From NCBI RefSeq assembly GCF_003385775.1, contig NZ_QRDP01000004.1:1854957-1918956 (forward strand): a DNA stretch of 64,000 nt. The letters are read 5' to 3'. This DNA comes from Parasphingopyxis lamellibrachiae. GTDB taxonomy: Bacteria; Pseudomonadota; Alphaproteobacteria; Sphingomonadales; Sphingomonadaceae. Positions 1 through 64,000 of this stretch are shown in pieces. Every line of letters begins with the position of its first letter. The first letter of the stretch is position 1. The position numbers and the translations under genes were made by a program. Under the pieces are notes generated by a model, which saw only the letters and a list, made by a program, of their open reading frames with translations, was not told the DNA's origin and searched no databases.

Positions 1-285
1 CCCGTTATTTACCTAGTAACTTAAGCCGTGAAGCTTTGGGTTACGCAGCAATAGCAAGAGCGTCGTTATCGTTTGCTCTTATGAGTTGTGAACGGTTTCA
101 CGGCGCATTCAGGCCGGGCGAAAAGTAACGTCTTTCAACACACGTCGATCCTGGTTCGGCCCCATCGGGAAGGGCGGAAATCGGCTGAAATCCGCTCTTT
201 TTGGTGGAGCCGCCGGGTACTGCCCCCGGGTCCGCTGTGTCTATTGCACGACACCGTTTATCGCCATAGCCGAAACAAGTCCGGC
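1..285 (-). ncRNA. ssrA: tmRNA, permuted two-piece form
   Basis: Rescues stalled ribosomes by adding a degradation tag. Read on the minus strand the order is permuted. The acceptor piece comes first and ends CGGCUCC-ACCA at about 211-202. A spacer follows (201-164), then the coding piece starting GGGGCCG at 163 with the tmRNA-typical GGAUCGACG. GGGGCCG pairs with CGGCUCC over 7 bp and places a G-U at the third pair, the alanine identity signal. The tag frame runs from GCA at 76 to TAA at 41 and encodes ANDNDALAIAA. The 5' edge of the acceptor piece (about 285) is estimated, and the 3' end of the coding piece may run past base 1. Permuted tmRNA genes are characteristic of alphaproteobacteria. 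Confidence 0.92.
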
Positions 286-391
286 AGCCCCAATATAGGG
301 CTTCCCGCGTTAATGGGAAGTGAGTGGGCGAAAAGAGGGCAGATGCAGGCCTGGAAAGGCGATTTTGTTTGCCGGCATTCGGTCTGCCAGA

Positions 392-502
392 CTGTCAGAC
401 CTTCGGCTTCGCCTCAGGCGCCGCACCGGCCCGCACCCCCACCCGGTCTCCCATAAAATACACTGAGTGGGAGACCGGGTGGGGGCGCGGGCGGAGATGA
501 CA
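392..502 (+). repeat. palindromic intergenic element, copy 1
   Basis: Left end TGTCAGACC is followed by a long GC-rich hairpin whose arms lie at 430-452 and 468-492, with the central loop motif ATAAAATACACTGAG. The right end is degenerate (GATGACA). It matches six other places in this window (16840, 27332, 28346, 29254, 39837, 62080). Compared with copy 5, the left end is in the same orientation but the loop reads on the opposite strand. It lies between ssrA and the acidic lipoprotein gene. Confidence 0.75.
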
Positions 503-588
503 CAGGTCCCGAACGAAAACGGCGCTGCGGGAAACCCCGCAACGCCGTCAATGCCATGGGAGGCATTCTCGCTGGTCGTCTCAGACCG

Positions 589-861
589 TTATTGCGTGTC
601 GCCGATACCGGTTTCGCTCGGCGCGATTTCTCCGTCATCGTCCATCGCATTGGCGGCTTCTTCGCCCTGCTCTTCGACAATGTCAGCCTGCTGCTCCAGC
701 GCCTCTTCCTGCGCTTCGGTCGGAGCCTCATCGGCCAGTTCGTCCAGCGCCTCTGCTTCGGCTTCGGCCTGATCCTCTACCGCATCGGCTTCGGGGCTCT
801 GGCAGGCACCAAGCGCAAGAGCGGCGGAGGCGGCGATCGTGGTGAAAACCATCTTTTTCAT
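589..861 (-). CDS. small acidic lipoprotein
   Basis: A 90-residue exported protein with no recognisable enzyme domain. The N-terminus is a lipoprotein signal (MKKMVFTTIAASAALALGAC; lipobox LGAC, lipid on Cys20). The mature part is almost only Glu, Asp, Ala and Gln and should be an extended or helical acidic tail. The ATG at 861 was chosen over in-frame codons upstream because GGAAC precedes it and the signal peptide begins exactly there. Short acidic lipoproteins of this style are common in sphingomonads; their role is not known to me. It stands alone between a palindromic element and mscL. Confidence 0.7.
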   Translation of the reverse strand: MKKMVFTTIAASAALALGACQSPEADAVEDQAEAEAEALDELADEAPTEAQEEALEQQADIVEEQGEEAANAMDDDGEIAPSETGIGDTQ

Positions 862-1020
862 TTTTAACTGTTCCTGTTTACAGCGGCGCTTACGGGGCCG
901 CGTTCCACCAATCCAATGAATGGGAACGGTGAAAGGTTCCAAAAAAAACACAGATGCCCGAAAGAAAGGCGAACGAACCCAGACGCCGCCACTCTTCGCA
1001 ACGGCCCGTATCGCCTCAGC

Positions 1021-1455
1021 CTATCCCTTTTTCAGCGAGTCCCGGATCTCGGTCAGCAGGTCGATTTCGCTGGGGCCGCTATCCTCAACCGCCTCTTCGG
1101 CCTCCTTCTTGGCCATCATCTTGTTGGCCTGGCGCACCATCAGGAAGATGACAAAGGCAAGGATCACGAAATTGATAAGCACGGTGATGAACGCGCCGAG
1201 GCCGATCATCGCCACGCCCGCTTCCTTCAGCGCCGCATAATCCTCCGGCGATCCGGCATAGTCCGCCGGTATGTCGCCAAGCCGGATGAAGAGAGTGGTC
1301 AGATCGGCACCGCCGAAGATCCAGCCGACAACCGGCATGATGATGTCTTCGGTCAACGATGTAGTAATCGTTGCGAAGGCGCCGCCGATGATCACCGCGA
1401 CCGCGAGATCGATTACATTGCCGCGCGCGACAAAATCCCTGAATTCACCGAACAT
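1021..1455 (-). CDS. mscL: large-conductance mechanosensitive channel MscL
   Basis: Inner-membrane channel that opens under membrane tension to release solutes on hypo-osmotic shock. The protein has 144 residues, close to the usual 130-150. It has the conserved N-terminus (FRDFVARGNVIDLAVAVIIG), the first membrane helix at about residues 15-40, a periplasmic loop, the second helix at about 85-108 and a charged C-terminal helix. The ATG at 1455 follows a good ribosome binding site (AGGGGAAG). It is a single gene, divergent from the TPM lipoprotein cluster that starts at 1627. Confidence 0.96.
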   Translation of the reverse strand: MFGEFRDFVARGNVIDLAVAVIIGGAFATITTSLTEDIIMPVVGWIFGGADLTTLFIRLGDIPADYAGSPEDYAALKEAGVAMIGLGAFITVLINFVILAFVIFLMVRQANKMMAKKEAEEAVEDSGPSEIDLLTEIRDSLKKG

Positions 1456-1626
1456 ATGGATGCTTCCCCTCTTCGTTGCCTGTTTCGCGCTATGACACAG
1501 CCCCGCGAATGCGCCAAGCGAGACGGCGTTGCCCGCCCCTTTCACGACCGGCCTGTTTCGCATCCGGAAAATATGCGATGGCCCATTTTTGAGCCTATTT
1601 GGCTCTGGCTTAACGGGAGCATCGCA

Positions 1627-2145
1627 ATGAAACTGATCCATAGCATTCCGGCAGGCGCGATCGGCCTGGCCCTGACCCTGACGGCGTGCAGCGGCGAAGC
1701 GGCGACGGCGGACAGCGACGATATGGCGACGGAAGAAGCGGTTGACGAGAGCGGGGAAGAGGCCGCCGCTGTGGAGCATGATACTTCGGGTTATGCGGAG
1801 GATGCTACCGGCGGCCTTATCGATGCCGCGCTGATCGCTAGCCTGAATGAGAAGCTGGCCGGCTTTCACGGCGATAGCGGACGGGACATCCATATCATCG
1901 CCGCGATGAGCACCGACGGCCGCGATATCGAGGAAGTCGCCGAGGAAATGCGCGCCGAACGCGGCGCCGATGCGCTCATCTATGTGGCCGGAGCGGACCA
2001 AGCGTTGGCGATTGTCGGTGAAGGGTTGGACGAGGCCTTTACCACCGATGCCGAGGTCGCGATGATCGCGCACTTCGAGGAAGACGAGCTGGCCGAGGGA
2101 CTGAACTCCGGAGCCGATGCGCTGATCGCGCGGCTCGGCAACTAG
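1627..2145 (+). CDS. TPM-like domain lipoprotein, paralog 1
   Basis: A 172-residue lipoprotein (lipobox LTAC, Cys20). After an acidic linker (about residues 25-55), residues 65-170 look like a compact TPM domain (YgcG/Psb32 type). Visible features are a strand ending in HIIAAM, a helix with EEVAEEMRAERGAD, the strand ALIYVAG, and ALAIVGEGLDEAFT followed by a C-terminal helix. TPM domains sit in the envelope; some act as phosphatases or assembly factors, and the role here is unknown. First of three tandem paralogs (next starts at 2160 and 2752). The ATG at 1627 was chosen because the signal peptide starts there. Confidence 0.72.
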   Translation: MKLIHSIPAGAIGLALTLTACSGEAATADSDDMATEEAVDESGEEAAAVEHDTSGYAEDATGGLIDAALIASLNEKLAGFHGDSGRDIHIIAAMSTDGRDIEEVAEEMRAERGADALIYVAGADQALAIVGEGLDEAFTTDAEVAMIAHFEEDELAEGLNSGADALIARLGN

Positions 2146-2159
2146 GGGGGATCTGCGCA

Positions 2160-2675
2160 ATGCGTAAACTGGGCCTTGGCATCGCGGCGAGCGCTGCACT
2201 TGCGCTTGCTGCATGCAGCAGTGGTGAAGCCGGCGAGGCAGATGCCGGAGCTACGGCGGACCAGAGCGCGGCGGAAGTCGCCGAGCTGGCCGAGCCGATA
2301 GACTATGTGAAGGATATCGGGTTGCTCGAAGACGGATTCGGCGAGACGCTGAACGCGCGACTTGCCGCTTTCCATGAAGAGAGCGGCCATGAAATCCGGA
2401 TCGCCGTCATCCTGACCACCGACGATCAGGATATCGAAGAAAAGGCCGCCGAGATGATCGAATCCAACGGTATCGGCGACGATGGCGCGCTGATCCTGAT
2501 CGCAGCCGCCGATGAGCGTATCGGGATTGTTCCGGCATCCGGCACCACAGCGGCGCTCGACGCGGAATTCACCGATGCGACAGAGGCGGCGATGGCCGCC
2601 CGGTTCGATGCCGGTGACGTTACCGATGGTTTCAACGGTGCCGTCGATGCCATCATCGCCCGGCTGGGAAGCTAG
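2160..2675 (+). CDS. TPM-like domain lipoprotein, paralog 2
   Basis: A 171-residue lipoprotein (signal MRKLGLGIAASAALALAAC, lipobox LAAC). It has the same plan as its neighbour: acidic linker, then a TPM-like domain with IRIAVILTTDDQDIEEKAAE, NGIGDDGALILIAA and a C-terminal ARFDAGDVTDGFNGAVDAI segment. The NGIGDDGALIL motif is the clearest TPM signature of the three paralogs, matching the wGiG-dnGvLllv pattern of the family. It begins 14 nt after the upstream gene with AGGGGG as ribosome binding site, so the two are probably one transcript. Confidence 0.75.
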   Translation: MRKLGLGIAASAALALAACSSGEAGEADAGATADQSAAEVAELAEPIDYVKDIGLLEDGFGETLNARLAAFHEESGHEIRIAVILTTDDQDIEEKAAEMIESNGIGDDGALILIAAADERIGIVPASGTTAALDAEFTDATEAAMAARFDAGDVTDGFNGAVDAIIARLGS

Positions 2676-2700
2676 TATAACGGCGGCAGAACGGCTATAA

Positions 2701-2740
2701 CCCTGTTTCGGGGCGCTTTTCAGCAAATCGAAACAGGGGG
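2701..2740 (+). promoter_or_regulatory. hairpin between TPM paralogs 2 and 3
   Basis: The arms CCCTGTTTCG (2701-2710) and CGAAACAGGG (about 2729-2738) pair perfectly around an 18-nt loop. No T-run follows, so it is not a classical terminator. It ends 12-14 nt before the next ATG and overlaps the position expected for the ribosome binding site. It may be an mRNA processing or translation-control stem. Inference only. Confidence 0.45.
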
Positions 2741-2751
2741 TAAGAAACAGC

Positions 2752-3255
2752 ATGACAAAAACAATTTCAGCAATGGTCTGGGCCGCAGGGCTCGGCATGG
2801 CTCTGGCCGGATGCAGCGCGAACGGGGGCGCGGCAGATGCCGAGGGTACCGAAGCAGCCGATAGCAGCGCAGACGAGGGCCCCCATGGCGCCTATCTGAC
2901 CGATGAGACGGGTGAGTTTACGCAAGAGATTGGCGAGGCCGCCGCCGCGAACGTCAATGACCGTCTCGCCTCCAAACATGCCGAGGGCGGCCCCGATATC
3001 CATATCCTCATTACAGGGTCAACCAACGGCGAAGACAGCGATGCCGCGGCCGAAACGGCGCGCGCCGGAACCGACGCGGATGCGTTGATCTACATCGCAG
3101 TGGACGATCAGGAAGTTGCCGTGGTCGGCGAAAATATCAATCAGCGGGAAGGCGATGGCGCGGCCAACGCGATTACGACGGCATTCGACAATGGCAATTT
3201 CGAAAACGGGATGCTCAACGGCATTACCGCGACCGAAATGCACATGGACGAATGA
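2752..3255 (+). CDS. TPM-like domain lipoprotein, paralog 3
   Basis: A 167-residue lipoprotein (lipobox LAGC, Cys21). This is the most diverged of the three tandem paralogs. It keeps the strand PDIHILITG, the helix with AAAETARAGTDADALIYIAV, the strand QEVAVVGENI and the C-terminal AFDNGNFENGML helix. These align with the TPM-like part of the proteins at 1627 and 2160. A hairpin separates it from paralog 2, so it may be expressed at a different level. Function unknown; duplication and divergence in place is the likely origin. Confidence 0.65.
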   Translation: MTKTISAMVWAAGLGMALAGCSANGGAADAEGTEAADSSADEGPHGAYLTDETGEFTQEIGEAAAANVNDRLASKHAEGGPDIHILITGSTNGEDSDAAAETARAGTDADALIYIAVDDQEVAVVGENINQREGDGAANAITTAFDNGNFENGMLNGITATEMHMDE

Positions 3256-3268
3256 TCGCGAACCCGCA

Positions 3269-3799
3269 TTGACTGAATCCAGAGAGACCCATTGGTCCGG
3301 CAAATATCTGGCGATCCATCAGGAAGGCCGGTGGGAATATGTGAGCCGCGTGCGCGGGATCGGCGCCGCGGTTCTCCTTGCCATCGACAGCGATCCGGCC
3401 GGCGACCACATCATCCTCGTCGAACAGTATCGGGTGCCGCTCAAGGCCAATTGTCTCGAGCTGCCCGCCGGGCTGGTCGGTGACGAAACGGCGGGCGAGG
3501 CGGTGGAGACGGCGGCGAGCCGCGAATTGGAAGAGGAAACCGGCTACCGTGCGGGCAGGATCGAAAATCTCGGCCGCTTCTGCTCTTCGCCCGGCATGAC
3601 CAGCGAAACCTTCACGATGCTCCGGGCGAGCGCGCTCGAAAAAGTCGGCGAGGGCGGCGGCACGGCAGACGAAAACATCACCGTACACCGTGTGGCGCTC
3701 AACGATATCGCAAGCTTTGTGGAGGCGAAACGCGCCGAAGACTGCGTGATCGATGTGCGCATATTGCTGCTGCTCGGCGCGGGGATGCTGGGCGCATAG
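3269..3799 (+). CDS. Nudix hydrolase, ADP-ribose pyrophosphatase type
   Basis: Predicted cytoplasmic hydrolase of nucleoside diphosphate sugars such as ADP-ribose. It carries a full Nudix box, G-x5-E-x7-RELEEETGY, within the stretch starting GDETAGEAVETAASRELEEE. Downstream are the family features GRFCSSPGMTSE and a C-terminal Val-rich helix. No ATG lies in a suitable place. The TTG at 3269 gives 176 residues and starts directly before the conserved N-terminal strand, so it is taken as the start, with some doubt. It begins 13 nt after the third TPM lipoprotein gene. Confidence 0.85.
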   Translation: MTESRETHWSGKYLAIHQEGRWEYVSRVRGIGAAVLLAIDSDPAGDHIILVEQYRVPLKANCLELPAGLVGDETAGEAVETAASRELEEETGYRAGRIENLGRFCSSPGMTSETFTMLRASALEKVGEGGGTADENITVHRVALNDIASFVEAKRAEDCVIDVRILLLLGAGMLGA

Positions 3800-3879
3800 C
3801 CGCGCGCCGTTGCGCCGACCAGCGCCCGCTTGCTTGCCATAACCCCGCATTCCATGCAGTCTCCCATCGGGGGAACATA

Positions 3880-5187
3880 ATGGATCAGGCTATCAAGCCG
3901 CCGCGCACGGTCGGGCTGTTCGGGACCGCATTGTTGCCGCTCAACGGGATGGTCGGTGCGGGCATTTTCGCGCTGCCCGCAATCCTGTATGCGGCGGTCG
4001 GCAATTTTGCCCCCTGGATGATCCTGCTCGGCGGGGTCCTCTTCTTCCCGCTGATTTTCGTCTTCGCATCGCTTGGCCGACGCTTCGATCATAGCGGCGG
4101 GCCGATGCTCTATGGCGAAGCGGCGTTCGGGCCCTTTATCGGCTTTCAGGCCGGGTGGATGCGCTATGCCTCCGCGCTCGCGGCGATGGCGGCCAACGCC
4201 CATGTCGTGATTTCCTATCTCGCCGCGCTTTGGCCGGTGCTCGAAGGCCCCGTCGCCCGGCCGCTGGCGGTTGCGCTCTTCATCCTGGCTTTCACGCTGA
4301 TCAACCTGTTCGGCATGACCAAGGCGATGGGTGTTCTGGGCTCGATGACGCTGGTCAAGCTGTTGCCACTGGCGGGCTTTGTCGTCGCGGGCGTTGCGAT
4401 GGGCAGCCCCGCCATCGGCTTTGCCCTGCCCGAATTTACCGCTTTCGAAACGGTCGTCCTGCTGACCTTCTACGCCTTTATCGGATTTGAGAATGTCTCC
4501 ATGCCGGCGGGCGAAATGCGCGCGCCCAAGCGCGATATCCCGACCGCTCTTATCGGCATATTGGCGTTCGTGACGATATTCTACATGCTGATCATCTGGG
4601 CCTATATCGCCATCGACCCGGCCGGAAGCAGCGATACCATGCCGCTTGCGATCGCGGCCGAAGCGGTGATGGGGCAGGTTGGCGCGATCGCCATCGTCGT
4701 CGCGGCCGCCTTCTCCATCGGCGCCAACACGCTGGGCGGTTTCGTCGCCCTGCCGCGGATGACATTCGGCATGGCCGAAGAGGGCATGCTGCCGCCGATC
4801 TTCATGCGCGTGTCCAACCGGTTCCTGACACCCGATTTTTCAATTCTGTTCCTGGGCGGGATCGCCATGCTTGTCGGGCTGACGGGCAGTTTCGTTTTTC
4901 TCGCCGTTGCCGGAACGCTGTCACGCCTCGTCACCTATCTGATCTGCATCGCCGCACTGCCGGTTATCCACTGGCGGGAGGCCAAAGCCAGCGGCAACAG
5001 GCCCTTTTCCTTCGAAACGCTGATGGCGGGCCTGGCCATGATCAGCTGCCTGTGGGTGGCCAATCAGGCCGATAGCCGGGCCTTCCTGACCCTCGCGGCG
5101 ATCCTGGTCGTCGGCAGCCTGCTCTATGTGCTTGGACGGATGAGCGCGAAGCGCGCAGTTGCTGCACAAGCGGAGCACGGCGCTTAG
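3880..5187 (+). CDS. APC-family amino acid permease
   Basis: Inner-membrane secondary transporter, 435 residues with about 12 hydrophobic helices. The first helix has the APC signature LLPLNGMVGAGIFALPAIL, where the glycine-rich unwound part binds the amino group of the substrate. The fifth/sixth helix region has AFIGFENVSMPAGEMRAPKRD, also typical of the family. The substrate cannot be read from the sequence. It stands alone after the Nudix gene with an 80-nt gap. Confidence 0.87.
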   Translation: MDQAIKPPRTVGLFGTALLPLNGMVGAGIFALPAILYAAVGNFAPWMILLGGVLFFPLIFVFASLGRRFDHSGGPMLYGEAAFGPFIGFQAGWMRYASALAAMAANAHVVISYLAALWPVLEGPVARPLAVALFILAFTLINLFGMTKAMGVLGSMTLVKLLPLAGFVVAGVAMGSPAIGFALPEFTAFETVVLLTFYAFIGFENVSMPAGEMRAPKRDIPTALIGILAFVTIFYMLIIWAYIAIDPAGSSDTMPLAIAAEAVMGQVGAIAIVVAAAFSIGANTLGGFVALPRMTFGMAEEGMLPPIFMRVSNRFLTPDFSILFLGGIAMLVGLTGSFVFLAVAGTLSRLVTYLICIAALPVIHWREAKASGNRPFSFETLMAGLAMISCLWVANQADSRAFLTLAAILVVGSLLYVLGRMSAKRAVAAQAEHGA

Positions 5188-5391
5188 GGCCTGACTCCCC
5201 GGCTGGCAAAAACCGGAATCGATCGGAGGGCGTTTGGGCCCGGATTCCGGGCCGCGATATCTGCAGTTCGCCGATGGCCATCCGCGCTTAGCCGATACCG
5301 GCCCGCCATTGGCAGATCGCCGATAGCGGCCTGCTGCGGGAATCCTATCACCGGGCTTGCCGGATTTGGCAGGGGACAGGGGACACGAGAC

Positions 5392-5949
5392 ATGCGGACT
5401 ATCTTCAAACTCATCGTCATAACCATAACGATCGCATCGGCCGGAGTCGCATCCGCGCAATCCGAAGAAGTGCAAACCGCCATGCAGCGGCTGGCACCGC
5501 TCACGGGCACGGCCCAGGTATCGGTCGTACAGCATAGGCCGGATGGCCCGGTGGCCATGCCCGCCACCCAGTCGCACGGTGTGTTCACCCTCAACGGCCA
5601 TGGTCTTCGGGAAACTTTGCGGTTCGAGCAGGCACCGGGCGACCTCATTACGCTTGAGACAATGTTCAGCTACGACGCAAACCGGGACGTTTATCGCATT
5701 GCCGTGCATGACGACGATTTCGGAATCATGGATATCTATGAAGGCCGGTTCACGTCCGACACGGTGCTGATCGCGACCAATCTGCGCAGCGACACCTATT
5801 TCCCGCTAGACGACGGCCGGCACATGCATTTCCAGTTGCGCTGGGATTTTTCGGAGGAAATCGTCAAATTCGATGTCCTCTATACGACCGATGGCGCGGC
5901 TACATGGCACCTGTTCTACGAAATGGAATATTCGCACCCGACGCCCTAG
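5392..5949 (+). CDS. exported hypothetical protein, possibly DUF1579-like
   Basis: A 185-residue protein with a Sec signal peptide (cleavage after GVASA, about residue 22). The mature part is rich in beta strands, with YDANRDVYRIAVHDDDFGIMD and GRFTSDTVLIATNLRSDTYF. This resembles the lipocalin-like folds of DUF1579-type proteins, but I cannot confirm the family. No catalytic residues are evident. The 204 nt between the permease and this gene hold no other gene; several imperfect GC-rich repeats of the form CCGATAnCGGCC are visible there. Convergent with the complex I subunit gene. Confidence 0.6.
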   Translation: MRTIFKLIVITITIASAGVASAQSEEVQTAMQRLAPLTGTAQVSVVQHRPDGPVAMPATQSHGVFTLNGHGLRETLRFEQAPGDLITLETMFSYDANRDVYRIAVHDDDFGIMDIYEGRFTSDTVLIATNLRSDTYFPLDDGRHMHFQLRWDFSEEIVKFDVLYTTDGAATWHLFYEMEYSHPTP

Positions 5950-5959
5950 GCATCCGTCC

Positions 5960-6238
5960 TTACCGGAAATTGTCGGCGTAGGCCTGAATCTTCAGTTTTC
6001 GTTCGGGTCCCGACACGACATGGTAATCGATGCCCTGCTTTTCCGCATAGGCCGTGGCGGCCTCGAGCGTCGGGAAGGTCAGCCGGACCTGGCGGCTGGT
6101 GTCCGACGATCCGGCCCAGCCCATCAGCGGGTCGGCGCGCTGCGCGTCGCTCGGCTCGAACTCCAGCGTCCATTGGCCCACCCGGTGGCGGCCGGACTGC
6201 ATGGCGTTTTTCATCCGTTGATAGATACGCGCGGACAT
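5960..6238 (-). CDS. NADH dehydrogenase accessory subunit, NDUFS4-type (ETC complex I subunit)
   Basis: A 92-residue cytoplasmic protein homologous to the mitochondrial 18 kDa subunit NDUFS4 of respiratory complex I, found in alphaproteobacteria outside the nuo operon. Diagnostic motifs: ARIYQRMKNAMQSGRHR at the N-terminus, W-LEFEP, DPLMGWAGSSDT-RQVRLTF, EAATAYAEKQGI-Y and the end AYADNFR. Alphaproteobacterial homologs bind the peripheral arm and help stabilise complex I. The ATG at 6238 is preceded by GAAGGAT at proper spacing, so it is preferred to the in-frame TTG 15 nt upstream. Confidence 0.9.
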   Translation of the reverse strand: MSARIYQRMKNAMQSGRHRVGQWTLEFEPSDAQRADPLMGWAGSSDTSRQVRLTFPTLEAATAYAEKQGIDYHVVSGPERKLKIQAYADNFR

Positions 6239-6347
6239 TGAAAGATCCTTCAAAAGAGCTGGCGCGGAAATGCCGCAGATCGGGGGGGCAGGTCAATCGG
6301 TTTGTGAAAAGGGTGTTTGTCAGACTTCCCTGACGGGAAATCGCAAT

Positions 6348-7097
6348 CTAGCGCACAAAGGGATAGGCCAGCAGCTTGCCGAAGCTTAGGTCATGCTCGC
6401 CCTCGACGCCGATCGCCATGCCGATCCGCCGGGGCTCCGGATTGCGCGAGCCGAAGACCCGATCCCAGATCGAGAGGATCGCCGTATAATTGCTGTCCGT
6501 GTCGGTCCGTTTCTTGTGATGGTGCATCCAGTGGATGGACGGAGTGACAATCAGGAGCGACAGCCAGCGTTCCAACCGCGCAGGCAACCGGATGTTCGAA
6601 TGGTGGAAAACCGCGTTGGCGGTGAGGATCGCCTCGAACAGCAGCAGCGTCGCCGCGTCGATGCCGAAAAGAAAGGCCGGGATCAGGCGCATCGCCGCGG
6701 AAATCAGTATCTCGCCGATATGGAAGCGAAAGGCCGAGCTTGCGTCGAGATGGTCGTCGAGATGATGGGGCGCATGAAAGCGCCAGAGAAAGGGCAGCTC
6801 GTGATAGGCCCGGTGCATGCCATAGGTCCAGATATCGAGGATCAGCAACTGGACGAGCAGCGCGGCAGGCAGGCCGAGGCCCGCCAGCGGGACAAGCGGC
6901 TCCACGCCCGATGCCAAACGCCCTGTCAGTGTGAGCAGCAATGGCGCGGCGGTTAGCGCGATGAGGCCGAGACCGATATTGCGCGCAATCCGGCGATAAT
7001 TGTCCGGCGGCGGCGTTTCGGCGGCGGCCAGCCTTTCCAGCGCGAACACCAGCGCCACCCACAGCGCGAGCGCGCTGGCCAGCCAGGGATCGCTCAT
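6348..7097 (-). CDS. sterol desaturase / fatty acid hydroxylase family membrane protein
   Basis: A 249-residue integral membrane di-iron oxygenase of the fatty acid hydroxylase superfamily. Histidine clusters are visible: HRAYHELPFLWRFHAPHHLDD (HxxxH and HxxHH types) and HWMHHHKKRTDTDSNY with an upstream FHHSN. Members hydroxylate or desaturate lipids, sterols or carotenoids; the substrate here is not determinable. It is the last gene of a coupled operon, with its ATG overlapping the stop codon of the DUF4345 gene by 4 bp. The ATG at 7097 was chosen over a longer reading because of this overlap and because the protein then begins with its first membrane helix. Confidence 0.86.
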   Translation of the reverse strand: MSDPWLASALALWVALVFALERLAAAETPPPDNYRRIARNIGLGLIALTAAPLLLTLTGRLASGVEPLVPLAGLGLPAALLVQLLILDIWTYGMHRAYHELPFLWRFHAPHHLDDHLDASSAFRFHIGEILISAAMRLIPAFLFGIDAATLLLFEAILTANAVFHHSNIRLPARLERWLSLLIVTPSIHWMHHHKKRTDTDSNYTAILSIWDRVFGSRNPEPRRIGMAIGVEGEHDLSFGKLLAYPFVR

Positions 7098-7513
7098 GCG
7101 CTGCCGGCGGGCCGGGCAAAGCGCCGGGCCACCCGCGCCTGCCACAGCATCAGCAGCGGCACGACGCCAAGCTCCATCGCAAACCCGAAACGATGACCTT
7201 CCGAAGGCAGGCCATATTCGGCGGCCGACCAAAGACGCGCGAGGCCGCCCATCACGACCATCGCGCCGAGCAACCGGAAACGGGCCGTCTTCGTCTCGAT
7301 CCCCGGCACGCAGCTCGCAAAGGCAATACCGAGCATGAAGAAGATGCCCGACAGATAGCGGAAATGGCTATCGAGATCGCGGATCGGTGGATCATCGATA
7401 CCCGAAAGGACTGACGGCCCGATGACGATGCTGGCCGCACCCATGGAGAGCGGCACGAGGCACGCTATGGCCGTCGCACCCTGCAACAGCCGTTTTTCGA
7501 CGTCCGGCGTCAT
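7094..7513 (-). CDS. DUF4345 family membrane protein
   Basis: A 139-residue protein with four predicted membrane helices and the family features FRYLSGIFFMLGI and MGGLARLWSAAEYGLP. The function of DUF4345 is unknown. Its start overlaps the stop of the DUF2721 gene (ATGA) and its stop overlaps the start of the desaturase gene. All three should therefore be translated together and probably act on the same membrane process. Confidence 0.75.
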   Translation of the reverse strand: MTPDVEKRLLQGATAIACLVPLSMGAASIVIGPSVLSGIDDPPIRDLDSHFRYLSGIFFMLGIAFASCVPGIETKTARFRLLGAMVVMGGLARLWSAAEYGLPSEGHRFGFAMELGVVPLLMLWQARVARRFARPAGSA

Positions 7514-7965
7514 TTACGCGGCCCGCCGACGATATCCGAACGTACATGGATGGCCTTGTTGGCCAGGCGGATTTCATAGAGGAAAGTGACGAGGCCGAGG
7601 ATGAGAAGGCCCATCGCGCCGACAAAGGTGACGGTCGTGACCCCGGTCAACGGCATGTCCAGATGCCGCGCGGCAAACAGCCCGGCGACGACGAGACAAA
7701 CGGCGATCATTGCCATCGTGCCGAAGAGGATCGACAGGCTGATCACATTCATCCGGCGATCGAGCAGGCGCAACTCCCTGACACAGCCGTCATGCTCGGG
7801 GCCCGGCTCCACGGGCAGGATATCGGCGAGTATCCGGGCCCGGTCGACCACCCGGCCGAGCCGCCCCGCCGCGAGAACCAGGAACTGGCCGATCCCGACC
7901 AGCAGGAAAGCCGGCGCCAGGGCCAGCTGGATGGTAATCGCGATATCGAGCGGCATGTTATCCAT
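7510..7965 (-). CDS. DUF2721 family membrane protein
   Basis: A 151-residue protein, first gene of the coupled operon with DUF4345 and sterol desaturase genes. An N-terminal helix (about residues 8-30) is followed by a cytoplasmic segment with GRVVDRARIL and RELRLLDRRMNVI, then two or three C-terminal membrane helices. The segment LLDRRMNVISLSILF is characteristic of DUF2721. Function unknown. The upstream region (7966-8051) is shared with the divergent MFS gene. Confidence 0.75.
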   Translation of the reverse strand: MDNMPLDIAITIQLALAPAFLLVGIGQFLVLAAGRLGRVVDRARILADILPVEPGPEHDGCVRELRLLDRRMNVISLSILFGTMAMIAVCLVVAGLFAARHLDMPLTGVTTVTFVGAMGLLILGLVTFLYEIRLANKAIHVRSDIVGGPRK

Positions 7966-8051
7966 GACCGGTATTCATCGCGCCCGCGCCTGACCGGGTC
8001 AAGCAATGCTATCGGCCGGCACCGATTTTCTGGGTTTCGTTGCACTGCAAA

Positions 8052-9317
8052 ATGAAGCATGCCCCCCGCATGGCGAACCGCGCATCAGACACCCCGGCCC
8101 GCAAGGCACCGGGCTTTGCCGAATTTGTCGCCATGGTCGCATCGCTCATGGCGATGACGGCGCTCGCCATCGATGCGATGCTGCCCGCATTGCCTGCAAT
8201 CGGCGAGGCGCTGGACGTTTCCTCCGACAATGACCGGCAGCTGGTGATCGGCGCACTGCTGATCGGGTTCGGCCTGGCGCAGATCGTCCACGGTCCCCTG
8301 TCGGACCGGTTTGGTCGCCGGCTGCTGCTGATCGGCGGACTTGGCCTTTATGCAGGATCGAGCATCCTGGCCGCCTATGCGCAATCCTTCGAACTGCTGC
8401 TCGCCGCGCGTTTCGCCCAGGGTATTGCCGTTGCCGCGACCCGGGTTCTTGCCGTGTCGATCGTCCGCGATCTCTATGTCGGGCGCAAGATGGCGCAGGT
8501 CATGTCCTTCGCGATGACCGTGTTCATGGCCGTCCCGGTGCTCGCGCCCCTGTTCGGCGAGATCATCCTCGCCTTCGCTTCCTGGCGCTGGATCTTCGGG
8601 ATGTTCGCCCTGATCGGAATCAGCGTCGGGCTCTGGATCGGCTGGCGGCTGCCCGAAACGCTCAAACCGGAAGACCGGATGCCACTGACCGCCTCACGCG
8701 TCTGGCACGGGTGGCGGCACACGCTGACCGAGCGCAAGTCGCTCGGCTATATGGCGGCATCCGCCCTGCTGTCCGGGGCATTGTTCGGCTTTATCAATTC
8801 GATCCAGCAGATCATGTTCGACACATTCCAGCGGCCGAACATGCTGGTGCCGGCCTTTGCGATGATCGCTGGTGCGATGTCGGCCGCTTCGCTGCTCAAT
8901 TCGCGGATTGTCCTCCGGCTTGGCACCCGGCTCGTTTCCCATAGCGCACTGATCGTCTTCATCGCGCTGGCGGCGATCGCGGCGCTCACCGCCTGGTCTG
9001 GGAGCAGCTCGCTCTGGCTGTTTCTCGGCCTGCTGTCGCTGAACATGGGCGCGTTCGGCCTGTGCGGCGCGAACTTCAGCGCGATGGCGATGGAGGAAAT
9101 GGGCGCAATCGCCGGCACGGCCAGTTCCGTGCAGGGGGCGGTCGGTGTCTTTTTCGGCGCGATTGTCGGCGGCGGTATCGGCCAGATGTACGACGGCAGC
9201 ACATTGCCGCTTACCCTGGGCTTTCTGGTCTGCGGCTCGCTCGCTTTGGGGTGCATCCTGATTACAGAAAAGGGCCGGCTTTTCGCCGAGGACGATCTGG
9301 CGGCCGAACCGGTGTAA
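8052..9317 (+). CDS. MFS drug exporter, Bcr/CflA type
   Basis: Inner-membrane proton-coupled exporter, 421 residues and 12 predicted helices. Helix 1 has DAMLPALPAIG, matching the D-x-YLPALP motif of Bcr/CflA transporters. The loop after helix 2 has GPLSDRFGRR (MFS motif A). Helix 4 has the RFAQGIAVAATRVLA stretch typical of drug:H+ antiporters. The ATG at 8052 is preferred to an in-frame TTG at 8040; neither has a clear ribosome binding site. Substrate unknown. Confidence 0.86.
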   Translation: MKHAPRMANRASDTPARKAPGFAEFVAMVASLMAMTALAIDAMLPALPAIGEALDVSSDNDRQLVIGALLIGFGLAQIVHGPLSDRFGRRLLLIGGLGLYAGSSILAAYAQSFELLLAARFAQGIAVAATRVLAVSIVRDLYVGRKMAQVMSFAMTVFMAVPVLAPLFGEIILAFASWRWIFGMFALIGISVGLWIGWRLPETLKPEDRMPLTASRVWHGWRHTLTERKSLGYMAASALLSGALFGFINSIQQIMFDTFQRPNMLVPAFAMIAGAMSAASLLNSRIVLRLGTRLVSHSALIVFIALAAIAALTAWSGSSSLWLFLGLLSLNMGAFGLCGANFSAMAMEEMGAIAGTASSVQGAVGVFFGAIVGGGIGQMYDGSTLPLTLGFLVCGSLALGCILITEKGRLFAEDDLAAEPV

Positions 9318-9408
9318 CCGGGCGCGCGGCCGGCGGCGGCGCGAAGGAGCCGGGGTGCGCATCCGGCCCCCATTTCCCAAATACCCGCAACCCGGCTACC
9401 AGCACATC

Positions 9409-10158
9409 ATGCTGTCCGCCCTGAGTATCCTGTTACCGGCCATTGCCTTTTTCACGGCGCTGCTTTCGGGAATTTTCGGCATGGCCGGCGGGCTGGTGCT
9501 GATGGGCGCGCTGGCGTTCCTCCTTCCCATAAACGCGGCATTCGTGACCCACGGGATCATCCAGATCGTTTCCAATGGCTGGCGGGCTTTCCTCAATCGA
9601 AGCGACATCGTCTGGTCGATTATCGGTTGGTATGCGCTGGCATCCCTTGTCGCCGCCATCGCTTTCAGCGCCATCGCCTTTGTGCCGCCCCGCCCGTTCG
9701 TGCTCATAGCGCTCGGGCTGGTCGGCCTGTCCGTTCTGCTGCCCAAGAAGCGGTTCGCGCTCGACGCACAAAAGCCGGGCCATGCCTTTGCATCCGGCCT
9801 GCTGGTTACGGGTACGAACCTGCTGGCCGGGGTGGCCGGGCCGCTGCTCGACATCTTCTTTGTCCGCACGGTGCTGACCCGGCACCAGATCGTCGCGACC
9901 AAGGCCCTTACCCAGGTGTTCGCCCATCTCGCCAAGATTCTGGTCTATGGTGCACCGCTGATAGTCGCCGCGACCGGCACGCAGATGCCGTGGCCGGCGA
10001 TCCTGCTGGCGATCCCGCTGACCCTTGCCGGCACCCGGCTGGGCAAGGCCATTCTCGACCGGATGACCGATACGAGCTTTCTCGGCTGGACGCGCTGGAT
10101 CGTCAGCCTCATCGGGCTGGCCTATCTGGTACGCGGCCTGACGATGATGGCGGGATAA
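9409..10158 (+). CDS. TauE/SafE family membrane permease
   Basis: A 249-residue membrane protein with about eight helices arranged as two similar halves. Motifs are SGIFGMAGGLVLMG in the first half and LLAGVAGPLLDIFFV in the second. Members of this family export sulfite, sulfoacetate or other organosulfur anions; the substrate here is unknown. The start at 9409 was chosen because the first membrane helix begins immediately after it; no good ribosome binding site is visible. It follows the MFS gene on the same strand with a 91-nt gap and faces the JmjC gene convergently. Confidence 0.82.
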   Translation: MLSALSILLPAIAFFTALLSGIFGMAGGLVLMGALAFLLPINAAFVTHGIIQIVSNGWRAFLNRSDIVWSIIGWYALASLVAAIAFSAIAFVPPRPFVLIALGLVGLSVLLPKKRFALDAQKPGHAFASGLLVTGTNLLAGVAGPLLDIFFVRTVLTRHQIVATKALTQVFAHLAKILVYGAPLIVAATGTQMPWPAILLAIPLTLAGTRLGKAILDRMTDTSFLGWTRWIVSLIGLAYLVRGLTMMAG

Positions 10159-10188
10159 GGGACGGTTCGGGCCCGATGAACCGGTCCC

Positions 10189-11400
10189 CTAAGCAGGCCG
10201 GACCAGACCGCGCGACAACAGCCGGCGGATCAGATCGATCGCATCTTCCTCTTCGATTTCCGGCAGATCGGCACGGGCAAAAGGCTCGCCGTTCATCGCG
10301 CGCTCGAATGCTTTGCGCTTCGCCCCGACAAATTCGCTCGACCCGCCGCGCGTGACCACCGCAAATTCGCCGCTCTCTTCATCGTCGATGATACGGTACA
10401 GGCCGTTTTCATTGGCCAGATAGCGCTGGTCTTCGGCAATCGGTGCAGAGGCATAGCGGATGATGCCGGCCATTTCGGGCGTCCGCGATTTCACATAGTC
10501 CTCGGCCATGATGTCCAGCGGCTCGTCGAGCTCGGCCTTTTCCACCAGCTCGGCGACAAATTCGCGGAACTGTTCGCGCGCCGGTGCGCGGTCGAACTGG
10601 CGATTGGCATAGCCCGGCGGCAGGGCTCGCCTGAGACCGGGCGTTTCCAGCGCGGCTTTGGACACCGCTTCCAGCACGACATCGGCCCAGGTTTTGGAAA
10701 CAAGGCCCAGCGTGATGTGGAGCGAGGCCGCACCCTCATGCGCCTGGGCATCATGCATCATGCCGCGCGGAATATAGACCGAATCGCCGGCATGCAGGAC
10801 GAATTCCTCGGTCGGCTCGCCCACATCATGGACATCGGGCTCGAAACCCTCGCCGCGGAACGGCTTGCCGACCGGTTCGTCATACAGCCGCCAGCTCTTG
10901 GAGCCGGACACCTGGAGAATGAAAACGTCATGATTGTCGTAATGGGTGCGGAATCCCGTGGCGCCGGGCGGCGTGAGATAACAGTTGGTCTGCACCGAGG
11001 CGCTGAACACCGGCTCCAGCGCACGGACGAAATCGCCGAGCGGCTTGTGATAGCTGTGGAGATGGGGCGCGATGATCGTCGCCTTGTCCTGATACAGGCG
11101 CAGCAGGGCGCTGCGATCGATCTCGTTATTGTCGAGTGTGAAGGCGTCGCGGGTGATCCGCGGATCGGCGCGGGTTGCGTCGATCTGGCCGTTGAAGAGC
11201 AGATTGTTGGCGATAAAGGCATCGATGACGTCGACCGTAAGGAGATCGGTATAGCGATCCGCCTCGTCGCGCGTGATCAGGTGGAATCGTTCCTCGAACG
11301 TATCGGTGAAAAAGGCGCTCGGATCGATCGGATCGAGCACGCGCGCCAGTGCGGCGCTCGATTCCGCCGGAAGGTCAAGAGTCGGATCATATTTATGCAT
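10189..11400 (-). CDS. JmjC/cupin-type Fe(II)/2-oxoglutarate oxygenase
   Basis: A 403-residue protein of the Cupin_4 (bacterial JmjC, ROXA/YcfD-NO66-like) group. Well studied members hydroxylate side chains of ribosomal proteins. The JmjC core covers roughly residues 90-230 and has the iron triad H153-x-D155 (RTHYDNHD) and H216 (PRGMMHD). The C-terminal part (about 290-403) should hold the helical and winged-helix regions seen in this group. The ATG at 11400 follows a strong GGAGG. It is the first gene downstream of the Tat repeat-protein array on the same strand, but a hairpin terminator at 11494-11529 separates them, so it likely has its own promoter. A protein or peptide hydroxylase next to an array of Asp/Asn-rich exported repeat proteins is suggestive; a link is unproven. 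Confidence 0.85.
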   Translation of the reverse strand: MHKYDPTLDLPAESSAALARVLDPIDPSAFFTDTFEERFHLITRDEADRYTDLLTVDVIDAFIANNLLFNGQIDATRADPRITRDAFTLDNNEIDRSALLRLYQDKATIIAPHLHSYHKPLGDFVRALEPVFSASVQTNCYLTPPGATGFRTHYDNHDVFILQVSGSKSWRLYDEPVGKPFRGEGFEPDVHDVGEPTEEFVLHAGDSVYIPRGMMHDAQAHEGAASLHITLGLVSKTWADVVLEAVSKAALETPGLRRALPPGYANRQFDRAPAREQFREFVAELVEKAELDEPLDIMAEDYVKSRTPEMAGIIRYASAPIAEDQRYLANENGLYRIIDDEESGEFAVVTRGGSSEFVGAKRKAFERAMNGEPFARADLPEIEEEDAIDLIRRLLSRGLVRPA

Positions 11401-11493
11401 ATTTCATCCTCCGCAATCGCGGATGGGCGGCCCGCCATCCATCAGATGCTGTCACTAAACAATGTGATCGGTCAAAAAGAATTGATCTGGAAC

Positions 11494-11529
11494 AAAAAAC
11501 GCCGGGTACGAAAATACCCGGCGCTTTTT
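11494..11529 (-). terminator. terminator at the end of the Tat repeat array
   Basis: A perfect 9-bp stem CGCCGGGTA/TACCCGGCG (11500-11508 with 11515-11523) and a 6-nt loop. A T-run lies on the minus-strand exit side (six A's at 11494-11499 on the plus strand) and another on the plus side. It can end transcripts in either direction. It separates the last repeat-protein gene from the JmjC gene. Confidence 0.9.
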
Positions 11530-11555
11530 GAAAGTCCGAAGCGGATCCTGGCCGA

Positions 11556-11888
11556 TCAATAGTCCGGGCAGGGCGCTGTGTTTGCCGGATCGGCATTGGC
11601 GCCGCCATCGCTGTCGGAACAGCCGGTGCCGCTGCCGGCACCGCCTGGCGTGCCGCGGCCGTAATTGGCGCGGTCGGCCGTAGCCCCACCGTCGGAATCC
11701 GTAATGCCGGTTACCGAACTGCGGCGTCCGCCGCGGCCCTGGCCGCCCGGATCGGCGTTGGCACCGCCATCGCTATCGGTGATCTGGGCACGCGCCGCCC
11801 CCGTACCCGTTACGATTCCCAGCGCGCCGATACTGGCGGTTGCACCCATCCGGCGCAGGAATGAACGGCGATCAAGTTTCTTGGACAT
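11556..11888 (-). CDS. Tat-exported DSD-repeat protein E (3 repeats)
   Basis: A 110-residue protein, last of five tandem paralogs. The N-terminus MSKKLDRRSFLRRMGATASI is a twin-arginine signal (DRRSFLRRM) with predicted cleavage after GAARA. The mature part is three units of TDSDxGxxADPxGxGRG type, then ends APCPDY. The mature chain has exactly two cysteines, C-SDSDGG...TAP-C, bracketing the last unit. The start at 11888 is supported by GGGAG at good spacing and by near identity of the signal with the paralogs. No known domain; function unknown. The terminator at 11494 follows. Confidence 0.85.
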   Translation of the reverse strand: MSKKLDRRSFLRRMGATASIGALGIVTGTGAARAQITDSDGGANADPGGQGRGGRRSSVTGITDSDGGATADRANYGRGTPGGAGSGTGCSDSDGGANADPANTAPCPDY

Positions 11889-11975
11889 AATTGTTACTCC
11901 CACTCGGCGCTCCTTTCGAGCACCCTCTCCAATTCGCCCCGCCATACAGCCGGGCTGTTCAACCGGTTCCCCGTG

Positions 11976-12704
11976 CTAGTTGCCGCGGCCCTGGCCAACG
12001 GGGTCCGCACTCGGGCCGGTATCGCTGTCGGTAACGCCGCCACGACCACCGCCGCGTCCACCATTGATCGGATCGGCGCTGGCGCCGGTATCGCTGTCGG
12101 TAATGCCGGTGCGCGTTCCGCGACCCTGGCCAACAGGATCGGCGCTCGCGCCCGTATCGCTGTCCGTTACACCGCCGCTACCGCTGCCGCCGCGGCCCTG
12201 GCCAACGGGATCGGCGCTCGGGCCGGTATCGCTATCGGTAATGCCGCCACTGCGATTGCCGCCACGTCCGCGACCGACGGGATCGGCATTCGCGCCGCCA
12301 TCGCTGTCGGTAATACCGCCGCGGCTGTTGCTCGGGCCGCCCCGGCCATTGCCGGCCGGATCGGCGCTCGCGCCGCTGTCGCTATCGGTCAGGCCGCTTT
12401 GCGAGTTGCGGTTATTGCCGGCAGCGCGACCTTCTGGCCGGGCACTGCCCTCGCCGCCGCCTTCGCTTCCGGCCTCGCCGCCATCGTCAGGCTTGGCATC
12501 GTCGCCACCAGCGGATTCGTCGCCGCCTTCGCCATTGCCCTCTGGCGCCACTTCGTCGCCGGGATCGGTTCCCACGGCATCCTCATCATCGTCTCCGCCC
12601 AGGCCAAGCCGGTCGCAGGCTCCCGTGACCACGGCCATGGCGCCAAGACTGGCGGTTGCGCCAACCCGGCTAAGAAACGAACGGCGATTGAATTTGGATG
12701 ACAT
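11976..12704 (-). CDS. Tat-exported DSD-repeat lipoprotein D (6 repeats)
   Basis: A 242-residue paralog with a twin-arginine signal (NRRSFLSRVG) ending in VVTGAC. This looks like a lipobox, so the protein may be a Tat-dependent lipoprotein anchored through Cys29. Unlike its neighbours it has a long acidic, Gly-rich spacer (about residues 35-110, with GGDDDEDAVG and GGDDAKPDDGGEAG). Six repeat units follow, ending ADPVGQGRGN. It has no cysteine after the lipobox, whereas the other four paralogs have a Cys pair. A strong ribosome binding site (AAGGGGAA) precedes the ATG. It could be the membrane-anchored partner of the soluble paralogs; this is inference. Confidence 0.85.
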   Translation of the reverse strand: MSSKFNRRSFLSRVGATASLGAMAVVTGACDRLGLGGDDDEDAVGTDPGDEVAPEGNGEGGDESAGGDDAKPDDGGEAGSEGGGEGSARPEGRAAGNNRNSQSGLTDSDSGASADPAGNGRGGPSNSRGGITDSDGGANADPVGRGRGGNRSGGITDSDTGPSADPVGQGRGGSGSGGVTDSDTGASADPVGQGRGTRTGITDSDTGASADPINGGRGGGRGGVTDSDTGPSADPVGQGRGN

Positions 12705-12824
12705 TAGGAGTTCCCCTTGATGAAACTATATATTTGGGCCTTTCAAACAAAGGCAGCGGCATTCACAGTCCGTGAACGACGCCTTGTCCCATAACCCGGA
12801 ATTTTGCGGTTTTCGCAGCGATTA

Positions 12825-12864
12825 CCCGGCATCGGCGGGGCTCATGCCCATAACCGATGCCGGG
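12825..12864 (-). terminator. hairpin after DSD-repeat protein C
   Basis: Arms CCCGGCATCGG (12825-12835) and CCGATGCCGGG (12854-12864) form a perfect 11-bp stem around an 18-nt loop, 8 nt after the stop codon of the gene ending at 12872. No T-run follows, so it may be a stabilising or partial terminator stem rather than a full stop. The rest of 12705-12871 holds no gene. Confidence 0.5.
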
Positions 12865-12871
12865 ATATCGT

Positions 12872-13177
12872 CTAGTCGCTGTCGCTGCAGGCTCTTCCGC
12901 GTCCGCCCGGATCCGAACGGCCACCGGAGTCGTTATCGCTGCAGCTGCGTCCGTTTCCAGCGCGATCGCTGCTGCCACGGCCGGCTCCAACATTGTCCGA
13001 ATTGGCGCCCGTATCGTTGTCAGTTCCGCCGCCGACGGGATCGGCACTGGCGCCGGTATCGCTGTCGGTGACCTGGGCCCGCGCAGCGCTGACCCCTGTG
13101 ATTACGCTCAACGCGCCAACACTGGCGGTTGCGCCGACGCGGCGCATAAAGGAACGGCGATCCAATTTCTTATTCAT
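12872..13177 (-). CDS. Tat-exported DSD-repeat protein C (3-4 degenerate repeats)
   Basis: A 101-residue paralog. Twin-arginine signal DRRSFMRRVG, predicted cleavage after VSAARA. The mature chain opens QVTDSDTGASADPVG and continues with shortened units (TDNDTGANSDNVGAG, CSDNDSGGRSDPGG). It stops abruptly after a final CSDSD, as if the last unit had been cut off. Two cysteines bracket one unit, C-SDNDSGG...GRA-C. The ribosome binding site GAGGGGAAG precedes the ATG at 13177. It sits between paralogs B and D with an 88-nt upstream gap that contains an inverted repeat near 13220-13256. Confidence 0.85.
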   Translation of the reverse strand: MNKKLDRRSFMRRVGATASVGALSVITGVSAARAQVTDSDTGASADPVGGGTDNDTGANSDNVGAGRGSSDRAGNGRSCSDNDSGGRSDPGGRGRACSDSD

Positions 13178-13265
13178 TACTCTTCCCCTCTTACTAAACT
13201 CGATTGGTCAATTCTTCAGCCGGGATTCCGATCGATTCATGCCGATCCGATTCCCGGAGAAGTTT

Positions 13266-13979
13266 CTAGCGGTCCGTACCGCGGCCATAGCCGCCGCGAT
13301 CAGCGTTCGAGCCGCTGTCAGCATCGGTGATGCCGGTGCGATAATTACGGCGTCCGCCGCGGCCATTGCCGCCCGGATCGGCCATGCTGCCGCTGTCGCT
13401 GTCGGTCAGCCCGCTGCGACCGCAACGGCGGCCACGGCCACCCGGATCGGCATTGCGACCACCATCGGAATCGGTGCAACCGCTACGGCTGCCCCGGCCA
13501 TTGCCAGCCGGATCGGCATAGCTGCCGCTGTCGCTGTCGGTAATGCCGCTACGCCGGCTGCCCCGGCCGTTGCCGGCTGGATCGGCATTGCGGCCGCTGT
13601 CACTGTCCGTGATGCCGCTGCGCCGACCGCCCCGGCCGTTACCGGCTGGATCGGCATTACGCCCGCTGTCGCTGTCCGTGATGCCGGTACGTCGGCTACC
13701 CCGGCCGCGACCGGCCGGATCGGCATTGCTGCCGCTGTCGCTGTCCGTGATACCGGTACGCCGGCCGCGTCCACGACCAACCGGGTCGGCATTGCGGCCC
13801 GTATCGCTGTCGGTAACGCCGCCGCGCCCGCCGCCGATGGGATCGGCATTGCGGCCGGTGTCGCTATCGGTGATCTGGAACGCCCGGGCCGGGCTTCCCG
13901 CCACTACTCCCAATGCGCCTACGCCGGCTGCGGCGCCGACGCGCCTCAAAAAAGATCTGCGATCGAGCTTTTTACTCAT
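13266..13979 (-). CDS. Tat-exported DSD-repeat protein B (9 repeats)
   Basis: A 237-residue paralog, the most regular of the five. The Tat signal DRRSFLRRVG is followed by cleavage after about AGSPARA. Nine units of TDSDxGxxADPxGxGRG follow, joined by Arg/Ser-rich links such as SRRTG and GRRSG, with a weaker last unit (TDADSGSNADRGGYGRG). Its two cysteines bracket unit 7 (C-TDSDGGRNADPGGRGRR-C). The ATG at 13979 follows GGGGGAGA and is preferred to the in-frame GTG at 13994. The pattern D-x-D-x-G-x3-D resembles calcium-binding Asp repeats but is not identical to EF-hand, dockerin or thrombospondin type 3 loops. Confidence 0.88.
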   Translation of the reverse strand: MSKKLDRRSFLRRVGAAAGVGALGVVAGSPARAFQITDSDTGRNADPIGGGRGGVTDSDTGRNADPVGRGRGRRTGITDSDSGSNADPAGRGRGSRRTGITDSDSGRNADPAGNGRGGRRSGITDSDSGRNADPAGNGRGSRRSGITDSDSGSYADPAGNGRGSRSGCTDSDGGRNADPGGRGRRCGRSGLTDSDSGSMADPGGNGRGGRRNYRTGITDADSGSNADRGGYGRGTDR

Positions 13980-14130
13980 GAAACTCTCCCCCACATAAAA
14001 TTACGCGTGCCCTGTACAGGGCTGTAACCATCCTGCGTGAGCGTGTCAAAAAACATTCTTTTATTGATAATCGTTCGCATTTTCTGGCCTTTCTCCTTGG
14101 TTTGCGACCCTGGCGGTTTCGACGCCGGCA

Positions 14131-14544
14131 CTAGGGTATACCCGTGTCCGGGCAGCGGGATCGCGTCCCGCCCCGGCCATAGCCGGCCGGATCCGCGCAC
14201 CGCCCCGAATCGCTGTCGCTGAACCCGGAATGGCCGCGTTCACCGCGCCCATTGCCCGCCGGGTCCGCAAGCCGGCCACCATCACTGTCGGTAACGCCGG
14301 ACCGGGACTGTGCCCCCCGCCCATGCCCGGCGGCATCGGCAAATTCGCCGCCATCGCTGTCGGTAATGCCGGTCCGGCCATAATCGCGGCCGGGCCTGCC
14401 CGGCGGATCGGCATATTGCCCGCGATCATTGTCGCTGTGCTGCATGGCCCGCGCGGGCCGGGAACAGGCCAGCAGGCCGATGGTCGTCGTCGCACCGACG
14501 CGGCTCAAAAAGGATCGGCGGCTGGAAAGGATTCGCCCTGACAT
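14131..14544 (-). CDS. Tat-exported DSD-repeat protein A (4 repeats), coupled to rhodanese
   Basis: A 137-residue paralog, first of the array. Tat signal SRRSFLSRVG; cleavage is predicted after RPARA, though LLAC could also act as a lipobox. Four units follow (from HSDNDRGQYADPPG to FSDSDSGRCADPAG), with two mature cysteines (C-ADPAGYGRGGTRSR-C) near the C-terminus. Its ATG overlaps the stop codon of the rhodanese gene (TGATG), so the two are translationally coupled. The 151 nt downstream (13980-14130) contain a short palindrome CCCTGTACAGGG and a weak Fur-like stretch but no gene. Confidence 0.86.
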   Translation of the reverse strand: MSGRILSSRRSFLSRVGATTTIGLLACSRPARAMQHSDNDRGQYADPPGRPGRDYGRTGITDSDGGEFADAAGHGRGAQSRSGVTDSDGGRLADPAGNGRGERGHSGFSDSDSGRCADPAGYGRGGTRSRCPDTGIP

Positions 14545-15110
14545 CAGGCGCCGATCCCGCTGGAGCGCGCCACCCAGCGCACCTCCGGCTCAGTGAAATC
14601 GACCGCCTCGCCCAGCTCATAGACATTGGGATAGCCATAGCCGTGCAGGTTGATCATCGTCTGGATGTTGAGCGCCAGCGTGACCATCTTGCGGACGACC
14701 GGCGCCACATTGTTCACGAAATTGTTGTTGCAATAGATCAGGATCGGCCGGTCCGCCTCGGGCCCGATGACCGCTGCGAGGCTCTGGGCGGTGAAATCGG
14801 GCAGCGGCAGATTGACCGCGCCTTCGATATGGCCCTGCGCAAAAGCTTCGGCGGACCGCGCGTCGAGAAGCAGCGTATCGGGCTCGGCCGCCATCCTCTG
14901 GAACGTCGCCAGATCGATCAGGCGCTCGGCGCGCAAGCTCTGGACGGTTGCAGCAATCCCGATAAAGCCGGGAAAATCTATCTGCGGGTTATTAGCAGGA
15001 GCAAGACGGGCCGGAGCGGCATTGTCGCCCCCCTTCGCGGCCGTATCCGCCAGCGCCGGACCGCTGGCCACAATCAGGCCGGCACAGATTACCGATAGCA
15101 ACACGCGCAT
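14544..15110 (-). CDS. periplasmic rhodanese-like protein
   Basis: A 188-residue exported protein. Sec signal peptide MRVLLSVICAGLIVASGPAL with cleavage after ALA (residue 21). A single rhodanese domain spans about residues 60-175, with DTLLLDARSAEAFAQGHIEGAVNLPL and the putative active-site cysteine C127 in ILIYCNNNFVNN. The loop after the cysteine lacks the arginine usual in sulfurtransferases (CxxxxR), so activity may differ. The stop codon overlaps the start of the first Tat repeat-protein gene. Coupling to exported proteins that carry paired cysteines hints at sulfur or disulfide chemistry in the periplasm; this is inference. Confidence 0.83.
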   Translation of the reverse strand: MRVLLSVICAGLIVASGPALADTAAKGGDNAAPARLAPANNPQIDFPGFIGIAATVQSLRAERLIDLATFQRMAAEPDTLLLDARSAEAFAQGHIEGAVNLPLPDFTAQSLAAVIGPEADRPILIYCNNNFVNNVAPVVRKMVTLALNIQTMINLHGYGYPNVYELGEAVDFTEPEVRWVARSSGIGA

Positions 15111-15200
15111 TCGCTATGCTCCCTTGGCATGGCGGCGCGACCCGGTAAGAGGCATGGACCGGCCAAGATGACCGCGTGCTGAACGAAGGACGAAGCGCCC

Positions 15201-15659
15201 ATGAACGAAGCGCCCATGAACGACAGGGCCCGGCAGATCTGCGACACCCTTGCGCTCCACCCCCATCCGGAGGGCGGCTGGTATAAGGAAACATGGCGAG
15301 CAGAGGCCGGGGACGGCGAACGGGCCGGCGGCACGGCAATCCATTTCCTGCTTGCGGCCGGCGAGCGCTCCCACTGGCACAAAGTGGACGCCGCCGAAAT
15401 CTGGCTCTGGCATGGCGGCGATCCGCTCGCCCTCAGCCTTGCCGAAACAGACACGGGCCCGGAGCGCACCATCCTCATGGGCGGCGATATCGGAGCCGGG
15501 CAGGCACCCCAGGCGGTCGTCCCGACCGGTCACTGGCAGGCCGCCGAACCGGCCAGCGATGCTGCAGGCTATGTGCTGGTGAGCTGCATCGTCGTTCCCG
15601 GCTTTGAATTTGCCGGATTCACCCTGGCGCCCGAGGGGTGGACGCCCGCGAAGCCGTAA
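15201..15659 (+). CDS. DUF985 / cupin_5 family protein
   Basis: A 152-residue cytoplasmic cupin. Family motifs: LHPHPEGGWYKETWR at the start, then AIHFLLAAGERSHWHKVDA and EIWLWHGGDPL with the histidines of the cupin barrel, and C-terminal VVPGFEFAGF. DUF985 members are thought to bind a small ligand; no reaction is established for this one. Two possible ATGs lie in a 15-nt direct repeat (GAAGCGCCCATGAAC); the first (15201) is better placed after GAAGGA. Divergent from the rhodanese gene across 90 nt. Confidence 0.83.
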   Translation: MNEAPMNDRARQICDTLALHPHPEGGWYKETWRAEAGDGERAGGTAIHFLLAAGERSHWHKVDAAEIWLWHGGDPLALSLAETDTGPERTILMGGDIGAGQAPQAVVPTGHWQAAEPASDAAGYVLVSCIVVPGFEFAGFTLAPEGWTPAKP

Positions 15660-16234
15660 GCAGAACGCCGTTTATGCTGCGCACAATGGGTGCAGCATGA
15701 AAATGGGCGTGACGATTTCTCCCATAGAATGAACGGCTTGCCGAGTTATCCCCGATATCCTCGTTATTCCATGTCGCTTTTCGCTTGGTGCGACTCGCAG
15801 CCCCGTGAGACTTTGTTTGCGTCGAAGGGAAAAGCGACGGAAGGCAACGACCGAAGCAGGAACCGGAGACCGCAGAACCGGAATGAGCGCGGCGCGCAAG
15901 CAAAGCGGGAAGGAAGGGAAAGCGAAGTGTTTGGAAGAATTTTCGGCACCGTCATCGTGCAAGCGAAGACACAGCGGTTCATTCGGAGAAACACTGAAAG
16001 GCAGGAAAGATATTTTCGGATATTGGAACTGTCTCCGTGCCAGAGCGCGGAAAGGATGGTCTTCGGAACATCCGACCCCGGCGCCCGGCGCAGTGGGGGC
16101 TGATCTTCGGACCAGCCCCCATTTTCATTTCCGCTCCCGAGATCCTGAAAAGCCCCGGGAGCCCCGAAATCCACAAAAACCCTTCCCGATCGGCGCGCGC
16201 CTGTTACTGCTTCCGCACAGGCCCGGTCCGCCCG
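15660..16234. other. 575-nt stretch without a supported gene
   Basis: Open frames exist on both strands, but none has a ribosome binding site, signal peptide or recognisable domain, and their composition is unlike the neighbours. The middle part (about 15820-15935) is unusually purine-rich on the plus strand. The region ends in a plus-strand hairpin with T-rich tail (16094-16130) that serves no visible gene. It may encode a small RNA. Confidence 0.4.
16094..16130 (+). terminator. intrinsic terminator without an assigned gene
   Basis: A 9-bp stem TGGGGGCTG (16094-16102) with CAGCCCCCA (16113-16121), followed by TTTTCATTT. Plus-strand transcription arriving here comes from the gene-free stretch after the DUF985 gene, or is read-through from that gene. 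Confidence 0.7.
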
Positions 16235-16663
16235 CTAGCGTTCGAGCTGGCCGCGCACCGCGCCCGCCGGATGCGGCTCATTATGGACATTGACGTAGAA
16301 ACCGCCCGGATTGTCCCGCAACTCGCGGCGCAGGGAGGATGAGATTTCGACACAGCCGTCGCTGCCGCCATCCGCGCCCGGCGTGTCCAGTGTGATGACC
16401 GGTGGCCCGGCCTCGCCCGCCGCCCCGCGATGGACATGGGCGGCCGTGGCCGGATCGATATCGTCGATGGAAAGCGCATAACAGAGCTGCTCGTCTTCGC
16501 TGTCCCAGTCCAGCGTGGCGATGCCCGCCCCGTCCGGATCTCCCGGCCCGGGCACTTCGGCGGCGCCCGTCAGGTCGGCGGAATAGGATTCCTGCGCCAG
16601 TGCAGGCGCGCTGAGCCCGGCTGCGGCGATTGCGCCCAGCAGGATCGATGGCGTGATTTTCAT
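16235..16663 (-). CDS. exported CHRD domain protein
   Basis: A 142-residue protein with a Sec signal (cleavage after APALA, about residue 23). One CHRD domain fills the mature chain. Visible motifs are SYSADLTGAAEVPGPGDPDG, the AAHVHRGAAGEAGPPVI stretch with the conserved HxH, and the end FYVNVHNEPHPAGAVRGQL. CHRD domains were first defined in chordin and occur in many bacterial exported proteins, with no established biochemical role. The ATG at 16663 follows GGGAG. Confidence 0.88.
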   Translation of the reverse strand: MKITPSILLGAIAAAGLSAPALAQESYSADLTGAAEVPGPGDPDGAGIATLDWDSEDEQLCYALSIDDIDPATAAHVHRGAAGEAGPPVITLDTPGADGGSDGCVEISSSLRRELRDNPGGFYVNVHNEPHPAGAVRGQLER

Positions 16664-16839
16664 GACACTCTCCCAGACTATAAGGGCGACCGCCCCGTGC
16701 CGCCGCCCGGATATCAGCCGCGATTATAGCGCCGAGCGCGGAGTCGGGGAAAGGGAAATCGTGCGGGAGGGGTTTTGGGGGCTGTTGGGGAGTCTTTTGT
16801 CAGACTGGAGCGGCGGGTTGAGCGGCGCGGGAGTTTGTT

Positions 16840-16892
16840 TGTCAGACCTTCGGCTTTGCCTCAGGCGCTGCACCGCCAGGTTGAGTCTGACA
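16840..16892 (+). repeat. palindromic element, internally deleted copy 2
   Basis: Only the two ends of the element remain: TGTCAGACCTTCGGCTTTGC at the left and GTTGAGTCTGACA at the right, 53 bp in all, with no central hairpin. A further TTTGTCAGACTGG fragment lies 40 bp to the left (about 16797). It lies in the gap between the CHRD gene and the csp terminator (16664-16962). Confidence 0.65.
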
Positions 16893-16903
16893 GACCAAAT
16901 CCA

Positions 16904-16938
16904 CAAAAAAGGGCGGCGGAACCGAAGCTCCACCGCCC
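16904..16938 (-). terminator. terminator of the cold shock gene
   Basis: A 10-bp stem with one mismatch (GGGCGGCGGA at 16911-16920 with TCCACCGCCC at 16929-16938). On the minus strand it is followed by a T-run (A's at 16904-16910 on the plus strand). It lies 25 nt after the csp stop codon. Confidence 0.9.
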
Positions 16939-16962
16939 TTTCCAACATGTGTCGCGAGAAGC

Positions 16963-17169
16963 TTAGGCTTCTTCGAGATTCGTTGCGGCCATCTTGCCGT
17001 TGCGGCTCTCTTCGAGCTCATAGGATACGCGCTGGTTTTCCTTCAGCGTCGACATGCCGGCAGCCTGGACAGCGGTCATGTGCACGAAAGCGTCATTGCC
17101 GCCTTCTTCCGGCTCGATGAAGCCATAGCCTTTTTGCTCGTTGAAAAATTTTACTTTGCCAATAGGCAT
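16963..17169 (-). CDS. cspA: cold shock domain protein (CspA family)
   Basis: A 68-residue single cold shock domain, the usual size. It binds single-stranded RNA and DNA and acts as an RNA chaperone. RNP1 is KGYGFIEP (residues 13-20) and RNP2 is DAFVHM (about 26-31). The C-terminus runs VSYELEESRNGKMAATNLEE. The upstream minus-strand region to about 17400 is free of genes and could carry the long leader typical of such genes. Which csp paralog this is cannot be told. Confidence 0.95.
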   Translation of the reverse strand: MPIGKVKFFNEQKGYGFIEPEEGGNDAFVHMTAVQAAGMSTLKENQRVSYELEESRNGKMAATNLEEA

Positions 17170-17516
17170 AATCTTATTCCCTTATCTGGGTCCCCGAAAA
17201 ACCGGGGGAGTGAGCCACGCCCGAACACCGGGTGCAGCCTGCGTCTGCTTGCTTGAGTATTGAGGGAAAAGAGGGCGCTGGACGCCTTAGTCCGTCGCTA
17301 CGTGCGACATCGGCAGTGCCGCCTATATACGAGCGCCTGTGGATAAGTGCAATGCTTGTGAATGAGAGGGTTAATGGCAGGCCCGGGGCGGCGCTTCCCC
17401 GATGCGGCATGCGATCACCACGCCAGACATACTGTATTACTATAGTGACACACTCGATAAAGCTCGCTATGCTCGCCCACGATCCAGTCCCCGACAGCGG
17501 AAAACAGCAAGAACCC

Positions 17517-18230
17517 ATGATGCAATCCCTGATCCTCCTCCTCCATATCGCGAGCGGCGGGGTCGCAGTGGCGGCGGGCGCGGTGGCGCTCTTCTCCGCC
17601 AAGGGTTCGACCGTGCACCGGGGCGCAGGCAATCTTTTCTTCGGATCGATGCTCGCCATGGCGGCGGCGGGCACATATCTCGCCTGGGTCGCACCGATGA
17701 TGATCACGGTGCTGGCCGGTCTCTTCACCGGATATCTGGTGGCGACGAGCTGGATGACCGTCCGGCGTCCGGAAGGCGTGTCCGGCCCCTTCGATATCGC
17801 CGCTTTCCTCGTCGCGCTCGCGATCGGCGCAGGCGGCTTCTTCTACGGCTTCGAGGCCACGAACAGCGAGACCGGCCTTGTCGACGGCTTTTCCGCCGGG
17901 CCTTACTTCTTCTTCGGCGGGCTGGCCCTGCTCGCCGCTGCCGGGGACGCCCTGCTGATCGTCCGCCGCGGCATTTCCGGGGCGCAGCGCATCGCGCGCC
18001 ATTTGTGGCGCATGTGTCTCGCGCTCTATTTCGCCGTCGGATCCCTGTTCACCGGCCCGGGCGCATCCGCCTTTCCCGAATCCCTCCAGGGCTCGGCCTG
18101 GCTTTCTGCGCCGGAGATGATCGTCGCGGCGATGATGCTCTTCTGGCTGGTCCGCGTCCTGTTCACCCGATGGTGGACTGAATCGGTCGAGACGAAGACG
18201 GCAGGCGCGGCACCAAACGCATCAAGTTGA
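17517..18230 (+). CDS. multi-pass membrane protein, DUF2306-like
   Basis: A 237-residue protein with about seven membrane helices. The N-terminus has LLLHIASGGVAVAAGAVALF, and AKGSTVHRGAGNLFFGSML carries the His-Arg between helices 1 and 2 that is typical of DUF2306-like proteins. Later come RRGISGAQRIARHLWRMCLAL and ALFSAKG-type turns. No function is established. The start at 17517 was chosen at the first of two adjacent ATGs directly before the first helix. The 347 nt upstream (17170-17516) contain the csp promoter region and no other gene. Confidence 0.6.
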   Translation: MMQSLILLLHIASGGVAVAAGAVALFSAKGSTVHRGAGNLFFGSMLAMAAAGTYLAWVAPMMITVLAGLFTGYLVATSWMTVRRPEGVSGPFDIAAFLVALAIGAGGFFYGFEATNSETGLVDGFSAGPYFFFGGLALLAAAGDALLIVRRGISGAQRIARHLWRMCLALYFAVGSLFTGPGASAFPESLQGSAWLSAPEMIVAAMMLFWLVRVLFTRWWTESVETKTAGAAPNASS

Positions 18231-18260
18231 CGCTGGTTGACACTATCTGACGGGAGGGGG

Positions 18261-18799
18261 TCAGGGGTCCTCTTCCCCCTTCCCTTCCCGATCCTTGTCC
18301 CCGCCATCCGCCTCACCGCCCTCGTCATCATCCTCGAACAGCTGCTCGGTGAGGCCGGCGCGGCCGGGCGCCTCCGCCTCCGCGCACTCCGCATCAGGAC
18401 CAATGCAATCGAGCAGCGCCTCGAAATGCCGTTCGGATTGCTGAACAGGCCGGGCGGCGAGCCGATCATCGTCGCAGCGCCGGTCCGCCCGGGCGAGCAT
18501 ATGGCGCAGCATCACCCCGTCAGGCTTGATCCGCTCGGCCAGCTGGCCATCGACGACAATCTCCTCGGTCACGCCGCCTAAAGTTCATTGGCGTCGCCCG
18601 CTCCAGGCACAGATCGACCCCCACCTTTCTTTGGCGCATCCCGGTGCTGCAGCATCGCCCCCTGCCACGCCCGCGCAAAAGCCGCATTGCGCGCGCGCAA
18701 GGCATAGACCGACTGCCGCGACAGCCCCATCTCCCGGCACACGCCCAGCACATTGCCGGTGTCCGCAAGCCGCGAGAGGAAGCGCGCGTTATGCGTCAT
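18261..18799 (-). pseudogene. HTH-type protein gene broken by two frameshifts
   Basis: Two pieces read in sequence on the minus strand. The first (18799-18578) has a helix-turn-helix-like start, FLSRLADTGNVLGVCREMGL followed by SRQSVYALRARNAAFARAWQ. The second (18572-18261, GTG start) begins TEEIVVDGQLAERIKPDGVM. Between them a third frame reads VDLCLERATPMNF. Removing one G from the five-G run at about 18622 and one A near 18581 joins all three into one protein. That protein would have the layout I recall for sphingomonad HTH proteins of this kind. Either the gene is decayed or the assembly has two single-base errors. Confidence 0.6.
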
Positions 18800-18907
18800 G
18801 CCGGGGGCATGACTTATAGGGCGAGCCGCATCCGGGGCGGCGTCCAGCGCTGAAGATCGGTGGCAGCGGGCGCGGGGAGGGATTGGGGGTGCACAGGCCC
18901 ATCCCCG

Positions 18908-19001
18908 CGCTCACATTGAGCCTGTCGAAATGTGGGTGGAGGCGAAGTACCAAACCGTTGACCTTCGGCCGCCTGCGGCTCGACAAGCTCAGGGTGAGCG
19001 C
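18908..19001. repeat. REP-like pair (inverted) beside the retron
   Basis: Two copies of a short GC-rich unit in inverse orientation: GCGCTCACATTGAGCCTGTC at 18908-18927 and, on the other strand, CGCTCACCCTGAGCTTGTCG at 18981-19000. GAGC(C/T)TGTCGA motifs of this kind are widespread intergenic repeats in sphingomonad genomes. The surrounding 340 nt (18800-19140) contain no gene. Confidence 0.6.
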
Positions 19002-19140
19002 GGTTGGGAGAGGTTTCAGGGCTTTGCGGGTTTTCTGAATGGGTCATCTAACAGGATAAGTCAGATGATCTCCTACATTTCAAGGAAATAGGATTTGGGG
19101 ATTACGACCCTTACGGAATGCGGCCAGCTGTTTTTCTTGT

Positions 19141-20082
19141 CTAGGCAGCAAGTTGCACATCGCCAGCCAAGGCCTCTTTCCAGAGACGATGATGGATATC
19201 AGCCAACTTTCTACAACCCGGATCGATTTGCGACGCTTCATAGAGTCTCGAGACGAGCTTCGGATATATCTCTAACTTCTCTTCGCGGTTCGCGCACTGC
19301 TTGATTGCCTTCAAATCTGCCTTGATTGCTTTCCAACGCGAATGAGGAAGCTCAATACCATTTTTGGTCACCATAACACCTGTTACGGGCTTAGCTCCTA
19401 GACCCATAAACCACTTGGCCTTGTGAGCACGTAGTCCATGCCTCATGATGATCTTTCGGACCTCATGCAATTGACGCAGCGTAGCGTTCGCACCGGACAG
19501 GGTGATATCATCGACATAGCATGTCATGACTAGGTGATTTTTCGCTGCAAACGATTGAATATCGTCAAACATCGCTTTGTACGCATAGTAAGATATGATT
19601 GGGCTGGACGAGCTTCCAGTTGGTAGTTTCCCATCTTTGCAGAGCAATGCCGCGAGTAAACCTGCAACATCCGCGGCGCATTTCAAGTCGTCCCTGAAAA
19701 AGTGCATGACTTTATGCTGTTCAACCGACGGAAAAAACTTTTTCACGTCGATCTTGATCATCGCCAGCGCGCCGACATGTGGCTTCGCATTTGAAATGTA
19801 CGACCGCCCCTTCCTATTTGAATGCAGATAGTTCGGGGTTTCTATCCGCGATAAGTATCCGTGAATCTGACGATGTAGGCTTTGAAGCGGGGGCGGCGGT
19901 TCTTCGACCTGTCTCCCTGATCGTTTTAACCGGAACACTCGATATTTGGCATTCATTGATAGGTCTTCGAGTGTGTCTAATTTCCATCCGATCCGTTTGG
20001 CTAATACTTTTGGAGAGCCAATCCGGTAAAGATGGCATCGGTCAAGAGGTATAAGCGGTCTGTGTTTTTTCGCCGTTTTCAC
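19141..20082 (-). CDS. retron reverse transcriptase
   Basis: A 313-residue RNA-directed DNA polymerase that should copy its own non-coding RNA into multicopy single-stranded DNA. Motif A is KIDVKKFF (Asp112), the catalytic box is YVDD (residues 189-192), and LPTGSSSSPIISYYA is the motif B region. Two retron hallmarks are present: NAxxH (NAKPH, 98-102) and VTG (233-235). The GTG at 20082 is the likely start because GAGGAG lies 7 nt upstream; it overlaps the end of the XRE gene by 41 nt. Retron enzymes usually have YADD; YVDD here is a variant. Codon use and base composition are AT-richer than the neighbours, suggesting transfer. Confidence 0.92.
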   Translation of the reverse strand: MKTAKKHRPLIPLDRCHLYRIGSPKVLAKRIGWKLDTLEDLSMNAKYRVFRLKRSGRQVEEPPPPLQSLHRQIHGYLSRIETPNYLHSNRKGRSYISNAKPHVGALAMIKIDVKKFFPSVEQHKVMHFFRDDLKCAADVAGLLAALLCKDGKLPTGSSSSPIISYYAYKAMFDDIQSFAAKNHLVMTCYVDDITLSGANATLRQLHEVRKIIMRHGLRAHKAKWFMGLGAKPVTGVMVTKNGIELPHSRWKAIKADLKAIKQCANREEKLEIYPKLVSRLYEASQIDPGCRKLADIHHRLWKEALAGDVQLAA

Positions 20083-20374
20083 TTCCTGGCTCCTCTGCAA
20101 TCCATTCAAGCATTCGCAACGCTTTGTCCGCAATAAATGACCGAGCACCTTCCTTGGCGCTTTGATCGGAGCGTTCCGCAAATAACACTAGAGACGAAAG
20201 AGGAATGTCAAATCGACGCGCATATCGCTTAAGCACGTCTAGACTCGGCTCTTTCTTCTCCCTTTCAATTTCATTCAAATAAGATGGAGAGACATCAAGC
20301 TGGTCCGCCAGCTCGATCTGGCTAAGGCGATGATATTGCCTAATCAGTTTCAAAGCTCTTCCATACATTCGCAA
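20042..20374 (-). CDS. XRE-family HTH regulator of the retron operon
   Basis: A 110-residue protein. Residues 6-60 form a Cro/CI-type helix-turn-helix (ALKLIRQYHRLSQIELADQL, then VSPSYLNEIEREKKEPSLDV). The C-terminal part is a short helical tail with no known domain. Some retrons carry an HTH partner next to the reverse transcriptase; it may repress the operon or act in toxicity control. Its 3' end overlaps the reverse transcriptase start, indicating coupled translation. It is preceded at 20407-20580 by a small membrane-protein gene on the same strand. Confidence 0.88.
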   Translation of the reverse strand: MRMYGRALKLIRQYHRLSQIELADQLDVSPSYLNEIEREKKEPSLDVLKRYARRFDIPLSSLVLFAERSDQSAKEGARSFIADKALRMLEWIAEEPGSENGEKTQTAYTS

Positions 20375-20406
20375 TCTCCTTCCTCTTAGGAAAGATAAAA
20401 GGGGGA

Positions 20407-20580
20407 TTAGCCCAGGATTTCCAAGAGCTTCGCGCCCAGCCGATACAGCCGATAACCTATGGCTACCAACCAGAATACGGCTTTAAGCACCCTTGGACCA
20501 AACAGCAGCCTCCGAAGAGGCTTTTTGGATGGCGGCCCTAAGGCTCGTTCCTTCTTAACGCTAGAAGTGTCGTGAAACAT
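20407..20580 (-). CDS. 57-residue single-span membrane peptide in the retron operon
   Basis: A very small basic protein. Residues 1-30 are Lys/Arg-rich, then a hydrophobic segment (about VLKAVFWLVAIGYRLYRLGA) spans the membrane. The ATG at 20580 is supported by AAGGAG 7-8 nt upstream. It lies between the candidate msr-msd RNA and the XRE gene, all on one strand. Small membrane proteins are effectors in some retron defence systems, where they damage the membrane after activation; by position and size this is the best effector candidate here. No homology was recognised. Confidence 0.7.
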   Translation of the reverse strand: MFHDTSSVKKERALGPPSKKPLRRLLFGPRVLKAVFWLVAIGYRLYRLGAKLLEILG

Positions 20581-20639
20581 AAAAATGCTCCTTGTGTTCA
20601 CTACAGCAGGATTGCTGCAGCGCCGCACAAACGGTTAGG

Positions 20640-20828
20640 AGCACAACAAAGAAGGAAACATCCCCCCAGAACCTTCGCGCCCGGCCGCACCGGGCGCCCT
20701 TATCGGTGTCGCGGGACGTTCCCGAGAAGGGAGCCCCTACTTCTGCCGATAAGTATGAGGATCACGAGGATCCCACAGGGGATTTCTCCCCCCGAGGTTG
20801 AGCGGCATGTTGCGTTCTTCCAGCGTCG
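20640..20828 (-). ncRNA. candidate retron msr-msd RNA
   Basis: Begins just after the promoter at 20834-20862. Near its 5' end AAGAACGCAACAT (20819-20807) can pair with ATGTTTCCTTCTT near the 3' end (20661-20649), 11 of 13 positions, the layout of the a1/a2 stem of retron RNAs. Between them are an msr-like stem (GGGGGG...CCCC, about 20795-20775) and a long msd-like hairpin. That hairpin is closed by CTTATCGG/CCGATAAG (20753-20746 with 20706-20699). The exact ends are estimated. Confidence 0.7.
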
Positions 20829-20833
20829 CAACC

Positions 20834-20862
20834 TATATGGCAGTCGATTCGCTAAAAGTCAA
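20834..20862 (-). promoter_or_regulatory. promoter of the retron operon
   Basis: On the minus strand a -35 box TTGACT (20862-20857) is followed after exactly 17 nt by CATATA (20839-20834). It is the best sigma-70 type promoter in this part of the window and points into the candidate msr-msd RNA and the three retron genes. Confidence 0.7.
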
Positions 20863-20921
20863 GGAAAATTCGCTGATAGCGAATAATATTCTGAAATATG
20901 CGGATTTGCCTGTCCAGCACG

Positions 20922-23816
<2,895 letters not shown>

Positions 23817-23863
23817 CCGGAAAACCGATGCTTTGCATTTTTCGTCAGACTCATGGAGGCTAT

Positions 23864-23878
23864 GTTCCACATTTGTTC
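23864..23878 (-). promoter_or_regulatory. LexA (SOS) box of uvrA
   Basis: GTTC-CACATTT-GTTC (GTTC-N7-GTTC), a perfect match to the alphaproteobacterial SOS box, 48 nt before the uvrA start. It implies induction of uvrA by DNA damage. Confidence 0.9.
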
Positions 23879-24080
23879 TTTGAGAGCAAGAATCGCTCTC
23901 ACCTGCGCCCCGACATAGCGATACGCGGGCCATTGCCCAAGGATCGGGCGAGCTAAAAATCGTCAGCTGCGGCCCTCGGTTCAGGAACCCGGGCGGCGGC
24001 GCGGCCCGCCTTATCCCGCTGTTAACCCTCGGCAGCTATCATTTGGCCCGGGGCGGCGACCAGAACAGGCCGATCGCAGA

Positions 24081-25277
24081 ATGAATACAGGGACCAATGC
24101 CATTGAGCGCCTTATGGCGGCCGGAATTTCAAGCCGGACGACACTGGACGACGCGCTGCGCATCTCCGCTGTGCGGCATATGGCCGAGCAGGAAAAATCG
24201 GCGCTGGGCGCCGGACTTTTCGGGGTCGTTGCAATTGCGCTGGCCGCCCTGTTTCGCGATCATGGAGCCTGGCTCGGGCCGGTGCTCGCCCTGCGGCTTC
24301 TCTGCATGGCTCATACCTATACCATCTGCGTCGACATCCTCGCGCTGATCGAAGCGGACAAGCCCCATGGCGCTGCGCTGAAACGGTTCGAGCGCGCCAT
24401 GATCATCAACGGCCTGAGCTGGGGCCTCGTGCTCTGGCCGATCGGCGGCGCCTTTTTCACCGGCATGCCCACTCTTATCATCATCCTTACAGCGCTCGTC
24501 TCCATGTCGCTTCTGGTGCTGGCGATCGCCATCGAACGGCGGAGCATGCTCTGCGCTATCGGGGGTTTTGCCGTTTCCGCCCTGGCGCCGATGATCCTGG
24601 CTATCCAGTCGCTCGGCCTGTTACCGCTCATCGGCAGCATCGGGTTCGTCCTGGCCATTGCCGTTTATGGCGCCCGCCATGGCGAACTGGTGCGCGGCTG
24701 GCTGCGCGTCAGGATCGAGAACCAGCAGCTGGCCGAAACGCTGGGAGAAACCAATGCCCGGCTTTCCGAAGCGCTTTCGACGGCCGAGCGGATGGCCGAA
24801 GAGGACAGCCTGACCGGCCTGCTCAATCGCCGCGCCTTCGAAAAATATGCCGGAGACCTGCTTCTCGCGACCGGTCAGGATCGCAACGTCTATCTGCTGC
24901 TGGCGGATCTCGACCGGTTCAAGGCAATCAACGACAATTTCGGCCATGCGATCGGCGATGTCGTGCTGGAACTTACCTCGGAAGTGATGATGGACACCTG
25001 CGGTCCGGACGCCGTCTGCGCGCGCTGGGGCGGCGAGGAATTTCTGATCGCCATGGCCGCCCCCGACCGGGCGAGCGCGGAAAGTGTCATCCAGTCGCTG
25101 ACCGCCGGGATCAGGGCCGTCAGCTGGCGGCTGGGGATCGAGGGCATTGCCGTATCCGCATCCTTCGGTCTTTCCCATTGGCGACTGGACGAGGATATGG
25201 ACGCGGCCGTCGCCCGTGCCGACGGGGCCATGTATCGCGTGAAAAGCGCCCGACAGCATCACCGGCTAGCCGGCTAG
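24081..25277 (+). CDS. membrane-bound diguanylate cyclase (GGDEF)
   Basis: A 398-residue protein predicted to make cyclic di-GMP. The N-terminal half (about residues 35-205) has six or so membrane helices. A coiled-coil linker follows (QQLAETLGETNARLSEALST), then a GGDEF domain from about residue 240. The active-site motif is GGEEF (317-321) and the substrate region has LADLDRFKAINDNFGHAIGD. No RxxD inhibitory site lies five residues before GGEEF, so product inhibition may be absent. No ribosome binding site is clear at the ATG. It faces the NTF2-like gene convergently. Confidence 0.93.
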   Translation: MNTGTNAIERLMAAGISSRTTLDDALRISAVRHMAEQEKSALGAGLFGVVAIALAALFRDHGAWLGPVLALRLLCMAHTYTICVDILALIEADKPHGAALKRFERAMIINGLSWGLVLWPIGGAFFTGMPTLIIILTALVSMSLLVLAIAIERRSMLCAIGGFAVSALAPMILAIQSLGLLPLIGSIGFVLAIAVYGARHGELVRGWLRVRIENQQLAETLGETNARLSEALSTAERMAEEDSLTGLLNRRAFEKYAGDLLLATGQDRNVYLLLADLDRFKAINDNFGHAIGDVVLELTSEVMMDTCGPDAVCARWGGEEFLIAMAAPDRASAESVIQSLTAGIRAVSWRLGIEGIAVSASFGLSHWRLDEDMDAAVARADGAMYRVKSARQHHRLAG

Positions 25278-25289
25278 CCGCCCGCCGCT

Positions 25290-26105
25290 TCACATCGCCA
25301 GGCGGTGCGGCACCGACTCAACTGCCGCGCCCGATGCCGATACCTTTTCGGCGATGACCCAGTCCTGCCCGCGGCGACACAGGAGAAAAACCGCAGTCTG
25401 GGCGAGCCGCGGCGTATCGATACGGACGCAGGCGAGACGGTTGTGCAGGATCTGGACATCCGCGACATGGCAGTTCTCGCGATGCAGATGCGGCGGCGCG
25501 GTATCGATACGCGCGATGAAGCTGGCCATGTCTTCCGCGACCAGCCCCCGTTCGCAGCCGTGCCGCTTTGCCGACCAGTTCTCGTCCGCAATCGCGTGTA
25601 GCTCTTGCCGTTCGCACCGCTCGACCGCATCGTAAAAACGCTCCAGGGTCGCGAGGACGTCGGGCTCCGCGGTCTTGAACTGCATTGCCGCTTCATTGTC
25701 GCCATGTTCGGCGGTCACCGATATCTCGCTGGCGATGCGCCATTGGCCATCGACGAAGAACAGCAGCAGGAGCGCGGCCTTCTCCTTCGCCCAGTCGTCA
25801 AGCCGGGCCACGGCCAGCCCGTCGCGGAAAATCTGCAGGCTGGTCAGCCAGACGCCGCCAGCCCAATCGAGCGGCTCCGCCGCGCTTTCGATGGAAACCG
25901 CATTTCCCGCGAAATGGAGCTTGTCGCCACCGCCATTGAGCTTGCGGCGGCTCCATGAGGGATCGCGCATACGATCGAGCACGGGTTTTTCGGACAGCGA
26001 GAGGGCGGCGAGATAGCGCGCGACAGCACGTTCCGCTTCAGCATAGCTGTTGCTGGCCTTCCAGGCGGTTATGCCGCCGGTTCGCGCTACTTCCAAAAAA
26101 GCCAC
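25290..26105 (-). CDS. hypothetical protein with two NTF2/SnoaL-like domains
   Basis: A 271-residue cytoplasmic protein without signal or membrane segment. Two halves have the same layout of an N-terminal helix and a curved sheet. The first covers about residues 22-135 (start AERAVARYLAALSLSEKPVL). The second covers about 148-265 (start PDVLATLERFYDAVERCERQ, end TAVFLLCRRGQDWVIAEKVS). This pattern resembles NTF2-like (SnoaL/lumazine-binding) domains. No function can be given. The start codon is GTG with GGGAG upstream. A perfect palindrome at 26194 lies in its promoter region. Confidence 0.6.
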   Translation of the reverse strand: MAFLEVARTGGITAWKASNSYAEAERAVARYLAALSLSEKPVLDRMRDPSWSRRKLNGGGDKLHFAGNAVSIESAAEPLDWAGGVWLTSLQIFRDGLAVARLDDWAKEKAALLLLFFVDGQWRIASEISVTAEHGDNEAAMQFKTAEPDVLATLERFYDAVERCERQELHAIADENWSAKRHGCERGLVAEDMASFIARIDTAPPHLHRENCHVADVQILHNRLACVRIDTPRLAQTAVFLLCRRGQDWVIAEKVSASGAAVESVPHRLAM

Positions 26106-26553
26106 TCGGACCTACTCCCTGATCCCGCATCGTGATCATACGTTGCCGTGCTCTGTACTCGGTCCCCCATCAGGGGCAGCAACCTATTAGACAAACGACA
26201 TCTGTCGTTCGGCGAATATTGCTTCAGGACAGACAAACAGCAGGTTTGTGACAGTCTGTTACGCGTCTCTGTTCCAATATTTCCCGGCACGTCGCGCCCG
26301 CCTCTCACTGACTCACTGTATTATACCAATAACTCACATGGTGCTTCAGTTCAATGCGTATCTGTCAGCCTGCCATGCCGCGCGCACAGCCTGTCGCGGA
26401 AACAGCGGCGGATCGGGCGGATCGGCGGGAAATATGCCGGCCGGCAGTCGCAAACAACTTGCACATGATATATGTCGCCTCCACCTGTTGCGCGGTATGC
26501 AGCGCCTGCGCCGCGCCGTATGCGATTCCCTCCGGCTGAGTTGGTTCCCGTCC
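26106..26553. other. 448-nt divergent intergenic region with a perfect palindrome
   Basis: No gene supported. It contains AACGACA-TC-TGTCGTT at 26194-26209, a perfect 7-bp inverted repeat of operator type, 89 nt before the NTF2-like gene and far upstream of the transglutaminase gene. The stretch 26205-26360 is AT-richer and is where promoters would be expected. Confidence 0.5.
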
Positions 26554-27330
26554 ATGCGTCTCTCGATCCACGCCCTGCTCGATTATCTTATAGAAGACGA
26601 AGCCGATATCCTGCTGCAGATCGAGGCGGCCGCCGACGCGGCCTCGCAGCACGTGATCGATGGCGGCATAACCGCCTCCACCACACTGCGCCCGGCGCCT
26701 GTCGCGGCCGGAATCGGACAGCGCAGCTGGGCGCGCGCGACCGGCCCCTTCCGGGCCGAGTATCGCGCAACCGTGGAGGTCGAACGCCCATCGGTGGATA
26801 TTGCCGGGCTCCCCGCCACACCGCATCATGCGCTGCCCGGCGATGCCGTGCCTTTCCTGTGGCCGAGCCGCTATTGCCAGTCGGACCAGTTTACGCGCTT
26901 CGTTGCCGATACATTCAGCGCACTGACGGACGGCGCCAGGATCCTTGCCATGGCGGACTGGATCCATACGCAGCTCTCCTATGTGCCCGGATCGAGCGAT
27001 GCGGGCACCAGCGCGGCCGACACCTTCCTTTCCCGCAAGGGGATCTGTCGCGACTATGCGCATCTCCTGATCAGCTTCGCGCGCGCGGCCGGCATCCCGG
27101 CGCGCATGGTTTCCGCCTATGCCTGGGCGCTGGAGCCACAGGATTTCCATGCCGTGACCGAAGTCTGGCTCGATGGCGGCTGGCACATGATCGATGCGAC
27201 GCGCATGGCGCCGGTGGAAGGCCTGGTGCCGATCATCGCCGGGCGCGACGCCACCGATATCGCCTTCATGACGATCTTCGGCCGCGGCGTTCTGCGCGAA
27301 CAGGCGGTAACCGTGGAGCGGTTGGATTAA
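26554..27330 (+). CDS. transglutaminase-like cysteine protease/amidase
   Basis: A 258-residue cytoplasmic protein of the bacterial transglutaminase-like superfamily. The catalytic triad is visible: Cys165 in SRKGICRDYAHL, His199 in DFHAVTEVWL and Asp214 in HMIDATRMA. The N-terminal third is a beta-rich domain common in this group. Members cleave or modify peptide bonds; substrate unknown. A longer frame exists upstream, but the ATG at 26554 begins the conserved LSIHALLDYLI segment. The gene is followed directly by a partial palindromic element. Confidence 0.83.
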   Translation: MRLSIHALLDYLIEDEADILLQIEAAADAASQHVIDGGITASTTLRPAPVAAGIGQRSWARATGPFRAEYRATVEVERPSVDIAGLPATPHHALPGDAVPFLWPSRYCQSDQFTRFVADTFSALTDGARILAMADWIHTQLSYVPGSSDAGTSAADTFLSRKGICRDYAHLLISFARAAGIPARMVSAYAWALEPQDFHAVTEVWLDGGWHMIDATRMAPVEGLVPIIAGRDATDIAFMTIFGRGVLREQAVTVERLD

Positions 27331-27331
27331 T

Positions 27332-27400
27332 TTGTCAGAACATTGCTTACGCAACGTCGCCGCACCCGCCCGCTCCCGCTCCCGGCCTGCCCGGCCTTTC
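27332..27400 (-). repeat. palindromic element, partial copy 3
   Basis: Only one end is present: TTGTCAGAACATTGCTTACG continuing into CAACGTCGCCGCACC and a C-rich arm. This matches the right end of copies 4 and 5 in reverse orientation. The hairpin and the other end are missing. It lies 1 nt after the transglutaminase stop codon. Confidence 0.6.
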
Positions 27401-27440
27401 GATATCGACTTTTCGGGCCGCCATCCGTAGTTCCGGGATC

Positions 27441-28316
27441 ATGATCCGCTATATCCTTATCGCCCTTGTGCTGACGATCATCGGGCTCGGCATATATGTC
27501 TATTCCGCCGACAAGCTGTTCCTGTTCAACCGCCTCGTGCCCAAGGATGCCGGCTCCGAACGGATCGGGCGGGATATCGCCTTCGGCAACGCCTATCGCC
27601 AGCGGCTCGATATCTATGCGCCGACCGGCCTGAGCAGCGACGCGGCGCTGCCGGTGATCGTTTTCATCCATGGCGGCGGCTGGCGCGCGGGCGACAAGGC
27701 AGGCTACGAGTTTGCCGGACGCGCCTTTTCCGCGCGAGGCTTTGTCACCGTCGTCCCCAATTACCGGCTTTCCCCGACCGTCCATTTCCCGGACTTCGTC
27801 TCCGACGGCGCGGCGGCGCTGGGCTGGGTTCGCACGCATATCGCGGAACGCGGCGGCGATCCCGACCGCATCATCCTGGTCGGCCATAGCGCGGGCGCAC
27901 ACATCGCGGCGCTGCTCGCAATGGACGAACGCTGGCTCGGCGCAGACCGGGCGGCGGTTGCCGGCTGGGTCGGCATGGCCGGGCCTTATGATTTCCTGCC
28001 GCTCGACACGCCGGCCACGCGCGGGGCGTTCGGCAATACGGTCGATCTCGACACGACCCAGCCGATCAACTTCGCAAGCGCCGACGATCCGCCCGCCCTG
28101 CTCCTCCATGGCAGCGAAGACACGACCGTCAAACCCCGGCAGAGTACGCGGCTGACTGATCGGCTCGAAGCCGCCGGGGTCGAGGTTCGCCATGTCGTCT
28201 ATGACGGGATCGGCCATATCCGGATCATGACGGCGCTGTCCCGCTGGACCCGCAGCTCGGTGGCATCGCTGAACGATATCGAGGCTTTTGCGCGGGAGGT
28301 GAGTGCGCAAGACTGA
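27441..28316 (+). CDS. alpha/beta hydrolase (esterase/lipase)
   Basis: A 291-residue serine hydrolase anchored or exported by one N-terminal hydrophobic helix (residues 2-24). Motifs: IHGGGWRAGDKAG (oxyanion HGGG), nucleophile in GHSAGAH, acid Asp in GSEDTTVKP and His in YDGIGHIRI. The layout fits the BD-FAE / carboxylesterase group of the hormone-sensitive-lipase-like families. Physiological substrate unknown. The ATG at 27441 is placed before the signal-anchor. A complete palindromic element follows 30 nt downstream. Confidence 0.86.
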   Translation: MIRYILIALVLTIIGLGIYVYSADKLFLFNRLVPKDAGSERIGRDIAFGNAYRQRLDIYAPTGLSSDAALPVIVFIHGGGWRAGDKAGYEFAGRAFSARGFVTVVPNYRLSPTVHFPDFVSDGAAALGWVRTHIAERGGDPDRIILVGHSAGAHIAALLAMDERWLGADRAAVAGWVGMAGPYDFLPLDTPATRGAFGNTVDLDTTQPINFASADDPPALLLHGSEDTTVKPRQSTRLTDRLEAAGVEVRHVVYDGIGHIRIMTALSRWTRSSVASLNDIEAFAREVSAQD

Positions 28317-28345
28317 CTGATTGGGGTTTGGTTTGGCGCTTTGTC

Positions 28346-28479
28346 TGTCAGACCCGGCCTGGCGGCCGAGCGCGGCACCGGCCCTCTCCCCCACCCGGCC
28401 TCCCACTCAGTGTATTCTATGGGAGGCCGGGTGGGGGAGAGGGCCGGTGCCGCGACGTTGCGCTAGCAACGTTCTGACA
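28346..28479 (+). repeat. palindromic element, complete copy 4
   Basis: 134 bp from TGTCAGAC to TTCTGACA. A central hairpin of about 30 bp (GGCACCGGCCCTCTCCCCCA with its complement) surrounds the loop motif ACTCAGTGTATTCTATG. The right end carries the second small palindrome GTTGCGCTAGCAAC. Same orientation as copy 5, with urcA between them. Confidence 0.8.
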
Positions 28480-28783
28480 AGAAAATCCGGTGCGGCGATT
28501 TCCTGCGAAGAAAATTCTGACGAACAGAATGCCAGCCGCCACCAAACGCCTCGTACACCTCCGAACCGAGCCAACCCTGCGGCGAGCGGAATCCTTGATC
28601 GACACAATTCCGACGTTTGTCGATTTGACGCAAAGCCATGCCTGATCGTCGATCCGCGCGCGACCCCGCGGCCCGGCTCCCCTATATCCATGATCGACGG
28701 CGAGATCGGGACCACCCGGCAACCGACCGTCGACCGGACCCGCCGGGATTGTCCCGGAGGGCCGAGGTTCAGGAGTTTTCGTT
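28480..28783. other. 304-nt upstream region of urcA
   Basis: No gene supported. It lies between palindromic element copy 4 and the ATG of urcA. GGTTCAGGAGTTTTCGTT at the end holds the ribosome binding site. Presumably contains the urcA promoter. Confidence 0.4.
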
Positions 28784-29113
28784 ATGAAGAAAGTAGCTTT
28801 TGCAGTCGCAGCGGTCGCCATGGCGGGTACGATGACCCATGTCACCACCTCCCCTGCCCTTGCCGGTATGGCAACAGCGGAAACCGTCACCATCGACACC
28901 GCAGCCTATAATCTGCGTACGGTAGCGGGATATGGCCTGATGACCGACCGGATCGACCGGGCGGCGAAACAGGTCTGCGGCACAGTCGACGTGCGCGACA
29001 TTGCCGGTGCCTATGAGGTGCGCAGCTGCCAGGCGGGGGCCACCGCCGACGCCCTGGCCCAGCTGAACGGCGTAGCCCGCCCGCCATCGGTTACGGTTGG
29101 CGCCTCGCGCTAA
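28784..29113 (+). CDS. UrcA family exported protein
   Basis: A 109-residue protein with a Sec signal (cleavage after SPALA, about residue 26). The mature chain has the UrcA pattern: a short strand TVTIDTAAYNLRT, then the helix RIDRAAKQVCG, and a second cysteine in EVRSCQAGATADALAQL. The two cysteines probably form a disulfide. UrcA proteins are small periplasmic proteins common in sphingomonads and caulobacters; function unknown. A strong terminator follows at 29153. Palindromic elements lie on both sides. Confidence 0.8.
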   Translation: MKKVAFAVAAVAMAGTMTHVTTSPALAGMATAETVTIDTAAYNLRTVAGYGLMTDRIDRAAKQVCGTVDVRDIAGAYEVRSCQAGATADALAQLNGVARPPSVTVGASR

Positions 29114-29152
29114 CCGATACGGCCCTGACCAGCCCCTTCAGGGCCTGAACAG

Positions 29153-29190
29153 AACACCCCCGGGATCCCCTCTCCCGGGGGTGTTTTGGT
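29153..29190 (+). terminator. terminator of urcA
   Basis: A perfect stem AACACCCCCGGGA / TCCCGGGGGTGTT type (arms from 29153 and ending at about 29184), followed by TTGGTTTTTGG. Very stable, GC-rich, with a T-rich exit. Confidence 0.9.
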
Positions 29191-29253
29191 TTTTGGGTTG
29201 GGGAATTGTTTTCCTGTCGGACTCAACCGGTCCGTCGAGCGCCGTGATATTCT

Positions 29254-29375
29254 TGTCAGACCTTCGGCTTCACCTCAGGCGCGGCGCCGGCCCGCTCCCC
29301 ACTCAGTATATTCTATGGCAGGCCCGGTGGGGGAGCGGGCTGGTGCGGCGACGTTGCGCTAGCAACGTTCTGACA
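29254..29375 (+). repeat. palindromic element, complete copy 5
   Basis: 122 bp from TGTCAGACC to TTCTGACA. The central hairpin is imperfect because the left arm has lost about 12 bp (GCTCCCC then ACTCAGTATATTC). The right end GACGTTGCGCTAGCAACGTT is identical to copy 4. Same orientation as copy 4, 775 bp away. Confidence 0.8.
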
Positions 29376-29426
29376 CACTAAACCCGGTGCGGCGTTTAAC
29401 CGACAGGTCGTGCCTGAAAAATCCCA

Positions 29427-30167
29427 CTACTTCCCGGCGATCTGCTTGACCTTTTTGAGGTATGTCCGGCCGATCCGCACTTCGGCGCCATCGGTCATTT
29501 CGGCATACCAGCCGCCCGATCCATCGTGACGGAGCTTGGCGATCCGGTCGCGGTTCAGGATCGAGGAGCGGTGGACGCGGATGAAGCGTTCGGGGTCGAG
29601 CCGCTCTTCGAGATGGCTGATCGTCTGGTGCAGCAGATAGCTGCGCTCACCGATATGGAGCCGCATATAATCGCGCTCGGCCTCGACCCGGTCGATATCG
29701 TCGGCGGCGAGGCGGATGACTTCGGAGCGGTGCGGCACCCAGAATTCTTCGGTCCAGGGGGAAGGCTCGGCCTCGGTCTCGGGAGCATCGCGCAGCTGCT
29801 CGGTCACGCGGACCAGCGCCTTTTCCAGGCGCTCCGGCGCAACCGGCTTCAGCAGATAATCGACGGCCGCGACGTCGAACGCCTCGACCGCGAACTTGTC
29901 GAACGCGGTGACGAAGATGATAGCCGGCGCAAGATCGACCCCGTCGAGTGCACGGGCAACCTCCATCCCGTCCATGCCGGGCATGGCGATATCGAGGAGC
30001 AGCAACTCCGGCTGCAACGCTTCCACCATCCGCAGGGCGGCCTCCCCGTCCTGCGCGGTGCCGATCAGATCGATGCCCTCGGTGCGTGCGCACAATATCT
30101 GCATGCGCTCGATCGCGAGCGGCTCATCATCGACAAGCAGTGTACGGAGCGGTTTTGGTTCGGTCAT
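29427..30167 (-). CDS. LytTR-family response regulator
   Basis: A 246-residue DNA-binding response regulator of the AlgR/LytR type. The receiver domain (1-120) has the acidic pair DD (13-14), phospho-acceptor Asp59 in LLLLDIAMPGMDG and Lys in YLLKPV. The LytTR domain (about 140-243) has FIRVHRSSILNRDRI and VRIGRTYLKKVK. It lies 25 nt after the sensor kinase gene that starts at 31335, so the two form a pair. Target genes cannot be read here. Confidence 0.93.
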   Translation of the reverse strand: MTEPKPLRTLLVDDEPLAIERMQILCARTEGIDLIGTAQDGEAALRMVEALQPELLLLDIAMPGMDGMEVARALDGVDLAPAIIFVTAFDKFAVEAFDVAAVDYLLKPVAPERLEKALVRVTEQLRDAPETEAEPSPWTEEFWVPHRSEVIRLAADDIDRVEAERDYMRLHIGERSYLLHQTISHLEERLDPERFIRVHRSSILNRDRIAKLRHDGSGGWYAEMTDGAEVRIGRTYLKKVKQIAGK

Positions 30168-30192
30168 GGTCTGGAAGTCCCCCGTCTCGGCT

Positions 30193-31335
30193 TTAACAGC
30201 TTTCGCGGTTTATCGGCAATTCAAGAGTGACGAGAAAGCCGCCGCCCGGGCTGGGGCCCCAGGTGACATTGCTGTCTTCGCCATAGCGCGCATCGAGCCG
30301 TTCATAGACATTGTTGAGGCCAACGCCGGTGCCGTGCGGTGCATCGTCCGGCAGCGGATCGCCATCGTCGGCGACCGTGATGATCAGCTTGCCATTCTCT
30401 TCGCGCGCATGGATCGCCACCTTCACCGGGCGGCGGACCCGCGACACACCATATTTGATCGCATTCTCGACAACCGGCTGGAGAATCAGCGCCGGCACGC
30501 AGCAGCCGTTGAGCGACTTGGGCACTTCGATATCGACGATCAGCCGTTCGGGGAAACGCACCGCCTCGATATCGAGATAGAGCCGCTGGAGCCGGATTTC
30601 CTCTTCGAGCGAAACATCGTCCGCCGGTTCGGCGGTCAGGCTGGTGCGGTAGAAAGTGGAAAGGTTGAGAATCATCTGTTCGGCCTCGTCGCGCCGGTCT
30701 CGCATGACGAGCGACGAGAGAACATTGAGCGTGTTGAACAGGAAATGCGGATTGACCTGGTAACGCAGCGCCCGGAGCTGGGCCGTCTGGGCTTCCTGCG
30801 CGAAGATCGCGGCGCGGCGCTCCGCCTGGCGCACGATCTGCGCATAGCCGAGCGCCATGTAAAGCAGCGTCCAGGCGATCACGACGAAATAGCGCGACAT
30901 GACCTGCTCGGCAAAGCCGCGCCACATGGCATAGGGATCGAGCGCACGGAATTCCGCGAACAGCTCCCGCTCCTCTTTCCATTCCTCTCCGGCAAACAGC
31001 TGGAGCGGGTCGGAAATCTCGAAAATATAGAGATTGAAGGCGCCGATGGCCGCGGCGATCGGCAGGGCGGCGGCAAAGGCAATCGGAATGCGCCAGCGCA
31101 GGGGCCGGTCGGCGAAGCGCTCGAGGAAGAGATAGAGCAGGAAGGTCAGACCGATCGCGAGCGCGGTAACGACAACCCGGTAGATCAGCATATCGGACTG
31201 GCCCGGATAGCCGAGAATCGCCGCGCGGATCGTTACGACCGCGAAGTAAAACCCCCACAGACCGGTAATCGACACCAGGCCGAGCCGGTGCCCGATCAGG
31301 GTACTGCGTGTTGATTCGAATGGTTTGGCGTCCAT
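30193..31335 (-). CDS. LytS/AlgZ-type membrane sensor histidine kinase
   Basis: A 380-residue kinase of the His_kinase (PF06580) type, partner of the LytTR regulator downstream. The N-terminal region has about four membrane helices (residues 15-200). The phospho-acceptor motif is RYQVNPHFLFNTLNVLSSLV. The ATPase part has VVENAIKYGVSRVRRP (N box) and HGTGVGLNNVYERL (G box). The ATG at 31335, after AAGG, was preferred to longer readings because membrane helix 1 follows it. Signal unknown. Confidence 0.92.
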   Translation of the reverse strand: MDAKPFESTRSTLIGHRLGLVSITGLWGFYFAVVTIRAAILGYPGQSDMLIYRVVVTALAIGLTFLLYLFLERFADRPLRWRIPIAFAAALPIAAAIGAFNLYIFEISDPLQLFAGEEWKEERELFAEFRALDPYAMWRGFAEQVMSRYFVVIAWTLLYMALGYAQIVRQAERRAAIFAQEAQTAQLRALRYQVNPHFLFNTLNVLSSLVMRDRRDEAEQMILNLSTFYRTSLTAEPADDVSLEEEIRLQRLYLDIEAVRFPERLIVDIEVPKSLNGCCVPALILQPVVENAIKYGVSRVRRPVKVAIHAREENGKLIITVADDGDPLPDDAPHGTGVGLNNVYERLDARYGEDSNVTWGPSPGGGFLVTLELPINRESC

Positions 31336-31446
31336 GGGGGCCTTGTAACGCGTCGATTCCGATCCGTCTCGCGGCTGGGCGTTCCCAGTCGAACAGCCAT
31401 TGCGCTTGGTCGATACGTTCGTCGAAAGCCCATTCCCCGGCTGGAT

Positions 31447-31468
31447 GGGAACGAAACAGGGGGTTCCC
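31447..31468. promoter_or_regulatory. GGGAAC/GTTCCC inverted repeat in a divergent promoter region
   Basis: GGGAAC and GTTCCC arms (6 bp) around a 10-nt spacer, between the histidine kinase gene and the ESFPASDPP gene. The hexamer GTTCCC occurs two more times nearby (about 31380 and directly before the ATG at 31497). Possible operator; not a match to the general stress promoter spacing. Confidence 0.35.
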
Positions 31469-31496
31469 GCATTGCATAGGGTAGAAAGGAGTTCCC

Positions 31497-31670
31497 ATGA
31501 CCGCACTATCAGACACCCCCGGCAAAGACCGCGAGGAGGAGGAACTGGAAGAGGGGCTGAAGGAAAGCTTCCCGGCTTCCGACCCGCCCGCCAACACCCA
31601 GCCGGGGCATGCGCAACCCATGCCCTCGTCAGGCTATGACGAGAAAGACGAGGGGAGAAAGAAGGGCTGA
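31497..31670 (+). CDS. ESFPASDPP mini-protein
   Basis: A 57-residue acidic protein, MTALSDTPGKDREEEELEEG followed by LKESFPASDPPANTQPGHAQ. The ESFPASDPP motif defines a widespread family of tiny proteobacterial proteins of unknown role, often expressed in stress. No signal or membrane segment. The ATG is preceded by GAAAGGAG at ideal distance. Divergent from the LytS-type kinase gene across 161 nt. The gap to the next gene (31671-31878) contains an AT-rich stretch but nothing else recognisable. Confidence 0.85.
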   Translation: MTALSDTPGKDREEEELEEGLKESFPASDPPANTQPGHAQPMPSSGYDEKDEGRKKG

Positions 31671-31878
31671 CGGCAGCACCGGGCGGTCTCTCCCCCGACA
31701 CTCCCGCTCGATGTTTTCGTGCAACAATATTGCGTCAATCCACATAAAATTGCGCAAAAACCTTGTCGAGTGGCAATAATACTGATTCAAAGGTGCAAGA
31801 GCGCCTTGTGGTTAACGCTTCGTCAACCTGTCGCGTCCCATAATGGCCCTATGGATCAATGACGAACCGGAGGGTTCG

Positions 31879-32430
31879 ATGACCAAGGCAAATTCACCCC
31901 ATACCGGCTCCGTCGCGCTGGCCGAGATGCAGGAATTTGCCACTTTCGAAGCCGCAACCCAGCGTTATGTTCGCCGTTCACTCGATGTCGGGCTGGACCG
32001 GCGGGACGCGATCCGGCGCTGGTCGCGTGATATGGTCGAGGCCGCCAGCATCAAGGCCCAGCGCGGCGTCTATCGCCGGCTCGACGACATTCGCGATATT
32101 ATTCCCGACGATAGCGGCCTCGACAGCGTCGAACCCTTTATGGGGCCGCTGATTACCGTCTCTGCTTTCGATCTCGGACAGGACCGCCTGCCAAGCTTCG
32201 CGGCCTATCGTTTCCTCTATGAAAGGCTGCTCGGGCCCTATGTCCGGCCCTGGCTCCCCGGCTCCTTCTGTGCCGCAGCCGCGCTCCCGCATATCCACCC
32301 CGAACGGCGGCGAACCTTGTTGCAATCGATCAGCGAGGCGGCGGCGACGGCGGCAGGATGGTCAAACCGAGCTCCGGCCTTCTTCCCCGACTGGGTGGAA
32401 AAAGTCCCCGAAAACGCCCTGCCGAATTAG
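31879..32430 (+). CDS. hypothetical cytoplasmic protein
   Basis: A 183-residue protein without signal peptide or recognisable domain. It is mostly helical with conserved-looking aromatic and Arg residues (QRYVRRSLDVGLDRRDAIRR, RFLYERLLGPYVRPWLPGSF). The ATG at 31879 follows GGAGG at correct spacing, so it is preferred to the in-frame ATG at 31843, which has none. Good codon use supports a real gene. Function not recognised. Confidence 0.65.
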   Translation: MTKANSPHTGSVALAEMQEFATFEAATQRYVRRSLDVGLDRRDAIRRWSRDMVEAASIKAQRGVYRRLDDIRDIIPDDSGLDSVEPFMGPLITVSAFDLGQDRLPSFAAYRFLYERLLGPYVRPWLPGSFCAAAALPHIHPERRRTLLQSISEAAATAAGWSNRAPAFFPDWVEKVPENALPN

Positions 32431-32510
32431 GCCCCAGCACACGCTTCCGGTTTCGTATTTTTTCGACTATACCGGCTCCATCGGTCAGACGGCCAATTGG
32501 GAGTATAGCC

Positions 32511-32963
32511 ATGAAATCCATAATAACACGCGGCGCAGCAGCCCTGCTCCTCGTTACAGCCATGCCAGCCTATGCCGGTACCATCGCAGCCTGCATCACC
32601 GAGGTTGAAGATCGTGACGGCGTGCGCAGTTTCACCGACTATGCGGTCGCCCGGTCTGAAGCCAGCATGGCCGATACCGGACCGCTCCGCGAAGCCGCGC
32701 GCAATGAATTGCGAAGCCGCAACAACGCCGACGGCCGGATCGTCTGCCACACCCATAACGGCCCAGGCCATTATGTTATCGTCGCCGGCGGCCTCGAACT
32801 GAACGGACGCCTGCGCCACCTGATCGGCATCGGCTTCGGCAACGACCGGGCCGAGGCGCTTTCGCGCAGCGACGACCGGCTGAACGATGTGATCGAATAT
32901 AACACTTTCAGCAGAAGCGGCGGCGAGTTGACGGTAATCGAAGAAGGCGCCGTCGGCAGCTGA
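32511..32963 (+). CDS. exported hypothetical protein
   Basis: A 150-residue protein with a Sec signal (MKSIITRGAAALLLVTAMPA, cleavage after AYA at about 22). The mature chain contains two cysteines (AACITEVEDRDG and GRIVCHTHNGPGHYVIVAGG) and a glycine-rich region LRHLIGIGFGNDRAEALSRS. No known domain. GGGAG precedes the ATG. The next gene (manA) starts 4 nt after its stop, so the two are probably cotranscribed. Confidence 0.68.
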   Translation: MKSIITRGAAALLLVTAMPAYAGTIAACITEVEDRDGVRSFTDYAVARSEASMADTGPLREAARNELRSRNNADGRIVCHTHNGPGHYVIVAGGLELNGRLRHLIGIGFGNDRAEALSRSDDRLNDVIEYNTFSRSGGELTVIEEGAVGS

Positions 32964-32967
32964 GCGG

Positions 32968-33810
32968 ATGACCGCGGTCAGGCTGACCACCCGCACGATC
33001 GAGAAAGTCTGGGGCCGGCACCGGCTTGGCCTCGGCTTTGACGATGTTCCCGCAGGCGCCGAACCGGTCGGCGAGATCTGGTTCGAAGCGCCCGATGGCG
33101 CCGCTCCCGAACTGCTCGTCAAATATCTGTTCACCAGCGCCAGGCTGTCCGTGCAGGTCCATCCGGACGACGACCAGGCCCGGGCCCGCGGCCATGCGCG
33201 CGGCAAGGAGGAATGCTGGCTGATCCTCGACGCCGAACCGGAGGCGACGATCGGCATCGGCCTGACCGAAACGATTGACAGCACAGCGCTGCGCGCAGCG
33301 GCGCTCGACGGATCGATAGAGCGGCTGCTCGACTGGAAGCCGGTCGCGCCGGGCGATTTCTTCTATCTGACCGCCGGGACGATCCACGCGATCGGCGCGG
33401 GCGTCACGCTGCTCGAGGTCCAGCAGAATATCGATCTTACCTACCGGCTCTACGATTATGGCCGGCCGCGCACCCTGCATCTCGACGATGCCGCGGATGT
33501 GGCGGTGCGCACGCCCTGGCATGCGCCCGATGCCCCCGGCGAGGTTGCGCCCGGCCGGACTATCCTGGCCGCGGGCCGCAAATTCGTTCTCGAACAGTGG
33601 AGCGGCGACCATGCGGGCCGACTGGGCCATGCCGATAGCGGGCCCTGTTGGCTGATTCCCCTGGAAGGCAGCGGCACCATCGATGGCCAGGACGCCGCCC
33701 CGGGCGGCGTCTGGTATGCGTCCGACGCGGCGACGATCGCCTATTCCGGGGCGCTGTTGGTCGCCTATCCCGGCGGCAAGGTCGCCCCGGCGCTGCTCAA
33801 GGCCGCTTAG
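32968..33810 (+). CDS. manA: mannose-6-phosphate isomerase, class I
   Basis: Interconverts fructose 6-phosphate and mannose 6-phosphate, the entry to GDP-mannose. It has 280 residues, in the range of short bacterial forms. Metal-site motifs: SVQVHPDDDQA (His and Gln ligands), GKEECWLIL (Glu), and FYLTAGTIHAIGAGVTLLEV (His). The arginine-containing RLYDYGR stretch lies near the active site. Together with the mannose-1-phosphate guanylyltransferase at 61013 it could supply mannose for exopolysaccharide. A phosphomannomutase is not in the window. Confidence 0.9.
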   Translation: MTAVRLTTRTIEKVWGRHRLGLGFDDVPAGAEPVGEIWFEAPDGAAPELLVKYLFTSARLSVQVHPDDDQARARGHARGKEECWLILDAEPEATIGIGLTETIDSTALRAAALDGSIERLLDWKPVAPGDFFYLTAGTIHAIGAGVTLLEVQQNIDLTYRLYDYGRPRTLHLDDAADVAVRTPWHAPDAPGEVAPGRTILAAGRKFVLEQWSGDHAGRLGHADSGPCWLIPLEGSGTIDGQDAAPGGVWYASDAATIAYSGALLVAYPGGKVAPALLKAA

Positions 33811-33819
33811 GCCCGGCGC

Positions 33820-34434
33820 CTAGATCCCGCCGTCCAGCAAACTCCGCACCTGCGCGCGCAGCGCTTCGGGCACGGCCGTTCCGACCAGCGGCTCCGCCGT
33901 GCGCGCATCGCGGATCGCCAGGCTCCGGGCGAGCCGGTTCTCGATCCCCAACCCGCGCAGCCCGGCATAGATGCGGGCCGTGGTTTCGGGATCGGCATGG
34001 ATCGGCGTTTCGGCCTGCATGAGCCTTTCCTGGCCCGTACCGCAAACAAAGCCGACTAGTGCTTCGTCGCCGTCGCCGCCGGCGCGATCGAAGGCGAACA
34101 GGGGCGTGTCTTCGGTCTGGGGGATATCCATCAGGCTGCCGTCCGGCCCTGTCGCATGGGTCAGCCGACCCCGGACGACGCCCTGCGCACAATCGGCGGT
34201 GCCGGCGATCCGCGCCGTGCCGACCATCGCGCCATCCCGAAAATAGAAAAAGCTGAGCGGCCAGCTGCCCCTCTCGGCCAGCGATTGCTCATGGGATACG
34301 AAGGCCGACCCGGCTTCGTCGGCAAAGACGAGATAGGTGCCGCGGGGCGTCGGCAGGTCCATCGGTTCCTGCGCCGCGGCCGGGGCGGCCATCGCCGCCA
34401 GGGCGAGGGGTAGGAAAAGGCTGGGCTTGGGCAT
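33820..34434 (-). CDS. exported hypothetical protein
   Basis: A 204-residue protein with a Sec signal peptide (cleavage after APAAAQ, about residue 22). Mature chain of mixed strands and helices with two cysteines (GTADCAQGVVRG and GFVCGTGQERL). No known domain. The ATG at 34434 was chosen at the start of the signal peptide. Convergent with manA; the upstream Nudix gene is 111 nt away on the same strand. Confidence 0.66.
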   Translation of the reverse strand: MPKPSLFLPLALAAMAAPAAAQEPMDLPTPRGTYLVFADEAGSAFVSHEQSLAERGSWPLSFFYFRDGAMVGTARIAGTADCAQGVVRGRLTHATGPDGSLMDIPQTEDTPLFAFDRAGGDGDEALVGFVCGTGQERLMQAETPIHADPETTARIYAGLRGLGIENRLARSLAIRDARTAEPLVGTAVPEALRAQVRSLLDGGI

Positions 34435-34545
34435 ATCGGTTTTCTCCGGAGTCGGCGGCACACAGTCAGCGCAGCCCATTTTTAACGGCTTTGACGATCG
34501 CGCTTGTCAGTCCGCCGCTGAATATCCGCTGAAGGCGCGGCAGGA

Positions 34546-35328
34546 TCAGCCGCGGGTCATCTGCGACAGTTTCTCACCTGTAACCGGATAGCCGGCATCG
34601 TCGGGAATGCGCAGCCAGGGTTCGCCATCGCGCTCCTCGACCCAGGGCGTAATCAGCTTCACCTCATGCGCTTCGGCATGGATGCGCGTTTCTTCATAGC
34701 TTTCGAAGATCGCCAGCCGCTCCAGATTGCGATGGGTCGGGAAGATGATCGAGCAGTTCCCCGCCTCGGCATCGTCGATCACGCGCTGAGCGCTTGCCCA
34801 GCGGCTCGACACGCTTTCACCGCCATCGGGCACATCCCTGGCGAGCTCCGGCGCCCGGGCGACAAAGAACCAGGTGTCGAAGGTGCGTTCCGTTTTGAAA
34901 TTCGGTTTCCAGCGCGCCCAGGGGGTCAGCAGGTCAAGGTCAAGCTGCCAGCCGCCGCTCGCCAGCATCGCGCCGAAATCGGCTTCCTCGTGCAGGGCCT
35001 CGCGCAGCTGCATGGTTGCGCCATGATCGGGCAGTGGATCGAAGGCTACGGCCACGCCGGTTTCTTCCAGCGTCTCGCGAATCGCGGCGATGCGCGCCGC
35101 GGTCTGCAGGGCGTCGTCCGGGCGGGCGCGCACAATCGCATCATTTTCCGCCAGTGCATGGTCGCCCGGATCGATCCGCCCGCCGGGGAACACCATCGCC
35201 CCGCCGGCAAAGGCCATCTTCGCCGCCCGCTCGACCATCAGCAGCTCCGGCGCTCCGGCTGGCTGGTCGCGCACCAGCACGAGCGTGGCGGCGGGGATGG
35301 CGGGACTGGTGTTGGGTTCGTGAGACAT
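34546..35328 (-). CDS. Nudix hydrolase, NUDT7/NUDT19-like
   Basis: A 260-residue cytoplasmic hydrolase. N-terminal strand ATLVLVRD, then MVFPGGRIDPGD. After an insertion of about 35 residues comes the catalytic helix AAIRETLEETGV (REx2EE). The split Nudix box with an insertion is typical of the NUDT7/NUDT19 group, members of which hydrolyse CoA esters; the true substrate is unknown. Next gene downstream on the same strand is the exported protein at 33820. The M15 peptidase gene upstream ends 42 nt before this start. Confidence 0.87.
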   Translation of the reverse strand: MSHEPNTSPAIPAATLVLVRDQPAGAPELLMVERAAKMAFAGGAMVFPGGRIDPGDHALAENDAIVRARPDDALQTAARIAAIRETLEETGVAVAFDPLPDHGATMQLREALHEEADFGAMLASGGWQLDLDLLTPWARWKPNFKTERTFDTWFFVARAPELARDVPDGGESVSSRWASAQRVIDDAEAGNCSIIFPTHRNLERLAIFESYEETRIHAEAHEVKLITPWVEERDGEPWLRIPDDAGYPVTGEKLSQMTRG

Positions 35329-35370
35329 ACCCCCTTGCTACACTGGTTTACGTTTAGGGCAAGGGCACGT

Positions 35371-36147
35371 TTACAGCCGGGCTGCCTGCACATGCATCCA
35401 GTCATAATTGCGCTCACGACCAAGACTGATCCAGCCTTGCGCTTCCCAGATATCGAGAAAGGCCGCATAATCCGGCCCGGCCATCCGCGCCCGGTCCCGC
35501 CCCCAGCGCAGAGCATTGTGTGCGGGGTCGAAGTCAATCGCGATGCCCCAGCTGTGCATAGAGAGCGCCTTGCCGCCGCGCATGTTCCGAACATTCAGAC
35601 TGCCACCGAACAGATCGAGGCCAAGATTTCGAAGCGCGGCTTCCCCGTAAAAATCCCGGATTTGCGCAAAGGCGCGTGCGGCGCTGTCATGCGCTTTCTC
35701 ATGGATCGAAAAACGCCGGATAACCGCATCCCTGTCCCAGGCCAGCCGCATCGGGAAGGGCAGTTCGAGCATGGTTTGGCTTTGCCCGGGCTCACCGTAA
35801 AAGGCGCCTGCGTCCCGTTGCCGGGGGAAGATGGCGGGCTGGTGCGCGACCTCGGCGGCGCGAGGGGTCAGGCCGCGTAACCGGTTCTGCCATTGTTCGA
35901 GCGCGATCCGGGTTTGCGGACCCGTCAGGCCATCTATCGCTCCGGTTTCGATACCGGCCTCGGCCATAAGGCTCTGTTCAAGGGCAATCCTGCACCGGGG
36001 GTCGATCCAGTCGGCGATGGCGAGACCGTCCCCGATCAGGGCAAGGCGCGTAGCGCGGCGAGAAAGGTCGCCATAGCGTCCGTCTATCAGCCCGGCATAA
36101 TGGCCCCTGGCGGCCAGCGCCCGTTGCAGTGTCCGGTCATCTATCAT
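35371..36147 (-). CDS. M15-type peptidoglycan peptidase with N-terminal binding region
   Basis: A 258-residue protein. The N-terminal third resembles a peptidoglycan-binding helical repeat (LQRALAARGHYAGLIDGRYG; ETGAIDGLTGPQTRIALEQW). The C-terminal half (about 130-258) is an M15 metallopeptidase of the L-Ala-D-Glu/VanY type, with zinc motifs SMHSWGIAIDFDP (HxxxxxxD) and YDWMHVQ (His). No signal peptide is visible, which fits an endolysin-like enzyme, though no phage genes are nearby. Upstream is the divergent chorismate mutase. Confidence 0.84.
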   Translation of the reverse strand: MIDDRTLQRALAARGHYAGLIDGRYGDLSRRATRLALIGDGLAIADWIDPRCRIALEQSLMAEAGIETGAIDGLTGPQTRIALEQWQNRLRGLTPRAAEVAHQPAIFPRQRDAGAFYGEPGQSQTMLELPFPMRLAWDRDAVIRRFSIHEKAHDSAARAFAQIRDFYGEAALRNLGLDLFGGSLNVRNMRGGKALSMHSWGIAIDFDPAHNALRWGRDRARMAGPDYAAFLDIWEAQGWISLGRERNYDWMHVQAARL

Positions 36148-36288
36148 TGCAGTCTCATTTAGAACAAATGAGGAACATAAGTCCCACAGCCTGTATGGCG
36201 GATGAGCCGATCCTATCGCCGCCCGGCCTTTCGGGTTGCATCCTGCGGCCGGCCTCGCGACAAGGCTCGCCTGAGCAGGAGCCATGGC

Positions 36289-36594
36289 ATGACCGACGAC
36301 CCCCTTGCGCATTGGCGCGACCAGATAGACGAAATCGACGGACAGATGGTGGCGCTGCTCGCCAAGCGATTCAAGATTACAACCGATGTCGGCCGCTGGA
36401 AGGCGCAGAATGCCGTCGCGCCCGTCGACCCGGACCGCGAACGCCGGCAGGTGGAGCGGCTGCATGCGCTGGCCTCGGAAACCGGCCTCAGTGCGGACTT
36501 TCTGGAGCGGTTCCTGCGTATCATCATCGACGAGGTCGTTTCCCATCACCGCGCAATCCGCGATGAGGATTTCGAAGCGCCTTCACCGCTTTAG
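36289..36594 (+). CDS. chorismate mutase (AroQ type)
   Basis: Converts chorismate to prephenate for Phe and Tyr synthesis. 101 residues, three helices, the normal size of a single AroQ domain. Recognisable residues are RDQIDEIDGQMVALLAKRF (the first helix with the active-site Arg), the KAQN turn and RERRQVERL, and the C-terminal RIIIDEVVSHHRAIR. The ATG at 36289 follows GGAG 8 nt upstream. It precedes an exported amidohydrolase gene by 19 nt, probably on the same transcript. Confidence 0.9.
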   Translation: MTDDPLAHWRDQIDEIDGQMVALLAKRFKITTDVGRWKAQNAVAPVDPDRERRQVERLHALASETGLSADFLERFLRIIIDEVVSHHRAIRDEDFEAPSPL

Positions 36595-36613
36595 CTGCCT
36601 GAAGGAGACTGTC

Positions 36614-38353
36614 ATGAACCGGTTCCTTTCCCTGCTGATCGCCCTGGCCCTAGCCGGCTGGCCATCCCTCGCGGCCGCCCAGGACCGGCAGGTTGCTACC
36701 GGCGCGGACACGATCATCTATCCGGCAACCGTCGTCACCATGGACGAGAGCCGGCCAACCGCCGGTGCGGTTGCCGTGCATCAGGGCATGATCAGCGCAG
36801 TGGGCGCGCTGGACGAGCTCATCGGCGCGTTGCCCGCTGCAACGGTGGACAGCCGCTTTGCCGACCGGGTGATCGCTCCCGGCTTTATCGATCCGCATAT
36901 CCATATGGCGCTCTCTTCCATCCAATATGCGATGCCGCTGACGCCGCCCTGGGCCATGGCCGGCCCAGACGGAATGATCGAGGGCCTCGCCACCCGCGAA
37001 GCCTTTTTCGAGCGACTCCGCGCGATCGAGGCCGATGCGCCGCCGGGCGAGCCGCTGATAGTCTATGGCTTTCACGATCTGGTTCATGGCGATCTGGACC
37101 GGCACGATCTCGACGCCGTGACGACCGACAGGCCGCTGCTTGTCTGGCATTATTCAAGCCATGATTTCTATCTCAATACGCCGGCCCTGGACTGGGCCGG
37201 TATCGATGCCTCGCTGCACGACCGGTTCGAGGGCGTACCGCTGGGCGAAGACGGCCTGCCGATGGGCCGGGTGTTCGAGGATGCGCTGGCCGTGCTCCTG
37301 CAGAGCGTTGCGCCGCTGATCATGGCGCCCGACGTTCTGGAGAGCGGCCTGGAGAATTTCTCCGGCCTGCTGCGACAGGGCGGCGTCACCACCGTCGCCG
37401 ACCTCGGATACGGAATTTTCAGCTATCCGCTGGAAGATGCCAATATCGCCAGCAACTGGGTATCGCCCGAGCATTCGGGCTATCGCGTCTATCTGGTTCC
37501 CGAATATCGCGCGCTCGAACGCCGCTTCGGCGAAAACCGGGTGCAGGCCGTGCGCGACATGGTGTCGGGCGTTTTGCCTACCCCCGCTCCGGTGCTGCCC
37601 CAGGTCAAATTCTTCACCGATGCGGCTTTCTATTCGCAGACCATGCGCATTTCCGAACCCGGCTATCTGGCCGGTCAGTCGGAGGGCAGCCAGGGATTGT
37701 GGGTGATTGAGCCGGATGCGCTGGTCGACACGATCCGCCCCTATTGGGATGCCGGTTTCGGCGTACGCATCCATTCCAATGGCGATGCTGCGCAGGAAGC
37801 AACACTCGATGCCCTCGCCGCGCTGCGCGCCGATGATACAGACCGCCGCTTCGTGTTCGAACATGCCGGGCTGTTCTCGCCGGAACAGGCAGCGCGCGCC
37901 GCAACGCTCAATGCGGCGATTTCGGCGGCCAGCCATTATGTTTACTATCTCGGCGAAGCGTATCAGGCGCCGCTCGGCGATCCGCGGGGAGACTGGATCC
38001 TGCCCCTGAACTCGCTATCCGACGCCGGCGTTCCGGTGACGCTGCATTCGGATGCGCCGCTCGCCCCGCCGCTGCCCCTGCGCGCGGCGAGCATCCACAT
38101 GACGCGCGCGACGCGGGAAGGCGGCGCGCTGACGCCTGACGAACGGCTTTCGGCTGTCGAGGCGCTGGAGGCGATCACCATCGACGCAGCCTATGCGCTG
38201 GGGTTGGAGGGGGAAATCGGCTCGATCACGATCGGCAAGCGCGCCGATTTCACGGTCCTCAATGCCAATCCGCTCGAAACGCCGGGCGAAAACTGGGGTG
38301 AAATCGGCATCTGGGGCGTGGTTCTGGCGGGCGAGCCCCGGCCGCTGCCCTGA
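36614..38353 (+). CDS. exported amidohydrolase (YtcJ-like)
   Basis: A 579-residue metal-dependent hydrolase of the amidohydrolase_3 family with a Sec signal peptide (cleavage after LAAAQ, about residue 23). Active-site motifs: GFIDPHIHMAL (HxH metal ligands), VKFFTDAAF (Lys position), IHSNGDAAQEATLDAL (His), FEHAGLFS (His) and TLHSDAPLAP (catalytic Asp). These enzymes cleave amide or cyclic bonds; the natural substrate is unknown. A perfect GAAGGAG precedes the ATG at 36614. Confidence 0.9.
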   Translation: MNRFLSLLIALALAGWPSLAAAQDRQVATGADTIIYPATVVTMDESRPTAGAVAVHQGMISAVGALDELIGALPAATVDSRFADRVIAPGFIDPHIHMALSSIQYAMPLTPPWAMAGPDGMIEGLATREAFFERLRAIEADAPPGEPLIVYGFHDLVHGDLDRHDLDAVTTDRPLLVWHYSSHDFYLNTPALDWAGIDASLHDRFEGVPLGEDGLPMGRVFEDALAVLLQSVAPLIMAPDVLESGLENFSGLLRQGGVTTVADLGYGIFSYPLEDANIASNWVSPEHSGYRVYLVPEYRALERRFGENRVQAVRDMVSGVLPTPAPVLPQVKFFTDAAFYSQTMRISEPGYLAGQSEGSQGLWVIEPDALVDTIRPYWDAGFGVRIHSNGDAAQEATLDALAALRADDTDRRFVFEHAGLFSPEQAARAATLNAAISAASHYVYYLGEAYQAPLGDPRGDWILPLNSLSDAGVPVTLHSDAPLAPPLPLRAASIHMTRATREGGALTPDERLSAVEALEAITIDAAYALGLEGEIGSITIGKRADFTVLNANPLETPGENWGEIGIWGVVLAGEPRPLP

Positions 38354-38372
38354 GCGAAACCGGCGGTCCGGT

Positions 38373-39797
38373 TCAGGCCAGGTCTGAAGAGGCCGCCGCG
38401 GGCAGGCTCAGCCGGACGAGCAGTCCGCCCAGATCTTCGCTTTCTTCCAGCCTGACCGCGCCGCCGTAAATTTCGGCGACATCGCGGACAATCGCCAGGC
38501 CAAGGCCGGTGCCAGGCTTGTTGGTATCGAGCCGCGCACCGCGGCCGAATATGTCCGCACGTTCGGCTTCGGGAATGCCCGGCCCGTCATCCTCGATCAG
38601 GATATCGACAAAGTCCGGCCCCTCTCCCGATCCCGGTTCACGCTTCTCGACCGTGACGAACACCCGCCCGCCGCCATATTTGGCCGCATTCTCGATCAGA
38701 TTGCCGAGCAGCTCGTCGAGATCCTGCCGTTCGACGCCGACCACGGCGTCCTGCGTCCCGGCAATATCGATTGTCACGCTGCCATGCAGGTGGCGCACCG
38801 CGCGCTCGACTGACTGCAGCGCAGACCACACATAGGTGCGCGATTGTCCCGCGCCGCGCCGCCCCACGGCGCGGGCGCGGGCAAGGTGGTGGTCGACCTG
38901 GCGCCGCATGATCCGGGCCTGGTCGATCACCGTTGCGGGCAGATCGGGGCTGCCCACTTCCGCCTCATTCTGGATCACGGTGAGCGGCGTCTTGAGCGCA
39001 TGGGCGAGATTGCCGGCATGGCGGCGGGCCTCCTCAGCCTGGCGTTCATTGTGATCGAGCAGGTTGTTGAGTTCGGCGACCAGCGGTTCGATCTCGCGCG
39101 GCAGGGTTTCGTCGACCCGGGCCTGGCGGCCGGTGCGGACATCGGTGATCGCCTCGCGCACGCGGCGGAGCGGCCGGAGCCCGAAGGTTGCCTGCAGGGC
39201 GGCCAGCGCAATCAGGCCAAGCCCGAGCAGCGCGAAGGAGCGGACCAGCGTCCGCCTGAGCTCGGCAATCTGTTCGTCGAGCACCGCACGCGACGAGGCC
39301 ACCTGAAAGCGGAACGGTACATCGGCCTCGGGCAGCATCGCATCGCGTTCCAGAATCCGCAGCGGCTCATCGGGGAAGCTCTCGTCATTATAGCTGTGAA
39401 TATCGGTGTCCTGATGCGCAGCCCCCATCGGCAGGGCCCGGTCCCAGAGCGAACGCGAGCGGAACGCCTCGCGGCCGCCGCCCGACACCTGCCAGTAAAA
39501 GCCCGAATAAGGCTCCAGGAAACGCTGGTCGGCGGGCTGGCGGACAAAGCGGATCTCACCGTCCTGATCGAGTTCGGCCGAAACGATCATCGCGGAGAGC
39601 ACATATTCCAGTCGCTCGTCGAAATTGCGGGTAAAGGCCTGGGTCAGGACCCGGTCAAGCGCGAACCCGCCAACCGCGAGCAGCACGACGATCCAGATCG
39701 AAGCGACCCCGATCATGCGCCGGGTCAGCGATCCGCCGCGGCGCGCGGCGGCCAGGCCGGATTCGGGCTCCGTCAGGGGTTCGGTCGGTTGGTCCAA
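38373..39797 (-). CDS. sensor histidine kinase (PhoQ-like)
   Basis: A 474-residue membrane sensor kinase. Membrane helices at about 28-50 and 195-215 enclose a periplasmic sensor of about 145 residues. Then a HAMP-like linker, HisKA box GNLAHALKTPLTVIQNEAE, N box LIENAAKYGG, and G boxes DDGPGIPEAE and GTGLGLAIVRDVAEIYGG. Its partner response regulator is at 39980-40657 on the same strand. A complete palindromic element (39837-39972) lies between them, an unusual interruption of such a pair. PhoQ-like by domain layout only. Confidence 0.92.
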   Translation of the reverse strand: MDQPTEPLTEPESGLAAARRGGSLTRRMIGVASIWIVVLLAVGGFALDRVLTQAFTRNFDERLEYVLSAMIVSAELDQDGEIRFVRQPADQRFLEPYSGFYWQVSGGGREAFRSRSLWDRALPMGAAHQDTDIHSYNDESFPDEPLRILERDAMLPEADVPFRFQVASSRAVLDEQIAELRRTLVRSFALLGLGLIALAALQATFGLRPLRRVREAITDVRTGRQARVDETLPREIEPLVAELNNLLDHNERQAEEARRHAGNLAHALKTPLTVIQNEAEVGSPDLPATVIDQARIMRRQVDHHLARARAVGRRGAGQSRTYVWSALQSVERAVRHLHGSVTIDIAGTQDAVVGVERQDLDELLGNLIENAAKYGGGRVFVTVEKREPGSGEGPDFVDILIEDDGPGIPEAERADIFGRGARLDTNKPGTGLGLAIVRDVAEIYGGAVRLEESEDLGGLLVRLSLPAAASSDLA

Positions 39798-39836
39798 AGG
39801 CTCTTCAGTCCTCCAAATCGCGGCCCGGAAATTCGA

Positions 39837-39972
39837 TCGTCAGAACACTGCTTGCGCAATGTCGCCGCACCAGCCCTCTCCCCCACCCGACCTCCCATAG
39901 AATATACTGAGTGGGAGGTCGGGTGGGGGAGAGGGCTGGTGCGGCGCTCAACCGCCAGGTTGAGTCTGACGA
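39837..39972 (-). repeat. palindromic element, complete copy 6, inside a two-component operon
   Basis: 136 bp with 8-bp terminal inverted repeats TCGTCAGA/TCTGACGA. The central hairpin of about 30 bp (AGCCCTCTCCCCCACCCGAC with its complement) surrounds the loop AGAATATACTGAG. It is oriented opposite to copies 4 and 5. It fills most of the gap between the response regulator stop (39980) and the kinase start (39797), where it could attenuate kinase expression. Confidence 0.82.
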
Positions 39973-39979
39973 ATACTCC

Positions 39980-40657
39980 TTACTCCGTGCGCCGTTCGCT
40001 CGGATCTTCGAGGCTGTAACCCAGCCCGCGGATCGTCGTGATGACTTCTGCGCCGAGCTTTTTGCGAATCCGCGTAACGAAGACTTCGATCGTGTTCGAA
40101 TCCCGATCGAAATCCTGGTCGTAAATATGCTCGATCAGCTCAGTCCGGCTCACCACCTTGCCCTTGTGATGCATGAGATAGCTGAGCAGCTTATATTCCT
40201 GCGCGGTGAGCTTCACCGGTTCGCCATCCAGCGTGACCTTGCCCGAGCGCGTGTCGAGGCGGACATCGCCGGCGATAAGTTCGCTCGAGGCATTACCCGA
40301 GGCGCGGCGGATCAGGGCGCGCAGGCGTGCGATAAGCTCTTCCGTCTGGAACGGCTTGGCGAGATAATCGTCGGCCCCGGCATCGAGCCCGGCCACCTTG
40401 TCGGACCAGCTGTCCCGCGCCGTCAGCACAAGCACCGGGATCGTGATGTCTTCCTTGCGCCAGCGATCCAGCACGGTGAGGCCATCAATCTCGGGCAGAC
40501 CGAGATCGAGCACGATCACATCGTAGCTTTCCGTGGAGCCCAGGAAATGCCCGTCCTCGCCATCGGTGGCCAGATCGACGGCATAGCCGGCGCCTTCCAG
40601 CGTCGCGCGGAGCTGCCTGCCCAGCGTCGGTTCGTCTTCGACAATCAGTACACGCAT
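39980..40657 (-). CDS. OmpR-family response regulator
   Basis: A 225-residue regulator. Receiver domain 1-120 with Asp8/Glu9, phospho-acceptor Asp51 in VIVLDLGLPEIDG and Lys in DYLAKPF. The winged-helix C-terminal domain contains LTAQEYKLLSYLMHHKGKVV and NTIEVFVTRIRKKLG. The ATG at 40657 begins MRVLIVEDE and is preferred to an upstream in-frame start. A PepSY-type exported protein gene lies just upstream (7-nt gap) and the kinase gene downstream, a common PepSY-regulator-kinase arrangement. Confidence 0.94.
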   Translation of the reverse strand: MRVLIVEDEPTLGRQLRATLEGAGYAVDLATDGEDGHFLGSTESYDVIVLDLGLPEIDGLTVLDRWRKEDITIPVLVLTARDSWSDKVAGLDAGADDYLAKPFQTEELIARLRALIRRASGNASSELIAGDVRLDTRSGKVTLDGEPVKLTAQEYKLLSYLMHHKGKVVSRTELIEHIYDQDFDRDSNTIEVFVTRIRKKLGAEVITTIRGLGYSLEDPSERRTE

Positions 40658-40664
40658 AGGGTTT

Positions 40665-40976
40665 TTACCTGTCGCTACGGTTCCTAATGCGGCCCGACCT
40701 GGCATCCACTTCGACGCGAATGACCTGCCCGTCCCGCATGAACGTCATGCGATAGGTGTTACTGCTCTCAAAATAAATAGGGTTGCCCAGATAGTCATAG
40801 CCGCGCATCTGCGTGACGACGCGCCGTTCGATGGACCGGAGCGGCATCACCCGGCCCTGCTGGCGGTTCTCGAAGACCATATCCTGCTCGCTGCGCTGCT
40901 GCGCGGGCGCAGACACCGGCGCGGCCAACATTGCCGCGACTCCGAGCGCAAAAACAAGACGGATACCCATTGCCAT
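40665..40976 (-). CDS. exported PepSY-like protein
   Basis: A 103-residue protein with a Sec signal (about residues 1-26, cleavage near APAQ). The mature part resembles one PepSY domain: RVMPLRSIERRVVTQMRGYD, then TYRMTFMRDGQVIRVEVDARSGRI. PepSY proteins in front of two-component genes are thought to modulate the sensor or inhibit periplasmic peptidases. Candidate starts at 40976 and 40970 are equivalent, and neither has a clear ribosome binding site. First gene of the operon with the regulator and kinase. Confidence 0.78.
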   Translation of the reverse strand: MAMGIRLVFALGVAAMLAAPVSAPAQQRSEQDMVFENRQQGRVMPLRSIERRVVTQMRGYDYLGNPIYFESSNTYRMTFMRDGQVIRVEVDARSGRIRNRSDR

Positions 40977-41145
40977 ATTCGGTGGCATAGAATGACAGCG
41001 TTGAACAACTGGTGAATATTGCTGCACACCGGTGTTCAGGAACAGCTGTTGCAACAATGCCGCACACAGTCGCATCGCCCCCGCACCGCTTGGAAAGGCG
41101 GCCCGGTGCGCGCTAAGGCATGATGACACAAAAAGGGGGCGCTTC

Positions 41146-42750
41146 ATGGCACGGCTGATTTCATCGATTTGCGGCATCGCGGCGCTGGCGCTGGCGGCCC
41201 TTGCCCTGCCCGCGGGCAGCCAGGCACAGGACGCGCCGCGCATGGAACGCGTGCCGGACCGGACGGCCAGCGAAGGTATCGGCCCGTTCGGCCGCATGCT
41301 GATCCGCGGCGCAACCCTGATCGACGGCAGCGGCGCGCCGCCCGAAGGGCCGGTGGATATCCTCGTCGCGGGCAACCGGATCGAAGCGATCTATCGCGGC
41401 GATGCCCGGGCGCGCTCGCCCCGGTCGGTCGACCATGTGATCGAAGCGGACGGCATGTATGTGATGCCCGGCTTTGTCGATGTGCATGGTCATAATGGCG
41501 ATCCCCGCAAGGCGCCCAACGCCTCCTATGGTTACCGGTTATGGCTCGCCCATGGCGTAACCACGGTGCGCGGCGTGCCGATCTATTCGGGCCCCAACAA
41601 TATGGCGATCAGCGACCGTGCGCGCAGCCGGGCGAACGGAATCGTCGCCCCGCGCATCTTCGCCTATGCGGTGTTCGGCGACGAATGGTCTGGCGGTGCG
41701 GTCGACAACCCCACCCAGGCGCGCGCCTGGGTCCGCTGGGCTGCGGGCCGAGGCTATGACGGCGTCAAATTCTTTAACCAGGTGCCGCCCGCTGTGCTCG
41801 AGGCCGCGCTCGACGAAGCCGAAGCGCAGGGTCTGGGCACGGTCGCCCATCTCGGGCAGCGCGGCGTGGCCGAGGTGAATGCGCGGCGCGCGGTGGAACT
41901 GGGGCTTGCGGGGCTCACGCATTTTTACGGCCATTTCGAATCGCTGCTGCGCGAGGGCGCGGTTGTCCGCTATCCCAGCGACTATAATTATCTCGACGAG
42001 CAATCGCGCTTCTCCGAGATTGCGCGGCTTGCCGAACAAAGCGTTGAGCCGGGCAGCGAGGCATGGGACGCCTATCTCGATACGCTGCTTGAAAATGATG
42101 TCACGATGAGCCCGACCTTCAACATCTATTCCGCCTCACGCGATGTGATGCGCGCGCGGACAGCCGAATGGCATGATCGCTATACCCTGCCTTCCCTGTG
42201 GGATTTCTACCAGCCGAGCCTGACCAATCACGGCTCCTATTATCATGACTGGTCGACCGGCGATGAAGTGGCCTGGCGCAATTTCTACCATCTGTGGATG
42301 CGGCTGACCCGCGATTATCTGGACCGCGGCGGACGTGTGACGGCGGGCTCGGATCCCGGCTATATCTATCAGACTTGGGGCTTCGCCTATATCGGCGAGC
42401 TGGAGATGCTGCAGGAGGCGGGGCTGACCCCGCTCGAGGTGATCCAGGCGGCGACCATCAACGGCGCGCGTGAAATCTATGCGCCGCGGGGCGAGGAGCC
42501 GCCCTTCGGTATCGTCCGCCCCGGCATGCTCGCCGATCTCGTCATCGTGCCGGCAAATCCGCTGGAGAATCTGAAGATACTGTACGGCACCGGCCATCTG
42601 CGCCTAAATCGCGAAACCAACCAGCTGGAACGCATCGGCGGCGTCCGTTGGACGATCAAGGACGGCATTGTCTATGACGCGCCGGCGCTCCTTGAAAGCG
42701 TCGCCGCGATGGTCGAGGCGCAGCGGGCCGAGCGGGCCGCCACGCCCTGA
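41146..42750 (+). CDS. exported amidohydrolase (imidazolonepropionase/prolidase-like)
   Basis: A 534-residue metal-dependent hydrolase with a Sec signal (cleavage after GSQAQ, about residue 27). Motifs: MPGFVDVHGHNGDP (HxH), GVTTVRGVP, VKFFNQ (bridging Lys), HLGQRG and LTHFYGHFES (His), and VTAGSDPGYI (catalytic Asp). The fold family covers prolidases, hydantoinases and imidazolonepropionases, often acting on peptides in the periplasm; substrate unknown. AGGGGG precedes the ATG at 41146. Not closely similar to the amidohydrolase at 36614. Confidence 0.88.
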   Translation: MARLISSICGIAALALAALALPAGSQAQDAPRMERVPDRTASEGIGPFGRMLIRGATLIDGSGAPPEGPVDILVAGNRIEAIYRGDARARSPRSVDHVIEADGMYVMPGFVDVHGHNGDPRKAPNASYGYRLWLAHGVTTVRGVPIYSGPNNMAISDRARSRANGIVAPRIFAYAVFGDEWSGGAVDNPTQARAWVRWAAGRGYDGVKFFNQVPPAVLEAALDEAEAQGLGTVAHLGQRGVAEVNARRAVELGLAGLTHFYGHFESLLREGAVVRYPSDYNYLDEQSRFSEIARLAEQSVEPGSEAWDAYLDTLLENDVTMSPTFNIYSASRDVMRARTAEWHDRYTLPSLWDFYQPSLTNHGSYYHDWSTGDEVAWRNFYHLWMRLTRDYLDRGGRVTAGSDPGYIYQTWGFAYIGELEMLQEAGLTPLEVIQAATINGAREIYAPRGEEPPFGIVRPGMLADLVIVPANPLENLKILYGTGHLRLNRETNQLERIGGVRWTIKDGIVYDAPALLESVAAMVEAQRAERAATP

Positions 42751-42754
42751 TCCA

Positions 42755-43285
42755 CTAGGCCTGAGCCGGAAGCACTTCCGATTTCCGCAGGATAGCCGCC
42801 GAAATCAGCGATACGATCAGGCCAACCGGGAATATCTCGAGAAAGGTCATCGGCATGCGGAACAGGGGATTGCCGTAGCTTTCCCGCAGGTCTTCCAGCG
42901 TGGCGATCTCGCGCTCCAGAGCCGCGCCGCTCATCCCGGATTCGCGATACGCGTCTATCGAAGAGGCGATATAGCCGTTGATGAAGGCGTCACCACTGCT
43001 GGCCAGATAGGCTTCCCAGACAAGGACATAGGCGATGCCGGCAACCACCGAGATGCAAAGACCCAGCAGGAAGGCGCGGCCAAAGCCGATCACGCCGCCC
43101 CGCTCGACATCGCGATAGCGCTTGATGCCCATGAAGATGAGCGTGAAGGCGACGAGCATGATGAGATACCCGACCCATTGATTTGTGAGAAAGCCGAGCG
43201 TGTCCCCGAAGACGATGCCCAGCAGCATCGAACTGATGACGACCAGCCCGGACAATGTTCCGTAGATCAGAGCAAATTTTGTCAT
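42755..43285 (-). CDS. DUF4199 family membrane protein
   Basis: A 176-residue protein with four membrane helices. Features of DUF4199: GTLSGLVVISSMLLGI, MLVAFTLIFMGIKRYRDVER and a long periplasmic helix with DAFINGYIASSIDAY, then MTFLEIFPVGLIVSLISAAI. Function unknown. AGAGGAT precedes the ATG at 43285. A LuxR-type regulator gene lies 110 nt upstream on the same strand, and the pair may be an operon. Confidence 0.8.
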   Translation of the reverse strand: MTKFALIYGTLSGLVVISSMLLGIVFGDTLGFLTNQWVGYLIMLVAFTLIFMGIKRYRDVERGGVIGFGRAFLLGLCISVVAGIAYVLVWEAYLASSGDAFINGYIASSIDAYRESGMSGAALEREIATLEDLRESYGNPLFRMPMTFLEIFPVGLIVSLISAAILRKSEVLPAQA

Positions 43286-43394
43286 GATATCCTCTTTCCT
43301 GTGTCGCGATGCACCGGATCTACGCCGCAAGCACGCTCCATCCTATCGCCCGAAAGGGTGATTTTCGCCAAATCGCCCGTCTTTATGACGCTTT

Positions 43395-43805
43395 CTAGCG
43401 GATCAGCGAAAGGCGGCGGGCTTTATCGATAGCCTGGGTCCGCCGCTGCACTTCGAGCTTGTCATAAAGCCGCGCGACATGGGTTTTCACCGTATTGGGC
43501 GAGATATCGAGGGCGCGGGCGATCTCCTTGTTGGAATGCCCACCGGCAAGCTGTTCCAGCACTTCGCATTCGCGCGCCGTTAGACCAAGCGCAGTGATCG
43601 CCGCATGGTTGATCTCGAACGGACCGCGCGACCGGGCGGTCAGCCGGTGCCCGACCCATAGCCCAAGCCCGGCAAATCCCATGGCAATCACGAGGATATA
43701 GAATTCGGTCGAGATGGTCCGCACCAGATGATGGTATTCGATCCATCCGAGCAGCGTGGCGGCGCCGGCCAGAAGCAGCGCGTAGAGAAGGGCCGTCTTT
43801 CCCAT
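43395..43805 (-). CDS. membrane-anchored LuxR-type HTH regulator
   Basis: A 136-residue protein. Two membrane helices (about residues 4-24 and 36-55) are followed by a LuxR/NarL helix-turn-helix (residues 75-132: LTARECEVLEQLAGGHSNKE, then IARALDISPNTVKTHVARLY). It has no receiver domain. Membrane-anchored one-component regulators of this shape often sit next to DUF4199 genes. The start at 43805 is tentative; an in-frame ATG at 43835 is the alternative. Confidence 0.8.
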   Translation of the reverse strand: MGKTALLYALLLAGAATLLGWIEYHHLVRTISTEFYILVIAMGFAGLGLWVGHRLTARSRGPFEINHAAITALGLTARECEVLEQLAGGHSNKEIARALDISPNTVKTHVARLYDKLEVQRRTQAIDKARRLSLIR

Positions 43806-44002
43806 TCCCGAAAGCTGGCAGATATCGCGCAGCATGACCAGTGCCGCGCGCCGAACGAAAAAGGGACGCTCCGCAGGACCACGACCGCGAAGCGCCCCAG
43901 TTGGCTGGCCGAGTTTCCCGGGCACGCTCTTTGGGAGAGCTGGGAAGGGGAAGCCAGCCTTGCGCCGCCGGTCGCATGGGGCGGCGCAATCCGTGGAAAA
44001 TC

Positions 44003-44995
44003 CTATTCAGTGCCGCCGTGGCTGGCGCGGATGGCTGCCTCGGCTTCGGCTATGGCAGCGGCCTCGTCGCGGGTTCCCGCATCGATATCCTGGGCCAGCG
44101 TATAGATGGTGCTGGCTATCGTGTTGCCCATATTGGGTTCCTCGGTCAGCGTGATACCGCCATTCGCTGCGATCACCTCCGCCCAGGCCGCGCGCACCGC
44201 CGCCCAGTAACGCGCTGTATTTGCCCAATAGCTGTCACCCGGCGCGGGATCGTAATTCTCGGTCCGGCTATAGGTGTTGAGCACATATTCCTGGACGAAG
44301 GGTACAGTTTCGCCGTCGACAAGGCCCTGTTTGATATTGTCCTGCCAGTGGATCCAGCCGCCCGGCGTCGGCGAGTGACGATTTATCGAGAGATAGCGGT
44401 CATAAACGGGTTCGCGCACCGCATCGCGCCGGGCCAGCGGCCGCAGGGTCCAGTTGGAGCGCCAGCGCGGAATCCCGCCTTCCTCGGTCCACTCGCCCCA
44501 GCCGCCATAGCGCGGGGAATCGTCGACCTGCCACACGGTCTGGGACCAGCGTCCACGGCGCATGCGTTCCGGCACGTCCTGCACCGTCCAGACCCCTTCT
44601 CCCTCATAGGCAAGATAGGTTTCCGGCTCATAGACCCAGTCCTGCCGCCAATGCTTGACGACCACGGGATTGTCTTCATTGCCGACCACCAGAATATGCT
44701 GCAGCACAATGGTCCGACCCGTATCCTCGATCACCCGGATATTTTCGAAACCGCCGGACATCTTGGGGGCGATTGCCGCATAATCGGAACGCCAGCTCGT
44801 CGATTCCTGCATGTCGAAGCTGACCCGGTAATTGCCGGCCATGGAGAGGATGATCGCCCGATCCGCCTCGAAACTCGCCTGATCTTCAGCCGTCGTCGCG
44901 GCGGCGACCGGACGATCGGCCAGCGCCGGCGCAAAGGGCATTGTTGCGAGCAACGCCGCGCCCAGCAGCGCCGTTTTCAGTTTCATTGGTGTCAT
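44003..44995 (-). CDS. DUF6607 family exported protein, partner of TonB receptor
   Basis: A 330-residue protein with a Sec signal (cleavage after APALA, about 25). Tryptophan-rich mature chain with strings such as HWRQDWVYEPETYLAYEGEG, RYGGWGEWTEEGGIPRWRSN and GGWIHWQDNIKQG. This matches my memory of DUF6607, a family regularly encoded next to heme or iron TonB receptors. The ATG at 44995 is best spaced after AAGGGG among three in-frame ATGs. It lies 31 nt downstream of the receptor gene and should share its Fur-controlled promoter. Confidence 0.8.
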   Translation of the reverse strand: MTPMKLKTALLGAALLATMPFAPALADRPVAAATTAEDQASFEADRAIILSMAGNYRVSFDMQESTSWRSDYAAIAPKMSGGFENIRVIEDTGRTIVLQHILVVGNEDNPVVVKHWRQDWVYEPETYLAYEGEGVWTVQDVPERMRRGRWSQTVWQVDDSPRYGGWGEWTEEGGIPRWRSNWTLRPLARRDAVREPVYDRYLSINRHSPTPGGWIHWQDNIKQGLVDGETVPFVQEYVLNTYSRTENYDPAPGDSYWANTARYWAAVRAAWAEVIAANGGITLTEEPNMGNTIASTIYTLAQDIDAGTRDEAAAIAEAEAAIRASHGGTE

Positions 44996-45026
44996 TCTCA
45001 TTCCCCTTGTCTTGATCATATCGTCG

Positions 45027-47213
45027 TCAGAATCGCGCCGTTAGCGAGACGCGGAAGTTGCGGCCGGGCTGGGTGTAGGCGTCGGTATCGGGCGCGCTCG
45101 CCGGCAGACCGTTCGCATCGCGCCACCAGGCATATTTCGCATCGGTGATGTTGAAGAGCCCGGCACGCAGCGTAAAATTCTCGCCCAGCCGGTAAAAGGC
45201 CGTCGCATCGAAGGTCGTGAATGCCGGCGGCCGGAAACACTCCCCCGTGCACAGGCCCGCCGCATCGCCGGCCGATTTGCGGGCGACAGCCGTCATGAAG
45301 ATCCGCCCGCCGAATCGGTCTCGGGGATCGCGGTAGCCGGCACCCAGCACGACCTCGAGTGGATTGATCGTGGAGAGCGGCGCAGTGCCGCCGCCCGGGG
45401 TGATCACATCGCCGCTGGCATAGGCGAATGTCGCATCGAAGCTGAGGCCGCCTGGCAGGTCGACGCCGACCCTGCCCTCGACCCCCTCGATCTCGACCCG
45501 GTCGAGATTGACGAACTGGAACACGCCGGGATCGCCCGGCGCAAAAGTACCGGACACGAGCTGCTGGCTGATGAAGTCGTCATAGCGGCCGACAAAGCCG
45601 GTCAGCGAGGCCGAAACGATATCGTCGTCATAGCGAATGCCCGCCTCGAACGTCTCGCTGGTTTCCGGCTTGAGATCCGGATTGGGCAGGGAAGTATAGC
45701 CGAAGATCAAATTCTCGAAGAACTGGTTGACCTGTCCCGGCTCGGGCGCGCGGAATCCCTGCGCATAATTGGCATAGAGGCTGGCCCCGCCGCCAATCTC
45801 GCCGACAATGCCGATACGCGGCGTAACCCGCGAGCCGCTCTGCCCCACGCCGGTGAAGGTCGGCAGCAATGGATCGCTGGCCGGATCGAGATCGTAGAAG
45901 TCGAAGCGCAGGGCCGGAAACAGGGTGATCGGGCCCAGCGCAATCTGGTTGCCAAGGAAAATGCCGCCCTGGGTGAAATCGGTTTCCGGGAAGGCCGAAG
46001 TCGGAAAACTCTCACCGATCGGCGGCACCGTTCCGTCGCGCAGGCCGCGTTGACGGGTGAAGGAAAGGTCCCCGCCGACCACCAGATTGTGGCTGAACGC
46101 ACCGGTCTCATAGGCGCTGCGCAGCTCCACATTGCCGCCCCAGACCCGGTTCTCGAAGGTACTGAGCCGCTCGCGATCGGGCGCGGGCGTGCGATCTTCG
46201 TCGGAAAATTGGCGGTTTTCGGAATCCTGCCAATAGAGAGCGACCTGGGCATAGTCGATGACGCCCTCTCCCTCGTAGCGCCAGTCGAGCCCGACCCGCA
46301 TCCGCTCAACCGTGTCGCGCGTGACAAGACTGTCGACCGTTGCCCCGGTAAAAGGAGATGTCCTCTGCCCGCTCAGAACGTCCGTGCCGATGAAACTGTC
46401 CAGATATTCGCCGGTCAGCCGGATGCGGTGCCGGGGATCGGGCGTGAAGACGATCTTGCCGAGCAGCGCATCGGAGCGGGTATCCTGCGGGTTGGGGAGC
46501 GTGCGCATCGCCCCGGTCCCGCCGACCGAGCCTTCATTGTCCAGCTCTTCGCCGTCGCGGCGCGTATAGGCGGCCAGCGCGGACCAGCGCCCGGAACGGC
46601 CGGCGATGATCGCGGTTTCGGAAAATTCATCGCTCGCGCTGTCGAAGGTCCCACGGATCATCGCCGTGAAATCCCGGTCTCCGCCCAGCATGTCCGCAGG
46701 ATCGGAGGTTTCCAAGCTCACTGCGCCCGACAGGCCGTCCGAACCGTAAAGCGCCGATGCCGGGCCGCGCAGGATCTCGACCGATTTGACCAGACCGATA
46801 TCGGCATAATCGCCGCGCCCCGCCGCCTGCGCGCCGAAACTGAATCCGTCGGGTACGCGCACGCCATCAACCTGAATCAGCACGCGGTTGCCGCCAATGC
46901 CGCGAATATTGAAACCCGCATTGCCGTCGCGCCCGGTAGAGCCGAGCGCGGCCCCGAAGCGGGATGGCGCACGGCGCACGCTGACGCCGGGTTCGAAGCG
47001 CACCAGATCGCGAATATCGGTCGCCAGCTCGTCGGCAATCTGTTCCTCGTCGATCACCGTCACCGTTGCCGGGACTTCGCTGGTCAGGCTGGGCAGGCGC
47101 GTTGCGGTGACCGTTATGGCCGGTTCGGCAATGGCGGCCGTGGCGGCCTGTGCGCCCATGGCGGGTATGGCGGACGCAAGGATTGCGGCCGAAAGACGTA
47201 AGACTGATTTCAC
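45027..47213 (-). CDS. TonB-dependent receptor, hemoglobin/transferrin/lactoferrin type
   Basis: A 728-residue outer membrane receptor for iron carriers, most likely heme. Signal peptide to about residue 25, then TonB box-like ITVTATRLP. The plug domain contains VTVIDEEQIADELATDIRDL, NIRGIGGNRVLIQVDGVRVP and SVEILRGPASALYGSDGLSG. A 22-strand barrel follows, ending FRVSLTARF (terminal Phe). The plug resembles the hemoglobin/transferrin/lactoferrin receptor group. The start is probably the GTG at 47213 after AGGGGA. A Fur-type box lies 28-47 nt upstream, and a DUF6607 gene follows. Confidence 0.92.
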   Translation of the reverse strand: MKSVLRLSAAILASAIPAMGAQAATAAIAEPAITVTATRLPSLTSEVPATVTVIDEEQIADELATDIRDLVRFEPGVSVRRAPSRFGAALGSTGRDGNAGFNIRGIGGNRVLIQVDGVRVPDGFSFGAQAAGRGDYADIGLVKSVEILRGPASALYGSDGLSGAVSLETSDPADMLGGDRDFTAMIRGTFDSASDEFSETAIIAGRSGRWSALAAYTRRDGEELDNEGSVGGTGAMRTLPNPQDTRSDALLGKIVFTPDPRHRIRLTGEYLDSFIGTDVLSGQRTSPFTGATVDSLVTRDTVERMRVGLDWRYEGEGVIDYAQVALYWQDSENRQFSDEDRTPAPDRERLSTFENRVWGGNVELRSAYETGAFSHNLVVGGDLSFTRQRGLRDGTVPPIGESFPTSAFPETDFTQGGIFLGNQIALGPITLFPALRFDFYDLDPASDPLLPTFTGVGQSGSRVTPRIGIVGEIGGGASLYANYAQGFRAPEPGQVNQFFENLIFGYTSLPNPDLKPETSETFEAGIRYDDDIVSASLTGFVGRYDDFISQQLVSGTFAPGDPGVFQFVNLDRVEIEGVEGRVGVDLPGGLSFDATFAYASGDVITPGGGTAPLSTINPLEVVLGAGYRDPRDRFGGRIFMTAVARKSAGDAAGLCTGECFRPPAFTTFDATAFYRLGENFTLRAGLFNITDAKYAWWRDANGLPASAPDTDAYTQPGRNFRVSLTARF

Positions 47214-47241
47214 CAAAAGGTCCCCTGCAACTTCACTTGCT

Positions 47242-47260
47242 AATGCGAGTGATTCGCAAT
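47242..47260 (-). promoter_or_regulatory. Fur-type operator before the TonB receptor
   Basis: AATGCGA-GTGAT-TCGCAAT, an inverted repeat with TGCGA/TCGCA arms, as found before sphingomonad iron-uptake genes. Located 28 nt from the receptor start. Implies iron repression of the receptor and DUF6607 genes. Confidence 0.75.
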
Positions 47261-47374
47261 CTTAATAAGTGGGGCCAATTTGGGCGTCAACCGGAAAAGA
47301 GCCAAAAATTCCCGCTGCATGCCCGGCCAGCCTTGGGGCTGGCGGTTGCGCGCCGCTGCGCCTACATGGCCGCC

Positions 47375-49168
<1,794 letters not shown>

Positions 49169-49172
49169 CCGG

Positions 49173-50384
49173 TTATCGTACCCACGCTCCCGATGCGTTG
49201 GAACGATAACCGAGGATCTCATAAGCCCGGTCGATCAGGCTCTGACCGCGGTCGTTCAGCATGATCCCCGGGCCCATCTGGTTCATCGTATAGCTGAAGG
49301 CGAGGTTGCATTCGGGGTCGGCAAAGCCGATCGAGCCGCCTGCGCCGACATGGCCGAAGGCGCGTTCGCCGATGATCGCACTCATCTGCTCGCCGCCCGG
49401 ATAGGCGCGGTTGTCCATCGATTTCATGAAGCCCGAGGCGAAACGCGTGCGGCTCAAAAGCGTCGCATCGATGCCCGTCGCGACCGAACAGCGTTCCATG
49501 ATCGCGAGCTGGTCCGCCGAAACGAGCGTTACGCCGCCATGCGATCCGCCCTTGGCGAGCGGCGTGTACATCGCGACCTGGCCGCGCGCATTGGAGATGC
49601 CGCCGGCGCCGCCGATCTCGGCGCGATGGCCGTCCGCGTCATTGGGCCCCCATCCGCCCGTATTGAGGAAGCTCAGCGCCTGCAGGGATTGCGGTTCGGT
49701 GAGCAGCTTGACCGTGAACGGAATTGGCGTTTCCTGGCCGCTGGGCTGGTAGGTCTGGATGGGCGCGACCGGATGGTCGAAACCCTCGGGAATGCCGATC
49801 CAGAAATCGGCGCCAAGGGGGCCGGCAACCTCGTCGCGGAAGAACTGGCCGAGCGTCTTGCCCGAGACGCGGCGCACAAGTTCGCCGACCGTCCAGCCGA
49901 AATTGACCATATGATAGCCGGCCGTCACACCCGGCTCCCACCAGGCTTCTTCCTGCTCCATGCGCGAAATCATGTATTCCCAGTCGAGAAAGCCGCCGGG
50001 TTTCACCGGCTCGCGCAGCGCAGGTACCGCGCTTTGATGATTGAGCATCATCTGTACGGTAACGCTCTCCTTGCCCTTCTGCGCAAAGCCGGGCCAGTAA
50101 TCGGCAACGGGCCGGTGCAGTTCCAGCGCGCCGCGATCGATCAGGATATGTGCGCACAGCGCGACCGCCGCCTTGGTGCATGAAAAGACGATCGAGACAG
50201 TGTTCTCCTGCCATGCCTCGCCGGTTTCGGGATTCGCGACACCGCCCCACAGATCGACCAGCTTCTCGCCGCCCACGCTCAGGCAGACCGACGCGCCGAC
50301 CTCGCCGCGCTCGGCGAAATTGCGTTCGAACTCGTCGCGCAGTGCTGCGAATTTCGGGTCGGTGGTGCCGTGGACTATGGTCAT
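49173..50384 (-). CDS. serine hydrolase, class C beta-lactamase-like (EstB type)
   Basis: A 403-residue hydrolase of the beta-lactamase/esterase superfamily, no signal peptide. Catalytic SxxK is S68-C-T-K71 in IVFSCTKAA. The tyrosine motif is Tyr157 in AGYHMVNFGW. C-terminal HVGAGGSIGFADPE provides the third motif region. Intracellular members of this group are esterases rather than antibiotic-hydrolysing enzymes. GGAAA precedes the ATG at 50384. The DUF815 gene lies 31 nt upstream on the same strand. Confidence 0.87.
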   Translation of the reverse strand: MTIVHGTTDPKFAALRDEFERNFAERGEVGASVCLSVGGEKLVDLWGGVANPETGEAWQENTVSIVFSCTKAAVALCAHILIDRGALELHRPVADYWPGFAQKGKESVTVQMMLNHQSAVPALREPVKPGGFLDWEYMISRMEQEEAWWEPGVTAGYHMVNFGWTVGELVRRVSGKTLGQFFRDEVAGPLGADFWIGIPEGFDHPVAPIQTYQPSGQETPIPFTVKLLTEPQSLQALSFLNTGGWGPNDADGHRAEIGGAGGISNARGQVAMYTPLAKGGSHGGVTLVSADQLAIMERCSVATGIDATLLSRTRFASGFMKSMDNRAYPGGEQMSAIIGERAFGHVGAGGSIGFADPECNLAFSYTMNQMGPGIMLNDRGQSLIDRAYEILGYRSNASGAWVR

Positions 50385-50415
50385 GCAAATTTCCTTTCAA
50401 TAGAGCGCGGGCGTG

Positions 50416-51240
50416 TCAGCCTTCCTTTAGCGAGCGGCCCATCCGCCCCGCCAGCTCGACGATATATTGCCAGGCCACGCGGCCCGATCGCCCGCCTCGC
50501 CGATGGGCCCAGCCGATGGCATCGCTTTCGTCGAACGCGAGATCGAAATGAGCGGCATAGGCGTCGACCATCGCGAGGTAATCGACCTGGCTTGCCGCGT
50601 GGAAGCCGAGGCTGAGCCCGAAGCGATCGGACAGGGCCAGGCTGTCGTCCAGCGCATCGCGCGGATTCACCGGATCGTCCTGCTCGGCCATCGAACGCGG
50701 CACGATGTGACGACGGTTCGACGTGACATAGAGCCGCATATTGGCCGGCCGCGCCTCGGCTCCGCCTTCGAGCAGCGAGCGCAGCGCCCGGCCGGCCGCC
50801 GCATCGCCGTCAAAACCGATATCGTCGATAAACAGGACAAAGGTCCGCTCCACAGGCGCAAGCAGCGCAAACAGGTCGGGCAGGCTGTCGAGCCGTTCCG
50901 GGGCGACTTCGACCAGAGCGATCGTCTCGCCCTCGGCCTGCAGCGCCGCAACCGCGCTTTTGGCAAGCATCGACTTGCCCGATCCGCGCGATCCCCAGAG
51001 CAGGATATCATGCGCTGCGGCACCGCATGCGAGCCGGCGGCTATTCTCGAGCACCGCCTCTTTCTGCGCCCCGATCCCGGTGAGCAAAGCCAGCGGCAGC
51101 GGTGCAAAATGCTGCGCCGCGTGCAACCCATCGCCGCGCCAGACATAGGCCGGGGCGGCCAGAGGATCGGCGGGAGCGGCAGGCGGCGGCGCTAGGCGAT
51201 CGAGGGCGTCGGCAATGCGGGAGAGCGGATCGTCGGTCAT
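50416..51240 (-). CDS. DUF815 family AAA-type ATPase
   Basis: A 274-residue ATPase. Walker A is WGSRGSGKSML (residues 82-92), Walker B FVLFIDDIGFD, and sensor-like YVTSNRRHIVPR. The family member profile includes LALSDRFGLSLGFH and a C-terminal RRGGRSGRVAWQYI. DUF815 proteins resemble AAA+ loaders; the partner is unknown. It lies between a serine hydrolase gene and the PEP-CTERM-linked operon on the same strand. Confidence 0.88.
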   Translation of the reverse strand: MTDDPLSRIADALDRLAPPPAAPADPLAAPAYVWRGDGLHAAQHFAPLPLALLTGIGAQKEAVLENSRRLACGAAAHDILLWGSRGSGKSMLAKSAVAALQAEGETIALVEVAPERLDSLPDLFALLAPVERTFVLFIDDIGFDGDAAAGRALRSLLEGGAEARPANMRLYVTSNRRHIVPRSMAEQDDPVNPRDALDDSLALSDRFGLSLGFHAASQVDYLAMVDAYAAHFDLAFDESDAIGWAHRRGGRSGRVAWQYIVELAGRMGRSLKEG

Positions 51241-51283
51241 GCAAGCGCCTTACCCGCTAACTGCCCCGCTTTGCCAGCCTTGG

Positions 51284-53281
51284 CTACCCCGTAGCGGCCC
51301 GTGCGGCGGCCAGTCTTTCGGCGATTTGCGGATCGTCAGGCGCCAGGGCCCGGGCTTTTTCCAGCAGCTCGAGCCCGGCGACCCGGTCCATGCCGCTATC
51401 GACGAGTATCCATCCATAAATTTCGCTGGTCCCCGCATTCATCGGAAGCAGCAGATAGGCGCGGCGGGCCAGAGCGGCGGCGCGCGCGTCGCTCCCCATT
51501 TCGTGATAGGCCCAGGCCAGGTTGGCGAGAATCGCGGCATCGCGGTCACCGAGCCGCAGCCTGAGTTGCTCGAGGACAGCTGCAGCCTGAGGCCAGCGGC
51601 CGGACTGCAGGTTCAGCTGCGCCGAAACGAGCCCGGTCGCAATGTTGCGCGGATTTTGCTGCCGGAAAAGCGTCAGCACACGCAACGCTTCCTCGGGCTG
51701 GCCAGCACGTTGTAAAGCATCGAACATGCTGAGCGCCGCGCGTTCCGAAAAGCGGATATTGGCCGCGCTCGCATAGGCTGCGGCGGCATCGCCGTAACGG
51801 CCGACCGCGCCCAGCGCATCGCCATAGATAAGATGCGCATCGGGCGCGCCAATATTCCGGTTCCTGAGCTGTTCGGCGCGCGCCAGCGCGTCGCCGGTCC
51901 GGCCAAGCGCAAGATAGGCGCGAATCAGATCGACCTCGGCCCGGGCGCCGCCCTGTTGCCGTGCCTCGCGCTCGATCAGGGCCAGTACGGCACCGTCTTC
52001 GGGCGGTGCGCCGAGCGGGGTCGGGGCGCCGCGCCCCGCGCTGGCCGCCCGCTCCAGATAGGGCGCAGCGCGCGCGAAATCGCCGTCGCGCTCCCAGGCC
52101 CGGCCGATCAGCGTCAGCACATAGCTGTCGGCGTCGGGCCGGTCGGCAAGCGGGGCCAGCGCGGCAATGGCGGCGGGCATATCGCCGGCATGGAACTTCG
52201 CAGCGCCGAGCAGGCGCGTGGCCGCACGGTTCGCCGGCTGCAGGGCGAGCAACTCGCCGAGACGCCGGATCGCCGCTTCGTGATTGGCTTCCGCATAATC
52301 GATACCGGCCTGCAGGAGCAGCATCGCCGGCTGGCCATCGAGCTGGCCATCCGTCAACAGCACCAGTCGCCGCGCCAGCGGATAGTTGCGCGCGCGCGCG
52401 GCGAGCACGGCCTGGAGATACAGCGCCTGCGGATTGCCGGCATCGAGAGCGAGCACACGGCGTGTCGTTTCCAGCATATCGCTCATCCGGCCGATATCGC
52501 CCAGCGTCGCCGCACGTTCGAGCAGCGCGTCGACATTGTCCTCATCCGCGGCAATGGCCCGGTCGAACCAGGCAACACTCGCCACCAGCCCGTATTGATC
52601 GCGTACCATGCGCCCCTTGAGAAGCAGGGCATCGACATCGTCCGGATCGAGCGACAGCGCTTCGTCCACCGCATCAATCGCGCCGGCCCGTTCACCGGTG
52701 AAGAGGCGGAACCGGGCGATGTCGATCCACAGCTCAGCATTTTCGGGATTGTGTTCGATGGCCATGGTGAAGGCCTCGGCAGCGGCAGGCAGCGCGCCCT
52801 GTTGCTGAAACGCCCGGCCGCGTACCCGCGCGGCATCGGCAAAGAACTCAGGCGCGATCCCAACATTTTCGGTTTCGGCGAGCGCCCCTTCCACATCGCC
52901 AGAAAGCAGCAGCGCTTCGGCCATCAGGTGCCGGGTCTGCCGGGTCGGAATGCCCGCGTTCCGGGATCGTTCGACCGTCCGGCGCGCACCGCCGTCGTCG
53001 CCCAGGGCCAGTTGCGTGCGGGCCAGCGTCCGCCATGCCGCCTCGTCGTCTGGCGCATGATCCACCGCGTTCATCGCCTCGACCCGGGCCGCAGCCAGGT
53101 TGCCGCTGGCTTCATATTGCTGCGCGCGAACCAGCGCCCCAGCCGGATCGCTGCCACGCATCAGCAGCAGCGCGCCGATCAGCAGCAGGAAGGCCGCGCC
53201 GACGACGAGCGCCAGCGCTTTCCGCCGCGAAACCGGCGCGCGCACGGTGCGCGGTGAGCCTTTTCTGCGCCGCCGGCTCAC
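51284..53281 (-). CDS. TPR-repeat protein of the XrtA/PEP-CTERM operon (PrsT-like)
   Basis: A 665-residue protein with an N-terminal membrane anchor (about residues 22-43, ALALVVGAAFLLLIGALLL) after a basic tail. About 15 tetratricopeptide repeats follow, ending in PEIYGWILVDSGMDR-like units. Its GTG start overlaps the prsR stop (GTGA), so translation is coupled. Named PrsT proteins of exosortase systems are longer (around 900 residues), so this may be a shorter relative. Probably a periplasmic scaffold for exopolysaccharide secretion. Confidence 0.82.
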   Translation of the reverse strand: MSRRRRKGSPRTVRAPVSRRKALALVVGAAFLLLIGALLLMRGSDPAGALVRAQQYEASGNLAAARVEAMNAVDHAPDDEAAWRTLARTQLALGDDGGARRTVERSRNAGIPTRQTRHLMAEALLLSGDVEGALAETENVGIAPEFFADAARVRGRAFQQQGALPAAAEAFTMAIEHNPENAELWIDIARFRLFTGERAGAIDAVDEALSLDPDDVDALLLKGRMVRDQYGLVASVAWFDRAIAADEDNVDALLERAATLGDIGRMSDMLETTRRVLALDAGNPQALYLQAVLAARARNYPLARRLVLLTDGQLDGQPAMLLLQAGIDYAEANHEAAIRRLGELLALQPANRAATRLLGAAKFHAGDMPAAIAALAPLADRPDADSYVLTLIGRAWERDGDFARAAPYLERAASAGRGAPTPLGAPPEDGAVLALIEREARQQGGARAEVDLIRAYLALGRTGDALARAEQLRNRNIGAPDAHLIYGDALGAVGRYGDAAAAYASAANIRFSERAALSMFDALQRAGQPEEALRVLTLFRQQNPRNIATGLVSAQLNLQSGRWPQAAAVLEQLRLRLGDRDAAILANLAWAYHEMGSDARAAALARRAYLLLPMNAGTSEIYGWILVDSGMDRVAGLELLEKARALAPDDPQIAERLAAARAATG

Positions 53282-54636
53282 GGGCTCAGATCATATTGTT
53301 TGAGGAGATCGTAAAGCGTCGGCCGGCTGATCCCGAGGAGTTTCGCTGCCTGCGAAATATTGTTCTCGGACCGAGACAGGGCAAGGCGAATCGCCTTGCG
53401 GTCGGCGATTTCGCGCGCAGCCTTGAGGTTCAGGGGCGCGCCCTCCTCGCCGCCGTCGAAATCCAGATCGACCGCGTTCACCAGCTTGCCATCGGCCATG
53501 ATCGCCGCCCGTTTGACCCGGTTTTCCAGTTCCCGGACATTGCCGGGCCACGGCCAGGATTCGATGGCGTCCAGTCCGTCCGGTGCAAAACCCGTGACCG
53601 GAGACTGCATCTCGGCTGCATATTTGCGCAGGAAGTGGCGGGCGAGAAGGGTCGCGTCGCCGGGTCGTTCGGCCAGCGACGGGATCGTCACGACAATTTC
53701 GGCAAGCCGGTAATAGAGATCGTCGCGGAAACTCTTGCCCGCAATCATCGCGTCGAGATCCTGATGGGTTGCGCACACGATGCGGACATCGACGGGAATG
53801 GTCCTGCGCCCACCGATCCGTTCGACGACGCGTTCCTGCAGGAAGCGCAGCAATTTGACCTGTAGCGGCAGTGGAATATCGCCAACCTCGTCGAGAAACA
53901 ATGTGCCGCCCTCGGCCAGTTCGATCTTGCCTTCGGTGGTCTTCACCGCCCCGGTAAAGGCGCCCTTCTCATAGCCAAAAAGCTCGGCTTCCAGCAGGTT
54001 TTCGGGGATGGCCGCGCAGTTGATCGCCACGAAGGGCTTGTCCTTGCGCGGGCTTTCGTCATGCAAGCCGCGGGCGAGCAATTCCTTGCCCGTACCGCTG
54101 GCGCCCAGCAGCATGACCGAGACATCGGCGGAGGCAACTCGCTCTATCGTGCGGGCGACCTTCAGCATCTCAGGCGCCGCCGTTATCATCCCGCCCAGCA
54201 CCGTCTGTTCATCGCCGGCGGCGATGGCGAGCCGCGCATTTTCGCGCTCGATCGCATGGAGCTGGAATGCCCGCGCAACGATCAGGCCAAGTTCGTCGAT
54301 ATCGACCGGCTTCTGGTAAAAATCATAGGCGCCGCCGGAAATTGCGCGCAGGGCGCTTTCCCGCGCGCCATGGCCGGAGGCGATGATCACCTTGGTATCG
54401 GGCTTGAGCGCCTGGATTTCCTCCAGCGTGGCGAAGCCTTCGCTTGTCCCGTCGGGGTCCGGCGGCAGGCCGAGATCGAGCGTAACGACCGCCGGCTCAT
54501 ATTGGCGCAGCAGGGCGATCGCGCTCTCGCGGTTTCCGGCGACCTGCACGTCATAATCCTCATAGGCCCAGCGGAGCTGGCGCTGCAGCCCTTCATCGTC
54601 TTCGACGATCAGGAGCACGGGTTTCGTGTCGGCCAT
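53278..54636 (-). CDS. prsR: PEP-CTERM system sigma-54 response regulator PrsR
   Basis: A 452-residue NtrC-type activator. Receiver domain with phospho-acceptor Asp54 in VVTLDLGLPPDPDG. The AAA+ domain (about 150-385) has Walker A GASGTGKE and the sigma-54 contact motif GAFTGA. The C-terminal Fis-type helix-turn-helix is SQAAKLLGISRPTLYDLLKQ. The receiver start (KPVLLIVEDDEGLQRQLRWA) is characteristic of PrsR. It activates sigma-54 promoters of PEP-CTERM protein genes. The ATG at 54636 overlaps the prsK stop codon (TAATG). Confidence 0.93.
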   Translation of the reverse strand: MADTKPVLLIVEDDEGLQRQLRWAYEDYDVQVAGNRESAIALLRQYEPAVVTLDLGLPPDPDGTSEGFATLEEIQALKPDTKVIIASGHGARESALRAISGGAYDFYQKPVDIDELGLIVARAFQLHAIERENARLAIAAGDEQTVLGGMITAAPEMLKVARTIERVASADVSVMLLGASGTGKELLARGLHDESPRKDKPFVAINCAAIPENLLEAELFGYEKGAFTGAVKTTEGKIELAEGGTLFLDEVGDIPLPLQVKLLRFLQERVVERIGGRRTIPVDVRIVCATHQDLDAMIAGKSFRDDLYYRLAEIVVTIPSLAERPGDATLLARHFLRKYAAEMQSPVTGFAPDGLDAIESWPWPGNVRELENRVKRAAIMADGKLVNAVDLDFDGGEEGAPLNLKAAREIADRKAIRLALSRSENNISQAAKLLGISRPTLYDLLKQYDLSP

Positions 54637-56717
54637 TATGCGCTCCTCTTGGTCAAACCGGTGTCGCTCGCTGCCGCCGGCAGGCTGATGGTGAAGCACG
54701 TGCCTTCACCCTCCCGGCTGTCGACATCGACCGTTCCGCCCATCTCGGCGACAAGCGACCGGGCTTCGAAGGCGCCAATGCCGAACCCGCCGCTTTTCGA
54801 AGAGCTGAACGGCCGGAACAACTTCTCGCGGACGAATTCCGCATCCATCCCGACGCCCCGATCCTCGATCGCTATCCGCACAGCCTCCCGATCGCCGTCG
54901 ACCGTCAGGCAAACGGGCGTGTCGGGCGCGCTGGCGTCGATCGCGTTTTGCACAAGATGGGTCAGCGCTGTTTCAAGCCGCACCGGATCGACCATCGCGT
55001 GGAATTCGGGCCCCGCGGCGATATGGACGGGATGGGCATCGCCCTTTTGTTCGGCCAGCTGTTCGGCCAGTTTGCGCACTCCGGTTGGGCGGGGCGCTTC
55101 GCTGCGTCTCCTCTCCTTTGGCGCAAGCCGGGCGAGCAGATCGTTCATCTTGCCCACCGAATCCTGCAAAGTCGCGATCATGTCGGCGCGAAATTCGGGG
55201 TTGTCGGCATGCCGTTCGGCATTGCGCGCCACCAGGCTGAGCTGGCTCACCAGATTCTTGATATCGTGCAGGATGAAGGCGAAGCGGCGGTTGAATTCAT
55301 CGAAGCGCCGCGCCTCGGCCAGCGCATCCTGGCTGCTGGCCTCGGCGAGATAGCTCGCCGCTTGCCGGCCGGCGATCCGCAGGAGATCGAGATCCTCCCA
55401 GTCGAGCGTCCGGTCGATACGCGGGCGGCGGAGCAGCACCGCGCCGGCGAGCTTGTCCCGGTGGATAAGCGGCACCAGCGCCCAGGCGTCGGCCTGGGCG
55501 ATCATCCAGCCCGGAACGAGGGTGGCAATTTCGTCGGGGTTGCCGTGTTCGCCGCAGCGCAGCGGATCGAGCTCGACAATATGGCCGCTCGTTTCCAGCC
55601 AGTCACCGAGCACGGAATCGCCGGTCGCGCTGACCGCGCCAAGATCGTCCCAGCTCCAGCGGGCCCCGGGCTGCAGGACAGTATCGCCACTCCGCACCAG
55701 GAGGAGGCCGCCCTGGGCTTCGGTAATATCGGCCAGCGCCTGGATGATCCGTTTGTCCAGCGGATCGGTATCGCTGCCTGGCTGGGCGAGCGTATGGTTG
55801 AATCGGATCCATTCCGCCCGGTAATCATAGCGATGCTCGAACAGGTGTTTGGCGATCTTGACGCGCAGCCATGCGCGCACCCTTTTCGACGGCAGGAGAG
55901 TGATGGCGCCGACCGACAGCAGGAAGACGATCGCCACCTGCACCAGAGCGGCGCTGCTCCCGGCGAAAATGTCGATCAGCTCGGTCGCAAGGAACATGAT
56001 CAGGAAATAGCCGGCGATCGCCAGCAGGGAGAGCGAGCGGAAGGCGACCTTTCTGGAGAGCTTCACCTTGAGTTCGACATTGCGGCGCATGGCGAAGAGA
56101 AAAGTGGGCACGAGACAGAGCATCAGCACGCCGCGTAGGGCCAGCAGCTCGAACGGCACACGCCCGGTCAGCCAGGCGAAAGTGTAGAGATTGAGGTCAT
56201 AGGCCCACATCGCTGTGATCCCGATCATGGTCGGGCGGATGCCCCAGCGCGTTTCCGGAGCCGCGACTGTATAGAGCGCATGGACGAGCAGCAGCGCACC
56301 GATCGCGAAACACAGGTTCAGCATCAGCATCGAGGCCAGGGCTATCGCATTGAGTTCTTCGCCTCCCGGCAGCAACGCCAGCGCGCCATCGATCATGACC
56401 TGAAGCACGACCAGCAGGAAGAGCGCGATATAGACCAGCCCGACAAAGGGACGGCGATCGTCCCCGAGGCCGCGCCTGAGCAAGACATACATGAATGTCA
56501 GGAAACCAAGATTGCGGGCTGTTTCACCGAGCCTGGCCGCAACCGAGCCGGGGTCTGTTGCCGCCGCGAGCCCGGCCCATACCGCCGTCAGCAGAAAGGC
56601 GATGCCGAGGATCGCCATCGAGACGCGGCGCTCGTGGCGTGTGAACTGCCACAGCGCGAGCAGCCCGAACAGGACCGCCGCGATCGCGTGGCTCCAGGTA
56701 CCGGCGAGCGCCACCAT
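54636..56717 (-). CDS. prsK: PEP-CTERM system histidine kinase PrsK
   Basis: A 693-residue membrane kinase. The N-terminal 280 residues hold about eight or nine membrane helices. A GAF-like domain follows (about 320-470). The kinase core has the unusual phospho-acceptor motif FILHDIKNLVSQLSLVARNA, N box LTHLVQNAIDAS and G boxes EDRGVGMD and GGFGIGAFEARSL. This layout is the PrsK family of exosortase (XrtA) systems. Second gene of the operon: 1-nt gap after the sugar transferase gene, TAATG overlap with prsR. Confidence 0.93.
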   Translation of the reverse strand: MVALAGTWSHAIAAVLFGLLALWQFTRHERRVSMAILGIAFLLTAVWAGLAAATDPGSVAARLGETARNLGFLTFMYVLLRRGLGDDRRPFVGLVYIALFLLVVLQVMIDGALALLPGGEELNAIALASMLMLNLCFAIGALLLVHALYTVAAPETRWGIRPTMIGITAMWAYDLNLYTFAWLTGRVPFELLALRGVLMLCLVPTFLFAMRRNVELKVKLSRKVAFRSLSLLAIAGYFLIMFLATELIDIFAGSSAALVQVAIVFLLSVGAITLLPSKRVRAWLRVKIAKHLFEHRYDYRAEWIRFNHTLAQPGSDTDPLDKRIIQALADITEAQGGLLLVRSGDTVLQPGARWSWDDLGAVSATGDSVLGDWLETSGHIVELDPLRCGEHGNPDEIATLVPGWMIAQADAWALVPLIHRDKLAGAVLLRRPRIDRTLDWEDLDLLRIAGRQAASYLAEASSQDALAEARRFDEFNRRFAFILHDIKNLVSQLSLVARNAERHADNPEFRADMIATLQDSVGKMNDLLARLAPKERRRSEAPRPTGVRKLAEQLAEQKGDAHPVHIAAGPEFHAMVDPVRLETALTHLVQNAIDASAPDTPVCLTVDGDREAVRIAIEDRGVGMDAEFVREKLFRPFSSSKSGGFGIGAFEARSLVAEMGGTVDVDSREGEGTCFTISLPAAASDTGLTKRSA

Positions 56718-56718
56718 C

Positions 56719-58107
56719 TCAGCGTGCGCCTTCCGGCCAGATAACCACGCGCACCGTCTGCAACAGGATCAGCAGATCGAGAAACGGCGTGTAATTCTTG
56801 GCGTAATAGAGATCATATTCCAGCTTGTGCCGCGCATCTTCCAGGCTCGCGCCATAGGGATAATTGACCTGCGCCCAGCCGGTGATGCCCGGCTTCACCA
56901 TATGCCGTTCCGCATAGTAGGGCATCTTGGTCGCCAGATCGTCGACAAACTGCTTGCGCTCGGGCCGGGGGCCGACGAAACTCATTTCACCCTTCAGCAC
57001 GGTCCAGGCCTGGGGCAGTTCGTCGATCCGTATCTTACGGATCAGCTTGCCGATCCGGGTAACGCGCGGATCGTTTTTCTGGGCCCAGATCGCCTCGCCA
57101 TCCTTCTCCGCATCCTCCCGCATGGACCGCAGCTTGATGAGCTCGAACTCCTGTCCATATTGGCCAACGCGTTTCTGCCTGAAGAATGCCGGGCCCGGGC
57201 TTTCCAGCTTGATCGCCAGGGCGAAGAGCAGGATGAGCGGAGCCGTCAGTATCAGCAGGGCCGAACTGGCGAGGATGTCGAACAGCCTTTTCGACGCGCT
57301 CGACAGGCGGCGGCCACTCGAAAAGCCGTCCGAGAAGATGAGCCAGCTCGGATTGACGCTGTCGAGATCGACCCGGCCGGTTTCCCGTTCCAGAAAGGTG
57401 GAGAGATCGTTGACATGCACGCCGGTCGTCTTGATGCGCAGCAGATCGTCCAGCGGCAGCGCGTTGCGCCGTTCCTCAAGCGCGAGCACGACCTCGCTCG
57501 CATTCAGCAGGACGACATGATCGGCAAGGTTGTAGATCGCCTCGCGGTTGATGGACTCGCGGATTTCCTGATGCCCGTCATTCATGGCGATATAGCCAAC
57601 CACGACAAAACCCGATCCGGAATCCTGGGAGAGATCCCTGACCCGCTCTGCCTTGCTGCCGGCACCGAGCACCACAACGCGGCGCTTGAAGGCCGCGCCG
57701 CCCAGCGTCTTGCCGAGCAGGATCCGCATCCCGAACAGGAGCACGGTCGCAATGATCATCGAATAGAAGAGATTGGACCGCCAGAGAGACAGGTCCGGCA
57801 CAAGGAAGAAAACTGCCGACAGACAGATAATGCCGATGGAAACCGCCACCAGGAGCCGGGCCAGCGCAAAACGCAGCGAATTGAGCGCCTCGACACCATA
57901 AACGCCTACCGCGATCATCGCGACCTCGAGCGCCAGAGCAAAGGCGAGCAGCTGCGGTATGCGATCGGTCATGGGCTCGGGAATGCTGCCGATCTGGCTG
58001 AGCCTGTAGACCCAGCCAAGCTCTGCCGAAACGAGCAGCAGCACGAAATCCATGATGCCGAGCAGCAAGACCGCATTCGGCACATAATGTTTGAACAGTC
58101 TGATCAC
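56719..58107 (-). CDS. XrtA-linked undecaprenyl-phosphate sugar transferase
   Basis: A 462-residue polyprenol phosphate sugar transferase that starts exopolysaccharide synthesis at the inner membrane. Four N-terminal membrane helices (about 10-125), a Rossmann-like region (RRVVVLGAGSKAERVRDLSQ) and the C-terminal transferase with KRLFDILASSALLILTAP, GPAFFRQKRVGQ, ELIKLRSM and PGITGWAQVNYPYG. It matches the sugar transferase type found in PEP-CTERM clusters. The GTG at 58107 starts the conserved IRLFKHYVPNAVLLLGIMDF and is preferred to the TTG at 58155. First gene of the prs operon. Confidence 0.9.
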   Translation of the reverse strand: MIRLFKHYVPNAVLLLGIMDFVLLLVSAELGWVYRLSQIGSIPEPMTDRIPQLLAFALALEVAMIAVGVYGVEALNSLRFALARLLVAVSIGIICLSAVFFLVPDLSLWRSNLFYSMIIATVLLFGMRILLGKTLGGAAFKRRVVVLGAGSKAERVRDLSQDSGSGFVVVGYIAMNDGHQEIRESINREAIYNLADHVVLLNASEVVLALEERRNALPLDDLLRIKTTGVHVNDLSTFLERETGRVDLDSVNPSWLIFSDGFSSGRRLSSASKRLFDILASSALLILTAPLILLFALAIKLESPGPAFFRQKRVGQYGQEFELIKLRSMREDAEKDGEAIWAQKNDPRVTRIGKLIRKIRIDELPQAWTVLKGEMSFVGPRPERKQFVDDLATKMPYYAERHMVKPGITGWAQVNYPYGASLEDARHKLEYDLYYAKNYTPFLDLLILLQTVRVVIWPEGAR

Positions 58108-58270
58108 GCGTGAAAGACCCGTTATTGCTTCATGTGAAGACGGTCTTAGCCGCAAATCGTAAAGAAATCCGACACAAGGGGCGCTGTCGGTGGATTTTAC
58201 GGCGCGATGCCGCCTTCGCCAAGCGAGGACTGAAAATGTTCATTTTAAATCATACGATTAGAGATCGCCG

Positions 58271-59173
58271 CTAAACGGTGCCCGCCGTCGGCCTGTCTTG
58301 CCCGGCCAGCAGCCGGTCCGGATGCATGCCATCGACATAGCCCATAAAAGGCGGATGGATAGAATAGCCGATCAGTTCGCGCGCGCGCGGCGGCAGCGCG
58401 GCGGCTTGGTCGGGCGTCATCGTCATCGCCATATTTTCAAGCTGCCGCGCCCAGCCCGGGCAATATTGCGGCGTTGCGATCAGGCGCGGCGCATCGGACC
58501 GGTTGGCGCCGCCCCGATGCCAGAGCGTGCCCTTGGTTATCATCAGCGCGCCGGAGGGCATGACCGCTTTGATCGCATCCTCCCGCGCAGCCGGATCGTC
58601 GTCGACATCCCGGATCTGCGTGTTGGCGAAATCGGCCGATATGTTCGCCCCCTCGATCGAATTTTCTTCCCATAAATGGCTGCCGGGCAGAAGCTCGGTC
58701 GCGCCATTGTCTTCGGTCATCGGATCGATTGCCCAGAAGGTGCTCACGCCCCATGATCCGCGTGGCCGGTCGACCCGCAAATGGCTGTCGTCATAGTGCC
58801 AGGGCTGGACGGTTTCGCCCGGCTGGAGATTGATCGCGAGACAGGCGGACAACAGGCAACTCCGCCCGAGATCGGCCTCGGCAAAGGCCAGTGCGAGCGG
58901 ATGGATCACCAGATCGGCAAAAGCCGGCGATTTGGCGAGCATCGCATAGACACGATTGGATTTAAGGCCTTCGAAATCGTTCCGGCCGGCGATATTCGCG
59001 GCGAGCCATGGCGCAAGCGCCTCGCGCAGCGCCGCGACTTCTTCAGCCATCAGCACATTTTCGAAAATGATATAGCCGGCTTCGTCGAATTCGGCCCGGC
59101 ACTCGGCAAAGGAGCGGCCACCAAGCCAGTGGCTGATATCCTGTTCGGCAACGGCCTTTCCGTCCCGCGCCAT
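58271..59173 (-). CDS. phytanoyl-CoA dioxygenase family protein
   Basis: A 300-residue Fe(II)/2-oxoglutarate oxygenase. Metal ligands H126-x-D128 in QPWHYDDSH and H219 in GTLWHRGGAN. The 2-oxoglutarate-binding Arg is probably in SDAPRLIATPQY. It hydroxylates an unknown small molecule or lipid. Its ATG is 1 nt after the stop of the fatty acid desaturase gene, so the two should be made together and probably act on the same lipid. The 163 nt between it and the prs operon hold an AT-rich divider but no gene. Confidence 0.88.
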   Translation of the reverse strand: MARDGKAVAEQDISHWLGGRSFAECRAEFDEAGYIIFENVLMAEEVAALREALAPWLAANIAGRNDFEGLKSNRVYAMLAKSPAFADLVIHPLALAFAEADLGRSCLLSACLAINLQPGETVQPWHYDDSHLRVDRPRGSWGVSTFWAIDPMTEDNGATELLPGSHLWEENSIEGANISADFANTQIRDVDDDPAAREDAIKAVMPSGALMITKGTLWHRGGANRSDAPRLIATPQYCPGWARQLENMAMTMTPDQAAALPPRARELIGYSIHPPFMGYVDGMHPDRLLAGQDRPTAGTV

Positions 59174-59174
59174 A

Positions 59175-60086
59175 TCAGGCGGCCACCATGGCGGGATCGT
59201 CGCGCACGGCCCGGCGCAGCATCGCGGGATAGCCCCGAGTCAACGAGCGATAGCCTTCATAATAGCCGCGCTCCCTCAACAGTCTGTGCAGCCGGGGCAG
59301 ATTATAGGGCGGGACCGCGGGAAAATGATGATGCTCGCAATGAAAATTGACATAGTTGGGTGCAAGAACAAGGCGCTCCAGCGGATTGGCCAGCGTCGTA
59401 TGGGTGTTTTCGCGCGGATCGAGGCTCGTCCGGTCGCTCGCGACGCCGTGTTCGCCGATATTCCTGATCCGCGTGATCGCCGGATAGAGGAACAGTTCGG
59501 CAGCCCACCACATGGCATAGGCCCAGGGCGCGCCGACCGCGAACAACAGGCCGAACAGCACGATATGGAAGGTCAGCCAGGGAAGGTGCCGGGGCAGGCG
59601 GAAATTCCTGATCTTGTACCAGGTGTCACGCAGGCCGGTGCGGCCGGTCAGGTCGCGCAGCATCTTGCGGCGGAAACTGTCGCGGGGAATCGGATAGTTC
59701 CGGACCAGCCCGATATCGGGATCCTTGTCCGTGCCGGCATATTGGTGATGTTTGAGATGATAGGCGCGATAAGCATAGTGCGAGACGTTGAGCGCGGCAT
59801 TGGCGAACCAGTGGCCGACGATTTCATTCGCCCTTCGGCTCCTGAAAAAGGCGTGATGCGCACAATCATGGCCAATCACGACAAGGCCGAGAATCCGCCC
59901 CGCGATAACAACCGTGCCGAGGATGATCGTCAGCGGATTGGGCCACAGGATGGCGACCGCAAAAGCGCCCGCCAGTATCGCGAAATTGCCAAGCAGGATC
60001 GCCGCCGCCCTGACGTTGGAAAGCTTGAGCAGCGCGCGCAGTTCATCCTTGGTAACGACTTCGGGCAGGCTTGGGTTTTTGGACAT
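59175..60086 (-). CDS. membrane fatty acid desaturase
   Basis: A 303-residue membrane di-iron desaturase. All three histidine boxes are present: HDCAHH (73-78), HLKHH (110-114) and HCEHH (249-253). Helices lie at about 25-70 and 165-205. Regiospecificity and substrate are unknown; the sequence resembles acyl-lipid desaturases. The ATG at 60086 follows GGAG 8 nt upstream. Co-translated with the PhyH dioxygenase. Divergent from the PaaX-like regulator across 65 nt, a layout suggesting control by it. Confidence 0.9.
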   Translation of the reverse strand: MSKNPSLPEVVTKDELRALLKLSNVRAAAILLGNFAILAGAFAVAILWPNPLTIILGTVVIAGRILGLVVIGHDCAHHAFFRSRRANEIVGHWFANAALNVSHYAYRAYHLKHHQYAGTDKDPDIGLVRNYPIPRDSFRRKMLRDLTGRTGLRDTWYKIRNFRLPRHLPWLTFHIVLFGLLFAVGAPWAYAMWWAAELFLYPAITRIRNIGEHGVASDRTSLDPRENTHTTLANPLERLVLAPNYVNFHCEHHHFPAVPPYNLPRLHRLLRERGYYEGYRSLTRGYPAMLRRAVRDDPAMVAA

Positions 60087-60151
60087 TGTCGGCTCCAGAT
60101 GCGGGCTCCTTGCCACGCGTCGCAATTACTTGTAACGATATTCATCATATT

Positions 60152-60973
60152 ATGTCAAACTTTGTTTCATTTGAAGCGCCGGATACGGGCGAGATGACGG
60201 GCCGCGGCCTGATCCTTTCCCTGATGAACGCTATCGGTACCCAGCGGATAACGGCAGCCCAGATTGTCGCCGCCGGCAGCGCCTTTGGTATCGAGGACAG
60301 CGCGATGCGGATGGCGACGACCCGGCTGACCAGAGAAGGCCTGCTCGAAAGCGCCGGACGCGGGCTCTATATATCGGGCCCAGCTTCACGCCCTCTGCGC
60401 GATCAGGTTCGCGGCTGGCGTTCGGTGCGCGAGCGAACCAAGGATTGGGATGGCGGCTGGCTCGCCGTGCCGGCAGGCAATCTCGGACGCACCGACCGCA
60501 AGCAGCTCGCCGCGCGGTCCCAGGCGCTCAGGCTCTATGGCTTTGCCGAAGCCGAACCCGATTTGTGGGTTCGGCCGGCCAATCTTGCGATCGCATTGCC
60601 AGCCCTGCGCAGCGAGCTGATTGCGATCGGGCTCGATGACCGGGCGATGCTCTTTGCACTCGGCGATTATGCCGCCCCGGACAAAGTGAATTTCCGGACC
60701 CTGTGGAACTTGGATGCTTTGCAGGCGCGCTATGCCCAGGCCCTGGCTGCGCTCGAAACAAGCGCCGCGCGCCTCGACACCCTGCCGCTGGCCGGGGCAG
60801 CGCGCGAAACATTATCGCTCGGCCAGGCGGCAATCCGCGTCATCAATCTCGATCCGCTTCTGCCCGATGCCATGATCGACGGCGCTCTGCGCGCCCGGCT
60901 GGTCGAAACGATGAAACTCTATGACGCCAGCGGCAAGGACATCTGGCGACGTTACTATCGGGAGGCCGGTTAA
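60152..60973 (+). CDS. PaaX-like transcriptional regulator
   Basis: A 273-residue regulator. The N-terminal 80 residues form a winged helix (RGLILSLMNAIGTQRITAAQ, RMATTRLTREGLLESAGRGL). The middle and C-terminal parts match PaaX proteins (WDGGWLAVPAG, RLYGFAEAEPDLWVRPANLA, and a helical C-terminus with WRRYYREAG). PaaX represses phenylacetate catabolism by sensing phenylacetyl-CoA; no paa genes are near, so the ligand may be another acyl-CoA. Divergent from the desaturase gene, its likely target. Confidence 0.83.
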   Translation: MSNFVSFEAPDTGEMTGRGLILSLMNAIGTQRITAAQIVAAGSAFGIEDSAMRMATTRLTREGLLESAGRGLYISGPASRPLRDQVRGWRSVRERTKDWDGGWLAVPAGNLGRTDRKQLAARSQALRLYGFAEAEPDLWVRPANLAIALPALRSELIAIGLDDRAMLFALGDYAAPDKVNFRTLWNLDALQARYAQALAALETSAARLDTLPLAGAARETLSLGQAAIRVINLDPLLPDAMIDGALRARLVETMKLYDASGKDIWRRYYREAG

Positions 60974-61012
60974 CGGCTTTCGTACCGCAACCGAACCCGT
61001 CATAAGGGCGAC

Positions 61013-62065
61013 ATGACAGCCCCATCCATCACACCGGTTATCCTCACCGGCGGCAGCGGCACGCGCCTCTGGCCATTGTCGCGTACCGCGCGCCCCAAAC
61101 AGTTTCTGGCGCTGACGGGCGAGACCAGCATGCTCGAACAGACGATTGCCCGGGCCGGCGGCGCGCGTTTCGGCGAACCCCTGCTCGTCGGCGGCGCGGC
61201 GCAGGAAGATGTATTGCAGCTCTTGGCCGGCAGCGATGCCGCCATCATCCTGGAACCCGAAGCGCGCAACACGGCCCCCGCCATTGCGCTGGCCGCGCTC
61301 GTGCTCCCGCCGGAAACAGCGATGCTCGTCATGCCAAGCGACCAGGTTATTGCCGATGTCCCCGCCTTTGAAGCGGCGGTGGAGCAGGCTGCGGCGCTGG
61401 CCGCCAAAGGCTGGCTCGTGACTTTCGGGATCGCACCGACCGGCCCGGAAACCGGCTATGGCTATATCCGGCAGGGCGAAGCGCTGGACGGCCATGGCTT
61501 CCGCGCCGCCCGCTTCGTCGAAAAACCGGATCGGGAAACGGCACAGGGCTTTCTGGAGAAGGGCGGCTATCACTGGAATGGCGGCATATTCCTGTTCACC
61601 GCGGGCCGCTTTCTCGAAGCCCTGGAGAAACACGCGCCGGACATATTGGCAGCGGCGCGCGCGGCCTATGAGGCCGGGCATCGCGACGGCGCCGTCCACC
61701 GGCCCGATGCGGCTGCCTTTGCAAAAGCGCCAGCGACGTCGATCGATTATGCGGTGATGGAGAAGGCGGAGCGGGTTGCGGTCGTGCCGGTTTCGATGGG
61801 CTGGTCCGATGTCGGCAGCTGGGACGCGCTGCACGAGATTTCGGAGCAGGACAGCAGCGGTAACGCGCTGTCCGGCGATATCGTAGCGATCGACACGGCC
61901 AACAGCCTGGTGCGGTCGGACGGCATCAAGGTCACGACCGTCGGCGTCGAGGATCTGATCGTCGTCGCGACCAAAGATGCGGTGCTCGTCATGCCGCGCG
62001 GCGAGAGCCAGCGGGTGAAGGAGATCGTCGCGCAACTGAAAACCGAAGGCAGCGAGACGCTATAA
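61013..62065 (+). CDS. manC: mannose-1-phosphate guanylyltransferase
   Basis: Makes GDP-mannose from mannose 1-phosphate and GTP. 350 residues, containing only the nucleotidyltransferase domain and a short C-terminal beta region, without the isomerase part found in longer ManC proteins. Motifs: VILTGGSGTRLWPLSR (GTP binding), PKQFL, LVMPSDQVI, FVEKPD and WNGGIFLF. The C-terminal VSMGWSDVGSWDAL is typical. AAGGG precedes the ATG. With manA at 32968 it supports mannose supply for the polysaccharide system. Confidence 0.92.
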   Translation: MTAPSITPVILTGGSGTRLWPLSRTARPKQFLALTGETSMLEQTIARAGGARFGEPLLVGGAAQEDVLQLLAGSDAAIILEPEARNTAPAIALAALVLPPETAMLVMPSDQVIADVPAFEAAVEQAAALAAKGWLVTFGIAPTGPETGYGYIRQGEALDGHGFRAARFVEKPDRETAQGFLEKGGYHWNGGIFLFTAGRFLEALEKHAPDILAAARAAYEAGHRDGAVHRPDAAAFAKAPATSIDYAVMEKAERVAVVPVSMGWSDVGSWDALHEISEQDSSGNALSGDIVAIDTANSLVRSDGIKVTTVGVEDLIVVATKDAVLVMPRGESQRVKEIVAQLKTEGSETL

Positions 62066-62079
62066 ATCTGTCAGGCACT

Positions 62080-62155
62080 TTATCTGTCAGACCTTCGGCT
62101 TCGCCTCAGGCGCCGCACCGGCCCGCTCCCCCGTTAGGTTGAGTCTGACAGATAA
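62080..62155 (+). repeat. palindromic element, internally deleted copy 7
   Basis: A perfect 13-bp terminal inverted repeat TTATCTGTCAGAC/GTCTGACAGATAA encloses 50 bp that keep the left end CTTCGGCTTCGCCTCAGGCG and part of one arm (GCACCGGCCCGCTCCCCC). The central hairpin is lost. Lies between the convergent manC and XRE regulator genes, where it can serve as a terminator-like stem. A lone TCTGTCAGG half-end precedes it at 62067. Confidence 0.75.
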
Positions 62156-62167
62156 GATTCCCAAGCC

Positions 62168-63559
62168 CTAATCCCCGGCAAAGGCGAAAGGCGTAATCGC
62201 CCTTTCGCGCTCATTGATGATCAGCGCCCGGCCGATCGGCGGCGCGCTCCTTTGCGGGCAATCGGCGCGCGTGCACTGACGGCACCCAAGGCCGATCGGC
62301 GTCGTATCGCCGCCTGCGAGATCGAAACCGCGCGCATCGATAAGCGGGGCGGCATGGGCGGCCGCCAGACCAAGACCGATCGCGAATTCCGCGCGGATCC
62401 CGCTGGGCGCGCGGCTGACCGGGTGCACCATGCGCGATATCGTGAACCAGCGGCTCTCATCCTCCAGCTCGACCAGCTGGCGGGTGAATTCGCCGGGCCG
62501 GTCGAACGCCCGGTGGATATGCCAGAGCGGACAGAAGCCGGCCGATTCGACCAAAGGCGAGCCGCTGGCCCCGGCATAGCGTTTGGACACCATGCCCGTC
62601 CGGTCGATCCGCAGCATGAAAAAGGGCAGGCCTCGCTCGCCCACGCGCTGCAATGTCGTCAGTCGGTGCGCGACCTGTTCGAAGCCCGCGCCGAAACGCC
62701 GCTGGAGCAGCTCGAAATCATAGCCACTGCCTTCGCAGGCTCTGAGGAAGCGTCGATAGGGCATCATCAGGGCCGCAGCAAAATAGCCCGACAGATGGCG
62801 GTGATAGAAGCGCGCCTGTACGGGATCGAGAAATTCCGCCCCGGCGACCAGCGCCTCGATTTCCGCCTTGGCCTCGATCTGGGCGAGCTGGAAACCGGCC
62901 TGGAAGGTGCGCGACGCCTGGTCGAGCATTTCGGAAAGCTGCAACTGACGGGCATGGAGATCGAGTCGCCGAAGCCGGTCGGGCATTACCTCTGCCGGCA
63001 ATATGCGGATGGTCAGCTGATGCTTGCTGCGCAACCGCTCGGCAATCGCCCCGTAAAGATCGCCGGCGCCGAGCCTGAGTTCGTCGGCCAGCGCCTCGGC
63101 CTGGCTGTCGAGATCGGCATAATGGTTTTTCCACCGCTCAATCTCCCGCCGTACAGGGATCACCGGATCGCTCGCATCCGGCCGGGCATCGCCGCCGCCC
63201 TGCGTCATCCGGTCGAAGGCGCGGGCAAAGGCTTCGGCGCCGCCGGGCGAAGCCGCCAGCCATTCATGCAGCTCGTTGCGATCGACATCGAGATCGGCGA
63301 ACAGGGGATCGGCAAGGCGGCGACGGAGCCCGTCCTCTCCCCCACCCGGCTCGTCGTCGGACAGGCTGCGCATGTCGAAATCGAAGCGATCGGCCAGCCG
63401 TATCAGCAGGGTTGCGGACAAGGGCCGTTGGTTGCGCTCAATCAGGTTCAGATAGCTGGGCGAGATATCTAGCATCTCCGCCATCGCGGCCTGAGTCAGC
63501 CCGGCCTGACGGCGCAACCGTTTGATCCGGTGTCCGGCGAAAAGTTTGGCATCGGCCAT
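62168..63559 (-). CDS. XRE regulator of the short-chain acyl-CoA type (ScfR/RamB-like)
   Basis: A 463-residue transcription factor. XRE helix-turn-helix in residues 8-62 (RIKRLRRQAGLTQAAMAEML, ISPSYLNLIERNQRPLS). A long middle region follows with the IrrE-like and DUF2083-type segments (LPFFMLRIDRTGMVSKRYAG, CPLWHIHRAFDRPGEF). The C-terminal part has a cysteine cluster GCRQCTRADCPQR that may bind a metal. Proteins of this build control propionate, glyoxylate or acetate assimilation. The ATG at 63559 begins the HTH and is preferred to a longer frame. Confidence 0.85.
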   Translation of the reverse strand: MADAKLFAGHRIKRLRRQAGLTQAAMAEMLDISPSYLNLIERNQRPLSATLLIRLADRFDFDMRSLSDDEPGGGEDGLRRRLADPLFADLDVDRNELHEWLAASPGGAEAFARAFDRMTQGGGDARPDASDPVIPVRREIERWKNHYADLDSQAEALADELRLGAGDLYGAIAERLRSKHQLTIRILPAEVMPDRLRRLDLHARQLQLSEMLDQASRTFQAGFQLAQIEAKAEIEALVAGAEFLDPVQARFYHRHLSGYFAAALMMPYRRFLRACEGSGYDFELLQRRFGAGFEQVAHRLTTLQRVGERGLPFFMLRIDRTGMVSKRYAGASGSPLVESAGFCPLWHIHRAFDRPGEFTRQLVELEDESRWFTISRMVHPVSRAPSGIRAEFAIGLGLAAAHAAPLIDARGFDLAGGDTTPIGLGCRQCTRADCPQRSAPPIGRALIINERERAITPFAFAGD

Positions 63560-63632
63560 GGCCTGTCTGTCGCTCCCGCGCCTGTCGTCATTCCGACGGG
63601 ATTCCAATGGCGTCCCGCAGCTCGAACTCCCT

Positions 63633-63658
63633 TTGTCACTTTCCTTACAATATGACAA
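63633..63658 (-). promoter_or_regulatory. TTGTCA/TGACAA inverted repeat before the XRE regulator
   Basis: Arms TTGTCA and TGACAA around a 14-nt spacer, 74-99 nt upstream of the regulator start. It could be an autoregulatory operator. Weak evidence. Confidence 0.3.
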
Positions 63659-63659
63659 C

Positions 63660-63863
63660 TCTTGCTGGCACGAACCCGACTATCACACCCGATTTTTCTG
63701 GCAGAGCTATAGGCGACCCGTACGAAAGTGAATAGCTTCATAGCAGAAGTGAGGCGCTAGACGACCACTCATCAATCCCTCGCATAGTGTAAAGGATTGA
63801 CTGAGCCAGCGGCTTACCCGGAGTTTTAAAGGGCCGCAAGTCGGCCGGAAGAACGAGCTTACT
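63660..63863 (+). other. gene-free stretch, candidate small RNA
   Basis: No open frame here has a ribosome binding site or recognisable protein. The stretch ends in a plus-strand intrinsic terminator at 63864. Sequence such as CCGCAAGTCGGCCGG can form local stems. A structured small RNA is possible. Confidence 0.35.
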
Positions 63864-63894
63864 GGTGGGGGCAGGTGCCCCCATCCTTTTTATT
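63864..63894 (+). terminator. intrinsic terminator, transcript unassigned
   Basis: A 9-bp stem GGTGGGGGC / GCCCCCATC (63864-63872 with 63877-63885, one G-U) with a 4-nt loop AGGT, then CTTTTTATT. No protein gene precedes it on the plus strand. Confidence 0.75.
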
Positions 63895-63954
63895 CCATCC
63901 TTGGGAGAGGATGCCGCCCCCAAGAATACCGCACTTTTCCTGGGGAGGAGAAGA

Positions 63955-63990
63955 AACGCCCGTCCGGCAAAAACCGGGCGGGCGTTTTCT
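63955..63990. terminator. strong hairpin terminator at the window end
   Basis: A 13-bp stem from AACGCCCGTCCGG (63955-63967) to CCGGGCGGGCGTT (63974-63986) with one G-U pair and loop CAAAAA, followed by TTCT on the plus strand. Likely ends a transcript that comes from the right, beyond the window, or from the preceding 100 bases. Confidence 0.8.
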
Positions 63991-64000
63991 GTTGATTGTC

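Follow-up and report, generated by a model that had tools for sequence, protein, structure and literature searches.

An array of Tat-signal aspartate-repeat genes beside a NO66/MINA53-like JmjC_2 oxygenase: a probable set of substrates with its modifying enzyme

Five adjoining minus-strand genes, here called D1 to D5, lie in the window (the whole 64-kb stretch of DNA that was analysed), and the translations of its open reading frames bear out the first-pass annotation in showing for each a nearly identical Tat signal followed by repeats. D1 (14131..14544, 137 aa) carries four Asp-repeat units behind the signal RRSFLSRVG; D2 (13266..13979, 237 aa) has nine behind RRSFLRRVG; D3 (12872..13177, 101 aa) has four, partly degenerate, behind RRSFMRRVG; D4 (11976..12704, 242 aa) combines RRSFLSRVG, a lipobox-like TGAC recognised by eye, an acidic linker and six units; and D5 (11556..11888, 110 aa) ends the series with RRSFLRRMG and three units. 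All five proteins share the twin-arginine signal RRSF[LM], and it is from these signals that the ATG codons at 13979 (D2) and 11888 (D5) are taken to be the likely starts. The earlier estimate of about 25 units also holds, as [TS]D[SNA]D occurs 26 times in D1-D5 and a six-frame scan of the window places the full motif [TS]D[SNA]DxGxx[ASR]D 25 times on the minus strand inside the array and nowhere in the rest of the window's six-frame translation. The NCBIfam model for Tat signals, TIGR01409 (cut-off 16.7 bits), is exceeded only by D2 (20.5 bits) and D3 (17.5 bits), with no match listed for D1, D4 or D5, and Pfam returned no family for any of the five at E up to 0.1, the calcium-repeat profiles RTX, dockerin and TSP3 included. 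Identity with the SD repeats of MSCRAMM proteins was rejected, D2 scoring 17.2 bits against the NCBIfam cut-off of 999 for ClfB; the other NCBIfam matches on D1-D5 (ClfB, TatB_1, formate_TAT) likewise fell far under their own cut-offs. The AF2 model of D2 is of low confidence (pLDDT 46.4), and no structural claim is drawn from it.

Upstream of the array, a signal-peptide rhodanese (14544..15110, minus strand; PF00581, 2.1e-11) overlaps the start of D1 with its stop codon, and the TGATG junction reported in the first-pass annotation was confirmed. Directly downstream on the same strand, 155 bases beyond the range 11556-15110 which that annotation covered, lies a gene for a 403-aa JmjC_2 Fe(II)/2OG oxygenase (10189..11400; PF08007, 6.6e-28, 97.2 bits against a cut-off of 22), and this gene belongs to the repeat-array locus. 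Between D5 and the oxygenase gene stands a hairpin (11500..11523, strand not assigned) with a minus-strand folding energy of -29.1 kcal/mol (z -8.0); the terminator scan calls it for the plus strand alone, and terminator-like sites in the region number two, fewer than in shuffles (mean 4.6). It is possible that the hairpin acts as a partial terminator, which would set the ratio of substrate to enzyme.

The oxygenase retains what catalysis in this family would be expected to use: the Fe triad H153, D155 and H216, the 2OG-binding K168, and N139 are invariant in a 27-row alignment (A3), and residues typical of the repeat-linked group include T138, L142-T143-P144, G183-E184 and W238-A239. Its AF2 model (pLDDT 90.1) aligns over residues 9-403 to NO66 (4y4r_A; Z 32.3, rmsd 4.9, 385 residues), an alignment by which the barrel, dimerization and winged-helix parts all appear to be present in the model. 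NO66 and MINA53 (Z 29.6) stand at the top among the Foldseek and VIA matches listed, YcfD having a Z of about 19. The protein shares PF08007, the Fe/2OG ligands and the fold with NO66, MINA53 and YcfD/RoxA; it differs from them in having a Tat-signal repeat protein as its partner in the genome. The same genome carries a separate YcfD-like ROX gene (L144), and the Pfam model ROXA-like_wH has no match in the window oxygenase, though it does match this paralog. To judge from genome context, the substrate of the window oxygenase would lie elsewhere than among ribosomal proteins.

Which neighbour travels with the repeats was examined in 80 loci kept from 416 oxygenase relatives found. A Tat Asp-repeat gene stands beside the oxygenase in 73 of the 80, within 400 bp in 66, at 572 and 611 bp in two, and in L101, L117, L126, L134 and L136; of the remaining seven, four lie at contig edges and three (L099, L127, L129) have the oxygenase with no repeat gene seen adjoining. 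In two loci (L113, L120) the repeat gene slightly overlaps the oxygenase match, the genes being side by side in both. The repeat gene is upstream in most loci, downstream on the same strand in L106 and L153, convergent in L109 and L134, and divergent in L173-L176, and because gene order varies, the link can be said to survive rearrangement. Some repeat genes, such as those of L009, L010 and L056, lie far from any oxygenase gene, so that action in trans must be assumed. The neighbour tables show no third gene conserved beside the pair across lineages: the surroundings vary among ruvC-, transketolase-, strictosidine-synthase-like and enoyl-CoA-hydratase-like genes, with PepSY_TM-like genes near the pair in five gammaproteobacterial loci (identities were checked by Pfam for the PepSY_TM of L117, the second PepSY_TM in L126 and the strictosidine-synthase-like protein of L116, and by eye for the others).

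The rhodanese, by comparison, was rejected as a core partner and is an accessory gene, the neighbour tables showing it in no genus but that of the window. There, all seven other array loci whose contigs run far enough keep it (L039, L042, L043, L044, L046, L050, L052); the contigs of L045 and L059 end before its position. Its cluster has five members among the 80 oxygenase loci (of 416 relatives), all within the genus's seven loci L064-L070, and L055 and L058 have no match to it. The first-pass annotation had made the rhodanese the defining neighbour, a view that is not supported: outside the genus the repeat genes have no conserved rhodanese beside them, the very observation which that annotation had named as counting against it. 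What is conserved beside the repeat genes is the oxygenase and not the rhodanese.

The pairing recurs in wider genome samples. Across a phylum-wide set of 398 genomes, whose first pass scores few candidates per genome so that absence is not absolute, the oxygenase of the repeat-linked group occurs in eight genomes of six genera, and a repeat gene adjoins it in all eight (seven and the window). The repeat profile matches seven of the 398, all among those eight (Fisher p 2.7e-14, uncorrected for kinship); the repeat gene of G504 is present under the profile threshold. In a class-level sample of 142 genomes, the four with a profile match are the same four that carry this oxygenase group. The 17 other JmjC_2 loci that served as controls show no Tat-repeat gene out to about 1 kb from the ends of the gene, and their genomes yield no match to the repeat profile; a pattern match at control locus L164 looks like a porin and was scored as negative. 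On the oxygenase tree, built from 38 of the 80 scan loci (L173-L176, missed by the motif search, are absent), the repeat-linked label requires four changes, compared with 18.0 in shuffles, and the branch joining the group has a support of only 94/53. Against this background it is very improbable that the repeats act simply as surface proteins that bind calcium, with the oxygenase a passenger working on another substrate: the DxD- and Gly-rich units do recall calcium loops by eye, and a loose pattern detects a lipobox-like stretch in 35 of 125 chains, but co-occurrence is near-perfect, adjacency persists in several gene orders and D1-D5 have no Pfam match.

Given Tat Asp-repeat genes that adjoin, and share genomes with, one JmjC_2 group keeping all Fe/2OG ligands and the NO66/MINA53 fold, the locus is best read, with a probability of about 0.7, as a substrate array together with its modifying enzyme, the oxygenase oxidising the repeats before Tat export. 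Within each repeat the oxygenase would likely oxidise, most simply hydroxylate, residues while the chain is still in the cytoplasm, with its supply of 2OG and Fe(II), and Tat would then carry the modified chain out; modification ahead of export would account for the choice of Tat. The suggestion in the first-pass annotation that the chains are modified before export, perhaps as multi-core modified peptides, is strongly favoured once the adjoining oxygenase is taken into account, because oxygenase and repeat genes go together with few exceptions. It is very improbable that the oxygenase instead binds the repeat precursors without catalysis, as a chaperone or a proofreading factor for Tat, for a pure chaperone would not need the invariant Fe/2OG ligands, even if the uniformity of the signal core RRSFLxRV (111 of the 118 RRSF signals read have V in eighth place) might favour such a role. 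A cross-link or other oxidation in place of simple hydroxylation is an improbable outcome of the same pairing, considering that the nearest structural relatives of the oxygenase are hydroxylases; 2OG-dependent dioxygenases that macrocyclise RiPPs are, on the other side, reportedly the subject of work by Xia et al. in 2025.

The usual protein targets of 2OG oxygenases are Asp, Asn, His, Arg, Lys and Pro, and related enzymes with solved structures act on His or Arg. Under the preferred reading of a substrate array with its oxygenase, the target would, with less assurance, be the Asp of TDxD, giving beta-hydroxyaspartate, because Asp alone of these targets persists in the units whichever of the lineages seen is considered; its presence in 100% of units follows by construction, because the D-x-D pattern by which units were picked defined them, and Thr too is kept in at least half of the units at every locus. 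Hydroxylation of the Arg in the GxGRG part of the unit would be the counterpart of YcfD, which has the same fold and, in the portion of PMC4295552 available, hydroxylates Arg81 of ribosomal protein L16; the Arg lies in a Gly-rich setting and is present in nearly every unit at most loci (median fraction 1.0), and alignment A4 has several invariant Arg columns. This target is nevertheless unlikely, in that six of 85 loci (L101, L108, L117, L125, L126, L136) keep an adjoining oxygenase and their Asp with Arg in under half of the units, and the nearest structures are NO66 and MINA53 rather than YcfD.

Once exported or lipid-anchored, the chains might conceivably bind metal (Ca2+ or Fe3+) multivalently or form polymers of the envelope. 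Ribosomal peptide metallophores, said to have been shown by Leprevost et al. in 2024 to be made by multinuclear iron oxygenases, offer a possible functional model, being ribosomal peptides that carry oxidative modifications and have a role with metals, although their enzyme family differs from the JmjC_2 family here, where no DUF692 enzyme was noticed. Candidate precursor genes lie beside the putative modifying enzyme, the arrangement by which RiPPs are recognised, at 73 of 80 loci (of 416) and in 8 of 8 genomes of the phylum sample, and beyond the pair the neighbour tables show no tailoring enzyme, protease or transporter recurring across lineages. The accessible text on BipG, the JmjC ornithine hydroxylase of the biphenomycin RiPP pathway, likewise describes a JmjC enzyme encoded beside its peptide (here a putative substrate), whereas the present precursors have many units and Tat signals (PMC12707348). 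The available part of PMC12710340 remarks that PF08007 proteins have bacterial homologs in RiPP-like contexts; by title, its references 40-45 concern lanthipeptides, leader proteases, epimerases, prochlorosins and a 2OG macrocyclase, and these repeats are the subject of none. The proposed logic resembles that of AspH, which in the available excerpt of PMC6817910 hydroxylates EGF-like domains, in that Asp would be hydroxylated in repeated exported modules, but AspH is an ER enzyme and its repeats are unrelated to those of D1-D5. Collagen and its prolyl hydroxylases, as far as the accessible section of PMC4295552 treats them, similarly join Gly-rich exported repeats to a dedicated 2OG oxygenase (here proposed), yet Pro occurs in under half of the units at 19 of 85 loci. 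No report of the oxygenase and Asp-repeat pair was among the literature matches listed (for example 20 of 433 and 10 of 172), in a library covering only a minority of subscription papers.

A wider picture can be entertained at somewhat less than even odds: as a bacterial counterpart of hydroxylated extracellular-matrix repeats, a ROX-type oxygenase would have left the ribosome for a dedicated, expandable family of Tat-exported repeat proteins. It would write beta-hydroxyaspartate into each array at dozens of sites to make envelope or secreted polymers that bind metal multivalently, and a single enzyme would serve several loci. The analysis suggests that some bacteria chemically decorate Asp-rich repeats ahead of export, in a manner loosely comparable to collagen hydroxylation in animals. 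If true, one group of bacterial NO66/MINA53-like enzymes would act on a substrate that is not ribosomal, nature would offer a system for the modification of many repeats by a single enzyme, the Tat export of low-complexity chains would have a reason, and protein aspartyl hydroxylation in bacteria would become directly testable with laboratory strains; the pair may also bear on the origin of eukaryotic NO66 and MINA53.

On the minus strand, a signal-peptide rhodanese gene (15110-14544) is followed by the repeat genes D1 (14544-14131), D2 (13979-13266), D3 (13177-12872), D4 (12704-11976) and D5 (11888-11556), and the next gene after D5, overlooked in the first-pass annotation, encodes a 403-aa JmjC_2 protein (11400-10189). 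The earlier claim of five Tat-signal repeat genes with about 25 units was borne out, as all five proteins carry an RRSF[LM] signal, their TDxD units sum to 26, and six-frame translation of the whole window gave 25 occurrences of the full unit motif within the array and none outside it. By eye, D4 has a long acidic linker and a lipobox-like TGAC in its signal, and may therefore be a Tat lipoprotein. Long plus-strand open frames antisense to the repeats (12993-14027 and 11980-12720) probably arise by chance from repeat codons. A secreted CHRD-domain protein (PF07452) is encoded at 16235-16663, and similar proteins were seen by eye close to the array in several members of the genus.

The JmjC_2 protein matches NO66 among PDB sequences (3.5e-31), and its AlphaFold2 model (pLDDT 90.1, pTM 0.85) resembles NO66 (Z 32.3 over 385 residues), MINA53 (29.6) and YcfD (about 19). 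No variation was found at H153, D155, H216, K168 and N139 across a 27-row oxygenase alignment (A3), and the enzyme of an uncultured Parasphingopyxis is 92% identical. Since the same 2.95-Mb genome also encodes a YcfD-like enzyme that carries a ROXA-like winged helix, the array's oxygenase is a distinct paralog.

A search with D2 matched 12 of 60 genomes, namely all ten of the genus (its own included), G023 (another genus of the family) and G043 (a different family of the order). The block of rhodanese, three to five repeat genes and oxygenase is kept in genus members whose contigs span it. In the two outlier loci, L055 and L058, which were reached through the repeat protein only, a repeat gene adjoins an oxygenase of 33% identity; the rhodanese, previously taken to head the array, recurs in the genus block but has no match in the fetched stretches of these outliers. 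Two further repeat loci of G043 (L056 and L057) have no oxygenase within the fetched stretch, and orphan repeat loci also occur in the genus (L009, L010, L040, L041, L047, L051, L053, L054 and L060-L062). The orphan gene at L009:8501-9145, in the window's genome, has at least eight units, and its neighbours resemble, by eye, 4-hydroxyphenylpyruvate and homogentisate dioxygenases. At L010:6877-8468 (G000:C1, near 1976876-1978467), an isolated Asp-repeat gene, whose product resembles a Tat lipoprotein, overlaps the gene for a membrane protein that matches HGSNAT_cat and DUF418; this type of pair was seen by eye again in L041, L051 and L054, and the L058 pair likewise has a DUF418 protein as neighbour.

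Samples drawn irrespective of the link gave the same association. Among 398 genomes sampled evenly across the phylum, the A3 profile (E up to 1e-50) matched eight, from six genera, and in all seven besides the window's a Tat repeat gene adjoins the oxygenase (divergently in four); the A4 profile of the repeats (E up to 1e-6) matched seven genomes, all within those eight, and G504 has a repeat gene (L174) that nevertheless falls under the A4 threshold. The precursors in L173-L176, divergent to the oxygenase gene, are short, with two repeat units and, for several of them, 94-102 aa, and are the most RiPP-like form seen. In the class sample, JmjC_2 proteins of any kind (E up to 1e-8) occur in 21 of 142 genomes; the window's genome aside, there are 20 such loci, of which three belong to the linked group, all three with a repeat gene, and none of the other 17 has one beside it (the flanks covered reach about 1 kb past the gene, less in L155). 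The repeat profile was found in four of the 142 genomes, the same four that have a linked-group oxygenase. Fisher tests on co-occurrence, which ignore kinship, gave 2.7e-14 (phylum sample) and 6.2e-8. In G062, repeat matches are spread over four contigs but there is one JmjC_2 locus, so the enzyme would there act in trans.

A larger scan, of one genome per species, was biased by design, being seeded with an alignment of seven enzymes of known linkage and confined to the best 80 of 416 relatives; within these, pairing was found at 73 of 80 loci, or 73 of the 76 judgeable, L084, L096, L121 and L143 beginning at a contig edge. By script, the oxygenase has a Tat Asp-repeat gene no more than 400 bp away at 66 loci, and two more have one at 572 and 611 bp; L064 has another repeat gene (5044-5376) nearer than the script's distance. 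The repeat gene lies downstream of the oxygenase in L134 and upstream in L117, and in L101, L126 and L136 a Tat protein with TD[SAT]xDQxGGEx-type repeats is immediately upstream. No repeat gene was seen in the neighbour stretches of L099, L127 and L129, whose enzymes sit inside the linked group on the tree; their substrates may be encoded elsewhere in those genomes, and the pattern looks like repeat-gene loss or a distant substrate gene.

In the 64-row tree, linked enzymes cluster apart from YcfD-like and most other JmjC_2 controls, with four changes of the linkage label as against 18.0 in shuffles. The joining branch (94/53) takes in L168, one very long unlinked row, so the group may fall short of strict monophyly. 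Comparison of 46 linked rows with 18 controls showed common Fe and 2OG ligands, while T138, T143-P144, G183-E184, W238-A239 and G352 are among the residues typical of the linked group.

A survey of 931 units from 85 loci, some of them copies from one genome, bears on the residue targeted. Asp is present in every unit by construction of the search, at about three per unit; Arg, Asn and Pro occur in fewer than half of the units at six, 14 and 19 loci, respectively, His and Lys at all 85, Ser at one and Thr at none. To our knowledge, Thr and Ser are not usual 2OG targets; hence Asp would rank first and Arg second. The invariant columns of A4, which includes no Arg-poor lineage, are the T, D and G of TDxD...D..G.G and several Arg.

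Tat carries finished chains out of the cytoplasm, so that a cytoplasmic Fe/2OG enzyme has time to act beforehand, and the periplasm is not known to contain 2OG; the repeats would be acted on in the cytoplasm and then exported. The signal, uniform past the twin arginines (V eighth in 111 of 118), may be what the enzyme recognises. A strong hairpin (11500-11523, z -8.0) separates D5 from the oxygenase gene, and hairpins were seen by eye in the equivalent gap of L066, L070 and L095 among 12 gaps listed; enzyme output may thereby be held below that of the substrate. In five gammaproteobacterial loci (L101, L108, L117:7155-8330, L126 and L136; Pfam run on the L117 gene alone), a PepSY_TM-like gene lies closely 3' of the oxygenase gene, a faint hint at iron.

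Published work describes fusions of PF08007 with RRE-like folds and places bacterial homologs in RiPP-like settings (PMC12710340), and reports a JmjC ornithine hydroxylase in a RiPP (PMC12707348); YcfD is reviewed in PMC4295552. No prior description of the oxygenase and Tat Asp-repeat pair was found in the literature searched. On genomic grounds, it is near certain that repeat protein and oxygenase are partners, and the oxygenase likely oxidises the repeats. A repeat substrate and a ROX-like oxygenase make up a two-gene system that extends across Alpha- and Gammaproteobacteria, and the array is one of its branches.
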